Source: Nocardioides sp. IC4_145
GTDB taxonomy: Bacteria > Actinomycetota > Actinomycetes > Propionibacteriales > Nocardioidaceae
Length of the DNA stretch: 64,000 nt
Assembly (NCBI RefSeq): GCF_011250565.1
Contig: NZ_JAANMS010000003.1
Coordinates: 1 to 64,000 of the forward strand
Reading direction: 5' to 3'
The translations under genes and the position numbers were made by a program. Below, piece by piece: positions 1 to 64,000 of the stretch. The notes beneath the pieces were generated by a model. It ran no database searches. It worked only from the letters and a program-made list of their open reading frames with translations, and had not been told where the DNA came from. Every line of letters starts with the position of its first letter. Positions within the stretch are counted from its first letter, which is position 1.

Positions 1-56
1 CCGGTCACCGGGGAGCTCGGGCCCAGCACGACCCACCACGCGAACCGAGGAGCAGC

Positions 57-1100
57 ATGATCCGCACGACCACCCCGACGACCCGCCGCCGTGGCTTCCG
101 CGCCGCCCTGGGCGCCACCCTCGCCGCCGGCCTCCTCGCGCTCTCCGCCTGCGGCGGCTCCGCGACCGGCAACGAGGGCGCGATCGGCGACGACGGCGAG
201 GTCGACCTCTCCCGGGTCACCCTCGTCGTCGGCGACCAGAAGGGCACCAGCGCCAAGGCCCTGCTGGGCGCGGCCGGGCTCGACGACACCGAGTACACGA
301 TCGAGTGGAAGGAGTTCACCTCCGGCCCGCCGATCCTCGAGGCGCTGAACTCCGACGCCATCCACGTCGGCATGGTCGGCAACACCCCGCCGATCTTCGC
401 CGCAGCCGCGGGCGGCACCTTCAAGATGGTCGCCACCGCCTCCTACACCGGCAAGGGCGACACGATCCTCGTCCCCCGGGGCTCGAAGGTGCAGAGCGTC
501 GCGGACCTCGAGGGCAAGAAGGTCGCCGTCGCCGAGGGCAGCTCGGCCAACTACAACCTGCTCGCCCAGCTCGAGGAGGCCGGCCTGACCTACGACGACA
601 TCGAGGTGCAGAACCTGCAGCCGGCCGACGCGCTCGCCGCGTTCGCCAACGGCCACGTCGACGCGTGGGCGGTGTGGGACCCCTACACCTCGCAGGCGGT
701 CGTCGACGAGGGCGCCCGCGTGCTCGTGGACGGCGACGGGCTGGTCAACGGGCTGAACTTCCAGGTCGCCTCCCAGGCGGCCCTCGACGACGAGGCCACC
801 ACCGCGGCGCTCGAGGACTACCTCACCCGGATCACGAAGGCGCAGATCTGGTCTGCGGAGCACCGTGAGGACTGGGCGAAGGTCTGGGCCGAGCAGACCG
901 GGCTCTCCGAGGAGGTCACGCTCGCCGCCGCGGCAAACCGGCCGGTCACCCCGCGCCCCATCGACGACGAGGTGATCGCCTCGGAGCAGGAGATGGCCGA
1001 CGCCTTCACCGCCAACGGGCTGATCCCCGAGGAGGTCGACGTGACCGGCTTCTTCAGCGACCAGTTCGCCGACGCCACGACCGGCGACGCCGTCCGGTGA
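57..1100 (+). CDS. ssuA: ABC transporter substrate-binding lipoprotein, aliphatic sulfonate type
   Basis: This is the extracytoplasmic binding component of an aliphatic sulfonate (SsuA/TauA-like) importer, anchored to the membrane as a lipoprotein. The N-terminus has an arginine cluster (RRRGF, residues 10-14), a hydrophobic stretch and a lipobox LSAC with Cys32. The mature part reads as a two-lobe periplasmic-binding fold (motifs GNTPPIFAAAAGG and DLEGKKVAVAEGSS). The 347-aa length is normal. GAGGAGC lies just before the ATG. Its stop overlaps the start of the SsuD gene (GTGA), which supports the sulfonate assignment. Permease and ATPase genes are not in the window and would have to lie upstream. 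The exact sulfonate substrate cannot be told. Confidence 0.85.
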   Translation: MIRTTTPTTRRRGFRAALGATLAAGLLALSACGGSATGNEGAIGDDGEVDLSRVTLVVGDQKGTSAKALLGAAGLDDTEYTIEWKEFTSGPPILEALNSDAIHVGMVGNTPPIFAAAAGGTFKMVATASYTGKGDTILVPRGSKVQSVADLEGKKVAVAEGSSANYNLLAQLEEAGLTYDDIEVQNLQPADALAAFANGHVDAWAVWDPYTSQAVVDEGARVLVDGDGLVNGLNFQVASQAALDDEATTAALEDYLTRITKAQIWSAEHREDWAKVWAEQTGLSEEVTLAAAANRPVTPRPIDDEVIASEQEMADAFTANGLIPEEVDVTGFFSDQFADATTGDAVR

Positions 1101-2284
1101 CCGCGCCGCTCACCCTGCACTGGTTCCTGCCGACCTCCGGCGACAGCCGGGGGTTGGTGGGGGCCGGGCAGGGCGTCCCGAAGAACGTCACCACCGGGCT
1201 GGCGGACACGCTGACCACCAGGCCGGGCGGATCCGTCCGCGAGCGCTTCCGCCCGCCCACCATCGACTACCTCGCCGACGTCGCCCGCACCGCCGAGCGG
1301 CTCGGCTTCACCGGGGTGCTCACCCCGACCGGCACCTTCTGCGAGGACGCCTGGCTGACCACGGCCGCGCTGGTCCGGGAGACCACGACGCTGAAGTTCC
1401 TCGTCGCCTTCCGCCCCGGCGTGGTCAACCCGGTCCTCGCCGCGCAGATGGCCGCGACCTACCAGCGCATCTCCGACGGACGGCTGATGCTGAACGTCGT
1501 CACCGGCGGCGAACCCGTCGAGCAGGCCCGCTTCGGCGACACCGCGCCCAAGGACGAGCGCTACGCCCGCACCGACGAGTTCCTCGAGGTCGTGCGCGGG
1601 ACCTGGCGCCGGGCGCCCTTCGACTTCGCGGGCACCTACTACCGGGCCGAGGGCGCGCTGGTCAGCGGCGGCATCGACCCGCTGCCCCCGATCTACTTCG
1701 GCGGCTCGTCCGCGGCGGCCGGTCCGGTGGCGGCGCGGCACAGCGACGTCTACCTGACCTGGGGCGAGCCGCCGGAGCAGGTGGCCGAGAAGGTCGCCTG
1801 GATCCGCGGGCTGGCCGCCGAGCAGGGCCGGACCATCCGGTTCGGGCTGAGGGTGCACACCCTCTCGCGGGACACCTCCGAGGAGGCGTGGCGGCACGCG
1901 CAGTGGCTGCTCGACGGCGTCGACCCCGCCACGGTCGAGGCCGCCCAGGCCGCGCAGGCCCGCAGCGAGTCGACCGGCCAGCAGCGGATGAACGCGCTGC
2001 GCCGGGCCGGCACGGCGTACTCCTCCGCGCGCGAGCTGGAGGTCTCCCCCGGCCTCTGGTCCGGCGTCGGGCTCGTGCGCGGTGGCGCCGGCACCTCGCT
2101 GGTCGGCAGCCACGAGGAGGTCGCCGACCTCGTCGAGGCCTACCACCGCGTGGGCATCGACGAGCTGGTGCTGTCCGGCTACCCGCACGTCGAGGAGGCG
2201 TCGTGGTTCGCCGAGGGCGTCATGCCGCACCTGCGGCGCCGGGGCCTCCTCGACGCGCCCCTCCCGGCGGCCGCCTCCGCCTGA
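1097..2284 (+). CDS. ssuD: FMNH2-dependent alkanesulfonate monooxygenase (LLM class)
   Basis: A bacterial-luciferase-family enzyme of about 395 aa that, in the SsuD family, cleaves alkanesulfonates to aldehyde and sulfite using reduced FMN for sulfur scavenging. Diagnostic segments are HWFLPTSGDSR at the N-terminus, LKFLVAFRPG, LMLNVVTGGEP and PIYFGGSSAAA. The GTG start overlaps the stop of the binding-protein gene by 4 nt, so the two are co-translated. No NAD(P)H:FMN reductase (SsuE) is adjacent within the window. A related LLM enzyme such as a dimethylsulfone monooxygenase (SfnG) is the main alternative, but the neighbour favours SsuD. Confidence 0.85.
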   Translation: MTAPLTLHWFLPTSGDSRGLVGAGQGVPKNVTTGLADTLTTRPGGSVRERFRPPTIDYLADVARTAERLGFTGVLTPTGTFCEDAWLTTAALVRETTTLKFLVAFRPGVVNPVLAAQMAATYQRISDGRLMLNVVTGGEPVEQARFGDTAPKDERYARTDEFLEVVRGTWRRAPFDFAGTYYRAEGALVSGGIDPLPPIYFGGSSAAAGPVAARHSDVYLTWGEPPEQVAEKVAWIRGLAAEQGRTIRFGLRVHTLSRDTSEEAWRHAQWLLDGVDPATVEAAQAAQARSESTGQQRMNALRRAGTAYSSARELEVSPGLWSGVGLVRGGAGTSLVGSHEEVADLVEAYHRVGIDELVLSGYPHVEEASWFAEGVMPHLRRRGLLDAPLPAAASA

Positions 2285-2313
2285 CCCGCCCGGCACCGTG
2301 GCAGGCTGGACCC

Positions 2314-2766
2314 GTGGACGACGCGACCTGGGCCGCCCTCGCACTCACCCTGACCGTGCTCGGGGCGGTGTGGACGTGGCACGCGTTCCGCAAGCGCGGC
2401 GTGGCGTCCGGCCTGCGCGGTGCGGGGCTCACCCTGCTGCCGGCGGCGGCGTACCTCACCGACACGCTGCGGATGTTCACCCGCATCGGAACCGCGGTCG
2501 GCGACTGGGTCACCGGCCTGGTGCTCAGCCCGTCGGTGTGGGTCGGGATCGTCCTGGCGGGCGTCGCCGTCGTGCTGCTGGTGGTCTCGGGCCTCGTGCG
2601 CGACCGCGAGCGGGCCCGTGCGGTCGGCGGCGCAGCGACCGCCGCGCCCGACAAGGCGGTACGCCGTGGCAAGGGGAAGGGCGAGCCGGCGATCGGCAGC
2701 GCCCAGGGCGGGGACGACGAGCTCGCCGACATCGAGGCGCTGCTGCGCAAGCGCGGCATCTCCTGA
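2314..2766 (+). CDS. small conserved membrane protein of unknown function
   Basis: The 150-residue protein has three hydrophobic segments, at about residues 5-22, 33-52 and 73-95, followed by a charged tail ending in DELADIEALLRKRGIS. I recall similar short C-termini in actinobacterial membrane proteins of unknown function, but cannot name a role. The GTG start was chosen because it lies 6 nt after CAGGCT (2302-2307), a leaderless-type -10 box like those before neighbouring genes. The reading frame is open further upstream inside ssuD, but that part is a shadow. It sits between ssuD and the deaminase gene, with no evident functional link to either. Confidence 0.7.
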   Translation: MDDATWAALALTLTVLGAVWTWHAFRKRGVASGLRGAGLTLLPAAAYLTDTLRMFTRIGTAVGDWVTGLVLSPSVWVGIVLAGVAVVLLVVSGLVRDRERARAVGGAATAAPDKAVRRGKGKGEPAIGSAQGGDDELADIEALLRKRGIS

Positions 2767-2809
2767 GCATCTCCTGACCCGGCCGCCCCGAGTCTCCTAG
2801 AGTCCTGGG

Positions 2810-4030
2810 GTGACCCACCTCGACGACGTCGCCCGCAACCGGCTCTGGGCCCGGCTGTCGGCCGCCGCCGCAGCCGCTCCGGGCGACCTGCCCACCCCGG
2901 TCGCCGTGGTCGACCTCGACGCCTTCGACGCCAACGCCGCCGACCTGGTGCGGCGCGCGGCCGGGAAGCCCGTGCGGGTGGCGTCGAAGTCGATCCGCGT
3001 CCCGGCGCTGCTGAGGCGCGCGCTGGCCACCCCCGGGTTCGCCGGCGTCCTCGGCTACACGCTGCGCGAGGCGCTCTGGCTGGAGGAGCAGGGCGTCACC
3101 GACGACGTGCTCGTGGCCTACCCGACGGTCGACCGGGCCGCGCTGGCGCGGCTCGTCGCCTCACCGTCGGCGGCCGCGCGCGTCACGATCATGGTCGACG
3201 ACGTCGCCCACCTCGACGTGGTCGACTCCGTCCGTTCGTCCTCGGCCGTGCCGGTGCGGGTCGCGCTGGAGGTCGACGCCGGCCTGCGGGTCCGCGGCCA
3301 GCACGTCGGACCCAAGCGCAGTCCGCTGCACGAGGCCGACCGGGTCGTGCGGCTGGCGCGCGAGGTGCTCGAGCGGCCGGGCTTCCGGCTCGTCGGCGTG
3401 ATGACCTACGAGGGCCAGGTCGCCGGCGTCCCCGACGCGGTGCCCACGCAGCGCGCCCGCTCCGCGGTCGTCCGCGGCCTCAAGACGGCGTCGCTGACCC
3501 AGCTGTTGGAGCGGCGTCGGGCGGTCGCGGACGCGCTGCGCCCCCTGGTCGACCTCGAGCTGTGGAACGGCGGCGGGTCGGGGTCGATCGAGACGACCGT
3601 CGCCGACCCCGTCGTCACCGAGGTCGCCGCCGGGTCGGGACTGCTGGTGCCGACGCTGTTCGACCACTACCGATCGTTCGACCCCCGCCCGGCCGCGTTC
3701 TTCGGCGTGCCCGTGGTCCGGCGGCCCTCCGCCGACATCGCGACCGTCCACGGCGGCGGGTTCGTCGCCTCGGGTGCGGCCGGCGCCGACCGGCTCCCCA
3801 CGCCGTGGGCGCCCGCCGGCCTCCGGTTGACCGGGCTCGAGGGCGCGGGCGAGGTGCAGACGCCGCTCACCGGCCCCGTCGCCGGACGCCTCGCGATCGG
3901 CGACCTGGTGTGGTTCCGGCACGCGAAGTCCGGCGAGCTCTTCGAGCACACCGACCGCGTGCACCTGCTCCGCGGCGAACGGTTCGTCGAGGAGGTCCCG
4001 ACCTACCGTGGGCACGGCCTCGTCTCCTGA
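2810..4030 (+). CDS. PLP-dependent amino acid deaminase/aldolase, alanine racemase-like barrel
   Basis: A 406-aa fold-type III PLP enzyme related to D-threonine aldolase and D-serine dehydratase-like proteins. The N-terminal strand PVAVVDLDAFDAN leads to RVASKSIRVP, where Lys60 is the likely PLP Schiff-base lysine. Later come LVGVMTYEGQVAG, LWNGGGSGSIE (phosphate-binding glycine-rich loop) and a C-terminal metal/PLP domain with TVHGGGFVASG. The substrate is not determinable from sequence. The GTG start is preceded by TAGAGT (2798-2803) at 6 nt, so it is probably leaderless. The downstream kinase gene overlaps its 3' end by 23 nt. Confidence 0.75.
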   Translation: MTHLDDVARNRLWARLSAAAAAAPGDLPTPVAVVDLDAFDANAADLVRRAAGKPVRVASKSIRVPALLRRALATPGFAGVLGYTLREALWLEEQGVTDDVLVAYPTVDRAALARLVASPSAAARVTIMVDDVAHLDVVDSVRSSSAVPVRVALEVDAGLRVRGQHVGPKRSPLHEADRVVRLAREVLERPGFRLVGVMTYEGQVAGVPDAVPTQRARSAVVRGLKTASLTQLLERRRAVADALRPLVDLELWNGGGSGSIETTVADPVVTEVAAGSGLLVPTLFDHYRSFDPRPAAFFGVPVVRRPSADIATVHGGGFVASGAAGADRLPTPWAPAGLRLTGLEGAGEVQTPLTGPVAGRLAIGDLVWFRHAKSGELFEHTDRVHLLRGERFVEEVPTYRGHGLVS

Positions 4031-4589
4031 CCCGGCCGCGGTCGCCCTCGATCTCGTCCGCTCCCGGCCGCCCACGCTCGGCTCCGGGCGGCTGGTCTGC
4101 GTCGACGGACCGGCCGGCTCGGGGAAGACCACGCTCGCCGGACGGATCGGCGCGCTGGCCGCCGCGCCCGTGCTGCACATGGACGACCTGTACGACGGCT
4201 GGGACGGCCTCCCCCGCGTCGGTGAGCAGCTCGACCGCCTGCTGCTGCCGCTGTCCCGCGGCGAGACCGGGACGTACCGGCGCTACGACTGGCACGCGGG
4301 GGCGTACGCCGAGACGGTCGCCGTGGCGCCCGCCCCGCTGCTCGTGCTCGAGGGCGTCGGCGCCGGCTTGGCGGCGTACTCCTCGCTGGTGGGGGTGCTC
4401 GTCTGGGTCGAGGCGCCGGCCGGCCTGCGGCTGGAGCGGGGCCTGGCCCGCGACGGCGCCGAGGCCGAGCCGCACTGGCGGCGCTGGACGGTCGCCGAGG
4501 CCGCGCACTTCGCCGCCGACCGCACGCCCGAGCGGGCCGACCTGCTCGTGGACGGGACCGGACAGCGTCCGCCCCTGCGCCTAGGGTGA
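4008..4589 (+). CDS. P-loop nucleoside/uridine-kinase-like ATPase
   Basis: A 193-aa cytoplasmic P-loop protein with Walker A GPAGSGKT (residues 34-41), a MDDLYDGWDG segment like the catalytic Asp region of uridine kinases, and a Walker B-like strand LLVLEGVGAG. It resembles the uridine-kinase-like ATPases of actinobacteria that lack an assigned substrate. The GTG start overlaps the preceding PLP-enzyme gene by 23 nt, so translational coupling is likely. A later start is unlikely because the P-loop strand LVCVDG needs the residues before it. Confidence 0.7.
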   Translation: MGTASSPDPAAVALDLVRSRPPTLGSGRLVCVDGPAGSGKTTLAGRIGALAAAPVLHMDDLYDGWDGLPRVGEQLDRLLLPLSRGETGTYRRYDWHAGAYAETVAVAPAPLLVLEGVGAGLAAYSSLVGVLVWVEAPAGLRLERGLARDGAEAEPHWRRWTVAEAAHFAADRTPERADLLVDGTGQRPPLRLG

Positions 4590-4593
4590 GCCG

Positions 4594-5511
4594 GTGCTAC
4601 CTCCGAGCGGCGAACAGTTCGAGATCGAGGGCGGCGGCTACCGCGCCGTCGTGACCGAGAGCGGTGCCGCGCTGCGGGCGCTGTCCTTCCGGGGGCGCGA
4701 CCTCGTCGACGGCTTCGGGGAGGACGAGATGTCCTCCGGCGGCCGTGGGCAGCTGCTGGTTCCGTGGCCGAACCGGGTCCGCGACGGGCAGTACACCTTC
4801 GAGGGTCGCGACCTCCAGCTCCCGCTGAGCGAGCCGTCGCGGCACAACTCCTCGCACGGGTTGGCCCGCTGGGTCGCGTGGAGCGTCGAGGAGCACACCG
4901 GGCACTCGGTGTCGCTGACCTACCGGCTGATGGCGCAGACCGGCTACCCGTGGACGCTGGACCTGCACGTCGCCTACGACCTCTCCGCGGACGGCCTCAC
5001 CGTCACCCAGACCGCGACGAACGACTCCGGCCGCCCGGCGCCGTACGCCTCGGGGGCGCACCCGTACCTCCGCGTCGGCGACGGCCCGGTCGACCGCTGG
5101 GAGCTCACGCTCCCCGCCGCCACCCGCCTGCTCGTCGACGACGAGCGGCTGCTGCCGGCGGGCCGGGAGGCGGTCGAGGGCACGCCGTACGACTTCCGCG
5201 TCGCCCGCCCCCTGCGCGACCTGGCGCTCAATCACTGCTTCACCGACCTCGAGCGCGACCCGGAGGGCAACACCACCGCGGTGCTGCGGGACCCCGCCAG
5301 CGGCGACGGCGTCACCCTCTGGGTCGACGGCCACCACCCCTGGCTGCTGCTCTACACCGCCGACGACGTCCCCGCGGCCGCCCGCCGCTCGCTCGCCGTC
5401 GAGCCCATGACCGCTCCCCCCGACGCCCTCCGCTCCGGCGAGGACCTCTTCACCCTCGCCCCCGACGAGACCGTCTCCGTCGTCTGGGGGATCCGCGCCC
5501 TCGAGGACTGA
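4594..5511 (+). CDS. aldose 1-epimerase family protein
   Basis: A 305-aa galactose-mutarotase-fold protein. The expected features are present: PWPNRVRDGQY near residue 57, a His in NSSHGLARW (His88), a second His in SGAHPYLR (His156) and a Glu in LAVEPMTAPP that corresponds to the catalytic base of the family. Such proteins interconvert sugar anomers or act on phosphosugars; the sugar is not known here. The GTG start is 6 nt downstream of TAGGGT (4582-4587), another leaderless-type arrangement. No sugar-catabolic genes lie next to it. A perfect hairpin follows its stop. Confidence 0.75.
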   Translation: MLPPSGEQFEIEGGGYRAVVTESGAALRALSFRGRDLVDGFGEDEMSSGGRGQLLVPWPNRVRDGQYTFEGRDLQLPLSEPSRHNSSHGLARWVAWSVEEHTGHSVSLTYRLMAQTGYPWTLDLHVAYDLSADGLTVTQTATNDSGRPAPYASGAHPYLRVGDGPVDRWELTLPAATRLLVDDERLLPAGREAVEGTPYDFRVARPLRDLALNHCFTDLERDPEGNTTAVLRDPASGDGVTLWVDGHHPWLLLYTADDVPAAARRSLAVEPMTAPPDALRSGEDLFTLAPDETVSVVWGIRALED

Positions 5512-5527
5512 CCCTGCCCGCTCAGTG

Positions 5528-5562
5528 GCCACTTCCGGTCCGGTAGGTCGACCGGAAGTGGC
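5528..5562. terminator. perfect 13-bp inverted repeat between convergent genes
   Basis: The arms GCCACTTCCGGTC (5528-5540) and GACCGGAAGTGGC (5550-5562) are exact complements around a 9-nt loop. They lie 17 bp after the epimerase stop and 72 bp beyond the 3' end of the convergent PH-domain gene, where a bidirectional terminator is expected. No U-tract follows, as is common in high-GC actinobacteria. It could equally be an intergenic repeat element. Confidence 0.5.
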
Positions 5563-5633
5563 GACTCGACTCGTCGTTTCCGTCGACTCGGCGGAGGACG
5601 GGGTGGGTGAAGCGCAGGAGCGCAGCGTGGGGG

Positions 5634-6098
5634 CTAGCGGGTGAGCTCGTCGGCCAGGCGGCGGACGTCGCGGACCGCCTGTCGGGAGCGCTCGCCGTCG
5701 GAGCCCTGGATGCCCATGGCGGCGACGGTGCGGCCGTCGGAGAGGTCGAGGGTGACCCAGGGGGCGCCGGGCGGGAGGTTGACCGAGATGACCTCGGCCC
5801 AGGCGAACTCCCGCTTGCGGTACCCGTTCACGACGGTCAGCCCGTCGCGGGTCGCGGTGACCCGCGACCGGGTGAGCGCGTGCAGCACGACGCCGCCGGC
5901 GATCACGAAGAAGAAGATCGTCCCGATCTGGAACGGGGTGAACTTCGCGCGCGTCTCGGCGCCGAGGGAGATCCAGGCCGTGGCGAGGATGACCAGCATC
6001 CCGATGCTCAGGACGGTCGCGACGATCCGGGGGCCGAGGGGACGCCAGGTCCGCGGCACGTCCAGGGGGCCGCGGCCGGCCTCAGAGCCGGCAGGCAT
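5634..6098 (-). CDS. PH-domain-like membrane protein downstream of hisG
   Basis: A 154-aa protein with two hydrophobic helices (about residues 24-45 and 55-73) followed by a bacterial PH-like domain: VTATRDGLTVVNGYRKREFAWAE, then VTLDLSDGRTVAAMG. The ATG start lies inside the 3' end of hisG (17-nt overlap), so it is the third gene of a hisE-hisG unit. Small PH-domain proteins at this place after hisG are common in actinobacteria; their role is unknown and no histidine-pathway activity is implied. Confidence 0.7.
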   Translation of the reverse strand: MPAGSEAGRGPLDVPRTWRPLGPRIVATVLSIGMLVILATAWISLGAETRAKFTPFQIGTIFFFVIAGGVVLHALTRSRVTATRDGLTVVNGYRKREFAWAEVISVNLPPGAPWVTLDLSDGRTVAAMGIQGSDGERSRQAVRDVRRLADELTR

Positions 6099-6933
6099 TG
6101 ATCTCGGTGAGCAGGATGCCGCGCGCGCCCAGCTCCCACAGCTCGTCCATCAACCGCTGCGCACCCTGGCTCGGGACCATCGCCCGCACCGCGACCCAGC
6201 CGTCCTTGTGGAGCGGGGAGACCGTGGGGCTCTCGATGCCGGGCGTCAGCGCGACCGCGGCGGAGACGTGCTGGCTCTCGATGTCGTAGTCCATCATCAC
6301 GTAGCTGCGGGCCACGAGGACGCCGTCGAGGCGCCGCTTGAACACCTCGAAGCCGGGTGGCGGGTCGCCGGTGGCGCGCTTGATGAGCACGGCCTCGGAG
6401 TCGAGGATGGTCTCGCCGAAGACCTCGAGCCCGGCCTGCCGCAGCGTGCTGCCGGTCTCCACCACGTCCGCGACGACGTCGGCGACGCCGAGCTGGATGC
6501 TCGTCTCGACCGCGCCGTCGAGCCGCACCACGGTGGCCTCGATGCCTCGCTCGGCGAGGAAGGCGCGGACGACCCCGACGTACGACGTCGCGATGCGCAG
6601 CCCCGCGAGCTGGGACAGGTCGGTGTAGCGCCCGGCGGGACCGGCGAACCGGAACCGGCTGCGGCCGAAGCCGAGCGGGCGGACCTCGTCGGCCTGCGCG
6701 CCGGAGTCGCGCAGGAGGTCGCGGCCGGTGATGCCGACGTCGAGCGTGCCCTCGCCGACGTACAGCGCGATGTCCCGCGGGCGCAGGTAGAAGAACTCGA
6801 CGCCGTTCTCGTCGTCGACGAGCGTCAGCTGCTTGCTGTCGTCGCGCTGCCGGTAGCCGGACTCGCGCAGGATCTCCGAGGCGGACGTGGAGAGCGACCC
6901 CTTGTTGGGGACGGCGACGCGGAGGAGGGACAT
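6082..6933 (-). CDS. hisG: ATP phosphoribosyltransferase, long form
   Basis: First enzyme of histidine biosynthesis, condensing ATP with PRPP. The 283-aa length is that of the long HisG form, which carries a C-terminal ACT-like domain for histidine feedback and does not need HisZ. Visible motifs are RVAVPNKGSLS at the N-terminus, GTLDVGITGRDLL, the PRPP loop DVVADVVETGSTLR, and the regulatory tail GIESPTVSPL and MDELWELGARGILLTEI. The ATG follows a GGAGGAG-rich stretch on the coding strand. hisE lies 16 nt upstream. Confidence 0.95.
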   Translation of the reverse strand: MSLLRVAVPNKGSLSTSASEILRESGYRQRDDSKQLTLVDDENGVEFFYLRPRDIALYVGEGTLDVGITGRDLLRDSGAQADEVRPLGFGRSRFRFAGPAGRYTDLSQLAGLRIATSYVGVVRAFLAERGIEATVVRLDGAVETSIQLGVADVVADVVETGSTLRQAGLEVFGETILDSEAVLIKRATGDPPPGFEVFKRRLDGVLVARSYVMMDYDIESQHVSAAVALTPGIESPTVSPLHKDGWVAVRAMVPSQGAQRLMDELWELGARGILLTEINACRL

Positions 6934-6949
6934 GGGGTCCTGTTCGGGT

Positions 6950-7213
6950 TCAGAGGTGGGCGTAGACGTCGTCGAGCTCGAGGCCGCTGGCGAGCATCAG
7001 GCACTGGGCGTGGTAGAGCAGCTGACTGATCTCCTCGGCCGCCCGGTCCTTGCCCTCGTGCTCGGCGGCCATCCAGGACTCGGCAGCCTCCTCGACCAGC
7101 TTCTTGCCGATGGCGTGGACGCCGGCGTCGAGCTGGGCCACCGTGCCCGAGCCCGCCGGACGCGTCCGGGCCTTCTCCTGCAGCTCGGCCCACAGCTCGT
7201 CGAACGTCTTCAC
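6950..7213 (-). CDS. hisE: phosphoribosyl-ATP pyrophosphatase
   Basis: Second step of histidine biosynthesis, removing pyrophosphate from phosphoribosyl-ATP. The 87-aa protein is a stand-alone HisE (not fused to HisI), an all-alpha MazG-like fold. The metal-binding acidic segments are [14 protein letters not shown] and [13 protein letters not shown]. It is the first gene of hisE-hisG-PH protein; its ATG is 98 bp from the divergent histidine kinase start, so both promoters share 7214-7311. Confidence 0.95.
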
Positions 7214-7298
7214 GGGTCACCAGCCTAGGTGACGGCGGTCCGTCGACGCCCCTCGGTGTCCCCCCGGGAGCGGCTCATGAGCCGCTCTGACCTGCTGA

Positions 7299-7311
7299 TA
7301 CCGTCCCGGGT
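7299..7311 (+). promoter_or_regulatory. leaderless-type -10 element of the histidine kinase operon
   Basis: TACCGT (7299-7304) lies 7 nt before the ATG at 7312. This fits the TANNNT box of actinobacterial leaderless genes, whose transcript begins at or beside the start codon. No Shine-Dalgarno sequence is seen. The element sits in the 98-bp gap divergent from hisE. Confidence 0.5.
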
Positions 7312-10251
7312 ATGGGCACATCGCTGTCGCTCGAGGCGCAGCGACGTCGCTTCCGCGTCGTGGTGCCCGCGGCGCTCTCCTTCATCACGCTCTACGCGAT
7401 CCTGCTCAGCCCCGCGCTGCCGGCGGACTTCCGGGAGTCCGCGAGCGGGCTCGGCCTGATGATCTCCGGCACGACGACCGGCGTGGCGCTGGCCCTGCGG
7501 GCGCGGTGGTCGACGGGCCAGCGGCGCCGCGCCTGGCAGTGGCTGACAGCCGCGGCGCTGGTCGCGGTCCTCGGCAACCTGTGGACCGCGTTCGTGGGCT
7601 ACGACCCCGTGACCGAGCCCAGTGCGGTCAGCGACCTGAGCGTCTCGACGGCGCTGGTGCTCTCGATCGTCGGCGTGCTGTCGTTCCCGACCGTGCGCCG
7701 CCGCGGCCGCGACCTGGTGGTCCTGGCGCTCGACGGCGTCGTCGGTGGCGCCGCGGTGCTCATCGTCGCCTCGGTGCTGGTCTACGACGAGCTGCTCCAG
7801 TCGGTGGGCGAGCTGTGGGGGCCGCAGTTCTTCAGCCTGCTCATCCCGTTCCTCGACGTCGCCCTGGTCACCTTCGGCTTCTTCCTCGTCCTGCGCAGCC
7901 GGGGCGAGGGCCGTCCCGCCCTGGCCCTGGTCGCCTTCGGCTTCATGCTGTACGCGATCGCCGACCTGGCCTTCGCACTGCGGGTGAGCCAGGGCACCTT
8001 CGTCTGGGGCGACCTGACCGACCTGGGCTGGATCGCGGGCTACGTGCTCATCGGTGTCGCGGCGTGGTACCCGGCCCGCCCGGGCGCCGAGGACGTCGAA
8101 GAGAGCCGTGCCGTGGCCGACGCCCGGGACACGATCCTGGTGTTCTCCACCGTGGGCGTGGCCGTCGCGGTGCAGACCGTGCTGAACCCGGGCACCGAGC
8201 TGCAGCGCGCCCAGGTGGTGCTGTGGCTGGCGCTCGGCCTCGCCGCCGGCCTCCGACAGGTCCTGCTGACCCTCGACAACACCCAGCTGCGCCGGGGGCT
8301 GGAGCTCCGGGTCGAGGAGCAGACCGCCGACCTGCGGCGGATGGCGCGTCGTACCGAGACCCTGCTGACCTCCGTCGGCGACGGCATCTACGGCGTGGAC
8401 GCGGACGGGCTGATCACCTGGGTCAACCCGTCGGGCGCCCGCGCGCTCGGCCACCCGATCGAGGCGCTGGTGGGGCAACGGGCCCACGACCTCTTCCACG
8501 CCCCCGGTGTCGACGGCGCCGCCTTCCCGTACGACGGGTGCTACATCGCCGAGGCCATCGCCTCGGGAACGGTGACCAGCGCCGAGGAGGACGTCTACGT
8601 GCGCGCCGACGGCAGCACGTTCCCGGTCGAGATCACGGCCAGCCCGCTGGTGGACGACGACGTGGTCACCGGCGCGGTGGTGGTGTTCCGCGACGTCACG
8701 CAGCGTCGTGAGGTCGACCGGATGAAGAACGAGTTCCTCTCGGTCGTCAGCCACGAGCTGCGCACGCCACTCACCTCGATCCGCGGCTCGCTCGGCCTCC
8801 TGGCGGGCGGTCAGCTGGGCGAGCTGAGCCCGCGCGCGACCTCGATGGCGCGGATCGCCCTGGAGAGCAGCGAGCGGCTGACCCGGCTGATCAACGACAT
8901 CCTCGACCTCGAGCGGATCGAGTCCGGGACCCGCCCGATGGAGCTGGCCCCGACCGACCCCCGGACGCTGGTCGAGGCGGCCACCGCCGGGATGGACGCG
9001 ATGGCGCGGGGCGCCGACGTCCGGCTCGAGATCGGCGAGACGTCCGGGCAGGTGCTCGCCGACGCCGACCGCGTCGTGCAGACGCTGACGAACCTGCTCA
9101 ACAACGCGATCAAGTTCTCCGCCGCCGGTGGCCGGGTCGTCGTGGACGCCACCCTCCAGCCCAGTGGCAGCGCCGTGCTGTTCCGCGTGCGCGACGAGGG
9201 CCGCGGCATCCCCGCGGACCAGATCGCCACGATCTTCAACCGCTTCCACCAGGTCGACTCCTCCGACGCCCGGCAGAAGGGCGGCACCGGCCTCGGCCTC
9301 GCCATCAGCCGCGGCATCATCGAGCGGCACGGGGGGCGGATCTGGGCGGAGAGCCTGCCGGGTGAGGGGACGACCGTCCAGTTCACCCTTCCGGTGGCGC
9401 ACCGGGCCCGCCCGGTCGGGACGGACGCCCCCGTGGACGCCCCCGCGATCCTCGTCTGCGACGACGAGCCCGAGGTGGTCGGGACGCTGTCGAGCATGCT
9501 CGTCCGGCACGGCTACCGGCCCATCGGGGTCGGCGACGGCGACGAGGCGATCGCCCGCGCGACGGCCGAGCGGCCCGCCGCCGTCCTGCTCGACCTGCGC
9601 ATGCCCGGCACCTCGGGCGCCGAGGTCGTTGCCCAGCTGCGCAGCGGCGAACGCACCCGCGCGATCCCGGTGGTCGTCGTGTCCGGGCTCGGGCCGGAGA
9701 CGGCACCGGAGCTGGACCGGCAGACCGAGGGCTGGCTGGTGAAGCCGGTCACCGAGGAGCAGCTGGTCCAGGCCGTCGACGTCGCCCTCGCCGGTCGGAT
9801 GCGCGAGAGCGTGGTGCTGCTGGTCGAGGACGACGAGGACCTCGCGGAGGTGATCATCGCCCTGCTCCGCAGCCACGGGCTGCGCGTCGACCACGCTTCG
9901 ACCGCGGCGGCGGCGATCGCGGCCGGGCGGAGCGTGCGGCCCCACGTGCTCGTCCTCGACCTGCACCTGCCCGACGAGGACGGATCCGCCGTCGTGGCGG
10001 CGTTCCAGCAGGACCCGGCGCTCGCGGCGACCCCGCTGGTCGTCTACAGCGCCGCCGACGTCGAGGTCGACCGGCGGGCCGCCCTCGAGCTCGGGCCGAC
10101 CGTCTTCCTCACCAAGGGACGCAGCGGGCCCGAGGCGCTCGAGGATCGCGTGCTCGGCCTGCTCGACGCCGTCACCGGGCGCCCGGCCGCGTCCTCCGCC
10201 GAACTCTCTGCTCGCCCGTCCGTCACCACCACCTCCCAGGAGGAATCTTGA
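7312..10251 (+). CDS. membrane hybrid histidine kinase with PAS and two receiver domains
   Basis: A 979-aa sensor kinase. Residues about 15-315 are a multi-helix membrane sensor (eight to nine hydrophobic segments) of no family I can name. A short coiled linker leads to a PAS domain (about 345-465, with VNPSGARALGHP), a HisKA domain with phospho-acceptor His481 in SVVSHELRTPL, and an HATPase domain (about 570-695; NLLNNAIKFS, RDEGRGIP, GGTGLGLAIS). Two receiver domains follow: Asp761 in LLDLRMPG with Lys811, and Asp883 in VLDLHLPD with Lys935. There is no HPt domain. It heads an overlapping operon with an arginine decarboxylase, a GNAT-like protein and a response regulator, so it probably senses a membrane or redox signal tied to that output. 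Confidence 0.9.
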   Translation: MGTSLSLEAQRRRFRVVVPAALSFITLYAILLSPALPADFRESASGLGLMISGTTTGVALALRARWSTGQRRRAWQWLTAAALVAVLGNLWTAFVGYDPVTEPSAVSDLSVSTALVLSIVGVLSFPTVRRRGRDLVVLALDGVVGGAAVLIVASVLVYDELLQSVGELWGPQFFSLLIPFLDVALVTFGFFLVLRSRGEGRPALALVAFGFMLYAIADLAFALRVSQGTFVWGDLTDLGWIAGYVLIGVAAWYPARPGAEDVEESRAVADARDTILVFSTVGVAVAVQTVLNPGTELQRAQVVLWLALGLAAGLRQVLLTLDNTQLRRGLELRVEEQTADLRRMARRTETLLTSVGDGIYGVDADGLITWVNPSGARALGHPIEALVGQRAHDLFHAPGVDGAAFPYDGCYIAEAIASGTVTSAEEDVYVRADGSTFPVEITASPLVDDDVVTGAVVVFRDVTQRREVDRMKNEFLSVVSHELRTPLTSIRGSLGLLAGGQLGELSPRATSMARIALESSERLTRLINDILDLERIESGTRPMELAPTDPRTLVEAATAGMDAMARGADVRLEIGETSGQVLADADRVVQTLTNLLNNAIKFSAAGGRVVVDATLQPSGSAVLFRVRDEGRGIPADQIATIFNRFHQVDSSDARQKGGTGLGLAISRGIIERHGGRIWAESLPGEGTTVQFTLPVAHRARPVGTDAPVDAPAILVCDDEPEVVGTLSSMLVRHGYRPIGVGDGDEAIARATAERPAAVLLDLRMPGTSGAEVVAQLRSGERTRAIPVVVVSGLGPETAPELDRQTEGWLVKPVTEEQLVQAVDVALAGRMRESVVLLVEDDEDLAEVIIALLRSHGLRVDHASTAAAAIAAGRSVRPHVLVLDLHLPDEDGSAVVAAFQQDPALAATPLVVYSAADVEVDRRAALELGPTVFLTKGRSGPEALEDRVLGLLDAVTGRPAASSAELSARPSVTTTSQEES

Positions 10252-10757
10252 CCACCCGCCTCGACATCACCGTCCGCACCGCCACCGGGGTCGGACGCAC
10301 GAAGCTGGCGGCGTACGACCACGCCCTGCTCAACGCCGGAGTCGGGAACCTCAACCTGATCAAGCTCTCCTCGGTGATCCCGCCGCACAGCACGGTCCGG
10401 GTGCTCGAGGACGGCGCCCGCGAGGTGCTCGCCGGTGGGCACGGCGACAAGCTCTACTGCGTGGAGTCGGCGGTCTTCGCCGAGCACAGCGGGGAGACGG
10501 TGTGGGCCGGGCTCGGCTGGACGCGGGACGACACGACCGGCGGGCTGTTCGTCGAGCACCACGGCGGCAGCGAGGAGTCGCTGCTGGAGCAGATCACCCT
10601 GAGCCTGCACGACATGGACGAGAACCGCGGCGGTGGCTACGGACCCGTCGAGTCGGCGACCGCGTCGGCCCACTGCACGGACCGGCCGGTCTGCGCGCTC
10701 GTGGTGGCGGCGTACGCCGTCGAGGACTGGAACCCGAAGGAGCAGCACCGTGGCTGA
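10248..10757 (+). CDS. pyruvoyl-dependent arginine decarboxylase
   Basis: A 169-aa proenzyme matching the PvlArgDC family (about 165 aa) that converts arginine to agmatine. It would self-cleave between Ser41 and Ser42 in LIKLSSVIPP, turning the second Ser into the pyruvoyl cofactor. The family segments GGHGDKLYC, AVFAEHSGETVWAGLGW and GLFVEHHGGSEESLLEQI are intact. It starts with TTG, fixed by a perfect AGGAGG (10238-10243) and the TTGA overlap with the kinase stop. Its 3' end overlaps the next gene by 8 nt. No agmatinase or polyamine gene is seen in the window. Histidine or another amino acid as substrate cannot be excluded. Confidence 0.85.
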   Translation: MTTRLDITVRTATGVGRTKLAAYDHALLNAGVGNLNLIKLSSVIPPHSTVRVLEDGAREVLAGGHGDKLYCVESAVFAEHSGETVWAGLGWTRDDTTGGLFVEHHGGSEESLLEQITLSLHDMDENRGGGYGPVESATASAHCTDRPVCALVVAAYAVEDWNPKEQHRG

Positions 10758-11325
10758 GGCGGTCGCCCCCACCCTCGACATCACCGTCGAGCGCGAGCTC
10801 GACGACGAGACGATCGCGGCGTACTGGGCGCTCTACCGCGAGACGTTCGCCGAGCTGGAGGTCCGCGCGATGGCGCGCCACCTGCTCCACGAGCACGAGT
10901 TCGTCGAGGAGATGAAGGACGCCCGGGTGATGAAGTACGTCGCCCGCGACGCCGCCGGCGAGGTCGTCGGTCTCTCCACGCTCACCCGCGACCTGGAGAC
11001 CGTGCCGTGGATCAGCCCCGGCTGGTGGGCGCACCACTACCCGGAGCACACCGCCCGGAACGCCGTCTACTACCTCGGTTTCACCTTGGTGCGCCACGAC
11101 CAGCGACAGACCAACGTCATGTGGTCCATGATCTCCACCATCGTGGAGATGCTCGTGGAGGAGCGGGCGGTCTGCGGGTACGACTACTGCAAGTTCAACA
11201 ACGAGGTGCTGAACCTCGGTCCCGGTACCGAGGCCCTGCTGCACCGGATCGCCGACGTGGAGGTGGACGCCGCGGACACGCAGACCTACTACCGAGCGCT
11301 CTTCGCCGGACCGCGGACGAGCTGA
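10750..11325 (+). CDS. GNAT-like acyltransferase-fold protein, unrecognised family
   Basis: A 191-aa protein that I cannot place with certainty. Its layout (alpha-rich N-terminus, a strand AAGEVVGLSTLTRDLETVP, and a Tyr/His-rich centre ARNAVYYLGFTLVRHDQRQ) suggests an N-acyltransferase-like fold, but the canonical acetyl-CoA loop Q/RxxGxG/A is not obvious. A cysteine/tyrosine cluster VCGYDYCKFNN is notable. The GTG start lies 8 nt inside the arginine decarboxylase gene, and the stop overlaps the next ATG (TGATG), so it is made together with the decarboxylase and a response regulator. Modification of agmatine or of a protein is a guess. Confidence 0.65.
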   Translation: MAEAVAPTLDITVERELDDETIAAYWALYRETFAELEVRAMARHLLHEHEFVEEMKDARVMKYVARDAAGEVVGLSTLTRDLETVPWISPGWWAHHYPEHTARNAVYYLGFTLVRHDQRQTNVMWSMISTIVEMLVEERAVCGYDYCKFNNEVLNLGPGTEALLHRIADVEVDAADTQTYYRALFAGPRTS

Positions 11326-11696
11326 TGCCGCGCGCCCTCGTCGTGGACGACGACGACTCGATCCGCGAGATCACCCAGCTCGCACTGGAGGTCGTCGCCG
11401 GCTGGGAGGTCGTCACCGCCGAGAGCGGGGCACAGGCCATCGACCTGGCCGCCGAGCACCGGCCCGACGTGGTCGTGCTCGACCTGATGATGCCCGGCAT
11501 GGACGGCCTCACCACCTTCCGGCACCTCCAGGCGCAGGAGTCGACCGCGGGCATCCCCGTCGTGCTGCTCACCGCCAAGGTCCAGGTCGGCGACCGCCAG
11601 CTCTGGGACGAGATGGCCGTCGCCGGGGTCATCTCCAAGCCCTTCGACCCCATGGCCCTCGCCGGCGAGATCTCCACGATGCTCGGCTGGACCTGA
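11325..11696 (+). CDS. single-domain response regulator (stand-alone receiver)
   Basis: The 123-aa CheY-like receiver has the acidic pocket VVDDDD, phospho-acceptor Asp53 in VVLDLMMPGMDG, the Thr of LLTAK and Lys in ISKPFDP. There is no DNA-binding or enzymatic output domain, so it must act by protein contact or phosphotransfer. Its ATG overlaps the stop of the GNAT-like gene by one base. It closes the operon headed by the hybrid kinase, the most likely phosphodonor, perhaps through an HPt protein encoded elsewhere. Confidence 0.9.
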   Translation: MPRALVVDDDDSIREITQLALEVVAGWEVVTAESGAQAIDLAAEHRPDVVVLDLMMPGMDGLTTFRHLQAQESTAGIPVVLLTAKVQVGDRQLWDEMAVAGVISKPFDPMALAGEISTMLGWT

Positions 11697-11701
11697 CCGC
11701 T

Positions 11702-11830
11702 CCGCTGGTTGAGCAGCGAGGGCCGCCTGGCGGCCTGAGCATGTCGAAACCCCCGGTGAGGGGCGCAGGGCCGCGACCACGCTTGCTCTGTCCTCGACCC
11801 ACCGGGCGCTCGCCCGGTCGACCAGCGGGC
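11702..11830. repeat. intergenic palindromic repeat pair (CCGCTGGTYGAGCAG family)
   Basis: A plus-strand copy (11702-11760) begins CCGCTGGTTGAGCAGCGAGG and ends TCGAAACCCCCGGTGAG. A diverged inverted copy (about 11791-11830) ends GGTCGACCAGCGGGC. The pair fills the gap between the response regulator and the convergent ribH. The same family is amplified between priA and metK. It may also serve as a terminator for the convergent operons. Confidence 0.65.
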
Positions 11831-11840
11831 GGGCCGGAGG

Positions 11841-12320
11841 TCAGCGGCGGGTGATGCTGCGGAGGGTGCGGGCGGTGAGGAGGGCGGCGGACGTCGCCTC
11901 GTAGCCCTTGTCCTCCTTCGACCCGGGCAGGCCGGCGCGGTCGAGCGCCTGCTCGTCGGTGTCGCAGGTGAGCACGCCGAAGCCGACCGGGGTGCGGTGG
12001 TCGAGGGCGACGCGGGTCAGGCCGTCGGTGGCGGCGGAGCAGACGTACTCGAAGTGGGGCGTGCCGCCCCGCACCACGACGCCGAGGGCGACCACGGCGT
12101 CGTACCCCTCCTCGGCCAGCGCCGCGGCGACGACCGGCAGCTCGAACGTGCCCGGCACGCGGACGACGGCCGACTCCCCCACCTGGTGGTCGTCGAGCGC
12201 GCGCTCGGCACCGGCCAGGAGGCCGTCCATGACCTCGGTGTGCCAGCTGGCGGCGACGACGGCGACGCGCAGGTCGCTGCAGTCGACGGGCCGGAGGGTC
12301 GGGGCGCCGTGTCCGCTCAT
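11841..12320 (-). CDS. ribH: 6,7-dimethyl-8-ribityllumazine synthase
   Basis: Penultimate riboflavin-pathway enzyme, joining the RibA-derived pyrimidine with the RibB-derived butanone phosphate; it normally assembles into icosahedral or pentameric shells. The 159-aa protein shows [15 protein letters not shown] (substrate loop), [29 protein letters not shown] with the catalytic His region, and [21 protein letters not shown]. The ATG overlaps the ribBA stop (ATGA), making it the last gene of the riboflavin operon. Confidence 0.95.
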
Positions 12321-13681
12321 GCGTCGATCTCCTGGTCGGTGGTGTCGAGGGGGTCCACGACGGACGTGCTCGGGGCCGGCTCGACGGAGGTCAGGCCGGG
12401 CAGGACGTGGCCCATCCGGTCGCGCTTGGTGCGCAGGTAGGCCAGGTTGTGGTCGTTGGGGTGCGGGGTCAACGGGACCCGCTCGGCGACGGGGACGCCG
12501 AAGTCCTCGAGGCTGCTGACCTTCTCCGGGTTGTTGGTGAGCAGCCGGACGCTGGTGACGCCGAGGTCCCGCAGCACCTGCGTCGCGGTGCCGTAGTGCC
12601 GGGCGTCGGCCGGCAGCCCGAGGTCGAGGTTGGCGTCGACGGTGTCGCGGCCGCCGTCCTGGAGCTGGTAGGCCTGCAGCTTGGCGACCAGGCCGATCCC
12701 CCGGCCCTCGTGGCCGCGGAGGTAGACGACCACGCCGCGGCCCTCCTCGACGATCCGCTCGAGCGCCTCGTCGAGCTGCGGGCCGCAGTCGCAGCGGTGG
12801 CTGCCGAAGACGTCCCCGGTCAGGCACTCCGAGTGCACGCGGGTCAGCACCGGCTCGTCGCTCCCCCGCAGGGACTCCGGGTCGCCGTGGACCAGCGCGA
12901 TGTGCTCGGAGCCGTCGACGGTGATGCGGTAGCCGTACGCCGTGAAGTCGCCGTGGCGGGTCGGCAGGCGGGTCTCGGCGACGCGCTCGACGAGGTTCTC
13001 GTGGCGTCGGCGGTGCTTGACCAGCTGCTCGATCGAGATCATCGCCAGCCCGTGCTCGTCGGCGAACTCCCGCAGTTCCGGCGCCCGCTTCATCGTCCCG
13101 TCGTCGTTGACGACCTCGACCAGGACGCCGGCCGGGGTGAGCCCGGCCAGCCGGGCCAGGTCGACCGCGGCCTCGGTGTGCCCGCGCCGGACGAGCACGC
13201 CGCCCTCGCGGTAGCGCAGCGGGAACACGTGCCCGGGCCGGGTGACCTCCCACGGCTCGGTCGCGGAGTCGGCGAGGACCCGGACGGTGTGCGCGCGGTC
13301 GGCGGCCGAGATGCCGGTGCTGACGCCGTCGCGGGCGTCGACCGAGATCGTGTACGCCGTGCGCAGCTTGTCCTTGTTGTGCGGCGTCATCAGCGGGATC
13401 TCGAGCCGGTCGAGCATGTCGGCCGGCATGGGCACGCAGATCACGCCGCTGCTGTGGCGGATCGTCCAGGCCATCAGCTCCGGCGTCGCCTTGCTGGCGG
13501 CGAAGATGATGTCGCCCTCGTTCTCGCGGTCCTCGTCGTCGACGACGATGACGGCCTTGCCGGCGGCGATGTCGGCGATCGCGCGCTCGACGTCGTCGAG
13601 GCGGACCTTCTCGTGCTGCCTGGCGGGCTGCTCGGCGAGCTGCTCGGCGAGCTGGTGGGCGGGCGGGCGCGGGGCGCTCAT
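12317..13681 (-). CDS. ribBA: bifunctional DHBP synthase / GTP cyclohydrolase II
   Basis: Makes both riboflavin precursors. The N-terminal RibB half (about residues 25-230) contains [14 protein letters not shown], the acidic metal site, and [21 protein letters not shown]. The RibA half (about 235-430) has the zinc motif [18 protein letters not shown] and [12 protein letters not shown]. The 454-aa length is slightly extended by a short N-terminal repeat ([11 protein letters not shown]) and an acidic tail. The ATG was chosen over an upstream open frame that lies inside the transporter gene; the 4-nt overlap with ribM supports it. Confidence 0.95.
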
Positions 13682-14361
13682 GCGGGGACTCCTTCGTCGA
13701 CCGGCAGCGGGGCCGCCGCCGGCTGGTGCGAGGCGCGCTCGACGCGCCACCAGGTGATCAGGCCGAGGACGCAGAACGCGCCGTAGAACAGGTACATGCC
13801 GGCGGTCGGGTAGTAGCCGGCCCGGATCAACGTCGTCACGCCGACCACGTCGACGGCGATCCACACCAGCCAGAACTCCACCCAGCCGCGGGCCATGCCG
13901 TAGGTCGCGATGAGCGAGCCGGCGAGGATCCACGCCTCGGTGGTGGGACCCCACGACCCGATCCGGACGAGCAGCGCGTACGCCGCGGCGTACCCGACCG
14001 CGGCCGCACCGAGCAGCGCGAGCCGCTCGCGGCCGGTCGCCCAGCGGGGCTCGACCGCGGCCTCGTCGGGCGTGCGGCGTGCCGAGCGCCAACGCCACCA
14101 GCCGTAGACGCCGACCAGGGCGAACATCACCTGCCGGCCGGCCTGGCCCCACAGCGGCTCGGAGGTCGCGCCGCTGAGCTCGCCGCTCACGAAGACGGTG
14201 AAGAGCAGGACGTTCCCGACCAGGCCGATCGGCCAGGCCCACACCAGCCGGCGCATGCCGAGCAGCGCGCTGGCCAGGCCGAAGCCGTTGCCGACGACCT
14301 CGCGGACCGCGAGCGTGCCGTCGCCCACGGCGATGGTGCCGTGCAGCAGCCAGTCGAGCAT
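13678..14361 (-). CDS. ribM: PnuC-family transporter, probable riboflavin importer RibM
   Basis: A 227-aa membrane protein with about seven hydrophobic helices and PnuC-family hallmarks: [12 protein letters not shown] near residue 44, [10 protein letters not shown] near 83, and [28 protein letters not shown] near the C-terminal half. PnuC proteins carry nicotinamide riboside. Members encoded inside FMN-riboswitch operons (RibM/PnuX) instead import riboflavin, and that is what the location between ribE and ribBA indicates. Start and stop overlap both neighbours (1 and 4 nt). Confidence 0.8.
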
Positions 14362-14987
14362 CAGCCCTCCTCGGTGGTGCTCGGCGTGGCGGCGGGCAGG
14401 TGGCCCGCGAGCAGCTTCTCGACGTGCTTGGCGATGACGTCGGCCTCGAGGTTGACCCGGTCGCCGACCTGCCGGCTGCCGAGGGTCGTGCGCGCCAACG
14501 TCTCGGGAATGAGGCTGACGGTGAACGAGGTCTCCCCCGCCTCCACCACGGTCAGGCTGACCCCGTCGACGGTGATCGAGCCCTTGTCGACGAGGTACCG
14601 CGCGAGGTCGGCCGGCAGCGAGACCTCGACGACCTCCCAGTGCTCGCTCGGGGTGCGCCGCAGCACCTCGCCGACACCGTCGACGTGGCCCTGGACGATG
14701 TGGCCGCCGAGCCGGGTCGCCGCGGTGACGGCGCGCTCGAGGTTGACGGTGTCGCCGGGCCGGACGCCGCGCAGGCTGGTCTTGTCGAGCGTCTCCTGCA
14801 TGACGTCGGCGGTCCAGGTGTCCTCGTCGCGGGCGGCCACGGTCAGGCAGCAGCCGTTGACGGCGATGGAGTCACCGAGCGCGGCGTCCTCGAGGACGGT
14901 GGCTGCGCGGATCGTGAGCCGGATCGCGTCGCCCTGGTCCTCGACGGCCGCGACGGTGCCGAGCTCCTCGACGATCCCTGTGAACAT
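14361..14987 (-). CDS. ribE: riboflavin synthase alpha chain
   Basis: Dismutates two lumazine molecules into riboflavin and the pyrimidine precursor. The 208-aa protein begins with the invariant [10 protein letters not shown] and consists of two lumazine-binding barrel repeats, each with an internal [10 protein letters not shown] or [11 protein letters not shown] core. Other motifs are [10 protein letters not shown] and [11 protein letters not shown]. The first base of its stop region overlaps the ribM start; ribD ends 3 nt upstream. Confidence 0.95.
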
Positions 14988-14990
14988 TGC

Positions 14991-16088
14991 TCAGCGCTCC
15001 TCGTCGTGCTGGACCGGTGCCGTGGACGGCGCCGGTGTCGGTGCGGGTGTGGGTGCGGGCGTCATGGTCAGCCGAACGTTCGGCTGCTCGCCGGCCTCGA
15101 CCGGGTCGAGCACGGCCACGTCGGTGACCGTGGGCCGGAACGCGTCGGCGATGGTGGTGATTCCGAGGTCGGCCACGGCATCCAGACCGGCGCCGAGGAA
15201 CATCGGCGCGACGTACGCCACCACCTCGTCGACGAGGCCGGCGCGCAGGAACGCCGCGGCCAGGGTGGGGCCGCCCTCGAGGAAGACGTGCTGGCGGTCG
15301 CGGGCGCGCAGCGCGGCGAGCGCCTCGTGCGGGTCGCGGGTGCGCAGCAGCACCGTCTCGGCCCGGTCGTCGAGCACGCGGCGGCCGGGGTCGAGGTCGC
15401 GCAGGCCCATGACCGCGCGCAGCGGCTGGGAGGGCAGCGGCACGTCGTGCTCGTCGCGGACGGTGAGCGCCGGGTCGTCGACCGCGATCGTGCCGGTGCC
15501 GACCAGCATGGTGTCGGCCTGCCCCCGGAGCCGGTGCGTGTCGAGCCGGGCGGCGCGGCTGGAGATCCAGCGGCTGGTGCCGTCGGCCGCGGCGCTCCGG
15601 CCGTCGAGGGTGGTCGCGAGCTTCCAGGTGACGAACGGGCGGCCGTGCTCGACGGCGAAGGTCCAGGTCCGGTTGAGCGCGCGCGACTCGTCCGCGAGCA
15701 GCCCGGCCTCCACGTCGACGCCGGCCGCGCGGAGCGTCTGCGCGCCGCCGACGGCCGCCGGGTTGGTGTCGGCCGCGGCGTACACCACGCGACGTACCCC
15801 GGCCTCGACCAGCGCTCGCGCACACGGCCCGGTGCGGCCGGTGTGGTTGCACGGCTCGAGGGTGACCACGGCGGTCGTCCCCCGGGCCCGCTCCCCCGCC
15901 CGCGCCAGCGCGTCCGCCTCGGCGTGGGCGGTGCCGGCGCCGCGGTGGAAGCCCTCGGCCACAGTGGTGCCGTCGTCCGCGAGCAGCACGCACCCCACCC
16001 GTGGGTTCGGCCCGAGGGGTACGCCGGGGCTCGCGGCGAGCGCGAGGGCGCGGCGCATCGCGCGCAGCTCCGCGTCGCTGGTGCTCAT
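14991..16088 (-). CDS. ribD: bifunctional diaminohydroxyphosphoribosylaminopyrimidine deaminase / reductase
   Basis: Second and third steps of the GTP branch of riboflavin synthesis. The N-terminal deaminase domain (about residues 1-140) has the zinc motif HAEADAL plus EPCNHTGRTGPC. The C-terminal NADPH reductase (about 145-350) shows PFVTWKLATTLDGRSA, GTGTIAVDDPALTVR and FLEGGPTLAAAFL. The ATG at 16088 was chosen because GAGGGG precedes it and because the frame upstream lies in the riboswitch expression platform. The C-terminus has a low-complexity tandem (PAPTPAPTPAP). It is the first gene under the FMN riboswitch. Confidence 0.93.
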   Translation of the reverse strand: MSTSDAELRAMRRALALAASPGVPLGPNPRVGCVLLADDGTTVAEGFHRGAGTAHAEADALARAGERARGTTAVVTLEPCNHTGRTGPCARALVEAGVRRVVYAAADTNPAAVGGAQTLRAAGVDVEAGLLADESRALNRTWTFAVEHGRPFVTWKLATTLDGRSAAADGTSRWISSRAARLDTHRLRGQADTMLVGTGTIAVDDPALTVRDEHDVPLPSQPLRAVMGLRDLDPGRRVLDDRAETVLLRTRDPHEALAALRARDRQHVFLEGGPTLAAAFLRAGLVDEVVAYVAPMFLGAGLDAVADLGITTIADAFRPTVTDVAVLDPVEAGEQPNVRLTMTPAPTPAPTPAPSTAPVQHDEER

Positions 16089-16172
16089 CGGCTGACCCCT
16101 CGTGTCCGGTGTCGTCGCGGACTCCGGGGCCTGACGGCGGCGCGGGCACGTGCGTGGCGTGCCGAGCCGCCT

Positions 16173-16312
16173 GCGTGCGCTTCCCATCCGGACTTTGACC
16201 GTCGGTCCAGGACTCTCACCTGGTCAACCGGTCACTGGCTGTGACCGGGTCGCGGACTTCTGGATCTCTCCAGTCACCGCCGGCTCGGAATTTCACCGAC
16301 CCCAGAGCACGC
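16173..16312 (-). promoter_or_regulatory. FMN riboswitch (RFN element) upstream of ribD
   Basis: On the minus strand the conserved RFN blocks appear in order: GGTGAAATTCCGAGCCGGCGGT near 16298-16277 (read in two parts), then AGTCCGCGACCC, GGTGAGAGTCCTGGACCGACGGT-like helix strands, and CAAAGTCCGGATGGGAAG near the 3' end. The basal stem pairs GCGTGC (16312-16307) with GCACGC (16178-16173). About 84 nt separate it from the ribD ATG, enough for a terminator or an RBS-sequestering platform. It binds FMN and lowers expression of the whole rib operon, including the ribM transporter. Confidence 0.93.
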
Positions 16313-16422
16313 GAGCGTGTTGCTCGTCTGGTCGCCGAGTCTGCCACAGCGGTCCCTCGCCGGCGGCGTGAGGCGGCCCACAGGGTGGGACAACCTTCCG
16401 GCCCGCTGGGCGTCTCCCAGGC

Positions 16423-17269
16423 ATGCGCCCCCTCCTCGCCACGCTCGCCGGGGTCGTCCTGCTCGCCGGCTGCGGGGGCGGGCCGACCCCGTCCGCCGAC
16501 CCCGCCACCGGTCCGTCCGCGGGGGACTCCGTGGAGGACGCCGGGGAGCCCACGGCTCGGGTGGACCGGGGTCGTGCGATCGCCGATGCGCCGACCTCGG
16601 TGCTGCGCGACGTCCGGGTGCGGCGCACGCCCCGCGGGCTCGACGTGACGACGTGGTGGGGGTGCGTGGACCCGCTGGCCTGCCTGCGCAGCGACCAGGC
16701 CGTCGCCGCCAGCGGGGACGACTTCGCGACCGCGACGTACGACCAGGCCCCCCGCGGGCAGGCGCTCCGGCGGCTGGGCGGTGCGGACCGGCGGCGGTCG
16801 GCGGGCCACCCGGCGTGCCGGCCACCCGCGGACTGGTGAGCGCGGAGGGCGACTCGCTCGTCGCCGGCGTGCGTGCCGTGGTCGCCGGCGGCGACGGCGC
16901 GACGTTCCTGCCGTTCCAGCGGGTCGTCCGCGGAACGGACGGCCGGTGGGAGGTCTTCGACGTGCCGGAGGTCGACGGCGAACGGGGTACGTGAGCGGGG
17001 CGGTCGTCCTGCCGGACGGTCGACTGCTCGTGCTGCTGCCGGTCTGGAGCGGCGACCGGGCCGGCCGGCCCAGCGCCGTCCACCACTGCCTGTGGGTCTC
17101 CGCAGGCGCCGACTGGTCGTCGTACCGGCCCTGGGCCGGTGACGTGCAGCGGCTGCGCGCCGACCCGCGCGAGGGCGGGGTCCTCTGGTTGCTGCTCGCC
17201 GACGACATGGCGCCCCTGCTGGTCTCGACCGACGGCGGCCGCACGTTGCGGGCCGTGCGGGCTCGGTGA
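16423..17269 (+). pseudogene. lipoprotein gene interrupted by two frameshifts
   Basis: Three consecutive frames give one plausible protein. Frame 1 from 16423 starts with a lipoprotein signal peptide ending in LLAGCGGG and runs to about 16780-16839. A second frame continues (GLVSAEGDSLVAGVRAV) up to a stop at 16992-16994. A third frame resumes at YVSGAVVLPDGRLLVL and ends at 17269. The second shift lies in a GGGG run at about 16984-16988. The C-terminus VSTDGGRTLRAV resembles an Asp-box of beta-propeller proteins. High-GC third positions persist in all parts, so decay is recent, or the shifts are sequencing errors. Confidence 0.7.
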
Positions 17270-17280
17270 CCCCTGGGAGT

Positions 17281-17302
17281 CTTGATCGAACGTTCGATCA
17301 AG
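17281..17302. promoter_or_regulatory. perfect 22-bp palindrome, probable TetR-family operator
   Basis: The half-site CTTGATCGAAC (17281-17291) is followed directly by its exact reverse complement (17292-17302). Length, perfect dyad symmetry and position 56 bp before the TetR gene fit an autoregulatory operator for a TetR dimer. It lies just after the stop of the broken lipoprotein gene. No second copy was noticed elsewhere in the window. Confidence 0.75.
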
Positions 17303-17358
17303 GGCGAGCCTGTGGATGAACCCCTCGGCGTCGGGCCAGCCCGTGGTGAGGTGGCGAC

Positions 17359-17961
17359 ATGCCGCACGTGCTCGACACCCGCACCCGGACCGAGGAGCTG
17401 ATGCACGCCTCGTGGCGACTCATCGACGAGGGCGGCACGGCCGCGGTGACCCTCCGCCGTCTGGGCGACGAGGTCGGGATCGCACCATCGTCGATCGTCC
17501 ACCAGCTGACCAACCGGGAGCGGCTGATCCGGGTCCTCGCGGTGATGACCAACGACGAGCACCTCGCCCGGACACAGGTCCGCTCGCTCGCTGAGGGCTG
17601 GGCGGGCTTCCTCCCACGGGACGAGGAGGACCTCCTCGTGCTCCGGGCCTGGCTCGCCTGGAGCGAGCTCGGGCGAGCCGACCGTGAGCTCGGCGACGTG
17701 CTCGACGTGCGGCACGCCCGCGAGCGCTCCGTGGTGACCGGCCGGCTCCAGCGCCAGCTGGACCACGAGCCGACCGACGCGCTCGTCGAGTCCGTGCTGG
17801 CCCTCGTGCGCGGCCTCCAGCTCGCGGTGACCCTCCGGCCGGGCGGGCTGGACCCAGAGCTCGCGCGCACGGCCCTGGTCGAGGGCGTCCCTCAGCTGAC
17901 GGCAGCGGCCGCGGCCTCCCGCAGCGAGGAGACCATGGCGTCGGGGTCGTCGGCGGAGTAG
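17359..17961 (+). CDS. TetR/AcrR family transcriptional regulator
   Basis: A 200-aa repressor-type protein. Residues about 8-55 form the HTH domain: [18 protein letters not shown], then [23 protein letters not shown], with the usual Y-x-H-F region replaced by IVHQLTN. The C-terminal ligand domain is helical, with no recognisable effector. The ATG is preceded by GAGGTGG. A perfect palindrome upstream suggests autoregulation, and no other target gene is obvious. Its last 70 bp overlap the 3' end of rpe tail-to-tail. Confidence 0.85.
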
Positions 17962-18557
17962 ACGGCCGAGCCCGCGACGAAGACGTCGGCGCCGGCCTCC
18001 GCGCAGCGGCCGATGGTCTCGAGCGAGACGCCGCCGTCGACCTGGAGCCAGGTCTCGACACCGTGGGCGTCGAGCAGCGCGCGGGTGCGGCGGATCTTGG
18101 GCAGGACCAGGTCGAGGAACTTCTGCCCGCCGAAGCCCGGCTCGACGGTCATCAGCAGCACCATGTCGAGCTCGGGCAGCAGGTCGGCGTAGGGCTCGAT
18201 CGGCGTCGCGGGTCGCAGCGCCATCGACGCCCGGGCGCCGTGCGCACGGACCTCGCGGGCCAGCCGGACCGGCGCTCGAGCGGCCTCGACGTGGAAGGTG
18301 ACCGAGCCGCAGCCGGCCTCGACGTACGCCACGGCGTTGCGGTCGGGGTCCTCGATCATCAGGTGGGCGTCGAGCGGGGTGTCCGTGCTGCGCGCCAGCG
18401 CCTCGACCATCGTCGGGCCGAAGGTGAGGTTCGGGACGAAGTGGTTGTCCATGACGTCGACGTGGACCCAGTCCGCGCCGGGGATCCGCGCCACCTCCGC
18501 CCCGAGGTTCGCGAAGTCGGCGTTGAGGATGCTCGGCGTGATCTGGAGGTGGTCCAC
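17892..18557 (-). CDS. rpe: ribulose-phosphate 3-epimerase
   Basis: Interconverts ribulose-5-phosphate and xylulose-5-phosphate in the pentose phosphate pathway, supplying the pentose used by the neighbouring rib genes. The 221-aa TIM barrel shows [31 protein letters not shown] (metal-binding Asp and His), [26 protein letters not shown] and [12 protein letters not shown]. The GTG start lies 8 nt after a minus-strand TAGACT (18571-18566), so it may be leaderless. Confidence 0.95.
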
Positions 18558-18596
18558 GGGCCGTCAGTCTAGGGAGCGCGCTGACCGCGGAGCAGG

Positions 18597-20216
18597 TCAG
18601 GCCAGCTCGAGCAGGTCCTGCTCGTCGAGGACGTCCAGCGACAGCGTGCGGTAGCCGACCGACTCGAACAGCACCGTGACCCGGTCGTCCTCGACGTCGG
18701 TGACGACGCCGGGCCCGAACTCGGTGTGCACGACGTCGCTCTGGACGGGGTACGCCGCGTCCTGCTCGACGGCCGGGTCCTCCGCGACGCCGTCGCGGCA
18801 GTTGTCGCAGCGGCCGCAGCGCTGCTCCGCCTGCTCCCCGAAGTAGCCCTGGAGGTACGCCGCGCGGCACCGGTCGGTCTCGGCGTAGCCTCGCATCATG
18901 TCGACCCGCGAGCGCTCGAGCCGGCGGTGGGACTCGGCCACCTCGACCACCGCGGCGACGGCGTCGTCCGGCGCATTGGCCTCCGGGCGGGTCTCGTGGA
19001 CCAGCGTCAGCAGGTTGAGGATCCGGCCCGTCTTGCGCGGCCCGAAGCCGGACGCCTCGGCGACGTCCTTCGGCTCGATGCCGACCTCCCCGGCGGCCCG
19101 GAGCACGGCGTGGACGTCCTTGGGCTTGGGCACACCGCCGGAGAAGAACCGGCCCAGGGCGAGGTCCTCGGCCCGGTAGACCAGCGTGGCGGTCGCCGGC
19201 TCGCCGTCGCGGCCGGCCCGGCCGACCTCCTGGTAGTAGGTGTCGGGCGACTCGGGGATCTGCGCGTGCACCACGAACCGCACGTCGGGCTTGTCGATGC
19301 CCATGCCGAAGGCGGAGGTCGCCACCACGACGTCGACCTCGTCGGCCATGAACGCCTCGTGGGTCTCCTCGCGGCGTCGGTGGCCGAGGCCGGCGTGGTA
19401 GACCGCCGTGCGCCGGCCCGCCTCGGCCAGCGCGGCGGCGTACTCCTCGGCCTTGGGACGGGTGCGGCAGTAGACGATGCCCGACCCCTCGGCCGCGGCG
19501 ACCAGCTCGACCACCGCGCGGAGCTGGTCGGTCTCCTCGTTGACGCGGACCACCTCGAGGGCGAGGTTGTCGCGGGCGAACCCGGTCAGGACGGTCCGCG
19601 GGTCGCGCAGGTCGAGCCGGTCGACGATGTCCTCCTGCACCGGAGGCGCGGCGGTGGCGGTCATCGCGACCACGCGGGGCGGCGCGCCGTGCTCGTCGAC
19701 CAGGTCGGCGAGGAGGTCGCCGAGGCGGAAGTAGTCGGGCCGGAAGTCGTGGCCCCACGCCGAGACGCAGTGCGCCTCGTCGACGGCGACCAGCCGGATG
19801 CCGGCGGCGCCGATCGCGGCGCGGACCTCGTCGTTGGCCAGCTGCTCGGGCGAGCAGAAGAGGAAGTCCACCTCGCCGGCGCTCGCCCGCTCGACGACCT
19901 CGCGCTTCTCCGCCTCCGACTCCGCCGAGCTGAGCCGGCAGGCGCTGAGCCCGCCCGGGGCCGAGCGGATGCTCTCGACCTGGTCCTGCTGGAGCGCCAG
20001 CAGCGGCGAGACGACGAGCGTGCAGCCCTCGGTGAGCACCCCGGCGACCTGGTAGACCAGCGACTTGCCCGAGCCGGTCGGCGAGACGAGCAGCACGTCG
20101 TGGCCGTCGAGCAGCGCCGTCATCGCCTCGGCCTGGCCGCCGAGCAGGTGCTCGTGGCCGAAGACCTCGCGGGCGGCCTTCTCGACCCTGGTCAGGAGCT
20201 GCTGTCGCGAGGTCAC
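18597..20216 (-). CDS. recQ: RecQ-family ATP-dependent DNA helicase with Tudor-like C-terminus
   Basis: A 3'-5' superfamily 2 helicase of 539 aa. Motifs: Walker A SPTGSGKS (about residues 45-52), VVSPLLALQQDQV, VDEAHCVSAWGHDFRPDY, VAMTATA, VYHAGLG, VATSAFGMGIDKPDVRFVVH and QEVGRAGRDG. A zinc cluster follows (DRCRAAYLQGYFG and CGRCDNC). There is no HRDC domain. Instead the last 50 residues (VVHTEFGPGVVTDVEDDRV, LFESVGYRTLSL) resemble the Tudor-like RNA-polymerase-binding tail of PcrA/UvrD. It is separated by 39 bp from rpe. Confidence 0.85.
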   Translation of the reverse strand: MTSRQQLLTRVEKAAREVFGHEHLLGGQAEAMTALLDGHDVLLVSPTGSGKSLVYQVAGVLTEGCTLVVSPLLALQQDQVESIRSAPGGLSACRLSSAESEAEKREVVERASAGEVDFLFCSPEQLANDEVRAAIGAAGIRLVAVDEAHCVSAWGHDFRPDYFRLGDLLADLVDEHGAPPRVVAMTATAAPPVQEDIVDRLDLRDPRTVLTGFARDNLALEVVRVNEETDQLRAVVELVAAAEGSGIVYCRTRPKAEEYAAALAEAGRRTAVYHAGLGHRRREETHEAFMADEVDVVVATSAFGMGIDKPDVRFVVHAQIPESPDTYYQEVGRAGRDGEPATATLVYRAEDLALGRFFSGGVPKPKDVHAVLRAAGEVGIEPKDVAEASGFGPRKTGRILNLLTLVHETRPEANAPDDAVAAVVEVAESHRRLERSRVDMMRGYAETDRCRAAYLQGYFGEQAEQRCGRCDNCRDGVAEDPAVEQDAAYPVQSDVVHTEFGPGVVTDVEDDRVTVLFESVGYRTLSLDVLDEQDLLELA

Positions 20217-20269
20217 CGCGAGCCGTTACCCACCCCGCTCCCCTCGGACCTCACCCCTGCGGGGGACGC

Positions 20270-21238
20270 TCACTCCTCGTCGGGGTCCGCAGGCGGCTCG
20301 GCGCCCTCCGCCTCGTCGCGCTCGGCCCACGCCAGCAGCGGCGCGATGTCCCAGGGGTGGTCGTCGATGTCGGCGTGCAGGTCGCCGAGCTCGGCGAAGC
20401 GCTGCGGCACGGTGAAGATCGTGAAGTCGCGCGGGTCCACGTCGGCGACCTCGTCCCAGCGGATCGGGGTGGAGACGCGGGCGTCGGGCAGGCCGCGGAC
20501 GGAGTACGCCGCCGCGATGGTGTGGTCGCGGGCGTTCTGGTTGTAGTCGACGAAGACCGTCGCGGGGTCCCGGTCCTTGCGCCACCAGGTCAGGTCGACG
20601 TCGTCGGGCGCGCGCCGCTCGACCTCGCGGGCGAAGGCCAGCGCGGCACGGCGCACCTCCTTGAACCCGTGGTCGGGCCGGATCCGGACGTAGACGTGGA
20701 TGCCCTTGCTGCCGCTCGTCTTCGGGTAGCCGGTCACCCCGAGCTCGTCGAGCACCTCGTGGACGACGCCGGCCACGCGACGTACCCGGTCGAAGTCGCA
20801 GTCCGGCCCGGGGTCGAGGTCGATGCGCCACTCGTCGGGCTTCTCGGTGTCGGCGCGCCGGCTGTTCCACGGGTGGAACTCGACCGTCGACATCTGCACC
20901 GCCCAGATGACGCTCGCCAGCTCGGTGACGCAGAGCTCGTCGGCGGTGCGGTTCCAGCGCGGGAAGTGCAGCCGCACCGTCTCCACCCACGGCGGTGCGC
21001 CGTTCGGTAGCCGCTTCTGGTGCACCTTCTCCCCCGCGAGGCCCTTGGGGAAGCGGTGCAGCATGCAGGGCCGCTCCTCCAGCGCGTTGACGATGCCGGG
21101 GCCGACGGCGAGGTAGTACTCGACCAGGTCGAGCTTGGTCGCTCCCGACTCGGGGAAGTACACGCGGTCCGGGTTGCTCACCCGCACGACGCGGTCGTCG
21201 ACCTCGATCTCGACGGACGGGGACTTCGACGCGGCCAC
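20270..21238 (-). CDS. stand-alone LigD-type polymerase/primase domain protein
   Basis: A 322-aa archaeo-eukaryotic-primase-like polymerase of non-homologous end joining. Visible features: PDRVYFPESGATKLDLVEYY, PCMLHRFPKGL, the metal-binding WRIDLDPGPDCDFD, TSGSKGIHVYV, and FVDYNQNARDHTIAAAYSVRG. No ligase or nuclease domain and no Ku gene are present, so this is the separate-polymerase form that fills gaps at breaks with partners elsewhere. The GTG start is 6 nt after minus-strand TACGGT (21250-21245). It is divergent from the AAA ATPase with only 33 bp between them. Confidence 0.88.
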   Translation of the reverse strand: MAASKSPSVEIEVDDRVVRVSNPDRVYFPESGATKLDLVEYYLAVGPGIVNALEERPCMLHRFPKGLAGEKVHQKRLPNGAPPWVETVRLHFPRWNRTADELCVTELASVIWAVQMSTVEFHPWNSRRADTEKPDEWRIDLDPGPDCDFDRVRRVAGVVHEVLDELGVTGYPKTSGSKGIHVYVRIRPDHGFKEVRRAALAFAREVERRAPDDVDLTWWRKDRDPATVFVDYNQNARDHTIAAAYSVRGLPDARVSTPIRWDEVADVDPRDFTIFTVPQRFAELGDLHADIDDHPWDIAPLLAWAERDEAEGAEPPADPDEE

Positions 21239-21271
21239 GCGTCCACCGTAGTGGCCCGTACGGTGAGGCCC
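21239..21271. promoter_or_regulatory. 33-bp divergent promoter with two leaderless-type -10 boxes
   Basis: Minus-strand TACGGT (21250-21245) is 6 nt before the LigD-polymerase GTG. Plus-strand TACGGT (21259-21264) is 7 nt before the AAA-ATPase GTG at 21272. The identical hexamers placed back to back decide both start codons and imply transcripts that begin at the start codon. Confidence 0.55.
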
Positions 21272-22000
21272 GTGCGCCTCGACCAACCGCCCGTGGTCCG
21301 CGTGTCCGTGCCGCGGCAGGGCCGGGCGGAGAAGCTGCCGCTGCGCCGGTGGCCGATGACCGTGCCGGCCGTCGAGCACGTCGTGCGGCGCGGGCTCGAC
21401 CTCGACCCGGGGGTGACGTTCCTCGTCGGCGAGAACGGTTCGGGCAAGTCGACGATCGTCGAGGCGGTGGCCGAGGCCTACGGGCTGTCCCCCGAGGGCG
21501 GCACCCGCAACTCCCACCACTCCACCCGGGTGACCGAGTCGCCGCTGGGCGCGGCACTCACGCTCCAGCGGGGCCTGGGCGCAGGCCGGTGGGGGTTCTT
21601 CCTGCGCGCGGAGACCATGCACGGCTGGTACACGCACCAGGAGCAGTACGGCGGCCCCTCGCTGCACGAGATGAGCCACGGGGAGTCGTTCCTTGAGGTG
21701 CTCCGGACCCGCTTCGACTCCGCCGGGTTCTACTGCCTCGACGAGCCCGAGGCGGCGCTGTCGTTCTCCTCGACCCTGGGCCTGGTCGCCGCGTTGGACG
21801 AGGTCGTGGCGAAGGGCGGGCAGGTGCTGTGCGCGACGCACTCTCCCGTGCTGGCCGCGATGCCGGGCGCGACGATCCTGGAGGCCGGCCCGTGGGGCCT
21901 GCGCCCGGCCCGGTGGGAGGAGCTGGACCTGGTGCAGCACTGGCGCGCGTACCTCGCCGACCCCGGGCGCTACCTCCGGCACGTCGTGGGCGGCGCCTGA
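21272..22000 (+). CDS. AAA-family (ABC/SMC-like) ATPase
   Basis: A 242-aa soluble ATPase with Walker A GENGSGKST (about residues 51-59), an ABC-type signature MSHGESFLEVL, Walker B FYCLDEPEAALS, and an H-loop-like CATHSPVLAAMPGATILE. This compact overcoming-type architecture is found in predicted ATPases of unknown role. The GTG at 21272 was preferred to 21251 and 21263 because TACGGT lies 7 nt before it. Divergent pairing with a LigD polymerase suggests, but does not show, a link to DNA-end metabolism. Confidence 0.8.
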   Translation: MRLDQPPVVRVSVPRQGRAEKLPLRRWPMTVPAVEHVVRRGLDLDPGVTFLVGENGSGKSTIVEAVAEAYGLSPEGGTRNSHHSTRVTESPLGAALTLQRGLGAGRWGFFLRAETMHGWYTHQEQYGGPSLHEMSHGESFLEVLRTRFDSAGFYCLDEPEAALSFSSTLGLVAALDEVVAKGGQVLCATHSPVLAAMPGATILEAGPWGLRPARWEELDLVQHWRAYLADPGRYLRHVVGGA

Positions 22001-22004
22001 GCGC

Positions 22005-22138
22005 TCACTCCTGCTCGGTGCCGCCTCCCCCGTGGGCGCCATGATGTGCTCGGCGGGGCCGGTGCGGTCGGTGCGCCTCGCGAGCAGCCGGTCGCGGTCG
22101 TCGGGTGCCAGGTCGGCCCGCTCGGCGGACTCGACCAC
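22005..22138 (-). pseudogene. possible small gene with a frameshift in a G5 run
   Basis: On the minus strand a stretch of coding-like high-GC3 codons starts at GTG 22138 (VVESAERADLAPDDRD and on) and reads to a run of five G at 22031-22027. Beyond it the frame runs into antisense of the ATPase gene. With one base changed, the reading would end GGGTEQE and stop at 22005, directly after the ATPase stop. About 44 codons in all. No family recognised; start uncertain, possibly further upstream overlapping rsmB. Confidence 0.25.
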
Positions 22139-22169
22139 CAGCCCCAGCTGCTCCTCGGCCCTCTGCCTC

Positions 22170-23561
22170 TCAGCCGCGGCGCAGCAGCGCCAGGAACATC
22201 GCGTCGGTGCCGTGGCGGTGCGGCCACAGCTGCAGGGTGCCAGCCACCGGGCCGGCGCAGTCCGGCACGTGCGGCAGCAGACCGCCGGCGTCCTCGAGAC
22301 GTACGTCGCCGCGCGACCCCAGCACCGCCTCGACCACCTCCGCGGTCTCGGCCAGCACCGGCGAGCAGGTCGCGTAGAGCACCACACCGCCGGGCCGCAC
22401 CAGGCCCAGCGCCGAGCCGACCAGGGCACGCTGGAGCTCCACCAGGTCGGCGAGGTCCTGGGGCCGGCGTCGCCAGCGGGCCTCCGGCCGGCGGCGCAGC
22501 GCCCCCAGTCCGGTGCACGGCGCGTCGACGAGGACGCGGTCGAAGGTGCCCTCGCGGAACGGCGGGCGAGTGCCGTCCGCGGTCAGGACACCGGCGACCC
22601 CGTCGGCACCCCGGAGGTTGCGCGCCACCAGGCGGGCCCGGTGCTGCTGACGCTCGCCGGCGACGAGCCGCGCACCGCGCCCGGCCGCGAGCGCAGCGAG
22701 GAGCGCGGACTTCCCGCCCGGGCCGGCGCACAGGTCGAGCCACTGCTCGTCGCGGCCCTCGAGCGGGGCTGCGGCGGCCGCCTCGGCGACGAGCTGCGAG
22801 CCCTCGTCCTGCACCCCGGCGCGGCCCTCGGCGACAGCCGGCACCGCGCCGGGGTCACCGGACTCCAGCACCACGCCGTAGGGCGACCACGGGGTCGGCT
22901 CGCCCGGGAGCTCCTCGCGGGTGGCCCGGCCCGGGCGGGCGACCAGGGTGACCCGCGGCGGCTCGTTGTCGGCGGCCAGCAGGGCGTCGAGCTCGTCGGG
23001 TCCCACCGCGCGGCGCAGCTCGTCGACCACCCAGCGCGGGTGGCTCGCGGCGATCGCGGCGTGGCCCGTCGGGTCGGTCCCGCGGTCCGGCGCGACCCGG
23101 TCGACCCAGGCGTCGAGGTCGTGGGCGGTCACCTTGCGCAGCACGGCGTTGGCGAAGCCGGCCGCCCCCGGCCCGACCTTGCTGCGGACCAGGTCGACGG
23201 TCGTGCTGATCGCCGCGTGGGCGGGCACGCGCATCGAGAGCAGCTGGTGCGTCCCGAGCCGCAGCGCGTCGAGCACCTTCGCCTCGACCTTCGCCAGCGA
23301 CCGGTCGACGCACGCGGCCAGCACGGCGTCGTACGTCGCCTGGCGGCGGATCGTGCCCGACACCAGCTCGGTGACGAACGCTGCGTCGCGGCCGGCCAGC
23401 CCGTGCTCGGCCAGCACCGAGAGGAGCACGAGGTTGGTGTACGCGTCGTCGACGCGCACCGCCTTGAGCACCTCCCACGCCGCCAGGCGCGGGACGTCGA
23501 CCTTCGGCCTCGGCTTCGGCTTCTGCTTCGACCGCGGGGCGGGGCGGCGCCGGTCAGCCAT
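22170..23561 (-). CDS. rsmB: 16S rRNA (cytosine-967-C5) methyltransferase
   Basis: A SAM-dependent m5C rRNA methyltransferase of 463 aa. The N-terminal NusB-like domain (about residues 25-170) has DDAYTNLVLLSVL and FANAVLRKV. The catalytic domain has LDLCAGPGGKSALLA (SAM loop), VLVDAPCTGLGALRRRPE with one conserved Cys, and LYATCSP with the catalytic Cys. A lysine/arginine-rich start (RSKQKPKPRPK) contacts RNA in relatives. It overlaps the YjbR gene by 8 nt within the fmt-def-priA block. Confidence 0.93.
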   Translation of the reverse strand: MADRRRPAPRSKQKPKPRPKVDVPRLAAWEVLKAVRVDDAYTNLVLLSVLAEHGLAGRDAAFVTELVSGTIRRQATYDAVLAACVDRSLAKVEAKVLDALRLGTHQLLSMRVPAHAAISTTVDLVRSKVGPGAAGFANAVLRKVTAHDLDAWVDRVAPDRGTDPTGHAAIAASHPRWVVDELRRAVGPDELDALLAADNEPPRVTLVARPGRATREELPGEPTPWSPYGVVLESGDPGAVPAVAEGRAGVQDEGSQLVAEAAAAAPLEGRDEQWLDLCAGPGGKSALLAALAAGRGARLVAGERQQHRARLVARNLRGADGVAGVLTADGTRPPFREGTFDRVLVDAPCTGLGALRRRPEARWRRRPQDLADLVELQRALVGSALGLVRPGGVVLYATCSPVLAETAEVVEAVLGSRGDVRLEDAGGLLPHVPDCAGPVAGTLQLWPHRHGTDAMFLALLRRG

Positions 23562-23976
23562 CGGAGTCCCCGTCGAGGTGTGCCAGGTGCTCGCGGACCA
23601 GCCGCTTCGGAGCCCGGGCGGCCCAGGCCTCGATGATGACCTCGCGCAGCTCCTCGACGTCGAGCTCGCCGAGCCGGGACTGCGAGACCAGCACCGCGCT
23701 GCTGCGGCGGAAGTGGTCGATCGTGAAGAACGGCGTCGACGGGTCGGCGACCAGCGCCTCCTTGGCGTCCGTCGTCGGCGTGGTGATCACCAGCAGGTCG
23801 TCGTAGGGCTCCCCGGTCGCGGGGTCCACCGCGTGGTGGTCCGGCGCGCGGAAGAGCAGGAAGCCGCGGCCGCGGACCAGGTACGTCGGCCGGTCGCCCC
23901 ACGACGTACCCAGCTCGACCTCCGGCAGCGACCGGCAGATCGCGTCGACGTCGGCGGGTGTCGCGGGGCGGCCCAT
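23554..23976 (-). CDS. MmcQ/YjbR family protein
   Basis: A 140-aa protein of the YjbR/MmcQ fold (CyaY-like, sometimes called DNA-binding; true role unsettled). Supporting features are VDAICRSLPEVELGTSWGD near the N-terminus, FLLFRAP, the KEALVADPSTPFFTIDHF segment and a C-terminal VEELREVIIEAWAARAPKRL. It lies between fmt (3 nt away) and rsmB (overlap 8 nt), so it is part of that operon. Confidence 0.85.
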   Translation of the reverse strand: MGRPATPADVDAICRSLPEVELGTSWGDRPTYLVRGRGFLLFRAPDHHAVDPATGEPYDDLLVITTPTTDAKEALVADPSTPFFTIDHFRRSSAVLVSQSRLGELDVEELREVIIEAWAARAPKRLVREHLAHLDGDSDG

Positions 23977-23979
23977 GGC

Positions 23980-24906
23980 TCAGGCACCGAGCCGGGTGCC
24001 CGACTCCAGACGTACGCCGCGGGCCCAGTCGGCCGCGCCCATCTGCTTCTTGCCGAAGGCCTTGACCTCGCCGAGCCGGACCGCGTCGGTGCCGGTGCCG
24101 ACGAGCACGGCGTTCTTGCGGACCTCGAGCACGCCGGGCTCGAGCCGGGTGCCCTCCTCGATCGTCACCGGACCGACCTTGAGCCGCTCGCCCTCGTGGG
24201 TCGACCAGGCGCCCGGGCCGGGCGTGCAGGCGCGGATGCGCCGGTCGACGGCGACCGCGGGCTCGGACCAGTCGACCTCGGCGTCCTCGACGAGGATCTT
24301 CGGAGCGATGCTGACGCCGTCCTCGGGCTGCTCGCGGGCGACGAGCGAGCCGTCCTCGATGCCGTCCAGGGTGGCGACGAGCAGCCCGGCGCCGCCCTCG
24401 GCGAGGCGACCGAGCAGGTCGCCGGCGGTGTCGGTGGGACGGATCCGCTCGGTCATCACGCCGAACGTCGGGCCCGCGTCCATCGCCTTGACGATGCGGA
24501 ACGTCGTCGCGCCGGTGACCTCGTCGCCGGCCCAGATGGCGTGCTGCACGGGGGCCGCGCCGCGCCACGCGGGCAGGCAGGAGAAGTGCAGGTTGACCCA
24601 GCCGTGCGGCGGGATGTCGAGGGCCGACTGCGGCAGGAGGGCGCCGTACGCCACGACCGGGCAGCAGTCCGGGCGCAGCGCCTTCAGCTGCTCCTGGAAC
24701 TCCGGGTCACGCGGGTGGTCGGGCTTGAGCACCGGCACGCCGAGCTCCTCCGCACGCTGGGCGACCGGGCTGGCGACCAGCTTGCGGCCGCGGCCCGCCG
24801 GGGCGTCGGGGCGGGTGACCACACCGACCAGCTCGTGGCCGGAGTCGGCGATGGCGTTCAGGGAGGGCACGGCGACCTCGGGGGTGCCGGCGAAGACGAG
24901 GCGCAT
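23980..24906 (-). CDS. fmt: methionyl-tRNA formyltransferase
   Basis: Formylates initiator Met-tRNA with 10-formyl-THF. The 308-aa protein has [31 protein letters not shown], then the catalytic segment [19 protein letters not shown] (with NLHFSCLP before it) and [16 protein letters not shown]. The C-terminal tRNA-binding barrel spans about residues 210-308. It follows def by 3 nt; the deformylase acts on the same N-formyl group. Confidence 0.96.
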
Positions 24907-24909
24907 GGA

Positions 24910-25455
24910 CTAGAAACCGAAACCGTTCGTGGGATGGGGGCTGATCTTGACCTGGGGCTTCTCGAGCCCGAACCACTCGGACTCGCGGATCTCCTTCATC
25001 GCCGCCTTGCGCGCGGCCTGGTCGAGCCGGTCGATGAAGAGAACGCCGTCGAGGTGGTCGGTCTCGTGCTGGATGGCGCGTGCGAGCAGCTCCGAGCCGT
25101 GGATCGTCAGCGGCTCGCCGTGCATGTCGAACCCCTGCGCCACCACCGACATCGCGCGACGACACTCGTAGGTGAGCTCCGGGAGCGACAAGCAGCCCTC
25201 GAGGCCGTCCTGGACCTCCTCGGACAGCTCCAGCGTCGGGTTGACCAGGTGGCCGACCTCGCCGTCGACGTACCAGGTGAAGACCCGCAGCCCGACGCCG
25301 ATCTGCGGCGCCGCGAGGCCCGCACCCGGTGCGTCGAGCATGGTGTCGGTGAGGTCCGAGACCAGCTGGCGCAGCTCCTTGTCGAAGTCGACGACCTCCA
25401 CCGCGGGCTTGCGCAGCACCGGGTCCCCGAAGAGTCGGATCGGCTGGATGGCCAC
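24910..25455 (-). CDS. def: peptide deformylase
   Basis: Metalloenzyme that removes the formyl group from nascent proteins. All three family motifs are intact: GAGLAAPQIG, EGCLSLP (metal Cys) and QHETDHLDG (two metal His and the catalytic Glu). Length is 181 aa. The GTG start was chosen because AGGAGA precedes it at a suitable distance and the protein then begins AIQPIRLFGDPVLR, as in relatives; an open upstream frame crosses the intergenic hairpins. Confidence 0.96.
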   Translation of the reverse strand: MAIQPIRLFGDPVLRKPAVEVVDFDKELRQLVSDLTDTMLDAPGAGLAAPQIGVGLRVFTWYVDGEVGHLVNPTLELSEEVQDGLEGCLSLPELTYECRRAMSVVAQGFDMHGEPLTIHGSELLARAIQHETDHLDGVLFIDRLDQAARKAAMKEIRESEWFGLEKPQVKISPHPTNGFGF

Positions 25456-25531
25456 GGTTCTCCTGGAGGTCGGTCGTCGTGCGGGGCAGCGGTCCACTCT
25501 AGTGGGCCGCCCGGGTAGCCACGGCAGCGCC

Positions 25532-25579
25532 GGTCGTGTGCCCCAGCACGCGCGCGCTCGCGTCCTCGGGCACACGACC
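25532..25579. repeat. intergenic inverted repeat 1 between priA and def
   Basis: The arms GGTCGTGTGCCC (25532-25543) and GGGCACACGACC (25568-25579) are exact complements around a 24-nt loop. It lies just downstream of priA on the minus strand and before def, so it may attenuate or terminate transcription. Confidence 0.6.
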
Positions 25580-25603
25580 CCCGATCCCGGGCGGCCCCAC
25601 GGC

Positions 25604-25651
25604 GGTCGTGTGCCTGGGAACGCACCGGACCGCGTCGCCAGGCACACGACC
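25604..25651. repeat. intergenic inverted repeat 2 between priA and def
   Basis: The arms GGTCGTGTGCCTGG (25604-25617) and CCAGGCACACGACC (25638-25651) are exact complements around a 20-nt loop. The outer ten bases equal those of the neighbouring repeat 25 bp away, so the two are copies of one family with diverged loops. Confidence 0.6.
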
Positions 25652-25698
25652 CGGGCAGCGGGTCCGGGAGCGGGCGTCGGGGCAGGCGCCGGCACGGA

Positions 25699-27765
25699 CT
25701 ACAACGACGGCGGGTCGACCTGGATCCGGACGGCGTCGAGCTTGCGGGCGGAGCGGACGCGCTGCAGCTCGCCGAGAGCCCGCCCCAGCGCGGGACCGTG
25801 CGCCCGGGGGACGCGGACGACGGCGCGGACCTCGGGCTCGTCCTGCTCGCCGAGCGAGGTGGGGACCGGTCCCAGCACCTCGCCGACCTCCGGCAGGCTC
25901 AGCAGGGTCAGCGCGTCGTCGACGGCGCCGGGCTCGCCCGTGATCGTCGCCAGCCGGCTCGCCGGCGGCAGGTGGGCCTCCTGGCGCTCGACGGTCTCCC
26001 GGGCCGCGAAGCCGCCGGGGTCCCACCGCACGAGAGCCTGCACGGCCGGGTGCGCCGGGTCGCCGACGACGAGCGCCCGACCGCCGGTGCGCACCAGCCC
26101 GACCGCGTCGCACCAGCGCCGCAGCGCCTCCTCGTCGGTGCGCAGGTCGGTGCGGCCCAGCAGCAGCCACGCGTCCAGCAGCACGACCGCCGCGTAGCCG
26201 CCCTCCGCGACCGGTTCCGCGCCCGGCGTCGCCACGACGACCCCCGGCCGAGCGTCCACCGTGGCCAGCACCCGGTCCCGCGAGCTGGTGAGCACCCGCA
26301 CGCGCGGCAGCGCCCGGCCGATCTCCTCGGCGGTCCTCGCGTCGCCGATGACCGGCGCGCGCAGCCCGCGGTGGCCGCACTCGCCGCACGCCCACGCCGG
26401 CACCTCCGTCCCGCACCAGCGGCAGGCCGGCGGCGTGGTCGGCCCCGTCAGGGCGAGCGGGCCCCGGCACACGTCGCACCGCGCCGGCGTCCGGCAGCGC
26501 TCGCAGGCCAGCGCGGCGACGTACCCGAGCCGGGGGTTCTGCACCAGCACCGGTCCGTCTGCCACCGCCTCGCGGATCGCCTCGAGCGCCTGGTGCGGCA
26601 GCCGCGCCGCGCGGGCGAGGGGGTCCCGCCGCAGGTCGAGCTCGCTGGCACCCGCGACGACCACGCGCACCCGCTCACGCACGACCGGGCGCGGGGCGGC
26701 GAGCTCGTGGGCCCAGCCGGTGCGCAGGAGGTACTCCGCCTCGACGCTGCGCGCGAACCCCGCGACCAGCGCCGCCGCGCCCTCCCGCTCGGCGCGGAGC
26801 AGGAGCGTCTCCCGGGTGTGGGGGTACGGCGCCCGCGGCTCGGCGTGCAGGTCGTCACCGTCGTCCCACACGACCACGTGGCCGAGGTCGTGGACGGGCG
26901 CGAAGGCGGCGGCCCGCGTCCCGACGACGATCCGCCGGGCCCCGCGGCTGACGGCCAGGAAGTCGCGGTAGCGCCGGGCCGGCCCCGCGTCCGCGGTCAG
27001 CGTGACGTGGTGGTCGCCACCGAGCAGGTCGGTCAGCGCCCGGTCGACCCGGTCGACGTCCTTGCCGTCGGGCAGGCAGATGAGCGTCCCGCGCCCCGAC
27101 CGGCGCGTCGCGGCGGCCGCCTCGGCCAGCCGGCGCGGCCAGTCCTCCCCCGGCGCGACCGACCACACGGCGCGGGGGGCGCCGCCGCCGGCGAGGTGGG
27201 AGAGGTACGCCGCCGCGTGCTCGTAGGTGGCCCAGCCGGCGGCCTCGTCCGGGCGGGCCGCGGGAACCGGCGGCTCCGCCGGGGACGGCTCCTTCTCGGT
27301 GGTCGCGTGCCGCGGCGGGACCGCCAGCCGGAGCACGTCGGAGCGGCTCCCGGCGTACCGCTCGGCCACCGCGGCGACCAGGCCGGCCACCGCCGGGCTC
27401 AGGACCGGCTCGTCGCTCACCACGCGGCGGAGCGGGGCGAGCCGGCCGGTGTGGTCGGAGGTGGCGGCGCGCTCGACGAGGTAGCCGTCGACGTCCTGCC
27501 CCGCGAACCGCACCTTGACCCGGACGCCCGGTCGCGCCGCGTCCGCCATCGACGCCGGCACGGCGTAGTCGAAGGGGCGGTCGAGGTGCGCCAGCGCCAC
27601 GTCGACCAGGACCCGCGCCACCGGGTCGACCTCGGCGACCTCCGCCTCCGCCGCCTTGCGGGCGCGGGTCGCCCGCGCCTTGGCCTGCGACTCCTTCACG
27701 CTCGCCCGCACGCTCTGCCACTCATGGGCGGGCAGCAGCTCGGGCTGCTCCTCCGGTCCGCTCAC
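25699..27765 (-). CDS. priA: PriA-like primosomal protein N', helicase motifs lost
   Basis: A 688-aa replication-restart protein homologue. The N-terminal DNA-binding domain (ARVLVDVALAHLDRPFDYAVP) and the zinc region (CERCRTPARCDVC and CRWCGTEVPAWACGECGHRG) are well preserved. The ATPase core is not: the Walker A position reads WSVAPGEDWPRRL with no GKT/S, and the DEEH box reads WDDGDDLH. This loss is typical of actinobacterial PriA, so it probably acts as a scaffold. The GTG start at 27765 gives SGPEEQPELLPAHE; a GAGACT box lies 7 nt upstream. The open frame further upstream crosses repeats. Confidence 0.88.
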   Translation of the reverse strand: MSGPEEQPELLPAHEWQSVRASVKESQAKARATRARKAAEAEVAEVDPVARVLVDVALAHLDRPFDYAVPASMADAARPGVRVKVRFAGQDVDGYLVERAATSDHTGRLAPLRRVVSDEPVLSPAVAGLVAAVAERYAGSRSDVLRLAVPPRHATTEKEPSPAEPPVPAARPDEAAGWATYEHAAAYLSHLAGGGAPRAVWSVAPGEDWPRRLAEAAAATRRSGRGTLICLPDGKDVDRVDRALTDLLGGDHHVTLTADAGPARRYRDFLAVSRGARRIVVGTRAAAFAPVHDLGHVVVWDDGDDLHAEPRAPYPHTRETLLLRAEREGAAALVAGFARSVEAEYLLRTGWAHELAAPRPVVRERVRVVVAGASELDLRRDPLARAARLPHQALEAIREAVADGPVLVQNPRLGYVAALACERCRTPARCDVCRGPLALTGPTTPPACRWCGTEVPAWACGECGHRGLRAPVIGDARTAEEIGRALPRVRVLTSSRDRVLATVDARPGVVVATPGAEPVAEGGYAAVVLLDAWLLLGRTDLRTDEEALRRWCDAVGLVRTGGRALVVGDPAHPAVQALVRWDPGGFAARETVERQEAHLPPASRLATITGEPGAVDDALTLLSLPEVGEVLGPVPTSLGEQDEPEVRAVVRVPRAHGPALGRALGELQRVRSARKLDAVRIQVDPPSL

Positions 27766-27804
27766 GAGCCGAAGTCTCCCAGCGACCACCGACGGTGGGG
27801 TCGG

Positions 27805-28066
27805 CAGGTTTCGAGACAGGCGCTGCGCGCCTTCCTGCTCGACCAGCAGGACACACCGCCGCGCCCCGCTGGTCGAGCAGGCGAGCGCCAGCGAGCCGTG
27901 TCGAGACCCGGTGACCGTGGTTGCGGCCCTGCGTCTCTCACCGGGTTTCGACACGGTCGGCGCTGGGGCGCCTCCCTGCTCAACCAGCGGGACTCAGCGC
28001 TGGGGCGCCTCCCTGCTCAACCAGCGGGCGTCGGGCCTGGCGGCCCTCCCTGATCGACCAGCGGGG
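27805..28066. repeat. cluster of five copies of an intergenic palindromic repeat
   Basis: The 305-bp gap between metK and priA holds no gene but is filled with copies of a ~50-bp element. Full or near-full copies are at 27805-27850 (-), 27866-27914 (+) and 27937-27991 (-); shortened copies lacking the TCGAAACC end lie at 27997-28027 (-) and 28035-28066 (-). In the plus sense the unit reads CCGCTGGTYGAGCAG, then a GC-rich G/C-gap, then TGTCGAAACCCGGTGAG. Head-to-head copies can form long hairpins. The same element occurs at 11702-11830. Confidence 0.75.
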
Positions 28067-28070
28067 ACGC

Positions 28071-29273
<1,203 letters not shown>

Positions 29274-29355
29274 GGTGCAGCTCCTGTCGTTCGGGGTCGG
29301 TGCTCACCCTAGGACGCGTCCCGAGAGGTGGGACGGGCGTCTCAGTGCGAGTCGC

Positions 29356-30627
29356 TCAATCCTGCAACCTGCGGACGACTTCGTCCCAAATGGCGTGGGC
29401 CAGCGCCGACTTCGACCCGCGCGGCACGTCGGTCGCGGTGCCGTCGGCGCCGAGGATGACCGCCTCGTTCTCGGGACTGCCGAAGACCGCTCCCCCGCTG
29501 ACGTCGTTGACGACGAGCAGGTCGCAGCCCTTGCGCGCGAGCTTGGCGCGCGCCAGGTCGAGCACCGAGCCGGTGTCGTCGCCGGTCTCGGCGGCGAAGC
29601 CGACCACGACCGTGTCCGGCCGGGGCCGGGTGGTGCTGATCTCGTGGAGCACGTCGGGGTTCTGCACCAGCTCGATGGCCGGCGCGGAGCCGTCGGCGGC
29701 CTTCTTCATCTTCGCGTCGCTGTACGTCGCCGGGCGGAAGTCCGCCGGCGCGGCCGCCATCACCACGGCGTCGGCCGAGGCCGCGGCGGGGACGACGACG
29801 TCGCGCAGCTGGGCGATGGTCTCCACCCGCACGACCTTCACCCCGGCCGGGTCGGGCAGGTTGGCGTTCGCGGCGACGAGGGTGACCTCCGCGCCCCGCG
29901 CCGCCGCTGCCCGCGCGAGCGCGAAGCCCTGGAGCCCGGACGAGCGGTTGCCCAGGAAGCGGACGGGGTCGAGGTACTCGCGCGTGCCGCCGGCCGAGAC
30001 CACCACGTGGCGCCCGGCGAGGTCCTGCACACCTGCGCCGCCTCCGGCCGCGCTGCGGGCGAGCACCTGCGTGCACAGCTCGAAGATCTCCGCCGGCTCG
30101 GGCAGCCGGCCCTTGCCGGTGTCCTTGCCGGTCAGCCGGCCCTCGGCCGGCTCGATGACCAGCACGCCCCGCTCGCGCAGGGTCGCGACGTTCGCCTGCG
30201 TCGCCGGGTGCTCCCACATCTCGGTGTGCATCGCCGGCGCGAGCACCACGGGGCAGCGCGCGGTGAGCAGCGTGTTGGTGAGCAGGTCGTCGGCGAGGCC
30301 GTGCGCAGCCCGCGCGATCGTGTCTGCGGTGGCCGGTGCGACGACGACGAGGTCGGCGGACTGGCCCAGCCGCACGTGCGGCACCCGGTGCACGTCGGTC
30401 CACACGTCGGTGGCCACCGGCCTGCCCGACAGCGCCGCCCAGGTGGGGGCGCCGACGAACTCCAGCGCGGAATCCGTGGGCACGACGGTCACGTCGTGCC
30501 CCGACTCGGTGAGCCGGCGCAGCAGCTCACAGGCCTTGTACGCCGCGATCCCGCCGGTCACCCCGAGGACGACAACGGGCCGCGTCCCCGTCGGGGGCGC
30601 GGCCTCGTGGTCGGAGCTGGTGCTCAG
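29356..30627 (-). CDS. coaBC: bifunctional phosphopantothenoylcysteine decarboxylase / phosphopantothenate-cysteine ligase
   Basis: Two steps of coenzyme A synthesis. The N-terminal FMN-binding CoaC domain has VVLGVTGGIAAYKA, APATADTIARAAHG and APAMHTEMWEHPATQ. The CoaB domain has SAGGTREYLDPVRFLGNRSSG, AAPADFRP and the nucleotide-binding VGFAAETGD. The first in-frame ATG/GTG (30561) falls after the first beta strand and would delete it. The frame is open upstream and a CTG at 30627 (reading STSSDHEAAPP) lies 4 nt after the rpoZ stop, so a CTG start is proposed. If that is wrong the gene begins at 30561. Confidence 0.88.
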   Translation of the reverse strand: MSTSSDHEAAPPTGTRPVVVLGVTGGIAAYKACELLRRLTESGHDVTVVPTDSALEFVGAPTWAALSGRPVATDVWTDVHRVPHVRLGQSADLVVVAPATADTIARAAHGLADDLLTNTLLTARCPVVLAPAMHTEMWEHPATQANVATLRERGVLVIEPAEGRLTGKDTGKGRLPEPAEIFELCTQVLARSAAGGGAGVQDLAGRHVVVSAGGTREYLDPVRFLGNRSSGLQGFALARAAAARGAEVTLVAANANLPDPAGVKVVRVETIAQLRDVVVPAAASADAVVMAAAPADFRPATYSDAKMKKAADGSAPAIELVQNPDVLHEISTTRPRPDTVVVGFAAETGDDTGSVLDLARAKLARKGCDLLVVNDVSGGAVFGSPENEAVILGADGTATDVPRGSKSALAHAIWDEVVRRLQD

Positions 30628-30631
30628 TGGG

Positions 30632-30964
30632 TCACTCGCCGGGGGTGAACGACGCGTCGATGGCGGCGGCCTTGGCGGCGGCCTCCTCGGCGGCGAGCTC
30701 GGCGGGGTCGACGTCCTCGCAGGTCAGCAGGTCCTCGTTGATCTCGCGCAGCGCGATCGAGAGGGGCTTCTCCTGGACGTGGGTGTCCACGAGCGGGCCG
30801 ACGTACTCCAGCAGGCCCTCGCCGAGCTGGGAGTAGTAGGCGTTGATCTGCCGGGCGCGCTTGGCGCTGTAGAGGACCAGCTTGTACTTGCTGTCGGTCT
30901 TGGTGAGCAGGTCGTCGATCGAGGGGTTGGTGACACCCTGAGCGTCGATGTTGGGGGCAGACAC
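30632..30964 (-). CDS. rpoZ: DNA-directed RNA polymerase omega subunit
   Basis: The omega subunit aids assembly of RNA polymerase by clamping beta prime. The 110-aa protein has [37 protein letters not shown] (conserved actinobacterial helix) and [15 protein letters not shown]. An acidic-alanine tail extends the C-terminus. The GTG start is 70 bp after gmk, with room for a promoter, in the standard gmk-rpoZ-coaBC order. Confidence 0.96.
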
Positions 30965-31034
30965 GCGTGAAGCCTCACTGATCGGTGGAAGGAGTGCCCG
31001 ACGGGCGCAGCAGGCGCGGAGCGCGCAGCGCGGA

Positions 31035-31604
31035 TCAGTCGAGCGTCATCAAGGCTACCAACTGGTCCGCGGCAGCGTGAACTTCGTGGTTGACGATCGT
31101 CCGGTCGAACTCCGACTCCGCCTCGAGCTCGGCGCGGGCGGTGGTGAGGCGGCGCTCGCGCTCCTCCTCGGTCTCCGTGCCGCGGCCGACGAGCCGGCGC
31201 ACCAGCTCCTCCCACGACGGCGGCTTGAGGAAGACGAAGAGCGCTTCGGGCATCGTCCGACGCACCTGTCGCGCGCCCTGCAGGTCGATCTCGAGCATCG
31301 CGGGGCGGCCCGAGGCCAGCGCGAGGTCGACCGGCTGCCGGGGCGTGCCGTACCGCGCGGCCTTGTGGACGACCGCCCACTCCAGCAGGTCGTCTTCGGC
31401 GACCATCCGGTCGAACTCCTCGTCGGAGACGAACCAGTAGTGCACGCCGTTGACCTCGCCGGGGCGCGGCGGACGGGTGGTCGCGGAGACCGAGATCCAG
31501 ACCTCGGGGTGGTGCTCGCGGATGTGCGCGGCGACCGTGCCCTTGCCGACGGCCGTGGGGCCGGCGAGGACGACGAGACGGGAGCGGCGCTCGGGCTCGG
31601 TCAC
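31035..31604 (-). CDS. gmk: guanylate kinase
   Basis: Phosphorylates GMP/dGMP. The 189-aa protein carries the P-loop [11 protein letters not shown] (about residues 15-25), the GMP-binding [21 protein letters not shown], and [11 protein letters not shown]. The GTG start overlaps the mihF stop (GTGA), so it is translationally coupled to mihF; longer open frame upstream is a shadow in mihF. Confidence 0.96.
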
Positions 31605-31927
31605 GCCTGACCGCGCGAGCCGAACTCCTTCTCGAGCGCGGCGACCTGCTTGGTCCCGAGCCCGCGGACGCGCCTGCTCTCGGCGATGCCGAGGCGCTCC
31701 ATCACCTGCCGCGCCCGCACCTTGCCCAGGCCGGGCATCGACTGGAGCAGGTCGACGACGCGCATCTTGCCGACGACCTCGTTCTCCTGGCCCTCGCGGA
31801 GCACGTCGACGATCGAGGCACCCGAGTTCTTCAGCCGGTTCTTGATCTCGGCCCGCTCCCGGCGGGACGCGGCTGCCTTCTCGAGGGCCGCCTGGCGTTG
31901 TTCCGGCGTGAGGGGCGGGAGCGCCAC
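31601..31927 (-). CDS. mihF: integration host factor, actinobacterial type
   Basis: A nucleoid-associated protein found in actinobacteria (mIHF/sIHF), unrelated to the alpha/beta IHF of E. coli. The 108-aa sequence has a long basic helix ([16 protein letters not shown]) and a helix-two-turn-helix DNA-binding segment [22 protein letters not shown] followed by [18 protein letters not shown]. The GTG start lies about 40 nt after a sigma-70-like promoter. Its presence is a strong taxonomic marker. Confidence 0.97.
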
Positions 31928-31966
31928 GGGGCATGTCCTTTGGGTCGAGCTACGGAGGGCAGGGTC

Positions 31967-31996
31967 AATCTAGTCAGAACTCTTTGCCCCCGGCAA
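31967..31996 (-). promoter_or_regulatory. sigma-70-like promoter of mihF-gmk
   Basis: On the minus strand TTGCCG (31996-31991) and TAGATT (31972-31967) are spaced by 18 bp. They lie about 40 nt before the mihF GTG and after the convergent-free end of the lipoprotein gene upstream. The -35 box is part of a small palindrome TTGCCCCCGGCAA, whose role is unknown. Confidence 0.55.
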
Positions 31997-32038
31997 CGCA
32001 GGTCTCCCGCGGGCCGGCGACCGCCACCACCCGGCCGG

Positions 32039-32485
32039 TCAGAGGGTGAGCGGGGTCCCGCACACGTCGCGCGCCTGCTGCTGGATCCCCGCCAGCGCCG
32101 TCACGGTGGCGCCGGAGACCAGCTGGCGGGCGGCGGCGTCGATCCGGGCGTCCTGCTCCTCGCTGACGCCCTCGGGGCGGCGCTCGGCGTCGTACGCCGC
32201 GGGGTCGACGTCGGCGTCCTCCAGCGCGTCGCGCAGCTCCCGCACCCGGCCGACCACGAGGTCCCACTCGTCGCGGAGGTCGCGCGGCGCGGCGTCCTCG
32301 AGAGCCTCGAGGCTCGGCAGCGCCTCGATCAGGGCCGTCGGCGAGCCGGCGGCGACGGCCTCGGAGAGGTCGGGCCGCTCCTCCTCGACCACCTCGCAGT
32401 AGGCGTCGAAGGGGTCCTCCGAGCACCCGGCGGCGAGCGGCAGCAGCAGGAACCCGCCGGCGAGGAGGCGGCGCGCGCGGGTCAC
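32039..32485 (-). CDS. putative lipoprotein of unknown function
   Basis: A 148-aa exported protein with a signal peptide (RARRLLAGGFLLLPLAAGC) and lipobox LAAGC. The mature part is acidic and alpha-helical (DAYCEVVEEERPDLSEAVA, LEALEDAAPRDLRDEWD) and contains three cysteines including a C-terminal DVCGTPLTL. The GTG overlaps the pyrF stop (GTGA), placing it as the last gene of the pyrimidine block before mihF. No family role known to me. Confidence 0.75.
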   Translation of the reverse strand: MTRARRLLAGGFLLLPLAAGCSEDPFDAYCEVVEEERPDLSEAVAAGSPTALIEALPSLEALEDAAPRDLRDEWDLVVGRVRELRDALEDADVDPAAYDAERRPEGVSEEQDARIDAAARQLVSGATVTALAGIQQQARDVCGTPLTL

Positions 32486-33312
32486 GGCCGCAGCGCCGCG
32501 AGCTCGTCGTTGGCGGCCCGCACGGCGTCGCGCAGGGCCGCGGCGTCCGGTCCCCGGCGGAGCACGCCGCGCGAGGAGCTGGCCAGGACGTTCGCGGCGG
32601 CGGGGCCGAAGATGCGGCGCACGTCGGCGGCGGTGCCGCCCTGGGCGCCGTACCCGGGCGCGAGGATCGGCCCGTGGAACGCGAGGTCCTCCTCGGTCTC
32701 GCCGATCGTGGCGCCGACGACCGCGCCGAAGGACCCGAGCGGGTCCGCGCCCGCGTTGAGCCGGCGCAGGTGGTCCAGCACCCGGCCGGCGACGGTGGAG
32801 CCGTCCTCCAAGCGGGCGTGCTGGACCTCGGGACCCTCCGCGTTGGAGGTCAGCGCGAGCACGAAGAGCCCACCGCCGTGGCGCCGGGCGGCGTCGACGA
32901 ACGGGTCGAGCGACCCGAAGCCGAGGAACGGGCTGACCGTCACCGCGTCGGAGCCCAGCGGCGACGCGGGGTCGAGGTAGGCGTCGGCGTACGCCTGCGA
33001 GGTCGAGCCGATGTCGCCACGCTTGGCGTCCATCACCACGAGCGTGCCGGCGGCCCGGGCAGCGGCCACGACCCCCTCGAGCACCGCGACCCCGGCGCTG
33101 CCGAACCGTTCGTAGAACGCCGACTGCGGCTTGACCGCGGCCGCGTGGGGGGCCACCGCCTCGACGGCCGTCAGCGCGAAGCGGCGCAGTCCCTCGACGT
33201 CGTCGCGGAGGCCCCACTCGGCGAGCAGGCCGGCGTGCGGGTCGATGCCGACGCAGAGCGGGCCGCGCTCGTCCATGGCCGCGCGCAGCCGCGCCCCGAA
33301 GCTGGTGGTCAT
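32482..33312 (-). CDS. pyrF: orotidine-5'-phosphate decarboxylase
   Basis: Last step of UMP synthesis. The 276-aa length and motifs belong to the mycobacterial-type PyrF subfamily: LCVGIDPHAGLLAEWGL at the N-terminus, VKPQSAFYERFG, the catalytic VVMDAKRGDIGST and ATIGETEEDL with ILAPGYGAQGG. The ATG at 33312 overlaps the stop of the PyrD-like gene by 4 nt and follows GGAGGACC-type purine-rich bases. Confidence 0.95.
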   Translation of the reverse strand: MTTSFGARLRAAMDERGPLCVGIDPHAGLLAEWGLRDDVEGLRRFALTAVEAVAPHAAAVKPQSAFYERFGSAGVAVLEGVVAAARAAGTLVVMDAKRGDIGSTSQAYADAYLDPASPLGSDAVTVSPFLGFGSLDPFVDAARRHGGGLFVLALTSNAEGPEVQHARLEDGSTVAGRVLDHLRRLNAGADPLGSFGAVVGATIGETEEDLAFHGPILAPGYGAQGGTAADVRRIFGPAAANVLASSSRGVLRRGPDAAALRDAVRAANDELAALRP

Positions 33313-34124
33313 GAGGGTCCTCCGGCGAGGTCGGCCGCGATCCGCGCGGCGGTGGTGGGGTCGTGCAGCAGGGCGGTGCCGACCTGGACCGCCACCGCTC
33401 CGGCGTCGAGGAACGCCCGGGCGTCGACGGTGGTGCTGATGCCGCCGCAGCCGACGACGGGCACGTCGGGCAGGGCGGCGCGCACCTCGCCCACGCAGCG
33501 CAGGGCGAGGGGCAGCACCGCGGGGCCGCTGAGCCCGGCGGGGCGGCCGTCCGGGAGCGCGGCGGCCTGCGGGCCGCCGACGACGACGGCCGAGGCGCCG
33601 GCGTCGGTCACGACCCGGGCGGACTCCGCGACGCGGAGCACGTCGGCGCGGACCTTGGCGAGCACCGGCAGGTCCTGCGCCTCGCGGACGACCGCGGCGA
33701 CGACGTTGGCGGCGTGGAAGGGCTCGCGCACGTCCAGCAAGCCGTGCGCTCGGGCGTCGGGGACGGCCAGGTCGACCTCCAGGGCGCGGACGCCGGGAGC
33801 CTGCGCCAGCCGGCGGGCCACCTCGGCGTGCTCGGCGACGGATGCACCCGTCAGCGACACGACGACGCGCAGGCCCTGCTGGACCAGCCAGGGCAGCTCG
33901 GTGGCGAGGAAGATCTCCAGCCCCGGCCCGGGCAGCCCGGTGCTGTGCACGAGGCCCGACGGCGTCTCGGCGATCCGGGGGGACGGGCCGCCGGCGCGGG
34001 GGTTGAGCGTGAGCGACCGGGTGGTGAACGCACCGATCCCCTCGAGCGCGCCCAGCGCCGCGAGCTCGCGGCCGGTGCCGCCGCAGCCGGCGGCCACGAC
34101 GACCGGGTTCGGGAGGTCGATCAC
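33309..34124 (-). CDS. class-1B dihydroorotate dehydrogenase-like protein with altered active site
   Basis: A 271-aa barrel that aligns by eye with the PyrDB catalytic subunit: NPVVVAAGCGGTG, NPRAGGPSPRIAETPSG, GLSGPAVLPLALR, PVVGCGGISTTVDARAFLDAGAVAVQVGT. The flavin phosphate-site glycines are kept. The catalytic loop NISCPN of the family reads DLAVPD here, with Val121 where the active Cys should be. The TKT lysine is Arg36, and the dihydroorotate-binding Asn residues are replaced. It overlaps pyrK and pyrF by 4 nt. A complete class-2 PyrD is encoded two genes away, so this protein probably does something else or is structural. Confidence 0.75.
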   Translation of the reverse strand: MIDLPNPVVVAAGCGGTGRELAALGALEGIGAFTTRSLTLNPRAGGPSPRIAETPSGLVHSTGLPGPGLEIFLATELPWLVQQGLRVVVSLTGASVAEHAEVARRLAQAPGVRALEVDLAVPDARAHGLLDVREPFHAANVVAAVVREAQDLPVLAKVRADVLRVAESARVVTDAGASAVVVGGPQAAALPDGRPAGLSGPAVLPLALRCVGEVRAALPDVPVVGCGGISTTVDARAFLDAGAVAVQVGTALLHDPTTAARIAADLAGGPS

Positions 34125-34951
34125 GCCGGCTCCTCCGGCTGTGCCCCGGCCAGCTCGGCCCAGCGGACGCGGTCGCCACGGACGACGGGCCCCTCGGTGC
34201 AGGCCCGGACGACGCGGGCGACGCCGTCCTCACCGACCACCGGCAGCGGGCAGCCGTGGCAGAGCCCGGTGCCGCAGGTCAGCGGCTGCTCGACGGCGGT
34301 CTGGCTCCAGGCCCCCGCCTGCTCGGCCACCGCCGCGACCGCGTGCAGCGTCGGCACCGGCCCGGCGGCGTACACCACCTCGGCGGCGGCCTGGGCGAGC
34401 ACACCGGCCACCACGTCGGCGACCGAGCCGCGGCGACCGACCGAGCCGTCCGCCGTCACGACCGTCACCGCGCGGGCCGAGCGGCGCGCCTCGAGCGCGG
34501 ACAGCAGGTGCCGCTCGTCGGGCGCAGCGAGCAGCAGGTTGACCTGGCAGCCGCGCTCGCGCAGCCGCTCGGCGAGCGGGAAGAGCGGCGCGGCGGCGTA
34601 CCCCTCGCCGACCAGCAGGGTGGCGACCGGCTGCTTCGGGAGGGCGAACGCCCGGCCGAGCGGGCCGGTCAGCTCCACCCGGGCGCCGACCGGGCGCTCG
34701 GCGAGCCAGCGGGTGCCGGGGCCGACCGGCTCCACGACGAGCTGGAGCGCCGGTCCGTGGCCGCCCACCGCCCGGACGCCGTGGATCCACAGCGCACGTC
34801 GCGCCAGACGGGTGCCGTCGACGGAGACCGCGACGAACGTGCCGGGGCGGAACCGCTCGGCGACGCCCGGCGCGACGACGGTCAGGTGCTGGTAGGCGCC
34901 GACCCGCTTGCTGGCCAGCACCTCACCGGTGGTGTGGAGCGGAGCCTTCAC
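34121..34951 (-). CDS. pyrK: dihydroorotate dehydrogenase electron-transfer subunit-like protein
   Basis: A 276-aa ferredoxin-reductase-fold protein. The FAD domain has [12 protein letters not shown] and RRALWIHG, the NAD region has [19 protein letters not shown], and the C-terminal [2Fe-2S] site is complete: Cys226, Cys231, Cys234 and Cys251 in [15 protein letters not shown] and [10 protein letters not shown]. In class-1B systems PyrK passes electrons from PyrD to NAD. Here its adjacent PyrD-like partner lacks the catalytic Cys, so the electron donor is uncertain. It overlaps both neighbours by 4 nt. Confidence 0.8.
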
Positions 34952-35996
34952 CCGGACCCCACCGGTGCGACACCGGCGACGATGCGACGGGGCCAGAGCG
35001 GCCCCTCGTAGACGAACGCGGAGTAGCCCTGGAGCAGGTCCGCGCCGGCCTCGAGCCGGGCCCGGGCGTCGTCGGGCGTGGTGATGCCGCCGACGCCGAT
35101 GATCGTCGTGCCCGCACCGAGGCGACCGCGCAGCAGGCGGGTCACCTCGAGCGCCCGCTCGCGGACCGGGCGGCCGGACAGGCCGCCGTTGCCGATCGCC
35201 TCGACCTCGGCGTCCGGGCTGACGAGCCCGGCTCGCGAGGTCGTCGTGTTGGTCGCGATGATCCCGTCCAGGCCGATCGCCCGTGCCATGTCGGCCACGG
35301 CCAGCACGTCGTCGTCGGCGAGGTCCGGGGCGATCTTGACCAGCAGCGGCACCCGCCGCGAGGTCACGGTGTCCGCGGTGCGGCGGACGTGCTCGAGCAG
35401 CGGCTGGAGCTTCTCGACCGCCTGGAGGTTGCGCAGGCCCGGCGTGTTCGGCGAGCTGACGTTGACCACCAGGTAGTCGGCGAACGGCGCCAGCAGCCGG
35501 GTGCTCTTGGCGTAGTCCGCCTCCACCGCCGCCTGGTCGTCGTCCGGCACCACCTTGGTCTTGCCGATGTTGACGCCGAGGACCGGCCCGCCCGCACGGC
35601 CCCGCACCCGCGCGGCGCGCTCGGCCAGCCGGCGGGCGACCACCTCGGCGCCGTCGTTGTTGAAGCCCATCCGGTTGACCACCGCGCGGTCCGCGGGAAG
35701 CCGGAAGAGCCGCGGCCTGGGGTTGCCGGGCTGCCCCTCGCCGGTGACCGTGCCGACCTCGACGTGGCCGAAGCCGAGCGCGGCCAACGCGTCGATGCCG
35801 ACCGCGTTCTTGTCGAAGCCTGCGGCGACACCGAGCACGTTCGGGAACGTCTGGCCCAGTGCCTGCACCGGCCGCCCCGGCCGCGGCAGCCGCGCGGCCA
35901 CCGCCGCACCCGCCCGGACCGCGCGGAAGCCCAGGTGGTGGGCCTGCTCCGCGTCGACCCGGGTGGCGACGTGGTCGAAGAGCAGCGAGTACGGCG

Positions 35997-36000
<4 letters not shown>
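34948..36000 (-). CDS. pyrD: dihydroorotate dehydrogenase (quinone), class 2
   Basis: Fourth step of pyrimidine synthesis, membrane-associated and quinone-dependent. The 350-aa protein begins [17 protein letters not shown], the class-2 helical membrane contact. The barrel shows [27 protein letters not shown], the class-2 active-site serine loop [12 protein letters not shown], and [34 protein letters not shown]. The GTG overlaps the carB stop by 3 nt. It is the canonical enzyme, in contrast with the class-1B-like neighbour. Confidence 0.95.
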
Positions 36001-39320
<3,320 letters not shown>

Positions 39321-39321
39321 G

Positions 39322-40479
39322 TCAGGCGCCCTTCCGGTCGGTCGAGCGGTCGGACATGAGGTCGACGAAGCGGTCGAAGAGGTACGCCGCGTCGTGCGGG
39401 CCGGCGGCGGCCTCGGGGTGGTACTGCACCGAGAAGCTCTTCAGGGACCCGGCCGCGTCCCGCAGCTCGAGGCCCTCGACCACGTCGTCGTTGAGGCAGA
39501 CGTGGCTGACGCTGGCCTCGCCGTACGGGGTGGTCGTGCTGCCCTCGAGCGGGGCGTCGACGGCGAAGCCGTGGTTGTGCGCGGTGACCTCGACCTTGCC
39601 GGTGGTGCGGTCCATGACCGGCTGGTTGATGCCGCGGTGGCCGTACTTGAGCTTGTAGGTGCCGAAGCCCAGCGCGCGACCGAAGAGCTGGTTGCCGAAG
39701 CAGATGCCGAAGTACGGCACCTCCTGCGCGAGCGCGCCCCGGAGCACCTCGACCTGCTGGGTCGTCGCGGCCGGGTCGCCGGGGCCGTTGGAGTAGAAGA
39801 GCCCGTCCGGCTGGACGGCGAGGACGTCGTCGAGCGTCGCGGTGGCGGGCAGCACGTGCACCTCGATGCCGCGCTCGGCCATGCGGTACGGCGTCATCGA
39901 CTTGATGCCGAGGTCGAGAGCCGCCACGGTGAACCGCTTCTCGCCCCAGGGACCGGGCTGGGCCGGGACGACGTAGGCCTCCTGCGTGGTGACCTCGTCG
40001 GCCAGCTCCAGGCCGGTCATCTCCGACGACGCACGCACGCGCTCCAGCAGGGCCGCGGGGTCGGTCTCGGTGGTGGAGATGCCGACGCGCATCGCGCCGC
40101 GCTCGCGCAGGTGGCGGGTGAGCGCACGGGTGTCGACGCCGCTGATGCCGACGACCCCCTGCTCGCGCAGCTCGTCGTCGAGCGTGCGGCGGCTGCGCCA
40201 GCTCGAGGGGACTCGGGCGGGGTCCCGGACGACGTACCCGGCCACCCAGATCCGGCGGGACTCGGGGTCCTCGTCGTTGATGCCGGTGTTCCCGACGTGC
40301 GGGGCGGTCATGACGACCACCTGGCGGTGGTAGGACGGGTCGGTCAGCGTCTCCTGGTAGCCGGTCATGCCGGTGTTGAAGACCGCTTCTCCGAACGTCT
40401 CGCCGGGGGCTCCGAAGGCCTCTCCGGTGAAGCTGCGACCGTCCTCGAGGACCAGGATCGCGGGGGCATGCGTCGGCAC
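39322..40479 (-). CDS. carA: carbamoyl-phosphate synthase small subunit
   Basis: Glutamine amidotransferase subunit of 385 aa feeding ammonia to CarB. Features: [30 protein letters not shown], the class-I amidotransferase nucleophile in [16 protein letters not shown], and the His/Glu pair in [12 protein letters not shown]. The GTG at 40479 is fixed by AAGGAGGTG just upstream; the frame further upstream lies in the PyrR leader. It heads carA-carB-pyrD-pyrK-pyrD-like-pyrF. Confidence 0.96.
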
Positions 40480-40484
40480 GCCGC

Positions 40485-40549
40485 ACCTCCTTCTCCGCCT
40501 CACGGGACGGATCGTTAAAGGATGTCGAACGGCGCCGACCCTACCAGCG
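40485..40549 (-). promoter_or_regulatory. PyrR-type leader and -10 box of carA
   Basis: This 65-nt stretch matches the leader of pyrR at 63 positions. Reading on the minus strand: -10 box TAGGGT (40543-40538), then a loop sequence TCCCGTGAGG flanked by CCG/CGG stems (40512-40496) that fits the PyrR-binding consensus, then AAGGAGGT, the carA RBS. The protein-binding hairpin sits directly against the RBS, so PyrR with UMP probably blocks translation, as described for mycobacteria. Confidence 0.8.
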
Positions 40550-40632
40550 CGCGGGCCCCCGGCCCGGTGCACGCCTCGCGGTGGACCAGCCCCGCGAGGC
40601 GCCCGTCACGTCGAACCGGAACAGACCCCGGA

Positions 40633-41622
40633 TCAGGCCGCCAGGCGCTCCATCGCCTCGGCGGCGAGGGTGACCGAGCGCAGCCGCGCCTCGGTCGTCG
40701 GCGCCTGGTGGGCGGTGATCAGCTCGTCGGCGCCGACCCGCTCCGCGAACGCGCGGAGGTAGTCGCCGACCTCGCCGGGCGCACCGACGGCGGAGTAGGT
40801 GAGCATCGAGTCGACGTGGGTGCCGGCGCCGCGGCGCAGCAGCACGTCCGCCTCGACGTCGGAGAGCTCCTGGCCGTTGCCGAAGAGACCGATCGCCAGG
40901 GTGCGGCGGACGGCGGCGTGGTGCTCGCGGGCCTGCTCGGCCGTGTCGGCGGCGATGACGTTGACGCCGGCGATGACGTACGGCTCCTCCTGCTGGGCGG
41001 AGGGGCGGAACTCGCGGCGGTAGGCCTCGACCGCCGCCTCGAGCGCCTGCGGGGCGAAGTGGCTGGCGAAGGCGTACGGCAGCCCGAGCTGTGCGGCGAG
41101 GCGGGCGCCGAACATCGAGGAGCCGAGGATGAACAGCGGGACGTTCGAGCCGCGGCCCGGCACGGCCTGCACACCGGGCACGCGCGAGTCGCCGGCCAGG
41201 AAGGCCTGCAGCTCGAGCACGTCCTCGGGGAACCGCTCGGAGGAGCGCGGGTCGCGGCGCAAGGCGTACATCGTGTTCTGGTCCGACCCGGGCGCGCGGC
41301 CGAGCCCGAGGTCGATGCGGCCGGGGTACATCGCCTCGAGGGTGCCGAACTGCTCGGCGATCGTCAGCGGCGCGTGGTTGGGCAGCATCACGCCGCCGGC
41401 GCCGAGGCGGATCGTCGAGGTGTGCGCGCCGACGTGGGAGATGAGCACGCTGGTCGCCGAGGAGGCGATGCGCGGCATGTTGTGGTGCTCGGCGTACCAG
41501 ACCCGCTCGTAGCCGTGCTGCTCCGCGCGCTGGGCGAGCGCGACGCTGGCAGCGATGCTGCTGGTGACGGTCTCGCCGTCGGCGATGGGTGCGAGGTCGA
41601 GGATCGAGAGCGGGACGGTCAT
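40633..41622 (-). CDS. LLM-class flavin-dependent oxidoreductase
   Basis: A 329-aa luciferase-like barrel with LSILDLAPIADGETV at the N-terminus, YERVWYAEHHNMP, IRLGAGGVMLPNHAPL and IDLGLGRAPGSDQ. This pattern matches the YhbW-type subgroup whose substrates are unknown. It uses FMN or F420. The ATG at 41622 lies 14 nt after the hrpB stop, so it is co-transcribed with hrpB inside the pyrimidine region but has no known link to that pathway. Confidence 0.85.
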   Translation of the reverse strand: MTVPLSILDLAPIADGETVTSSIAASVALAQRAEQHGYERVWYAEHHNMPRIASSATSVLISHVGAHTSTIRLGAGGVMLPNHAPLTIAEQFGTLEAMYPGRIDLGLGRAPGSDQNTMYALRRDPRSSERFPEDVLELQAFLAGDSRVPGVQAVPGRGSNVPLFILGSSMFGARLAAQLGLPYAFASHFAPQALEAAVEAYRREFRPSAQQEEPYVIAGVNVIAADTAEQAREHHAAVRRTLAIGLFGNGQELSDVEADVLLRRGAGTHVDSMLTYSAVGAPGEVGDYLRAFAERVGADELITAHQAPTTEARLRSVTLAAEAMERLAA

Positions 41623-41636
41623 GACCGGCGCAACGC

Positions 41637-44162
41637 TCAGGAGCCCCGGTTCCTTCCCGTCCCCCGGCCCGTCCCCCGGCCCGTCCCGCGCGTCGGCGGA
41701 GCGGTCCAGGGGTCCTCGGGCCAGGCGTGCTTGGGGTAGCGGCCGCGCAGCTCGGCGCGCACCTGCGGGTAGGCGTTCTCCCAGAACGACGCCAGGTCGG
41801 CCGTCACCGCGACCGGCCGGCGCGCGGGCGAGAGCAGGTGCAGCAGCACCGGCACCCGGCCCTCGGCGACCCGCGGCGTGGCGGCCCAGCCGAACGTCTC
41901 CTGCAGCCGCACGGCGAGCACCGGCTGCTCGCCTGCGTAGTCGACGCGCACCGTCGAGCCGCTCGGCACGGCCAGTCGCTCGGGCGCGAGCTCGTCGAGG
42001 CGGCCGGCCTCCGGCCACGGCAGCAGGCGGCGCAGCGCGGCGAGGACGTCGACGCGCCCGAGGTCCCGGGTGCCACGCACCCGGGCCAGCTCGGGGCCGA
42101 GCCACGTCTCCACGTCAGCGGTGAGCGTCTCGTCGGAGAGCTCGGGCCACGGCTCGCCGAGCACGCGGGAGAGGAACGCGACCCGATCGCGCAGCGACCG
42201 CGCCGCATCGGTCCAGGGCAGCACCGCGAGTCCCGCCTGGCGCAGGCCGTCGCGGACGGCGGCAGCGATGCCGGCGACCGGCGGCTCGGCCAGGGGCACC
42301 GAGGCCAGCTCGATCGCGCCCAGCCGGGTCACCCGGCGCGCGACCACCCGGCCGTCGGTCCAGCCGACCTCGTCGTCCTCGCTCCACCGGGCGGCGGCGG
42401 CCTCGAGCGCGAGCTCCTCGTCGATCGGCGCAGCGGCGCGGATCGTCGCGTCCCGCTCCCCCGGCTTCCGGTCGACGTCGCCGACCGCGAGCCACGGAGT
42501 CCCCGCCAGTCCCGAGCCGCGCGGCAGCACCGCGCCGGTCCCGCCGACCATGAGGTACGCCGTGGTGTCGGCCGCGCCGGGCCGGCGCCGCGCGACCCGG
42601 TCGGGGTGGGCGAGCGCGACGACGGCGCCGACGGCCAGGTCGTCGGTCATCCGCTCGCTCCCGCCGGCACCCTCGTCCGTGACGTGCGCCTGCAGGTCCG
42701 CGACGACCTTCTGCCAGGCCGCGGGCCGCTCGCGTCGCGCCTGACGGAGCGCGGCCACGAGGTCGCCACCGGGCACCCGGGTGTCCTCCGACAGCAGCGC
42801 GACGACCTCGGCCGCGCGACGGGCGCCGACCAGGGCCGCACCGTCGAGCAGCGCGCGGGCCAGCCGCGGGTCGGCGGGCACCCGCGCGATCGACCGGCCG
42901 CGCTCGGTCACGGCGCCGGCGCCGTCGACGGCGCCGAGGTCGGCCAACGTGCGGCGGGCCGTCGCCAGGGCGGCCGCCGGTGGCGGGTCCAGCAGCGCCA
43001 GCCCGGCCCCGTCGGGGCTCCACCACACCGCCAGCTCGAGCGCGAGGCCGGCCAGGTCGGCGACCGCGATCTCCGGCTCGGGGTGGGCGGCGAGGTGGGC
43101 GTGCTCGGCCTCCGACCAGCAGCGGTACGCCGCCCCCGGGCCCTCCCGCCCGGCGCGGCCGGCCCGCTGGTCGGCGGCGGCCCGGCTGACCCGCACGGTC
43201 ACCAGCCCGGCCAGGCCGCGGCGGTGGTCGGTGCGCGGCTGCCGCACCAGTCCGGCGTCGACCACGGTCCGCACGCCCGGGACGGTCAGGGAGGACTCGG
43301 CGACCGCCGTGGAGACGACCACCCGGCGGCGCGGGCCCGGGGTGAGCGCCAGGTCCTGCTCCGCGGCGGGCAGCCGGCCGTGCAGCGGACGCAGGTCGGC
43401 CCCGAGACCGGGCCCAGCACCGGCCAGCCGCCGCACCACGCCGTCGACCTCGGCCACGCCGGGCAGGAAGGCCAGCACGTCGCCGGGCCGCTCGTCGAGC
43501 GCCCGGCGGACCGTCGCGGCCACGTGGTCGAGGAACGCCGGCGTCACCCCGCGGTCGTCGAGCCGGCGCACGGCCGGCGGGAGGGCGGCGTACGTCGTCG
43601 TGACGGGGTGCAGCGCACCGGGCACCTCCACCACCGGCACGGGCGGCGAGCCGAGCAGGGCCGCGGTGCGCTCGGCCTCGATCGTCGCCGACATGGCGAC
43701 CAGCCGCAGGTCCTCGCGCAGGTGGGCGCGGACGTCGACGAGCAGGGCGAGCAGCAGGTCGGCGTCGAGCGCCCGCTCGTGCACCTCGTCGACCACCACC
43801 GCGGCGACGCCGGGCAGGTCGGGGTCGCGCTGGAGCCGGCGCAGCAGCACGCCGGTCGTGACCATCTCGACCCGCGTCGCGGGCGACGAGCGGCGCTCGC
43901 CGCGCACGGCGTACCCCACCGTCTGTCCGACCGGCTCGCCGAGCAGCCCGGCCAGGCGACGGGCGGCGGCCCGGACGGCGATCCGGCGGGGCTGGGTGAC
44001 GACGACCCGCCCCGGGCCGAGCTCGGCGACCGTCGGCGGCACGAGCGTGGTCTTGCCGCTGCCCGGCGGCGCCCAGAGGACGGCCGCCGAGCGCTCGCGC
44101 AGCGCCCCGGTCAGCGCCGGGAGGCCGGCGCGGACCGGGAGGTCGAGCTCAGACCAGTGCAC
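41637..44162 (-). CDS. hrpB: ATP-dependent helicase HrpB
   Basis: A DEAH-box superfamily 2 helicase of 841 aa. Motifs: Walker A APPGSGKTTL (about residues 32-41), VTQPRRIAVRAAA, VVVDEVHERALDADL, AMSATIE, VSTAVAESSLTVPGV and DQRAGRAGREGPG. The C-terminal HrpB-specific region (VPSGSTVRVDYAGEQPV, LHLLSPARRPVAVT, FWENAYPQVRAELRGRYPKH) settles the subfamily. Its start overlaps the pyrC end by 14 nt. The extreme C-terminus has short GTGRGTGRGTGR repeats. Confidence 0.93.
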   Translation of the reverse strand: MHWSELDLPVRAGLPALTGALRERSAAVLWAPPGSGKTTLVPPTVAELGPGRVVVTQPRRIAVRAAARRLAGLLGEPVGQTVGYAVRGERRSSPATRVEMVTTGVLLRRLQRDPDLPGVAAVVVDEVHERALDADLLLALLVDVRAHLREDLRLVAMSATIEAERTAALLGSPPVPVVEVPGALHPVTTTYAALPPAVRRLDDRGVTPAFLDHVAATVRRALDERPGDVLAFLPGVAEVDGVVRRLAGAGPGLGADLRPLHGRLPAAEQDLALTPGPRRRVVVSTAVAESSLTVPGVRTVVDAGLVRQPRTDHRRGLAGLVTVRVSRAAADQRAGRAGREGPGAAYRCWSEAEHAHLAAHPEPEIAVADLAGLALELAVWWSPDGAGLALLDPPPAAALATARRTLADLGAVDGAGAVTERGRSIARVPADPRLARALLDGAALVGARRAAEVVALLSEDTRVPGGDLVAALRQARRERPAAWQKVVADLQAHVTDEGAGGSERMTDDLAVGAVVALAHPDRVARRRPGAADTTAYLMVGGTGAVLPRGSGLAGTPWLAVGDVDRKPGERDATIRAAAPIDEELALEAAAARWSEDDEVGWTDGRVVARRVTRLGAIELASVPLAEPPVAGIAAAVRDGLRQAGLAVLPWTDAARSLRDRVAFLSRVLGEPWPELSDETLTADVETWLGPELARVRGTRDLGRVDVLAALRRLLPWPEAGRLDELAPERLAVPSGSTVRVDYAGEQPVLAVRLQETFGWAATPRVAEGRVPVLLHLLSPARRPVAVTADLASFWENAYPQVRAELRGRYPKHAWPEDPWTAPPTRGTGRGTGRGTGRNRGS

Positions 44163-45437
44163 CGGCCAGCACCGTCGGCCGCCCGCGCAGGAAGGTGGCG
44201 ACGACGCGGCCGGGCAGCTCCATCCCGCGGTACGGCGTGTTGCGGCTCAGGCTCGCCGACCGCGCCGGGTCGACGGTCCGGCGCACCGAGGGGTCGTAGA
44301 GCACGACGTTCGCCGGCGCCCCGACCTCGAGCGGCTGCCCGTGGTCGGCGACGCGGCCGATCCGGGCCGGGGCGTACGACATCCGCTCGGCGACGCCCGC
44401 CCAGTCCAGCAGGCCGGCGTCGACCATCGTCTCCTGCACGATCGACAGCGCGGTCTCGAGGCCGAGCATGCCGAAGGCCGCGGCGGCCCACTCGCAGTCC
44501 TTGTCCTCGTGGGGGTGCGGGGCGTGGTCGGTGGCGACGATGTCGATCGTGCCGTCGGCGAGACCGGCGCGCAGCGCCTCCACGTCGGCGCGGGTGCGCA
44601 GCGGCGGGTTGACCTTGTAGATCGGGTCGTACGTCGCCGCGAGCTCGTCGGTGAGGATCAGGTGGTGCGGGCACGCCTCCGCGGTGACGTCCACCCCGCG
44701 CGCCTTGGCCTCGCGGACGATCTGCACCGAGCCGGCCGTCGAGACGTGGCAGACGTGCAGCCGGGAGCCGACGTGCTCGGCGAGCAGGCAGTCGCGGGCG
44801 ATGACGGCCTCCTCCGCGACCGCCGGCCACCCGGTGAGCCCGAGCCGGCCGGACAGCTCGCCCTCGTTCATCTGGGCGCCCTCGGTCAGCCGCGGCTCCT
44901 GGGCGTGCTGGGCCACGACGCCGTCGAACGCCTTGACGTACTCCAGCGCCCGGCGCATCAGCACCGCGTCGCTCACGCACTTCCCGTCGTCGGAGAAGAC
45001 CCGGACGCGCGCGGCGGAGTCGGCCATCGCGCCGAGCTCTGCGAGCCGCTCGCCCTGCAGGCCGACGGTCACGGCACCAACCGGGTAGACGTCGCAGTGG
45101 CCGGCCTCGCGGCCCAGCCGCCAGACCTGCTCGACGACGCCGGCGGTGTCGGCGACCGGCTCGGTGTTGGCCATCGCGTGGACCGCGGTGAAGCCGCCCA
45201 GCGCGGCCGCCTGCGTGCCGGACTCGACGGTCTCGGCGTCCTCGCGGCCCGGCTCGCGCAGGTGGGTGTGCAGGTCGACCAGGCCGGGCAGCGCGACCAG
45301 GCCGGTCGCGTCGACGACCTCCGCGCCGTCGGCCGCGAGCCCGGTCCCGACCTCGGCGACGACGCCGTCGCGCAGCAGCAGGTCGGTCGGCTCACCGCCG
45401 AGGACCGCGGCGTTCTGGACCAGGTACGAACTCGTGC

Positions 45438-45441
<4 letters not shown>
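44149..45441 (-). CDS. pyrC: dihydroorotase
   Basis: Third step of pyrimidine synthesis, a class-I zinc amidohydrolase of 430 aa. Features: [20 protein letters not shown] with the metal Hx[34 protein letters not shown] and the catalytic Asp in [13 protein letters not shown]. The GTG at 45441 overlaps the pyrB stop by 4 nt and gives the expected N-terminus [11 protein letters not shown]. Confidence 0.96.
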
Positions 45442-47059
<1,618 letters not shown>

Positions 47060-47068
47060 ACCGCCGGC

Positions 47069-48082
47069 TCACTCCTCGGCGATGTCGAGCAGGACCTTGC
47101 CGATGGTGCCCTGCTCGACGGCGTCGTGGGCCGCGGCGGTCTCCTCGAGCGGGAGGTGGTGCAGCGGCAGCCCGGCGTCCTCGCCGACCGCGAACGCGCC
47201 GTCCTCCAGCGCGGCGGTGACGTCCTCGGCCGCCGCCCGGAGCAGGTCCTCGCCGAGGGTGTAGAGCAGCACGAACTGGTAGCGCAGGTTCTTCGAGAAC
47301 GTCTCCCGCACCGGGATCGAGAACTCGTCGCCGCCGTTGTTGGCATAGACCGCGATCGTGCCCCGGACGCGGGTGACGGCGCGGTCGAGGTCGTTGTTCT
47401 GCGCCGGGGCGACCTCGACGACCAGGTCGACGCCCTCGGGTGCGAGCTTGCGGATCTCGGCGACCGGGTCGCCGACGGTGTAGTTGATGGTCTGGTGGGC
47501 GCCCGCGGCGACCGCCAGCGCGCCCTTCTCGTCGCTGCTGACCGTCGTCAGCACGGTCGCCCCGGCCCAGCGGGCCAGCTGGATCGCCGCGTTGCCGACC
47601 GCGCCCGCTCCCCCGGCGACCAGCACCGTGCGCCCCTCGAGCGCCCCCGGTGCGAGCCGGTCGACGTCCTCGCCGCTGGTGAGCGCACGGTGCGCGGTGA
47701 CAGCCGGTACGCCGAGCGCCGCGCCCACGTCGTACGACGCCCCGACCGGCAGGTGCACGACCTGCGTCGCGGGCAGCACGACGTGCTCGGCGGCCGTGCC
47801 GTGCGGCCGGCCGTGCTGGGCGAGGAACACCCAGACCCGGTCCTCCTCGGCGAACCCGACGACGTCCGGGCCGACCGCGTCGACCACGCCGGCGCCGTCC
47901 ATGCCGGGCGTGACCTCGTCGTACCCACTCATCATCCCGGCGCGGAACTTCCAGTCGGTCGGGTTCACCCCCGCGCGGACCAGCCGCACCCGCACCTCGC
48001 CGATCCCCGGCTCCGGCACGTCGCGCTCGACCACCTCCAGGACGCTCGACGGACCGGTCCGGCGGTAGACGACTGCGCGCAT
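47069..48082 (-). CDS. NADPH:quinone reductase family zinc-independent oxidoreductase
   Basis: A 337-aa medium-chain dehydrogenase/reductase of the quinone-oxidoreductase type (QOR/zeta-crystallin). It has RAVVYRRTGPSSVLEVVE, RAGVNPTDWKFRAG, GMDGAGVVDAVGPDV, the NADPH-binding VLVAGGAGAVGNAAIQLARW and a C-terminal EQGTIGKVLLDI. The zinc ligands of alcohol dehydrogenases are absent. It lies upstream of pyrR with its own start, divergent from the PPOX gene. Confidence 0.85.
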   Translation of the reverse strand: MRAVVYRRTGPSSVLEVVERDVPEPGIGEVRVRLVRAGVNPTDWKFRAGMMSGYDEVTPGMDGAGVVDAVGPDVVGFAEEDRVWVFLAQHGRPHGTAAEHVVLPATQVVHLPVGASYDVGAALGVPAVTAHRALTSGEDVDRLAPGALEGRTVLVAGGAGAVGNAAIQLARWAGATVLTTVSSDEKGALAVAAGAHQTINYTVGDPVAEIRKLAPEGVDLVVEVAPAQNNDLDRAVTRVRGTIAVYANNGGDEFSIPVRETFSKNLRYQFVLLYTLGEDLLRAAAEDVTAALEDGAFAVGEDAGLPLHHLPLEETAAAHDAVEQGTIGKVLLDIAEE

Positions 48083-48151
48083 GCTCTTCCTCAGTGGTGC
48101 TCGATGGGTACGGGATGGTCCACACCCGGTAACCCGCGACCAGGAGGATCC

Positions 48152-48559
48152 ATGCCCGAGCTGCCGTTCCCCGACGACGTCCGCGCGCTGCTGCTCAAGC
48201 CCAACCCGGCCGTCGTCGCCACCCTGCGCTCCGACGGGACACCGGTCACGGTGCCGACGTGGTACCTCCTCGAGGACGACGACCGCGTCCTGCTCAACAT
48301 GGACGCCACCCGGGTGCGGCTCCAGCACCTGCGCCGCGATCCCCGCGTCTCGCTGTCGGTGCTCGACGAGGCGAGCTGGTACACCCACGTCTCCCTCATC
48401 GGCCGCGTCACCGAGATGCGCAACGACGAGGGACTGGTCGACATCGACCGGTGCAGCACCCACTACGGCGGCCGGCCCTACCCCGACCGCGAGTCGCCCC
48501 GTGTCAGTGCCTGGATGACCATCGACCGCTGGCACGGGTGGGGTGCGGCGAAGGACTGA
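48152..48559 (+). CDS. PPOX-class FMN/F420-dependent oxidoreductase
   Basis: A 135-aa split-barrel flavin-binding protein like the TIGR03618-type F420-dependent enzymes. Motifs: NPAVVATLRSDGTPVTVPTWY, DRVLLNMDATRVRLQHLRRDP, VSLSVLDEASWYTHVSLIGRV, and a terminal WMTIDRWHGWG. The ATG was chosen because of a perfect AGGAGG at 48142-48147; the longer open frame upstream is antisense to pyrR and the quinone reductase. Substrate unknown. Confidence 0.85.
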   Translation: MPELPFPDDVRALLLKPNPAVVATLRSDGTPVTVPTWYLLEDDDRVLLNMDATRVRLQHLRRDPRVSLSVLDEASWYTHVSLIGRVTEMRNDEGLVDIDRCSTHYGGRPYPDRESPRVSAWMTIDRWHGWGAAKD

Positions 48560-48580
48560 GCTCGGCTGCTCGCTGCTGCT

Positions 48581-48712
48581 GGTTCATCAAGGTATGCAGG
48601 GAAACCGACGCCGGCGGTGGTGTCGGTTCGGCTGCATACCTAGATGAAGCGCCACTCCCCAGGGTGAGTTCACCCAGGGAAGTGAAGGTTCGTCTGCATA
48701 CCTGGATGAACC
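48581..48712. repeat. nested intergenic inverted repeats (GGTTCATC...GGTATGCAG family)
   Basis: GGTTCATCAAGGTATGCAG (48581-48599) recurs inverted at 48632-48648 and again, with one mismatch, at 48694-48712. Between the first two lies a nested stem AACCGAC / GTCGGTT, giving one long hairpin. The next spacer holds GGGTGAGTTCACCC, another perfect small hairpin. The region fills the 183-bp gap between two convergent genes and could terminate both. Confidence 0.65.
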
Positions 48713-48742
48713 GACATCCGCCGCCGCGGCTGCACGACGGGG

Positions 48743-49225
48743 TCAGCGGCTGGTGGCCCGCAGCGCCCAGACGTGGCCCCAGGGGTCGCACTCGAGGCGG
48801 ACGCGGTCCTCGGAGCGGGCGATGGCGCACACCAGCCAGACCACGACCCACAGGCCCCCGGTCACCAGCGTGCCGATGGCGTGGGCGAGGTGCGACACCG
48901 GTCGCTTGTACGCCAGCACGGTGCCGTGCGGCCCGGCGTGGACGACCGAGGCGCCCTGGTCGAGCACCTGACGCTCGACGGCGAGGTCGAGCACCCGCTG
49001 GCGCTGGGACTCGGTGATCCGGCGGGCGAGGTCGAACCGCTCGGGCCGGTGCAGGGCGGCCAGGTCGGCGGAGTAGGCCGCCGACGCCCAGCGCCGCCCG
49101 GTCCACCGGCGCCACCGCTTGCCGTCCCAGTGGTAGTCACCGACGACCGGCTTGGTGGTGACGAGATCCGGCTGGCCGGGACGGGCGAGGGTGGCGGTCC
49201 GAGACACGCGTGCATCATCGCCCAT
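48743..49225 (-). CDS. hypothetical membrane protein
   Basis: A 160-aa protein. Residues about 28-50 contain a Trp-rich segment (YHWDGKRWRRWTGRRW) like the DUF2510-type motif. The centre is helical and charged. A single clear hydrophobic segment (IGTLVTGGLWVVVWLVCAIA) lies near residues 117-137, followed by a short tail VRLECDPWGHVWALRATSR. The ATG at 49225 sits after inverted repeats. I do not recognise a function. Confidence 0.65.
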   Translation of the reverse strand: MGDDARVSRTATLARPGQPDLVTTKPVVGDYHWDGKRWRRWTGRRWASAAYSADLAALHRPERFDLARRITESQRQRVLDLAVERQVLDQGASVVHAGPHGTVLAYKRPVSHLAHAIGTLVTGGLWVVVWLVCAIARSEDRVRLECDPWGHVWALRATSR

Positions 49226-49333
49226 TCCCGCCCCTCCTGCCTGCGGATCCGGGCAGGGGCGGGCGGGCGGCCGCCAACTTCATCGGCTGCCCGATGGAAC
49301 TGACGGTCCCCCGATGAGACTTCAGCCGCGGAC

Positions 49334-49367
49334 CGTGAGGTTCATCGGCGGGCCGATGAACCTCACG
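49334..49367. repeat. 16-bp perfect inverted repeat with 2-bp spacer
   Basis: CGTGAGGTTCATCGGC (49334-49349) and its exact complement (49352-49367) are separated by GG. A weaker copy with the same TTCATCGG core lies at about 49279-49298. The hairpin is 44 bp beyond the 3' end of the MinD-like gene on the minus strand, so it may be its terminator; the 185-bp gap has no coding content. Confidence 0.65.
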
Positions 49368-49410
49368 ACCGACCGGCGAACCGGCGAACCGGCGGACCGG
49401 AGCGCACGGG

Positions 49411-50814
49411 TCAGAGCGCGGCGGCCATCCCGGCGCAGGCCTTGAGCCACTGGCGGCGGGTGGCCTCCGACAGCGAGGCATAGGGGACGACCGAGCCGGA
49501 GACGAGGGCGGGGTCGTAGGGCACGCGGTAGACCGCACGGGTCCGCTGCTCGTAGACCTGCACCAGGTCGTGCGCGAGCTTGCTGTCGACCTGGGCGGAG
49601 GGGTCGGAGAGCACCGTGACGGTCTTGTGCTTGAGGTCCTGGTAGCCCGCGTCCTGCAGCGCGTCGAGCATCCACAGGCCGGAGTAGCCGGTGTCCTCGC
49701 GGACGGTGCTGGTCACGACGAGCAGGTCGGCGGCGTCGGCGGCCGCCAGCCAGTTCTCGGCACGCATGTTGTTGCCGGTGTCGACCAGGATCACCCGGTA
49801 GAACCGCTCGAGCAGCTTGTGCACCGCCTGGAAGTCCTGCGCCCGGATCATCCCGGTGACGTCGGGCCGCTCGTCGGAGGCCAGCACGTCGAAGTGGGCG
49901 TCGCCCTGGGACCGGACGAACGCACCCAGGTCACCGATCCGCGACTGGTAGACGTCGCTGAACCGGTTCAGGTCCTCCAGCAGCTCGCGAGTGGTGTTGC
50001 GGTGGGTGCTCCGGGTGCCGCGGATCCCGAGCGTCCCGCGCGTCTCGTTGTTGTCCCACGCGACGACGCCGCCACCGCGGACCGTGCCGAACGTGTAGCC
50101 GGCCGCCAGCACGCCGGTCGTCTTCGCGGCGCCGCCCTTGGGGTTGATGAACGCGATCGTGCGGGGGCCCTCGAAGTCCCGCTGGATCGTGCGCCGGTCG
50201 TTCTCGTGGTCCATCTCGGCCGGACCCATCCGCGGCGAGATCAGGCCACCGCTCCAGCGCCGGACCTTGCCGCGCCAGCCCCAGGTCGCCGGGCCGTGGT
50301 CGATCTCGTCCGCGCGGCGGTCGAGGAAGTCGGTCGCGGTCATGAACCGGCGCGGCTCGGCCTGGTGGTCGCCGGCCTGGTGGTCGCCGGCCTGGCCGGG
50401 CGCCTCGACGGGAGGTACGACGGGCGGCGCGGCGGGTGGTGCGGCGGGCAGTGCGGCCGGCGGCGCCGCAGGTGCTGCGGCGGGCGGCGCGGCAGGCGGC
50501 GGGCTGGAGGGCCACGGGTTCGCCTGCGGCGGCCCCGCCGGAGGCGCAGACGGGGGCGCGCTGGCGTGCGGAGCGACCTGCGGGACCTCGCGGGTGTTGT
50601 GCCGCTGGTCGGCCAGGGGGTCGACCACGCGGTCGGCAGCCGGCGGCGCGAGCGGGTCGGTCAGCGGGTCGGCGAGCGGATCGGTCAGCGGGTCGGCGGC
50701 CGCGCGCTGCCCGGCGGCGTACGCCCCCAGCTCCTCCGGCGTGTAGAGCCGGTCGCTGGTGTCGGAGAGGTCGTGCTGGTCGGTCCGCTGGTAGGGGTCC
50801 TGCGGCTGGCTCAT
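49411..50814 (-). CDS. MinD/ParA-like ATPase with Pro/Ala-rich N-terminus
   Basis: A 467-aa protein. Residues 1-150 are low complexity: PLTD/PLAD repeats, Pro/Ala tracts and a GDHQA duplication. The C-terminal domain is a deviant-Walker P-loop ATPase with NPKGGAAKTTG (about 224-234), WDNNETRGTLG and VILVDTGNNMRAENW. It resembles the EspI-like ATPases associated with type VII secretion in actinobacteria, but no WXG100 or Ecc genes are near. A role in positioning or secretion is inference. Confidence 0.75.
   Translation of the reverse strand: MSQPQDPYQRTDQHDLSDTSDRLYTPEELGAYAAGQRAAADPLTDPLADPLTDPLAPPAADRVVDPLADQRHNTREVPQVAPHASAPPSAPPAGPPQANPWPSSPPPAAPPAAAPAAPPAALPAAPPAAPPVVPPVEAPGQAGDHQAGDHQAEPRRFMTATDFLDRRADEIDHGPATWGWRGKVRRWSGGLISPRMGPAEMDHENDRRTIQRDFEGPRTIAFINPKGGAAKTTGVLAAGYTFGTVRGGGVVAWDNNETRGTLGIRGTRSTHRNTTRELLEDLNRFSDVYQSRIGDLGAFVRSQGDAHFDVLASDERPDVTGMIRAQDFQAVHKLLERFYRVILVDTGNNMRAENWLAAADAADLLVVTSTVREDTGYSGLWMLDALQDAGYQDLKHKTVTVLSDPSAQVDSKLAHDLVQVYEQRTRAVYRVPYDPALVSGSVVPYASLSEATRRQWLKACAGMAAAL
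50651..50698. repeat. in-frame tandem of four 12-bp units in the MinD-like gene
   Basis: AGCGGGTCGGTC-type 12-mers alternate with AGCGGGTCGGCG four times, encoding PLTD/PLAD repeats. A second in-frame tandem (two 15-bp units, GDHQA) lies at 50359-50388. Such short coding repeats are prone to copy-number change. Confidence 0.6.
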
Positions 50815-50913
50815 CCGGGCTTCCTCCGTCGTCGCGACCGCTCGATCACGGTGTCTCGGTCAGTGCTCCGAGGCTCCTTCCCCCGACAGCCGCCGGTCAC
50901 ACGTCCGCGCAGG

Positions 50914-52311
50914 TCACAGGTCCAGTCGGCGCAGGGCGGTCTCGACGGCGCGCTGGAAGGTCGGGAACGGGAAGTGCATCCCGCGCAGCACCTCCACCGG
51001 GACCTCCGCGTGGACGGCGGTCGACAGCAGCCCCATGACCTCGCCGCCGTACGGCGCGACCACCGTGCCGCCGACGAGCACCCCGCGCTCGGCGTCGGCC
51101 ACGACCTTGACCACGCCCTCGTTGCCCGGGCCGTGCATCCAGCCACGGCTGGAGCGGGGCACGTCGGCGAGCCCCACCCGCACGTCGACCCCGGCGCCGC
51201 GGGCCTGCTGCTCGGTGAGGCCGACGGCGCCGACCTCGGGATCGGTGAACGTGACGCGGGTCAGCGCGCGGTAGTCGGCGGGCCGCACCGCGCGGCCGAG
51301 CAGGTCCGCGACGACGCCGACGGCCTGGTACTTCGCCACGTGCGTGAACGGCCCCTCCCCGGTCACGTCGCCGACCGCCCAGAGCCGGTCGCCGGCGCGG
51401 AGGTGCTCGTCGACCTCGATCCGGCCGGCGTCCGGGTCGAGCCCGACGGTCTCGAGGCCGATCCCGCGCAGGTTCGCCCGCCGCCCGGTGGCCACGAGCA
51501 GCTCGTCGACGACCACCTCGCCGCCGGGCAGCGAGAGGCGGAACTCCCCGTCGCCGTGCTCGACGGCCCGCACCTCGGTCCCGGTGCGCACGTCGATCCC
51601 CTCGCGGGTGAACGCTGCGGTCACCGCCGCACTGGCCTCCGGCTCCTCGGGACCGAGCAACCGGGGCCCCGCCTCGAGCAGCGTGACCGTCGACCCGAAC
51701 CGCGCGAACGCCTGCGCCAGCTCCGCCCCGATCGGCCCGCCGCCGAGCACGCCGAGACGCGCGGGAGCGGCGGTCGCGTGGACGACCTCCTTGTTGGTCC
51801 AGTGCGGCGTGCCGGCCAGGCCGGGGACCGGTGGGGCGTCCGCCTCGGTGCCGGTCGCGAGCACGACGCCGCGCCGGGCGACGTACACCGCGGTGCCCCT
51901 GGTGCTCTCGACGACCACCCGACCGGGCCCGTCGAGGCGGCCGCGGCCGCGGACCAGCCGCACGCCGGCCTCCTGCAGCGGCAGGCTGTGGCCGTCATCG
52001 CTCCAGTCGTGGTTGGCCTCGCGGATCCGGCGCGCGGTCGGGGCGAGGTCCGGCTCGACCGTGGCCCGCCCGGCGAGCTCGTCGACGTGCCGGGCCTCGG
52101 CCAGGACGTGCGCGCCGCGGATCATCAGCTTCGAGGGGGTGCAGCCCCAGAACGGGCACTCCCCACCCACCAGGTCCTTCTCGACGCCCACGACCTCGAG
52201 CCCTTCGCGGGCCAGCTTGATCGCGGCGTGCTCGCCGCCGGCGCCGAGCCCCAGGACGACCACGTCGACGGTCGTCGCGTCGGCTCCGCTCGTGGTCCCG
52301 GTCGTGATCAT
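50914..52311 (-). CDS. NAD(P)/FAD-dependent disulfide-type oxidoreductase (paralog A)
   Basis: A 465-aa pyridine nucleotide-disulfide reductase of the mercuric-reductase/dihydrolipoamide-dehydrogenase superfamily. Motifs: FAD loop VVVLGLGAGGEHAA, the redox disulfide GGECPFWGCTPSKLM, NAD loop GVLGGGPIGAELAQAF, FAD-site LWAVGDVTGEGP, and a C-terminal dimer domain ending FPFPTFQRAVETAL. The usual C-terminal HxxxE base pair is replaced (HAEVPVEVLRGMHFPFP). The ATG overlaps the DUF1206 stop by 4 nt. Substrate unknown. Confidence 0.82.
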   Translation of the reverse strand: MITTGTTSGADATTVDVVVLGLGAGGEHAAIKLAREGLEVVGVEKDLVGGECPFWGCTPSKLMIRGAHVLAEARHVDELAGRATVEPDLAPTARRIREANHDWSDDGHSLPLQEAGVRLVRGRGRLDGPGRVVVESTRGTAVYVARRGVVLATGTEADAPPVPGLAGTPHWTNKEVVHATAAPARLGVLGGGPIGAELAQAFARFGSTVTLLEAGPRLLGPEEPEASAAVTAAFTREGIDVRTGTEVRAVEHGDGEFRLSLPGGEVVVDELLVATGRRANLRGIGLETVGLDPDAGRIEVDEHLRAGDRLWAVGDVTGEGPFTHVAKYQAVGVVADLLGRAVRPADYRALTRVTFTDPEVGAVGLTEQQARGAGVDVRVGLADVPRSSRGWMHGPGNEGVVKVVADAERGVLVGGTVVAPYGGEVMGLLSTAVHAEVPVEVLRGMHFPFPTFQRAVETALRRLDL

Positions 52312-53123
52312 CGCGACAGGTGCCGGGCCTGGGCGAAGGTGAACAGCCCGTAGCAACCGATGCCCACGCCGACGAGCACGAGCAGCACCGGCCCGAACGG
52401 CTGCTCGAGCACCTCCTTCAGCGCCTCGTCGAGCCCGCCGGACTTCTTCGCGTCGTGCGTGGCGGCGGCGTAGCAGAAGAGCCCGCCGACGATGCCGAGC
52501 GCGATGCCCTTGGCGACGTGGCCGACCCGGCCCAGCCAGACGTACGCCGTGCCGGTGTCACCGCTGCGGCCCTGGGCGCTGAGGTCCTTCTCGAGCTTGT
52601 CGGTGCAGGCGCGGACGACCAGCGCGACGCCGTAGCCGATGATCGCCAGGCCGACGAGGAAGACGATCGCCTGCCCGAGCGGCAGGTTCATCAGCGTCGC
52701 GGTCAGGGTCTCCTCCGACGACTTCCCACCGCCACCGCCGGAGCCCGTGGCGATGCGGACGGCGCTGGCGCCGATCGCGGCGTACACGACGGCCTTGCCG
52801 GCGGAGGTGAGCCGCTTGCGCAGCCGGGCGGCGCCCTCCTCGTCGCGGTGGCCGACGACGGCCTCGAACGCGCGCCACAGCACCAGCAGGAACATGCCGA
52901 GGGCGACGAGCCAGACGAGCACCTCGCCGAACGGCTGCTGCGCCAGCTCGCGCACCGCGCCGCTGGTCGACGCCTCGCCCTCGCGGTCACCGAGCGCGAG
53001 CTGGACGGCCAGCCAGGCGATGACGACGTAGACCGCCCCGTAGGCGACGAGCCCCACCCGCACCGCCCGGTCGAACCAAGGGCTGGCGTCGGCGCGGCGG
53101 GCGTGCTCCTGCAGGTCGGTCAC
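52308..53123 (-). CDS. DUF1206 integral membrane protein
   Basis: A 271-aa protein with six hydrophobic helices in three pairs, which is the DUF1206 layout of three repeats of a two-helix unit. Repeats begin RVGLVAYGAVYVVIAWLA, GKAVVYAAIGASAVR and VGHVAKGIALGIVGGLFCYA, each with a loop containing LMNLPLGQAIVF- or QPFG-type text before the second helix. The function is unknown. It sits between two paralogous flavin reductases, overlapping the first by 4 nt and 5 nt from the second. Confidence 0.88.
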   Translation of the reverse strand: MTDLQEHARRADASPWFDRAVRVGLVAYGAVYVVIAWLAVQLALGDREGEASTSGAVRELAQQPFGEVLVWLVALGMFLLVLWRAFEAVVGHRDEEGAARLRKRLTSAGKAVVYAAIGASAVRIATGSGGGGGKSSEETLTATLMNLPLGQAIVFLVGLAIIGYGVALVVRACTDKLEKDLSAQGRSGDTGTAYVWLGRVGHVAKGIALGIVGGLFCYAAATHDAKKSGGLDEALKEVLEQPFGPVLLVLVGVGIGCYGLFTFAQARHLSR

Positions 53124-53128
53124 GCGGG

Positions 53129-54517
53129 TCAGTTACCCAGGTCGGCCAGGGCGGACTCGATCGCGCGGGAGAACGTCGGGTAGGCCCAGATCATCGTCCG
53201 CAGCTGCTCGACCGGGACGGCCGCGTGCACGGCGAGAGCGAGGGCGTGCAGCACCTCCCCACCGGCCGGGCCGACCACCGTCGCGCCGACGAGCACGCCG
53301 CGACCGGCGTCCTCGACGAGCTTGACCAGGCCGGCCGCGCCCGGACCGTGCACGAACCCGCGCGAGGACGACGCCAGGTCGGTGGAGCCGGTGCGCACCG
53401 AGAGGCCGGCGTCGCGTGCCTGCTGCTCGCTCATGCCGACGCCGGCGACCTCGGGGTCGGTGAAGGTGACGTGCGGCACCGCTGCGTACGCCGCCGGCGG
53501 CCCGTCCTGGTCGAGCACGTCGCGCAGCGCGATCGCGGACTGGTACATCGACACGTGCGTGTAGGCGCCGTGCCCGGTCACGTCGCCGAGGACCCAGAGA
53601 CCCTCGGCCGCCCGCAGCCGCTCGTCGACCTCGACGCTCCGCGCGGACGGGTCCAGCCCGACGGTGTCGAGACCGAGCCCGTCGAGGTTCGGGGTGCGGC
53701 CGGTGGCGACGAGCAGCCGGCCGCCCGTGACCCGCTCCTCCCCCACGACGACCGTGAAGCCGCCGTCGGCCCACTCGACCAGGCTCGGCTCCGCGCCGGT
53801 GACCACCCGCACACCCTCCTCGGCGAGCACCCGCTCGAGGGCGGCCGAAGCCTCGGGCTCGTCGTGGGGCAGCAGCCGCTCGTTGTGCTGGAGCACGGTG
53901 ACCCGGCTGCCGAACCGCGCGAAGACCTGGGCCAGCTCGCAGCCGATCGGCCCGCCGCCGAGCACCACCAGCGAGGCCGGCACCTCGGTCGCCCGCAGCG
54001 CCTCGCGGTTGCTCCAGAACGGCGTGCCCTCCAGGCCCGGCACCGGCGGCGCCGCGGGACGCGTGCCGGGGTTGAGGACCACGCCGCGCCGGGCCGCGTA
54101 GGTCCGGGTCGAGCCGTCGCGGAGCTCGACCGCTACGCGGCGTACCCCGGTGAGGCGGGCGGTGCCGTGGTGCACCGTCGCGCCGGCGTCCTCGAGGCGG
54201 CGGACCGCGACCGTGTCGTCCCAGTCGTCGGTGGCCTTCTCGCGGATGCGGCGCGCGACCGGCGCCCACGACGGGGTCACCTCGACGTCACCGGCCAGCG
54301 TCCCTGCGCGACGGGCCTCGGCGAGGGTGCCGGCGGCGCGGAGCATCATCTTCGACGGGATGCACCCGTAGTAGGGGCACTCACCGCCGACGAGGTGCTT
54401 GTCGACCGCGACCACCGACAGGCCGGCCTGCGCCGCGCCGCTGGCGAGGGCCTCGCCGCCCGGCCCGAGGCCGACGACGACGAGGTCCACCTCGCGCGCC
54501 TGCTGCTCGTTGCTCAT
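53129..54517 (-). CDS. NAD(P)/FAD-dependent disulfide-type oxidoreductase (paralog B)
   Basis: A 462-aa paralog of the gene at 50914-52311, with the same order of motifs: VVVGLGPGGEALASGAA, GGECPYYGCIPSKMM, VVLGGGPIGCELAQVF and LWVLGDVTGHGA, ending MIWAYPTFSRAIESALADLG. The similarity to paralog A (GGECPxxGCxPSK, YADxxHVTFTDPEVxGVGxxEQQA) shows a gene duplication. It is the first gene of an oxidoreductase-DUF1206-oxidoreductase unit. Disulfide or quinone reduction at the membrane is a reasonable guess, not shown. Confidence 0.82.
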   Translation of the reverse strand: MSNEQQAREVDLVVVGLGPGGEALASGAAQAGLSVVAVDKHLVGGECPYYGCIPSKMMLRAAGTLAEARRAGTLAGDVEVTPSWAPVARRIREKATDDWDDTVAVRRLEDAGATVHHGTARLTGVRRVAVELRDGSTRTYAARRGVVLNPGTRPAAPPVPGLEGTPFWSNREALRATEVPASLVVLGGGPIGCELAQVFARFGSRVTVLQHNERLLPHDEPEASAALERVLAEEGVRVVTGAEPSLVEWADGGFTVVVGEERVTGGRLLVATGRTPNLDGLGLDTVGLDPSARSVEVDERLRAAEGLWVLGDVTGHGAYTHVSMYQSAIALRDVLDQDGPPAAYAAVPHVTFTDPEVAGVGMSEQQARDAGLSVRTGSTDLASSSRGFVHGPGAAGLVKLVEDAGRGVLVGATVVGPAGGEVLHALALAVHAAVPVEQLRTMIWAYPTFSRAIESALADLGN

Positions 54518-54555
54518 CGCGCCAGCATGGCGCGGCCGTCAAGCGCCGGGGTGCT

Positions 54556-54975
54556 TCAGCCCAGCGTCGCCTTGTTCCGCGAGAGGTTGCCCAGCACGCC
54601 GTTGACGAACTGCGGCGACTCGTCGGTCGACAGGTCGCGCACGAGCGCCATCGCCTCGCTGATCGCGACCGAGTCCGGGACGTCCTCGGCGTAGAGCAGC
54701 TCCCACAGGCCCAGGCGCAGCACGTTGCGGTCCACCGCGGGCATCCGCTCGAGGGTCCAGCCCTCGGCGTACTCCCGCAGCAGGGCGTCGATGCGCGCCT
54801 GCTGCTCGACCACGCCGCGCACGAGCGTGGCGGTGTAGGGGTTGGTCGGGGCCTCGCCCTCGGCGATCGCCCGGTCGAGCGCCTCGACCGGCGACTCGCC
54901 CCGCATGTCGGAGGCGTAGAGGACGTCGAGCGCGCGCTTGCGCGCCTTGGACCGCGCCGTGGAACGAGCCGACAT
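54556..54975 (-). CDS. nusB: transcription antitermination factor NusB
   Basis: RNA-binding partner of NusE (S10) in rRNA antitermination. The 139-aa all-helical protein starts STARSKARKRALDVLYASDM (basic RNA-binding helix), followed by EYAEGWTLERMPAVDRNVLRLGLWELLY and AISEAMALVRDLSTDESPQFVNGVLGNL, the family signature. The ATG overlaps the efp stop by one codon position. It ends the aro-efp-nusB block. Confidence 0.95.
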   Translation of the reverse strand: MSARSTARSKARKRALDVLYASDMRGESPVEALDRAIAEGEAPTNPYTATLVRGVVEQQARIDALLREYAEGWTLERMPAVDRNVLRLGLWELLYAEDVPDSVAISEAMALVRDLSTDESPQFVNGVLGNLSRNKATLG

Positions 54976-55538
54976 CAGGACTTGACGCGTCCCAGGTAGG
55001 AGGAGTCGCGGGTGTCGACCTTGACCTTCTCGCCCTGGTTGATGAAGAGCGGCACCTGGATCTCGTGGCCGGTCTCCAGCGTCGCCGGCTTGGTGCGGCC
55101 GGTGGCGGAGTCGCCGGCGAGGCCGGGCTCGGTGAAGGTGATGACGAGCTCGACGGAGGCGGGCATCTCGATGAAGAGCACGCGGCCCTCGTTCGTCGCG
55201 ACGATGACCTCCTGGTTCTCGAGCAGGAAGTTCTGCGCGTCGCCGACGATCTCCGGCGCGACCTCGAGCTGGTCGTAGGACTGGACGTCCATGAAGACGA
55301 ACGACGTGCCGTCGTTGTAGAGGTACTGCATGGTGCGACGGTCGACCGTGGCGGTCTCGACCTTGGTGCCGGCGTTGAAGGTCTTGTCGACGTTCTTGCC
55401 CGACTCGACGTTGCGGAGCTTGGTCCGCACGAAGGCGGGGCCCTTGCCCGGCTTGACGTGCTGGAACTCCACCACGGACCAGAGCTGCCCGTCGATGTTG
55501 AGGACCATGCCGTTCTTGAGGTCGTTCGTCGTTGCCAT
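54975..55538 (-). CDS. efp: translation elongation factor P
   Basis: Relieves ribosome stalling at polyproline stretches. The 187-aa length is typical and three beta-barrel domains are visible: [18 protein letters not shown], the loop [16 protein letters not shown] with the modifiable-position Lys, [18 protein letters not shown], and [22 protein letters not shown] with [22 protein letters not shown]. The ATG at 55538 is chosen because the protein then starts as in relatives; an upstream in-frame extension (26 residues) looks like 5' UTR. Confidence 0.96.
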
Positions 55539-55621
55539 GCGCGCGTTGTCAGCCTTCGTCGTCGTCCGGTGGGCGGAGGTGCTCGTGGCCGCCTCACCGG
55601 CGCCTCCGGGCACGGCGCACG

Positions 55622-55627
55622 AGTCTA
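55622..55627 (-). promoter_or_regulatory. -10 box TAGACT upstream of efp
   Basis: On the minus strand TAGACT (55627-55622) lies 84 nt before the efp ATG, implying a leader of roughly 75-80 nt. No convincing -35 TTGNNN is seen. It gives efp-nusB a promoter separate from aroQ, from which it is split by a long hairpin. Confidence 0.4.
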
Positions 55628-55656
55628 CCGGCGCGGCGCTCCTTCCCCCGAATACG

Positions 55657-55708
55657 GGCCTCGTGCTGCCCAGCGGGCGCCAGGACGCACGGTGGGCAGC
55701 ACGAGGCC
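55657..55708. terminator. perfect 16-bp inverted repeat after aroQ
   Basis: GGCCTCGTGCTGCCCA (55657-55672) and its exact complement (55693-55708) flank a 20-nt loop. It starts 8 nt beyond the aroQ stop on the minus strand and before the efp -10 box, a natural terminator position. The arm sequence and 20-nt loop are reminiscent of the repeats at 25532-25651. Confidence 0.6.
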
Positions 55709-55716
55709 GCAGGGGT

Positions 55717-56145
55717 TCAGCCGCGCGCGAGCACCTCGAGGGCCATCCGGTAGCCGTCGACCCCGTGGCCCGCGACGACCTCGACGGCGTACGCCGTGAC
55801 GACCGAGTGGTGGCGGAACTCCTCGGGCCGCTTGCTCGGGTCGGAGAGGTGCACCTCGACCAGCGGCGCCTCGAGCTGGGCGCACGCGTCGAGCACGGCG
55901 TAGGAGTAGTGCGTCCACGCGGCGGCGTTGAGCACCACCGGGATCCGGTCGTCGGCGGCCTGGTTGAGCCAGTCGACCATCACGCCCTCGTGGTTGGTCT
56001 GGCGCACCTCGACCTCGAGCCCGAGCTCCGCGCCCCACGCGACGCAGAGGTCGACGAGCTCGGCATGGGTCGTGGTGCCGTAGATCTCCGGCTGGCGCCG
56101 GCCCAGCCGGCCCAGGTTCGGCCCGTTGAGGACGAGGACCCTCAC
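55717..56145 (-). CDS. aroQ: 3-dehydroquinate dehydratase, type II
   Basis: Third step of the shikimate pathway; dodecameric type II enzyme in relatives. The 142-aa protein has [19 protein letters not shown] (active-site Tyr and Arg loop), [32 protein letters not shown] and a catalytic His in the [18 protein letters not shown] stretch. The GTG overlaps the aroB stop (GTGA). Confidence 0.96.
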
Positions 56146-57281
56146 GGCTGCTCCGGTGCCTCTTCCCCGAGCTCGAGGGCGTCGTACGCCGCGCGCAGGT
56201 TCGCCTCGGACGGCCCGGCCAGGACCGCCGGCCGCGCGACGTCGTCCAGCACGACGAACCGCAGCTGGGAGCCGCGCGCCTTCTTGTCCACGCGCATCAG
56301 CTCGAGCACGTCGTCGAAGGACGGGCCGGACATCCCCGTGGGGAGGCCGAAGCGGCCGAACAGGTCACGGTGCCGCTGCACCAGGTCGGGGCCGATCCGG
56401 CCCTCGAGCCGCGCGAGCTCGGCGACGTACACGCAGCCGAGCGAGACAGCCTCGCCGTGGCGGATGGAGTAGCCGCTGATCGCCTCGATCGCGTGCCCGA
56501 GGGTGTGGCCGTAGTTGAGGACCTCGCGACCCGGGTGGCCGTCGCGGCCGCCGGTCTCGCGCAGGTCGGCGACCACGACGTCGATCTTCACGCGGATCGC
56601 GCGCTCGACGAGCTCGCGGAGCACCGGGTCGTCGACCCCGAGCGTGCCGGGCTCGAGGGACTCGGCGAGCCGGAGGATCTCCGGGTCGGCGATGAAGCCG
56701 CACTTGATGACCTCGGCCAGGCCGGAGACGAGCTCCTCGCCGGCGAGGGTGCGCAGGTAGGACAGGTCGCACAGCACGCCGGCCGGCTCGTGGAAGGCGC
56801 CGACGAGGTTCTTGCCGGCCTCGGTGTTGACCGCGGTCTTGCCGCCCACGGCGGCGTCGACCATGGCGAGCAGCGTGGTGGGCACGTGCACGACGCGTAC
56901 GCCGCGCAGCCAGGTGGCGGCGATGAACCCACCGAGGTCGGTGGTCGCGCCGCCGCCGAGGGTGACGACGACGTCGGAGCGCGTGAAGCCCTCCTGGCCC
57001 AGCGCGTTCCAGATCTCGGCCGCGACGTCGACCGACTTCGCCTCCTCGCCCTCGGGCACCGCGAAGACCAGGACCTCGCGCTCGCCGAGGGTGTCGACGA
57101 GGTCGTCGGCGTAGGGCTGCAGCCGCGTGTCAACGACCAGCGCGACCCGCTCCGCGGCGTCGCCGACCATGGCCGGCAGGTGGCGGGCCAGGTCGGTGCC
57201 GACCACGACGTCGTACGGCGAGGCGCCGCCGACGTGCAGCGTGGTCTCGGCGGTGCCCGCGGTGGGGGTGGGGTCAGTCAT
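56142..57281 (-). CDS. aroB: 3-dehydroquinate synthase
   Basis: Second step of the shikimate pathway, NAD- and zinc-dependent. The 379-aa protein shows [75 protein letters not shown], and the zinc His in [12 protein letters not shown] and [10 protein letters not shown]. The ATG at 57281 overlaps the aroK stop by 4 nt. An in-frame open stretch upstream is antisense-free but lies within aroK and is a shadow. Confidence 0.96.
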
Positions 57282-57796
57282 CGGGGAAGGGCCTCCAGGA
57301 TCTCGTCGGCGACCTGCTGGGGGGTGCGCCCGTCGGTGTCGACGACCAGGGTGGCCACCGACTCGTACACCGGCGCCCGCTCGTCGAGCAGCGCCTTGAC
57401 CCGCGACCGTACGCCACCGACCAGCAGCGGGCGCGACGTGCCGAGGCCGACCCGCTTGACCGCGTCGGCCAGGCCCACGCGCAGGAACACCACGGGGTGG
57501 CCGGCGAGCTGCTCGCGGGTCGCGGGGTCGAGGACCGCTCCCCCGCCGAGCGCGAGCACGCCGTCGTGCTCGGCCAGCGCGGTGGCGACCGCGGCCGCCT
57601 CGAGCCGCCGGAAGTGCGCCTCGCCGGAGTCGACGAAGATGTCGGAGACCGAGCGGCCCTCGGCCGCCTCGACGTCCTGGTCCGTGTCGCGGGCGGCCAC
57701 GCCCCACGCGTCGGCGAGCAGCCGGGCGACAGTCGTCTTGCCGGCGCCCATCGGGCCGACGAGCACCGCGCGCGGGCCGTGCGTCGCGGCGCTCAC
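57278..57796 (-). CDS. aroK: shikimate kinase
   Basis: Fifth step of the shikimate pathway. The 172-aa kinase has the P-loop [19 protein letters not shown] (about residues 11-29), the shikimate-binding Asp in [39 protein letters not shown] and RPLL before the lid. The GTG overlaps the aroC stop by 4 nt. Confidence 0.96.
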
Positions 57797-58971
57797 CGGT
57801 AGCGCAGGGCGGCGAGGTAGGACTCCGCGTTGCGCCGCGTCTCCGCCACCGAGTCGCCGCCGAACTTCTCCGTCACCGCGTCCGCGAGCACGAGCGCGAC
57901 CATCGCCTCGGCGACGATGCCGGCGGCCGGGACCGCGCAGACGTCGGAGCGCTGGTGGTGCGCGACCGACTCCTCGCCGGTCGCGACGTCGACGGTGCGC
58001 AGGGCGCGCGGGACGGTCGCGATCGGCTTCATCGCGGCGCGCACCCGCAGCACCTCGCCCGTGGTCATGCCGCCCTCGGTGCCGCCGGAGCGGCCCGAGA
58101 CGCGGCGGATGCCCTCGTCGGTCGGGACGATCTCGTCGTGCGCGAGCGAGCCCGGCGTGGCGGCCAGCTCGAAGCCGTCGCCGACCTCGACGCCCTTGAT
58201 CGCCTGGATGCCCATGAGCGCGCCGGCCAGGCGCGAGTCGAGGCGGCGGTCCCAGTGCACGTGCGAGCCGAGGCCCGGCGGGAGGCCGTGGACGACGACC
58301 TCGACCACGCCGCCCAGGGTGTCGCCGTCCTTGTGCGCCTGGTCGATCCGCTCGACCATCCGCCGGGAGGTGTCGGCGTCGAGGCAACGCACCGGGTCCT
58401 CGTCCAGGCGGGCGACGTCGTCGGCCTGCGGCCAGAGCCCGTCGGGGGCACGGACCCCGCCGAGCTCGATGACGTGGGAGACGATGCGGGCGCCGACGGC
58501 CTGCTCGAGGAAGTTGCTGGCCACCCGGCCGAGGGCGACGCGCGCCGCGGTCTCGCGGGCCGAGGCGCGCTCGAGGATCGGGCGGGCGTCCTCGAAGTCG
58601 TACTTCTGCATGCCGGCGAGGTCGGCGTGGCCCGGGCGGGGGCGGGTCAGCGGCGCGTTGCGGGCCATCGACGCGAGCTCGTCGGGGTCGACCGGGTCGG
58701 CCGCCATGACCTTCTCCCACTTGGGCCACTCGGTGTTGCCGACCTGGATCGCGACCGGCCCACCCTGGGACTCGCCGTGGCGCACGCCGCCGACGAGCGT
58801 GACCTCGTCCTGCTCGAACTTCATCCGGGCGCCGCGGCCGTAGCCGAGCCGGCGACGGGCCAGGGAGTCCTGGATGTCGGCCGAGGTCACCCGCACGTGG
58901 GCGGGCAGACCCTCGAGGATCGCGACCAGGGAGGGGCCGTGGGACTCGCCCGCGGTGAGCCAACGAAGCAT
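57793..58971 (-). CDS. aroC: chorismate synthase
   Basis: Last shikimate-pathway step, needing reduced FMN. The 392-aa protein carries the three family signatures: [19 protein letters not shown], with [36 protein letters not shown]-type central region; and [20 protein letters not shown] near the C-terminus. An extended [26 protein letters not shown] segment is intact. The ATG follows a GAGACT box by 7 nt, so it may be leaderless and head the aroC-aroK-aroB-aroQ unit. Confidence 0.96.
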
Positions 58972-59011
58972 GGGCGTCAGTCTCCCACGAGCCCCCGACG
59001 CGACCGGACGC

Positions 59012-59779
59012 TCACCCGGTGACGAGACCGTCGAGCACCGGCTCGCCGATCCACACGCCGAGCAGCGCGGCCACCAGCATGAACGGCCCGAACGGGAACG
59101 CCTTGCGCTCCACGACCCGCAGCAGCGACAGCAGCCCGCCACCGACGCCGCCGAGCAGGAACCCGCCGTACACCCCGACGAGCAGCTCGCCCCAGCCCAG
59201 GTGCCCGAGCGCGATGCCGAGGAGGCCGGCGAGCCGCACGTCGCCGTAGCCCAGGCCGCGCGGGTGCACGAACCACAGGACGAAGAAGATGCCCCCCGCG
59301 AGCAGCCAGCCCCAGAACGCGCGGACCAGGTCGTCGGTGTCCCGCGTGACCACCCAGGTGACCAGCGTCAGGGCGATCGTGAGGAGGTACGTCGGCGCGA
59401 TCACCTTCGTCGGCAGCAGGCGGGTGCGCCAGTCGACCACCGCGAGGGCGACCGAGACCGGCACCAGGGGCGCCAGCGGCAGCAGGTCCCAGTCGGCGCC
59501 GACCGACCAGCCGACCAGCGCCCCCGCCGCGGCGGAGGCGAGCGCCGCCTTCCACACCAGCCCCGGCAGGCGGGCGATGTCGGCGTAGGGCTCCTTGGGT
59601 TCCTCCGCCCCCTCCGTCTCCTCCGCGCCGGCGACGACCGGGGCGTCCTGCTCGGCGACCGTGTCGTCGGTGGTGGTCGGCTCCGGCTCGGGGATCCACG
59701 CGATGAGCGCCGGCACCACCAGCCCCAGTCCGCCGCAGACCAGCGCGAGCGCCACGGCGGCGACCACCTGGTCGTTCAC
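59012..59779 (-). CDS. type IV prepilin peptidase (A24 family), no methylase domain
   Basis: A 255-aa polytopic membrane aspartyl protease with about eight hydrophobic helices. The two catalytic aspartates are in [18 protein letters not shown] and [14 protein letters not shown] (GxGD). The N-terminal cysteine-rich methyltransferase domain of classical PilD is missing; instead there is an acidic linker ([12 protein letters not shown]) after the first helix. No pilin genes are in the window. The GTG overlaps the aroE stop, so it is embedded in the aro operon. Confidence 0.85.
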
Positions 59780-60630
59780 CGAGCCTCTCCCCCGCTCGCG
59801 CTCCCGCTCCCGTGCGTCGCGCCCCCGTGCAGCGCCGCCTCCCCTGCGGCCCGCATGACGGCGACCGACGGCAGCCGGCCGGTGAACAGCTCGACCTGGA
59901 GCGCCGCCTGGTGGACGAGCAGGTCGAGCCCGCCGACGAGCACCCGCCCGCCGTGCGCCTCCTCGACCACGGACGCGGCCAGCGGGGTCGGCCACGGGTC
60001 GTAGACGACCTCGAAGAGCACCGGCACGTCGCGGCAGCCGGCCACCAGCGCCTCGGTCTGCGCCGCGGCCGGGATCGTCGAGACGACGACGTCGGCCCGC
60101 GGCGGGTCCGCCAGGGACGCGAGCACGACCTCGGGCGCGGAGGGATGGCGGCGTACGGCCTCGGCGGCCTCCGCGCCGCGCGCCTCCGAGCGCACGTGCA
60201 GGGTGACCCGCTCCGCCCCGAGCTCGCACAGGGCCAGCCCGGTCGACGCCGCGGTCGCACCCCCGCCGAGCACGGCGCCGGCACGGACCGGCCCGTCGTG
60301 GCGCTCCCGGACCGCCGCGACCGCGCCCGGCAGGTCCGTGTTGTCCGCGTGCCGGGCTCCCCCGTCGAGCACCAGCGTGTTGGCGGCGCCGACGAGCGCG
60401 GCACGGTCGGAGACGTCGTCGGCCAGCCCCATCAGCTCGCGCTTGAGCGGCATCGTCAGCGACAGGCCGCGCCACGAGTCGTCCAGGCCGGCGAGGAAGT
60501 CGGGCAGGCCGCCGGCCGGCACGCGGACGGCGTCGTAGGTCCAGTCCAGGCCGAGCTCGGCGTACGCCGCCCGGTGCAGCACCGGCGACAGCGAGTGGGC
60601 GATCGGGTCGCCGAGGACGGCGCAGCGCAT
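59776..60630 (-). CDS. aroE: shikimate dehydrogenase
   Basis: Fourth shikimate step, NADP-dependent. The 284-aa protein has CAVLGDPIAHSLSPVLHRAAY (shikimate-binding Ser residues), SLTMPLKRELMGL with the catalytic Lys, VGAANTLV, the NADP loop AVLGGGATAASTGLALCELGA and GLDLLVHQAALQVELFTG. The catalytic Asp is in HADNTDLPGAV. The ATG overlaps the mltG stop (TGATG). The last 12 residues are a Gly/Ser-rich tail. Confidence 0.95.
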   Translation of the reverse strand: MRCAVLGDPIAHSLSPVLHRAAYAELGLDWTYDAVRVPAGGLPDFLAGLDDSWRGLSLTMPLKRELMGLADDVSDRAALVGAANTLVLDGGARHADNTDLPGAVAAVRERHDGPVRAGAVLGGGATAASTGLALCELGAERVTLHVRSEARGAEAAEAVRRHPSAPEVVLASLADPPRADVVVSTIPAAAQTEALVAGCRDVPVLFEVVYDPWPTPLAASVVEEAHGGRVLVGGLDLLVHQAALQVELFTGRLPSVAVMRAAGEAALHGGATHGSGSASGGEAR

Positions 60631-61799
60631 CAGCAGCGGTCGGACTCGTTGGCGCAGTAGTCCTGCAGCTCCCTCTTGAACGAGAGGAACTCGTCGTAGC
60701 TGTCGGTGAACTTGGTCTCGCCCGTCGAGAGGTCGACCGTCACGTAGTAGAGCCACGAGCCCTCGGCGGGGTTCGCCGCCGCCTGGATCGCCGCGTCGCC
60801 CGGTGCCTCGATCGGGCCCGGCGGGAGCCCCGGCTGGGTGTAGGTGTTGTACGGCGAGTCCGCCACCGAGTCGATCTGGTCCTGGCTGAGCACGGCGATC
60901 GGCTCCTTGCCGAGCGCGTAGTTGACCGCGGCGTCGATCTGCAGCAGGCCGTTGGTCTGGCCGTTGTCGGGGTTCTCGATGCGGTTGTAGATCACCCGCG
61001 CGACCTTCGGCATGTCGTCACCGCGGCCCTCGGCCTCGACCAGGCTGGCCACGGTCATCAGCTCGTGCGGGGTGTAGCCGAGCTCGGCCGCGGCGTCCTC
61101 CAGGCCGGCCTCGTCGGCCGCCTGGCGCCAGCGGGTCACCATCGCCTGGACCATGTCGAGCGGCTTGGCGTTCGGCCCGAAGGAGTACGTCGAGGGGAAC
61201 AGGTAGCCCTCGGGGTTGCCGCCGGCGTACTCCGGCAGGCCGATCTTGTCGGGCTGGCCGAGGACCTTCTCGAAGGCGCCCGCGCGGAAGTCGGTGCTCT
61301 CCGCGAGGATCTCGACCACCTGGTCGGTGTTGAGGCCCTCGGGGATCGTCACGGCGTTGGTGATGATGTTGGCGGGGTCGACGAGCACGTCGATCGCGTC
61401 CTCGGCGGCCATCTCCTTCTTGAGCGGGTAGAAGCCGACCTGGATGCCCGGCGCGTCCGGGTTCGCGGCGGCGGCGTCGATGCAGGCCTGCACCGAGGCG
61501 ACGACGCCCTCGGCCTTCAGGCCACGGCAGATCGCGGCGCTCGAGTCGCCCTCGACCACCTCGAACGCCACCTCGCCCGTGCCGGGGCCGGCGAAGTCGT
61601 CGGGATCGGCGAACTGGTCCTCGACCCACGCGATCCCCCGCGTCACCGCGAAGTAGAGGCCGCCGGCCACGATCGCCAGCGCGACGAGGACGGCCAGGCA
61701 ACCGGGCAGGCCGCGGCGCTTGCGTCGGCGACGACCGCCGACGGGCGCGGCGCCGTCCCCCGGCAGCAGCGTGTCGCTGGGGTGGCTCGGGTCGCTCAC
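60630..61799 (-). CDS. mltG: endolytic murein transglycosylase MltG
   Basis: Membrane-anchored lytic transglycosylase that cuts nascent peptidoglycan and ends glycan strands. The 389-aa protein has a basic cytoplasmic N-terminus (GGRRRRKRRG), one transmembrane helix (about residues 32-52), a LysM-like region, and the YceG domain with PEGYLFPSTYSFG, the catalytic Glu in MTVASLVEAEGRG, VARVIYNRI, LLQIDAAVNYALG and YNTYTQPGLPPGPIEAPG. It overlaps aroE by one base and ruvX by 4 nt. Confidence 0.95.
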   Translation of the reverse strand: MSDPSHPSDTLLPGDGAAPVGGRRRRKRRGLPGCLAVLVALAIVAGGLYFAVTRGIAWVEDQFADPDDFAGPGTGEVAFEVVEGDSSAAICRGLKAEGVVASVQACIDAAAANPDAPGIQVGFYPLKKEMAAEDAIDVLVDPANIITNAVTIPEGLNTDQVVEILAESTDFRAGAFEKVLGQPDKIGLPEYAGGNPEGYLFPSTYSFGPNAKPLDMVQAMVTRWRQAADEAGLEDAAAELGYTPHELMTVASLVEAEGRGDDMPKVARVIYNRIENPDNGQTNGLLQIDAAVNYALGKEPIAVLSQDQIDSVADSPYNTYTQPGLPPGPIEAPGDAAIQAAANPAEGSWLYYVTVDLSTGETKFTDSYDEFLSFKRELQDYCANESDRC

Positions 61800-62287
61800 T
61801 GGGTCTCCTCGGGCTCCTCGGGCACTGCCCGGACGATCTCGCCGGGGGCGGTCCCCGTCGTGCGCTCGGTGTCGAGCGCGTGCTGCAGGATCAGGACCGC
61901 GGCGGCCTGGTCGACGACCGCCCGGCGCTTGCTGCCGGACCGGCCCCGGTCGCGGAGCATAGCCTCCGCCGAGACCGTGGTCAGCCGCTCGTCGACCAGC
62001 CGCACCGGTGTCGGCGCGACCCGCTCGGCCAGCCGCGCGGCGAACTCCCGGGTCTTGACCGCCGCCGGCCCCTCGCCGCCGGACAGGCTGCGGGGCAACC
62101 CGACGACGACCTCGGCGACCTCGGACTCCTCACGGATCTCGCGCAGGATCCGGGCGATCCGGGCGAGGTCGCCCTTGCCGCGGCGCACGGTCTCGACGGG
62201 CGTGGCGAGGAACCCGGTCGGGTCGCTGCGCGCCACGCCGATCCGGGCATCCCCCGGGTCGATCCCGAGCCGTACGCCGTGCCTCAA
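61796..62287 (-). CDS. ruvX: putative pre-16S rRNA nuclease / Holliday junction resolvase-like RuvX
   Basis: RNase-H-fold YqgF family enzyme implicated in 16S rRNA 5' maturation. The 163-aa protein has RLGIDPGDARIGVARSDP (catalytic Asp), VVGLPRSLSGGEGPAA, LVDERLTTVSAEAML and VDQAAAVLILQHALD with the remaining acidic residues. The start is TTG at 62287, overlapping the alaS stop (TTGA). The acidic tail after LDTERTT is an extension. Confidence 0.93.
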   Translation of the reverse strand: MRHGVRLGIDPGDARIGVARSDPTGFLATPVETVRRGKGDLARIARILREIREESEVAEVVVGLPRSLSGGEGPAAVKTREFAARLAERVAPTPVRLVDERLTTVSAEAMLRDRGRSGSKRRAVVDQAAAVLILQHALDTERTTGTAPGEIVRAVPEEPEETQ

Positions 62288-64000
62288 GCGCCCGCCGTCC
62301 GCGCGACCTCGGCGGTCACCAGCGCGAGCGCCTCGTCGACCCGGGTCGTGTCGGTGCCGCCGCCCTGGGCGACGTCGTCCTTGCCGCCGCCCTTGCCGCC
62401 GACGAGCGGGCCGACCGCGCGGACCAGCGCGTTGGCCGACAGCCCACGCTCGCGGGCCGCGTCGGTGACGGCCGCGACGACCGCGACCTTGCCGTCGGCC
62501 ACGCCGATGACCACGACCACGCCGGGCTCGCCCTGCGGCAGCCGGCTGCGGACGTCCATCGCCAGCGTGCGCACGTCCCCGCCGGCCGCGCCGTCGGCGC
62601 GGTGGGCGACGACGTGGACGCCGCCCACGACCTCGGCGCCGGCCGCGAGCTGGCCACCGGCGGCGAGCAGCTGGGCGACGCGGGCCTTCTCGGCCTCCTT
62701 CTCGACCGCGCGCAGGCGCTCGACGAGCTCGGAGACCCGGCCGACGAGGTCGTCGGGCTGGGTCTTGAGCAGACCGGTGAGCTGGCTGACGACGTCACGC
62801 TCGCGGGCGAGGTAGGCGAAGCCCTCGACGCCGGTGAACGCCTCGATCCGGCGGTTGCCCGAGCCGACCGACGACTCGCCGGTGACGACGATCGTGCCGA
62901 TCTGGGAGGAGTGGTCCACGTGCGTGCCGCCGCAGAGCTCGCGCGACCACGGGCCGCCGATCTCGACCACGCGCACCTTGGAGTCGTCATACGTCTCGCC
63001 GAACAGAGCGATCGCGCCCCAGTCCTTGGCCTCGGGGAGCGTCATGTACTGCCAGGAGACCGGCAGGTCGGCGCGGAGCGCGTGGTTGGACACCTGCTCG
63101 ATGTCACGGACCTGCTGCGGGCTGAGGCCGGTGGTCCACCCGAAGTCGAGGCGGAGGTAGCCCGGCCGGTTGTAGGAGCCCGACTGCAGCGCGGTGGGGC
63201 CGAGCACCTCGCGCAGCGCCGCGTGCACCACGTGGGTGCCCGAGTGCGCCTGCCGCGCGCCGGTGCGCCACTCGGGGTCGACGCGGGCGTGCAGCTGCGC
63301 CGTCGAGGAGGCGTCGAGCTCACCGTCGACCACGCGCACCTGGTGCACGACCAGGCCGCGGACCGGCCGCTGCACGTCGAGCACCTCGAGCCGGCCGCCG
63401 TCGAAATCGATGAGGCCGGCGTCCGCCGCCTGGCCACCGGACTCGGCGTAGAACGGGGTGCGGTCGAGCACGAGCTCGCCGACCTCGCCGGCCGCCAGGG
63501 ACCGGGCCGGCGCACCGCCGGAGAGCAGCGCCAGCGGGCGGGACTCGGTCTCGAGGGTCTCGTAGGCGAGCCACTCGGTCGGGCCGTGGGCGTCGAGGAT
63601 GCCGCGGTAGACGCCGGTGTCGGCGTGCTGGCCCTTCTTGGCGCGCGCGTCGGCCTTGGCCCGCTCGCGCTGCTCGGTCATGAGCGCGCGGAATCCCTCC
63701 TCGTCGACGCTCAGCCCGGCCTCGGAGGCCATCTCCAGGGTCAGGTCGATCGGGAAGCCGTAGGTGTCGTGCAGCGCGAACGCCTGGTCGCCGGCCAGCC
63801 GGGTCGACCCGGAGGCCTTCACCTGCTGGGCGGCCTGGTCGAAGATCTGGGTGCCGGCCTGGAGCGTCTTGCGGAACGCGTCCTCCTCGGCGTACGCCAC
63901 CCGGCTGATCCGCTCGAAGTCCGCCTCGAGCTCGGGGTAGGACGCCTTCATCCGGCTCATGCTCACCGGCAGCAGCTCGGGCAGCGCGCGGTCCTCGTAG
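62284..64000 (-). CDS. alaS: alanyl-tRNA synthetase, 3' part (5' end outside window)
   Basis: The frame is open to base 64000, giving about 572 C-terminal residues. The text covers the end of the catalytic region (YEDRALPELLPVSMSRMKASY), the helical tRNA-recognition segment, and the editing domain with SGTHVVHAALREVLG and the zinc-binding RELCGGTHVDHSSQIG. A coiled-coil linker follows, then the C-Ala domain ending NALVRAVGPLVGGKGGGKDD. Internal ATG at 63966 is not the start. Order alaS-ruvX-mltG-aroE is the common actinobacterial arrangement. Confidence 0.96.
   Translation of the reverse strand, partial: YEDRALPELLPVSMSRMKASYPELEADFERISRVAYAEEDAFRKTLQAGTQIFDQAAQQVKASGSTRLAGDQAFALHDTYGFPIDLTLEMASEAGLSVDEEGFRALMTEQRERAKADARAKKGQHADTGVYRGILDAHGPTEWLAYETLETESRPLALLSGGAPARSLAAGEVGELVLDRTPFYAESGGQAADAGLIDFDGGRLEVLDVQRPVRGLVVHQVRVVDGELDASSTAQLHARVDPEWRTGARQAHSGTHVVHAALREVLGPTALQSGSYNRPGYLRLDFGWTTGLSPQQVRDIEQVSNHALRADLPVSWQYMTLPEAKDWGAIALFGETYDDSKVRVVEIGGPWSRELCGGTHVDHSSQIGTIVVTGESSVGSGNRRIEAFTGVEGFAYLARERDVVSQLTGLLKTQPDDLVGRVSELVERLRAVEKEAEKARVAQLLAAGGQLAAGAEVVGGVHVVAHRADGAAGGDVRTLAMDVRSRLPQGEPGVVVVIGVADGKVAVVAAVTDAARERGLSANALVRAVGPLVGGKGGGKDDVAQGGGTDTTRVDEALALVTAEVARTAGA

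Follow-up and report, generated by a model that had tools for sequence, protein, structure and literature searches.

A four-gene operon of Nocardioides sp. IC4_145 may form a self-contained signal synthase-receptor module in which an N-acyl-amine signal is read by the sensor encoded next to its synthase, a reading to which we assign a probability of about 0.5. This proposal builds on the gene content of the operon, its conservation and synteny, the homology of its sensor domain, the exchange of its decarboxylase and the fusion of decarboxylase to acyltransferase. The operon lies in the window, the 64,000-nucleotide stretch of DNA that we analysed, and its features are as follows.

6950..7213, minus strand: hisE, left edge of the insertion
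7312..10251, plus strand: hybrid sensor histidine kinase, 979 aa (open reading frame and Pfam; phospho-residues set from motif positions), with a multi-helix domain at residues 1-333, PAS at about 348-464, HisKA with H480, HATPase_c at 584-696, receiver 1 with D761 and receiver 2 with D883
7312..8310, plus strand: predicted membrane sensor domain of the kinase (hhalign, AF2)
10238..10243, plus strand: AGGAGG within the 3' end of the kinase gene, 4 nt upstream of the TTG start
10248..10757, plus strand: pyruvoyl-dependent decarboxylase (PvlArgDC family; ADC), 169 aa, TTG start (Pfam, phmmer)
10750..11325, plus strand: GNAT-fold putative N-acyltransferase, 191 aa, GTG start (AF2 model, fold search)
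11325..11696, plus strand: lone receiver, 123 aa, D53, without an output domain (Pfam)
11841..12320, minus strand: ribH, right edge of the insertion

Gene content and chromosomal setting

The genes overlap by 4, 8 and 1 nt, and both this layout and the TTG start behind a perfect AGGAGG agree with an earlier note on this DNA. Pfam matched the kinase to PAS, HisKA, HATPase_c and two Response_reg stretches, with the HisKA histidine, the HATPase and the receiver aspartates all present, and the fourth gene to Response_reg at 88.8 bits. The earlier description of a hybrid kinase with two receivers therefore stood, but it omitted the N-terminal multi-helix domain of about 330 residues, which is the most telling part of the protein. 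The operon had also been described as an insertion between hisE and ribH, and a comparison with a sample of 16 further genomes from the genus bore this out; 15 yielded a readable locus and G014 none. In 11 of the 15 loci ribH lay within about 620 bp beyond hisE, which leaves no module there; in the remaining four it lay outside the roughly 1.2 kb read.

The decarboxylase and the putative acyltransferase

The decarboxylase matched PvlArgDC (PF01862) at 84.7 bits (cut-off 22.7) and the arginine decarboxylase structures 1n2m and 2qqd with phmmer E values of 2e-10 and 1e-9. Relative to these structures it retains the aligned Asp, Asn and Glu (D24, N36 and E103), and its predicted self-cleavage site is S41|S42. 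The Ser-Ser site and the three aligned residues were intact in all 21 module ADCs. A histidine follows the catalytic glutamate in 21/21 module ADCs versus 1/13 orthodox PvlArgDC proteins, and around the 13 orthodox loci of the phylum the sequence read contained no match to either the module GNAT or its membrane domain. Because its score against the arginine equivalog TIGR00286 (57.8 bits) was below the NCBI equivalog cut-off of 106.95, arginine is a likely but not an assured substrate. The genome of the window gave no match to PAD_porph or to the arginase/agmatinase family, two agmatine-degrading families. An arginase-family gene was present in 7 of 16 module genomes, which counts against our preferred explanation.

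The 191-aa protein had no sequence match in Pfam (including FeeM), NCBIfam or the PDB. Its AF2 model (pLDDT 91.5) shows a GNAT fold, so the earlier label of 'GNAT-like' was right. A fold search returned generic GNATs, with a best Z of 14.4 (rmsd 2.6, 144 residues aligned); nearly all of the matches shown were named acetyltransferases, polyamine acetyltransferases were among many, and PanZ was absent from them. Y29, P98 and D145 are identical in all 44 GNATs that we collected. The CoA loop of the GNAT superfamily carries the motif Q/RxxGxG/A. Several GNATs of types C and D come close to it, and the loop is glycine-poor in most type A or Nocardioides proteins, including that of the window.

PanZ, too, has a GNAT fold, and the degenerate CoA loop of most Nocardioides GNATs would suit a protein that serves as a maturation factor or inhibitor of the ADC, tying its self-cleavage to acyl-CoA status so that the module senses metabolism. 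There is direct precedent in PanZ, which according to the excerpt of PMC4410942 both activates and inhibits the pyruvoyl decarboxylase PanD in a CoA-dependent manner. We nevertheless regard this explanation as distinctly unlikely. The module GNAT family, unlike PanZ, also stands beside or is fused to PLP decarboxylases, which need no self-cleavage, and it occurs where no decarboxylase was matched nearby. The partner is a pyruvoyl zymogen in the window, but across the family it is a PLP enzyme in 11 of 44 loci, and none was matched nearby in 12 of 44.

Conservation of the linkage across Actinomycetota

We sampled Actinomycetota and added one pattern scan of genome contigs. The earlier note had held that the module idea would fail if these genes stood beside unrelated neighbours in most relatives. 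A class-wide draw of 394 genomes yielded 12 with the ADC, and the GNAT adjoined it in all 12; a second draw of 58 genomes, sharing two with the first, gave 5 of 5. Around the GNAT, a membrane-sensor or kinase gene was adjacent or one gene away in 43 of 44 loci, the exception being L062, where no sensor match was found nearby. Together these counts sustain the view of one conserved functional module. The sensors were TM-kinases, TM-GGDEF and TM-GGDEF-EAL proteins; distant relatives had a different kinase of 7TM type. Where the neighbours are convergent or divergent, as in types C and D and some of type B, they count for less than an operon does.

The decarboxylase proved exchangeable. An unrelated PLP decarboxylase was the partner in the 11 PLP loci (10 by Pfam; L095 by a custom model only), and in three of these it formed one open reading frame with the GNAT; the swap and the fusion indicate that the GNAT accompanies an amine-making enzyme rather than one fold. 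The loci without a decarboxylase match nearby were twelve of type C. In the GNAT tree the PLP locus L062 fell within a no-decarboxylase clade, away from type D; as the tree has several long branches and is not fully resolved, we claim no direction for the exchange. In G716 a module-type ADC stands with a FeeM-like GNAT and a TM-PAS-PAS-GGDEF-EAL protein, repeating the trio with another acyltransferase, so that a protein resembling the N-acyl amino acid synthase FeeM takes the acyltransferase place beside an ADC and a TM sensor. The FeeM-like protein scored 26.8 bits, just under the Pfam cut-off of 27, and was weakly similar to the GNAT family profile (hhalign 63%). A candidate second repeat, G724, was not counted as evidence because its 250-aa protein, GNAT-like on visual inspection only, had no Pfam match and no similarity to that profile (hhalign 0.1%).

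Some boundaries of these counts should be noted. L015 (same genome as L008) and the short loci L001-L005, L017-L045 and L063-L080 (same places as longer stretches) were left out, as were partial ADC matches in G506 and G767; G492, below the cut-off, had no ADC by the custom model. The L095 decarboxylase is in two pieces, and L093 and L094 are cut by contig ends. No GNAT match was found on plasmids.

Presence within the genus is patchy and involves at least two chromosomal sites, as would be expected of genes kept adjacent by inheritance or co-transfer and functionally uncoupled. That the genes stay adjacent in different families and in rearranged orders, and undergo non-homologous replacement and fusion, makes such uncoupling extremely improbable.

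The lone receiver is a regular companion in one part of the family. All 16 type-A loci have its orthologue beside the trio; it follows the GNAT in 14 and precedes the kinase in divergent orientation in two (L014 and L053). This would fit the earlier suggestion that it binds and regulates the decarboxylase or the acyltransferase directly. In the 27 loci (of 44) that belong to types B, C and D, however, the GNAT and sensor persist and the orthologue is not a regular neighbour (an OmpR-type regulator lies near L061); direct control is therefore not supported as the core mechanism, and we consider it very unlikely. An HPt partner, also expected earlier for the hybrid kinase, seems unnecessary, since five type-A loci encode kinases of 710-729 aa without a receiver domain (Pfam) beside a lone receiver.

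The predicted membrane sensor domain

The AF2 model of the membrane domain (pLDDT 79.3) has ten helices, and the domain matched no Pfam or curated family. By profile comparison it is homologous to the N-terminal domain of GNAT-adjacent GGDEF and GGDEF-EAL proteins (hhalign 98.1% over 299 columns), a link that single-sequence phmmer did not find. It is rare: 22 GNAT genomes have between 1 and 9 matches each, and in 21 of the 22 the best match adjoins the GNAT, with a profile built partly from such neighbours; it is also present away from any GNAT. In a fold search it resembled rhodopsin/GPCR-like proteins only weakly: the best Foldseek E was 0.04, and the best Z, 9.4, fell short of what the tool considers reliable for helical bundles. 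We take this resemblance as no more than a hint.

We also compared the membrane region of type-D kinases with this domain, and no relationship was detectable (hhalign 2%); that of the L085 kinase matches Pfam HisKA_7TM. The type-D kinase domain occurs in 0-4 copies per genome in 10 genomes, and its best match adjoins the GNAT in eight; in G706 the GNAT neighbour is a weaker match, and in G697 no match was found.

The constancy of this domain bears on whether the sensor, acting through kinase and receiver or through c-di-GMP, governs production of agmatine or acyl-agmatine for use in stress, biofilm or the envelope. In 16 type-A loci kinase, ADC and GNAT follow one another in this order on one strand, separated by short gaps (computed by choosing the start codon closest to the preceding stop), and acetylation of diamines by Dpa changes motility and biofilm in Acinetobacter, according to the excerpt of PMC10267138; both would favour such control. 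Yet the module of the window has no DNA-binding output domain, and in types A-C it is the input membrane domain, not the output, that stays constant with the GNAT. We judge this explanation rather unlikely. The earlier idea of agmatine as the output of signalling gave way as well: unrelated decarboxylases and sensor outputs are exchanged around a constant GNAT, and an amine that the sensor reads fits this better.

Discussion

From these patterns we infer two reactions, their order, a ligand and its role as a signal. The pyruvoyl enzyme would act on a basic amino acid and decarboxylate it, with arginine to agmatine the likeliest case, and the GNAT-fold enzyme would then acylate the amine; of the chemistries raised earlier, such an acylated decarboxylation product appears the best. 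The multi-helix domain of the co-encoded kinase would read the N-acyl-amine and pass the signal through PAS, HisKA and HATPase to the kinase receivers and the lone receiver, which may work through contact with another protein. Beside this GNAT family, relatives carry the membrane domain joined to GGDEF or GGDEF-EAL, and their output would then be c-di-GMP instead of phosphotransfer. If the GNAT makes the signal and the sensor receives it, as we infer, the 43 of 44 loci above show the linkage of synthase gene to sensor gene that marks quorum-sensing-type systems. Weighing against this reading are the arginine-equivalog score below its cut-off, the glycine-poor CoA loop of most Nocardioides GNATs, the type-C loci lacking a decarboxylase match, the sensor-free L062, the copies of the membrane domain remote from any GNAT and the different membrane region of type-D kinases.

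Several known systems offer partial parallels. RpfF is an enoyl-CoA hydratase-type enzyme that makes fatty-acid signals; the module would use a decarboxylase and an acyltransferase, and we claim no homology. In the excerpt of PMC4698668, DSF-type signals from RpfF are read by the hybrid sensor kinase RpfC or the PAS-GGDEF-EAL receptor RpfR, and one GNAT family here has a similar choice of neighbour, a TM hybrid kinase in some loci and a TM-GGDEF(-EAL) protein in others. In NspS-MbaA, norspermidine sensing lets an amine control a membrane GGDEF-EAL protein; this system differs in using a periplasmic binding protein, and its description in the excerpt of PMC8079147 mentions no acyltransferase.

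Searches of the openly licensed PMC literature found no description of the module and nothing related to the membrane domain. The swapped decarboxylases and sensors around the pairing point to an undescribed bacterial signalling system, which would be invisible to routine annotation because the family models scanned match its synthase weakly at best and its receptor domain not at all. More tentatively, and with somewhat less confidence than in the module itself, we suggest that N-acylated agmatine or a related amine could be a new type of signal between bacterial cells, made by a decarboxylase and a GNAT, received by a new membrane domain with a helix arrangement faintly like that of 7TM receptors, and used Actinomycetota-wide with swappable outputs (kinase or c-di-GMP) and decarboxylases (pyruvoyl or PLP). 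If the synthase-receptor reading is true, dedicated acyl-amine signalling would be present in various Actinomycetota, Nocardioides and Nocardia species among them, and polyamine chemistry would be tied to both two-component and c-di-GMP signalling.

The four-gene module and its insertion site

The operon proposed in the earlier note was confirmed on the sequence: four genes (7312-11696, forward strand) overlap by 4, 8 and 1 nt, and the AGGAGG motif lies 4 nt upstream of the decarboxylase TTG start. Pfam assigned PAS, HisKA, HATPase_c and two receiver stretches to the kinase, the PvlArgDC family (PF01862; 84.7 bits against a cut-off of 22.7) to the second protein, hereafter ADC, and a lone receiver to the fourth. 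The 191-residue third protein had no sequence match in Pfam, NCBIfam or the PDB; its description as GNAT-like agrees with an AF2 model made from 28 sequences (pLDDT 91.5), which has a GNAT fold (best Z 14.4). We sampled 16 other genomes of the genus, and the hisE-ribH locus was readable in 15. In 11 of these 15, ribH lies close beyond hisE with no module; in the other four, one of which (G013) has the module elsewhere, ribH was outside the stretch read.

ADC and GNAT genes occur together

According to the earlier note, the module idea would fail if the decarboxylase and GNAT genes had unrelated neighbours in most relatives. We found them paired in every ADC genome of two samples (5 of 5 and 12 of 12). 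PF01862 was present in five of 58 near relatives (own genome counted), and in all five it lies next to a GNAT-family gene and a membrane-domain (TM) kinase of the same kind. Among 394 genomes sampled across the class, 12 carried PF01862 and 19 the GNAT family, and ADC and GNAT were adjacent in all 12 with PF01862; two genomes (G067 and G091) have the reversed order, GNAT-ADC, with the genes still side by side. A phylum-wide draw of 396 genomes had the GNAT family in 17 and PF01862 in 20, two of the latter with the module (G000 and G164). Sixteen of the remaining 18 PF01862 loci were fetched: 13 orthodox enzymes, that is, PvlArgDC enzymes outside the module, plus G716, G724 and G492, the last of which was set aside. 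The orthodox enzymes have higher scores, and neither the module GNAT nor the membrane domain was found in the stretches read around these 13, several of which end at contig ends. Two orthodox loci have a GGDEF (L119) or kinase core (L124) match 2-4 kb off.

Decarboxylase and sensor are exchanged around one GNAT family

We gathered 44 GNAT loci, two of them from one genome, and searched them with models of the ADC, GNAT, membrane domain, PLP decarboxylase, kinase core, GGDEF, EAL and receiver.

Architectures of the 44 GNAT loci
Type A (16 loci): TM-kinase, ADC and GNAT in order on one strand; receiver orthologue behind the GNAT in 14, divergent before the kinase in 2
Type B (5 loci): ADC and GNAT with TM-GGDEF (L011, L051, L012) or divergent TM-PAS-PAS-GGDEF-EAL (L054, L055)
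Type C (12 loci; L056-L061, L081-L084, L088, L089): GNAT convergent or divergent with a TM-GGDEF-EAL protein; decarboxylase match near the GNAT in none of the 12
Type D (10 loci): PLP Orn/Arg/DAP-type decarboxylase and GNAT, convergent with a 7TM-type histidine kinase
L062 (1 locus): PLP decarboxylase and GNAT; a nearby sensor match was looked for and none found

A sensor gene is thus linked to the GNAT in 43 of 44 loci. The decarboxylase is pyruvoyl in 21 and PLP in 11; Pfam confirmed ten of the PLP enzymes, and L095 was found by our own model alone, in two pieces. Decarboxylase and GNAT form one ORF in L092, L093 and L096. A profile built without the type-D GNATs matched them at E 1e-13 to 1e-27. 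In L012 (Antrihabitans), a methyltransferase gene (7654-8553, forward strand; best Pfam PrmA) lies between the GNAT and TM-GGDEF genes.

Y29, P98 and D145 are invariant in all 44 GNATs; Q178 is kept in 42, Y108 and F51 in 41, and D57 and Y180 in 40. Several type C and D members have a near-canonical CoA loop; in most Nocardioides members the loop has few glycines. Among 28 aligned members, Pfam gave weak Acetyltransf_1 matches in eight (best E 0.0013) and scattered others, and NCBIfam a single weak match.

The membrane domain and the ADC

The first ~330 kinase residues are homologous to the N-termini of the GGDEF proteins (hhalign 98.1%, P 7e-14, 299 columns). The 15 aligned membrane domains share D108, D141 and D182 and gave one weak Pfam match; a model (pLDDT 79.3) predicts ten helices, with weak matches to rhodopsins and GPCRs. 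Across 22 GNAT genomes there are 1-9 copies per genome. The best match is the neighbour of the GNAT in 21 of 22, a ranking that is partly by construction because the profile was made partly from such neighbours; the low counts per genome are not an artefact of profile construction. That neighbour is the sole match in seven genomes (G018, G036, G203, G434, G441, G164 and G304). The membrane region of type-D kinases has no detectable relation to this domain and is also infrequent (0-4 matches per genome, ten genomes).

Alignment showed D24, N36, S42 and E103 kept in all 21 module ADCs and all 13 orthodox enzymes, and S41 in all 21 module ADCs. All 21 module ADCs, against 1 of 13 orthodox enzymes, have a histidine directly after the catalytic E103 (residue 104; 10557-10559), which makes this residue a candidate marker of a changed substrate. 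Since the window ADC also misses the TIGR00286 cut-off (57.8 against 106.95), a substrate other than arginine is possible. Searches of the window genome for the agmatine deiminase (PF04371) and arginase/agmatinase (PF00491) families found no match, so agmatine would have neither exit there. This is no general rule: PF00491 is present in seven of 16 module genomes and missing from nine, the window genome among them.

A variant of the theme and a possible second one

Locus L115, from G716, contains:
2747-6259, reverse strand, TM-PAS-PAS-GGDEF-EAL protein, divergent from the ADC
7060-7542, forward strand, module-type ADC (Pfam)
7514-8338, forward strand, FeeM-like GNAT

The acyltransferase matches Acetyltransf_1 at 27.5 bits (cut-off 20.7) and FeeM at 26.8 (cut-off 27); it is a GNAT of another kind, weakly similar to the module family (63%). 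Judged by its gene content, G716 is a further repeat of the decarboxylase-acyltransferase-sensor theme, and by analogy the FeeM name suggests longer acyl groups.

Locus L116, from G724, contains:
6702-7673, reverse strand, pyruvoyl histidine decarboxylase (HDC, 127.8 bits)
7739-8491, reverse strand, unassigned 250-aa protein, before the HDC
4970-6664, forward strand, histidine kinase, convergent

Some region upstream of this kinase is in a different frame, a possible frameshift. G724 may be a variant of the theme built on histamine; it is suggestive and was left out of the evidence count.

A putative synthase and its sensor

The genes, their linkage and homologies, the ORF fusions and the exchanges are observed. 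In the mechanism that we propose, decarboxylation by the ADC and N-acylation would yield a product that the membrane domain would bind, and the kinase would then pass phosphate to the lone receiver. In five type-A loci (L009, L010, L013, L014 and L047) the kinase, of 710-729 aa, lacks a receiver domain by Pfam and the lone receiver is kept, which makes direct transfer needing no HPt plausible. Because decarboxylase fold and sensor output are swapped around one GNAT family, we favour a synthase with its sensor over two other readings, a maturation factor and a regulated metabolic pathway. The best functional parallel is found in DSF signalling, in which RpfF-made signals are read by alternative receptors, a hybrid kinase or a PAS-GGDEF-EAL protein (PMC4698668).

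In the one open literature library searched, we found no published description of the module. In kind it would be a synthase-receptor signalling system; novelty would lie in how the enzymes are paired, in the membrane domain and in the presumed signal.
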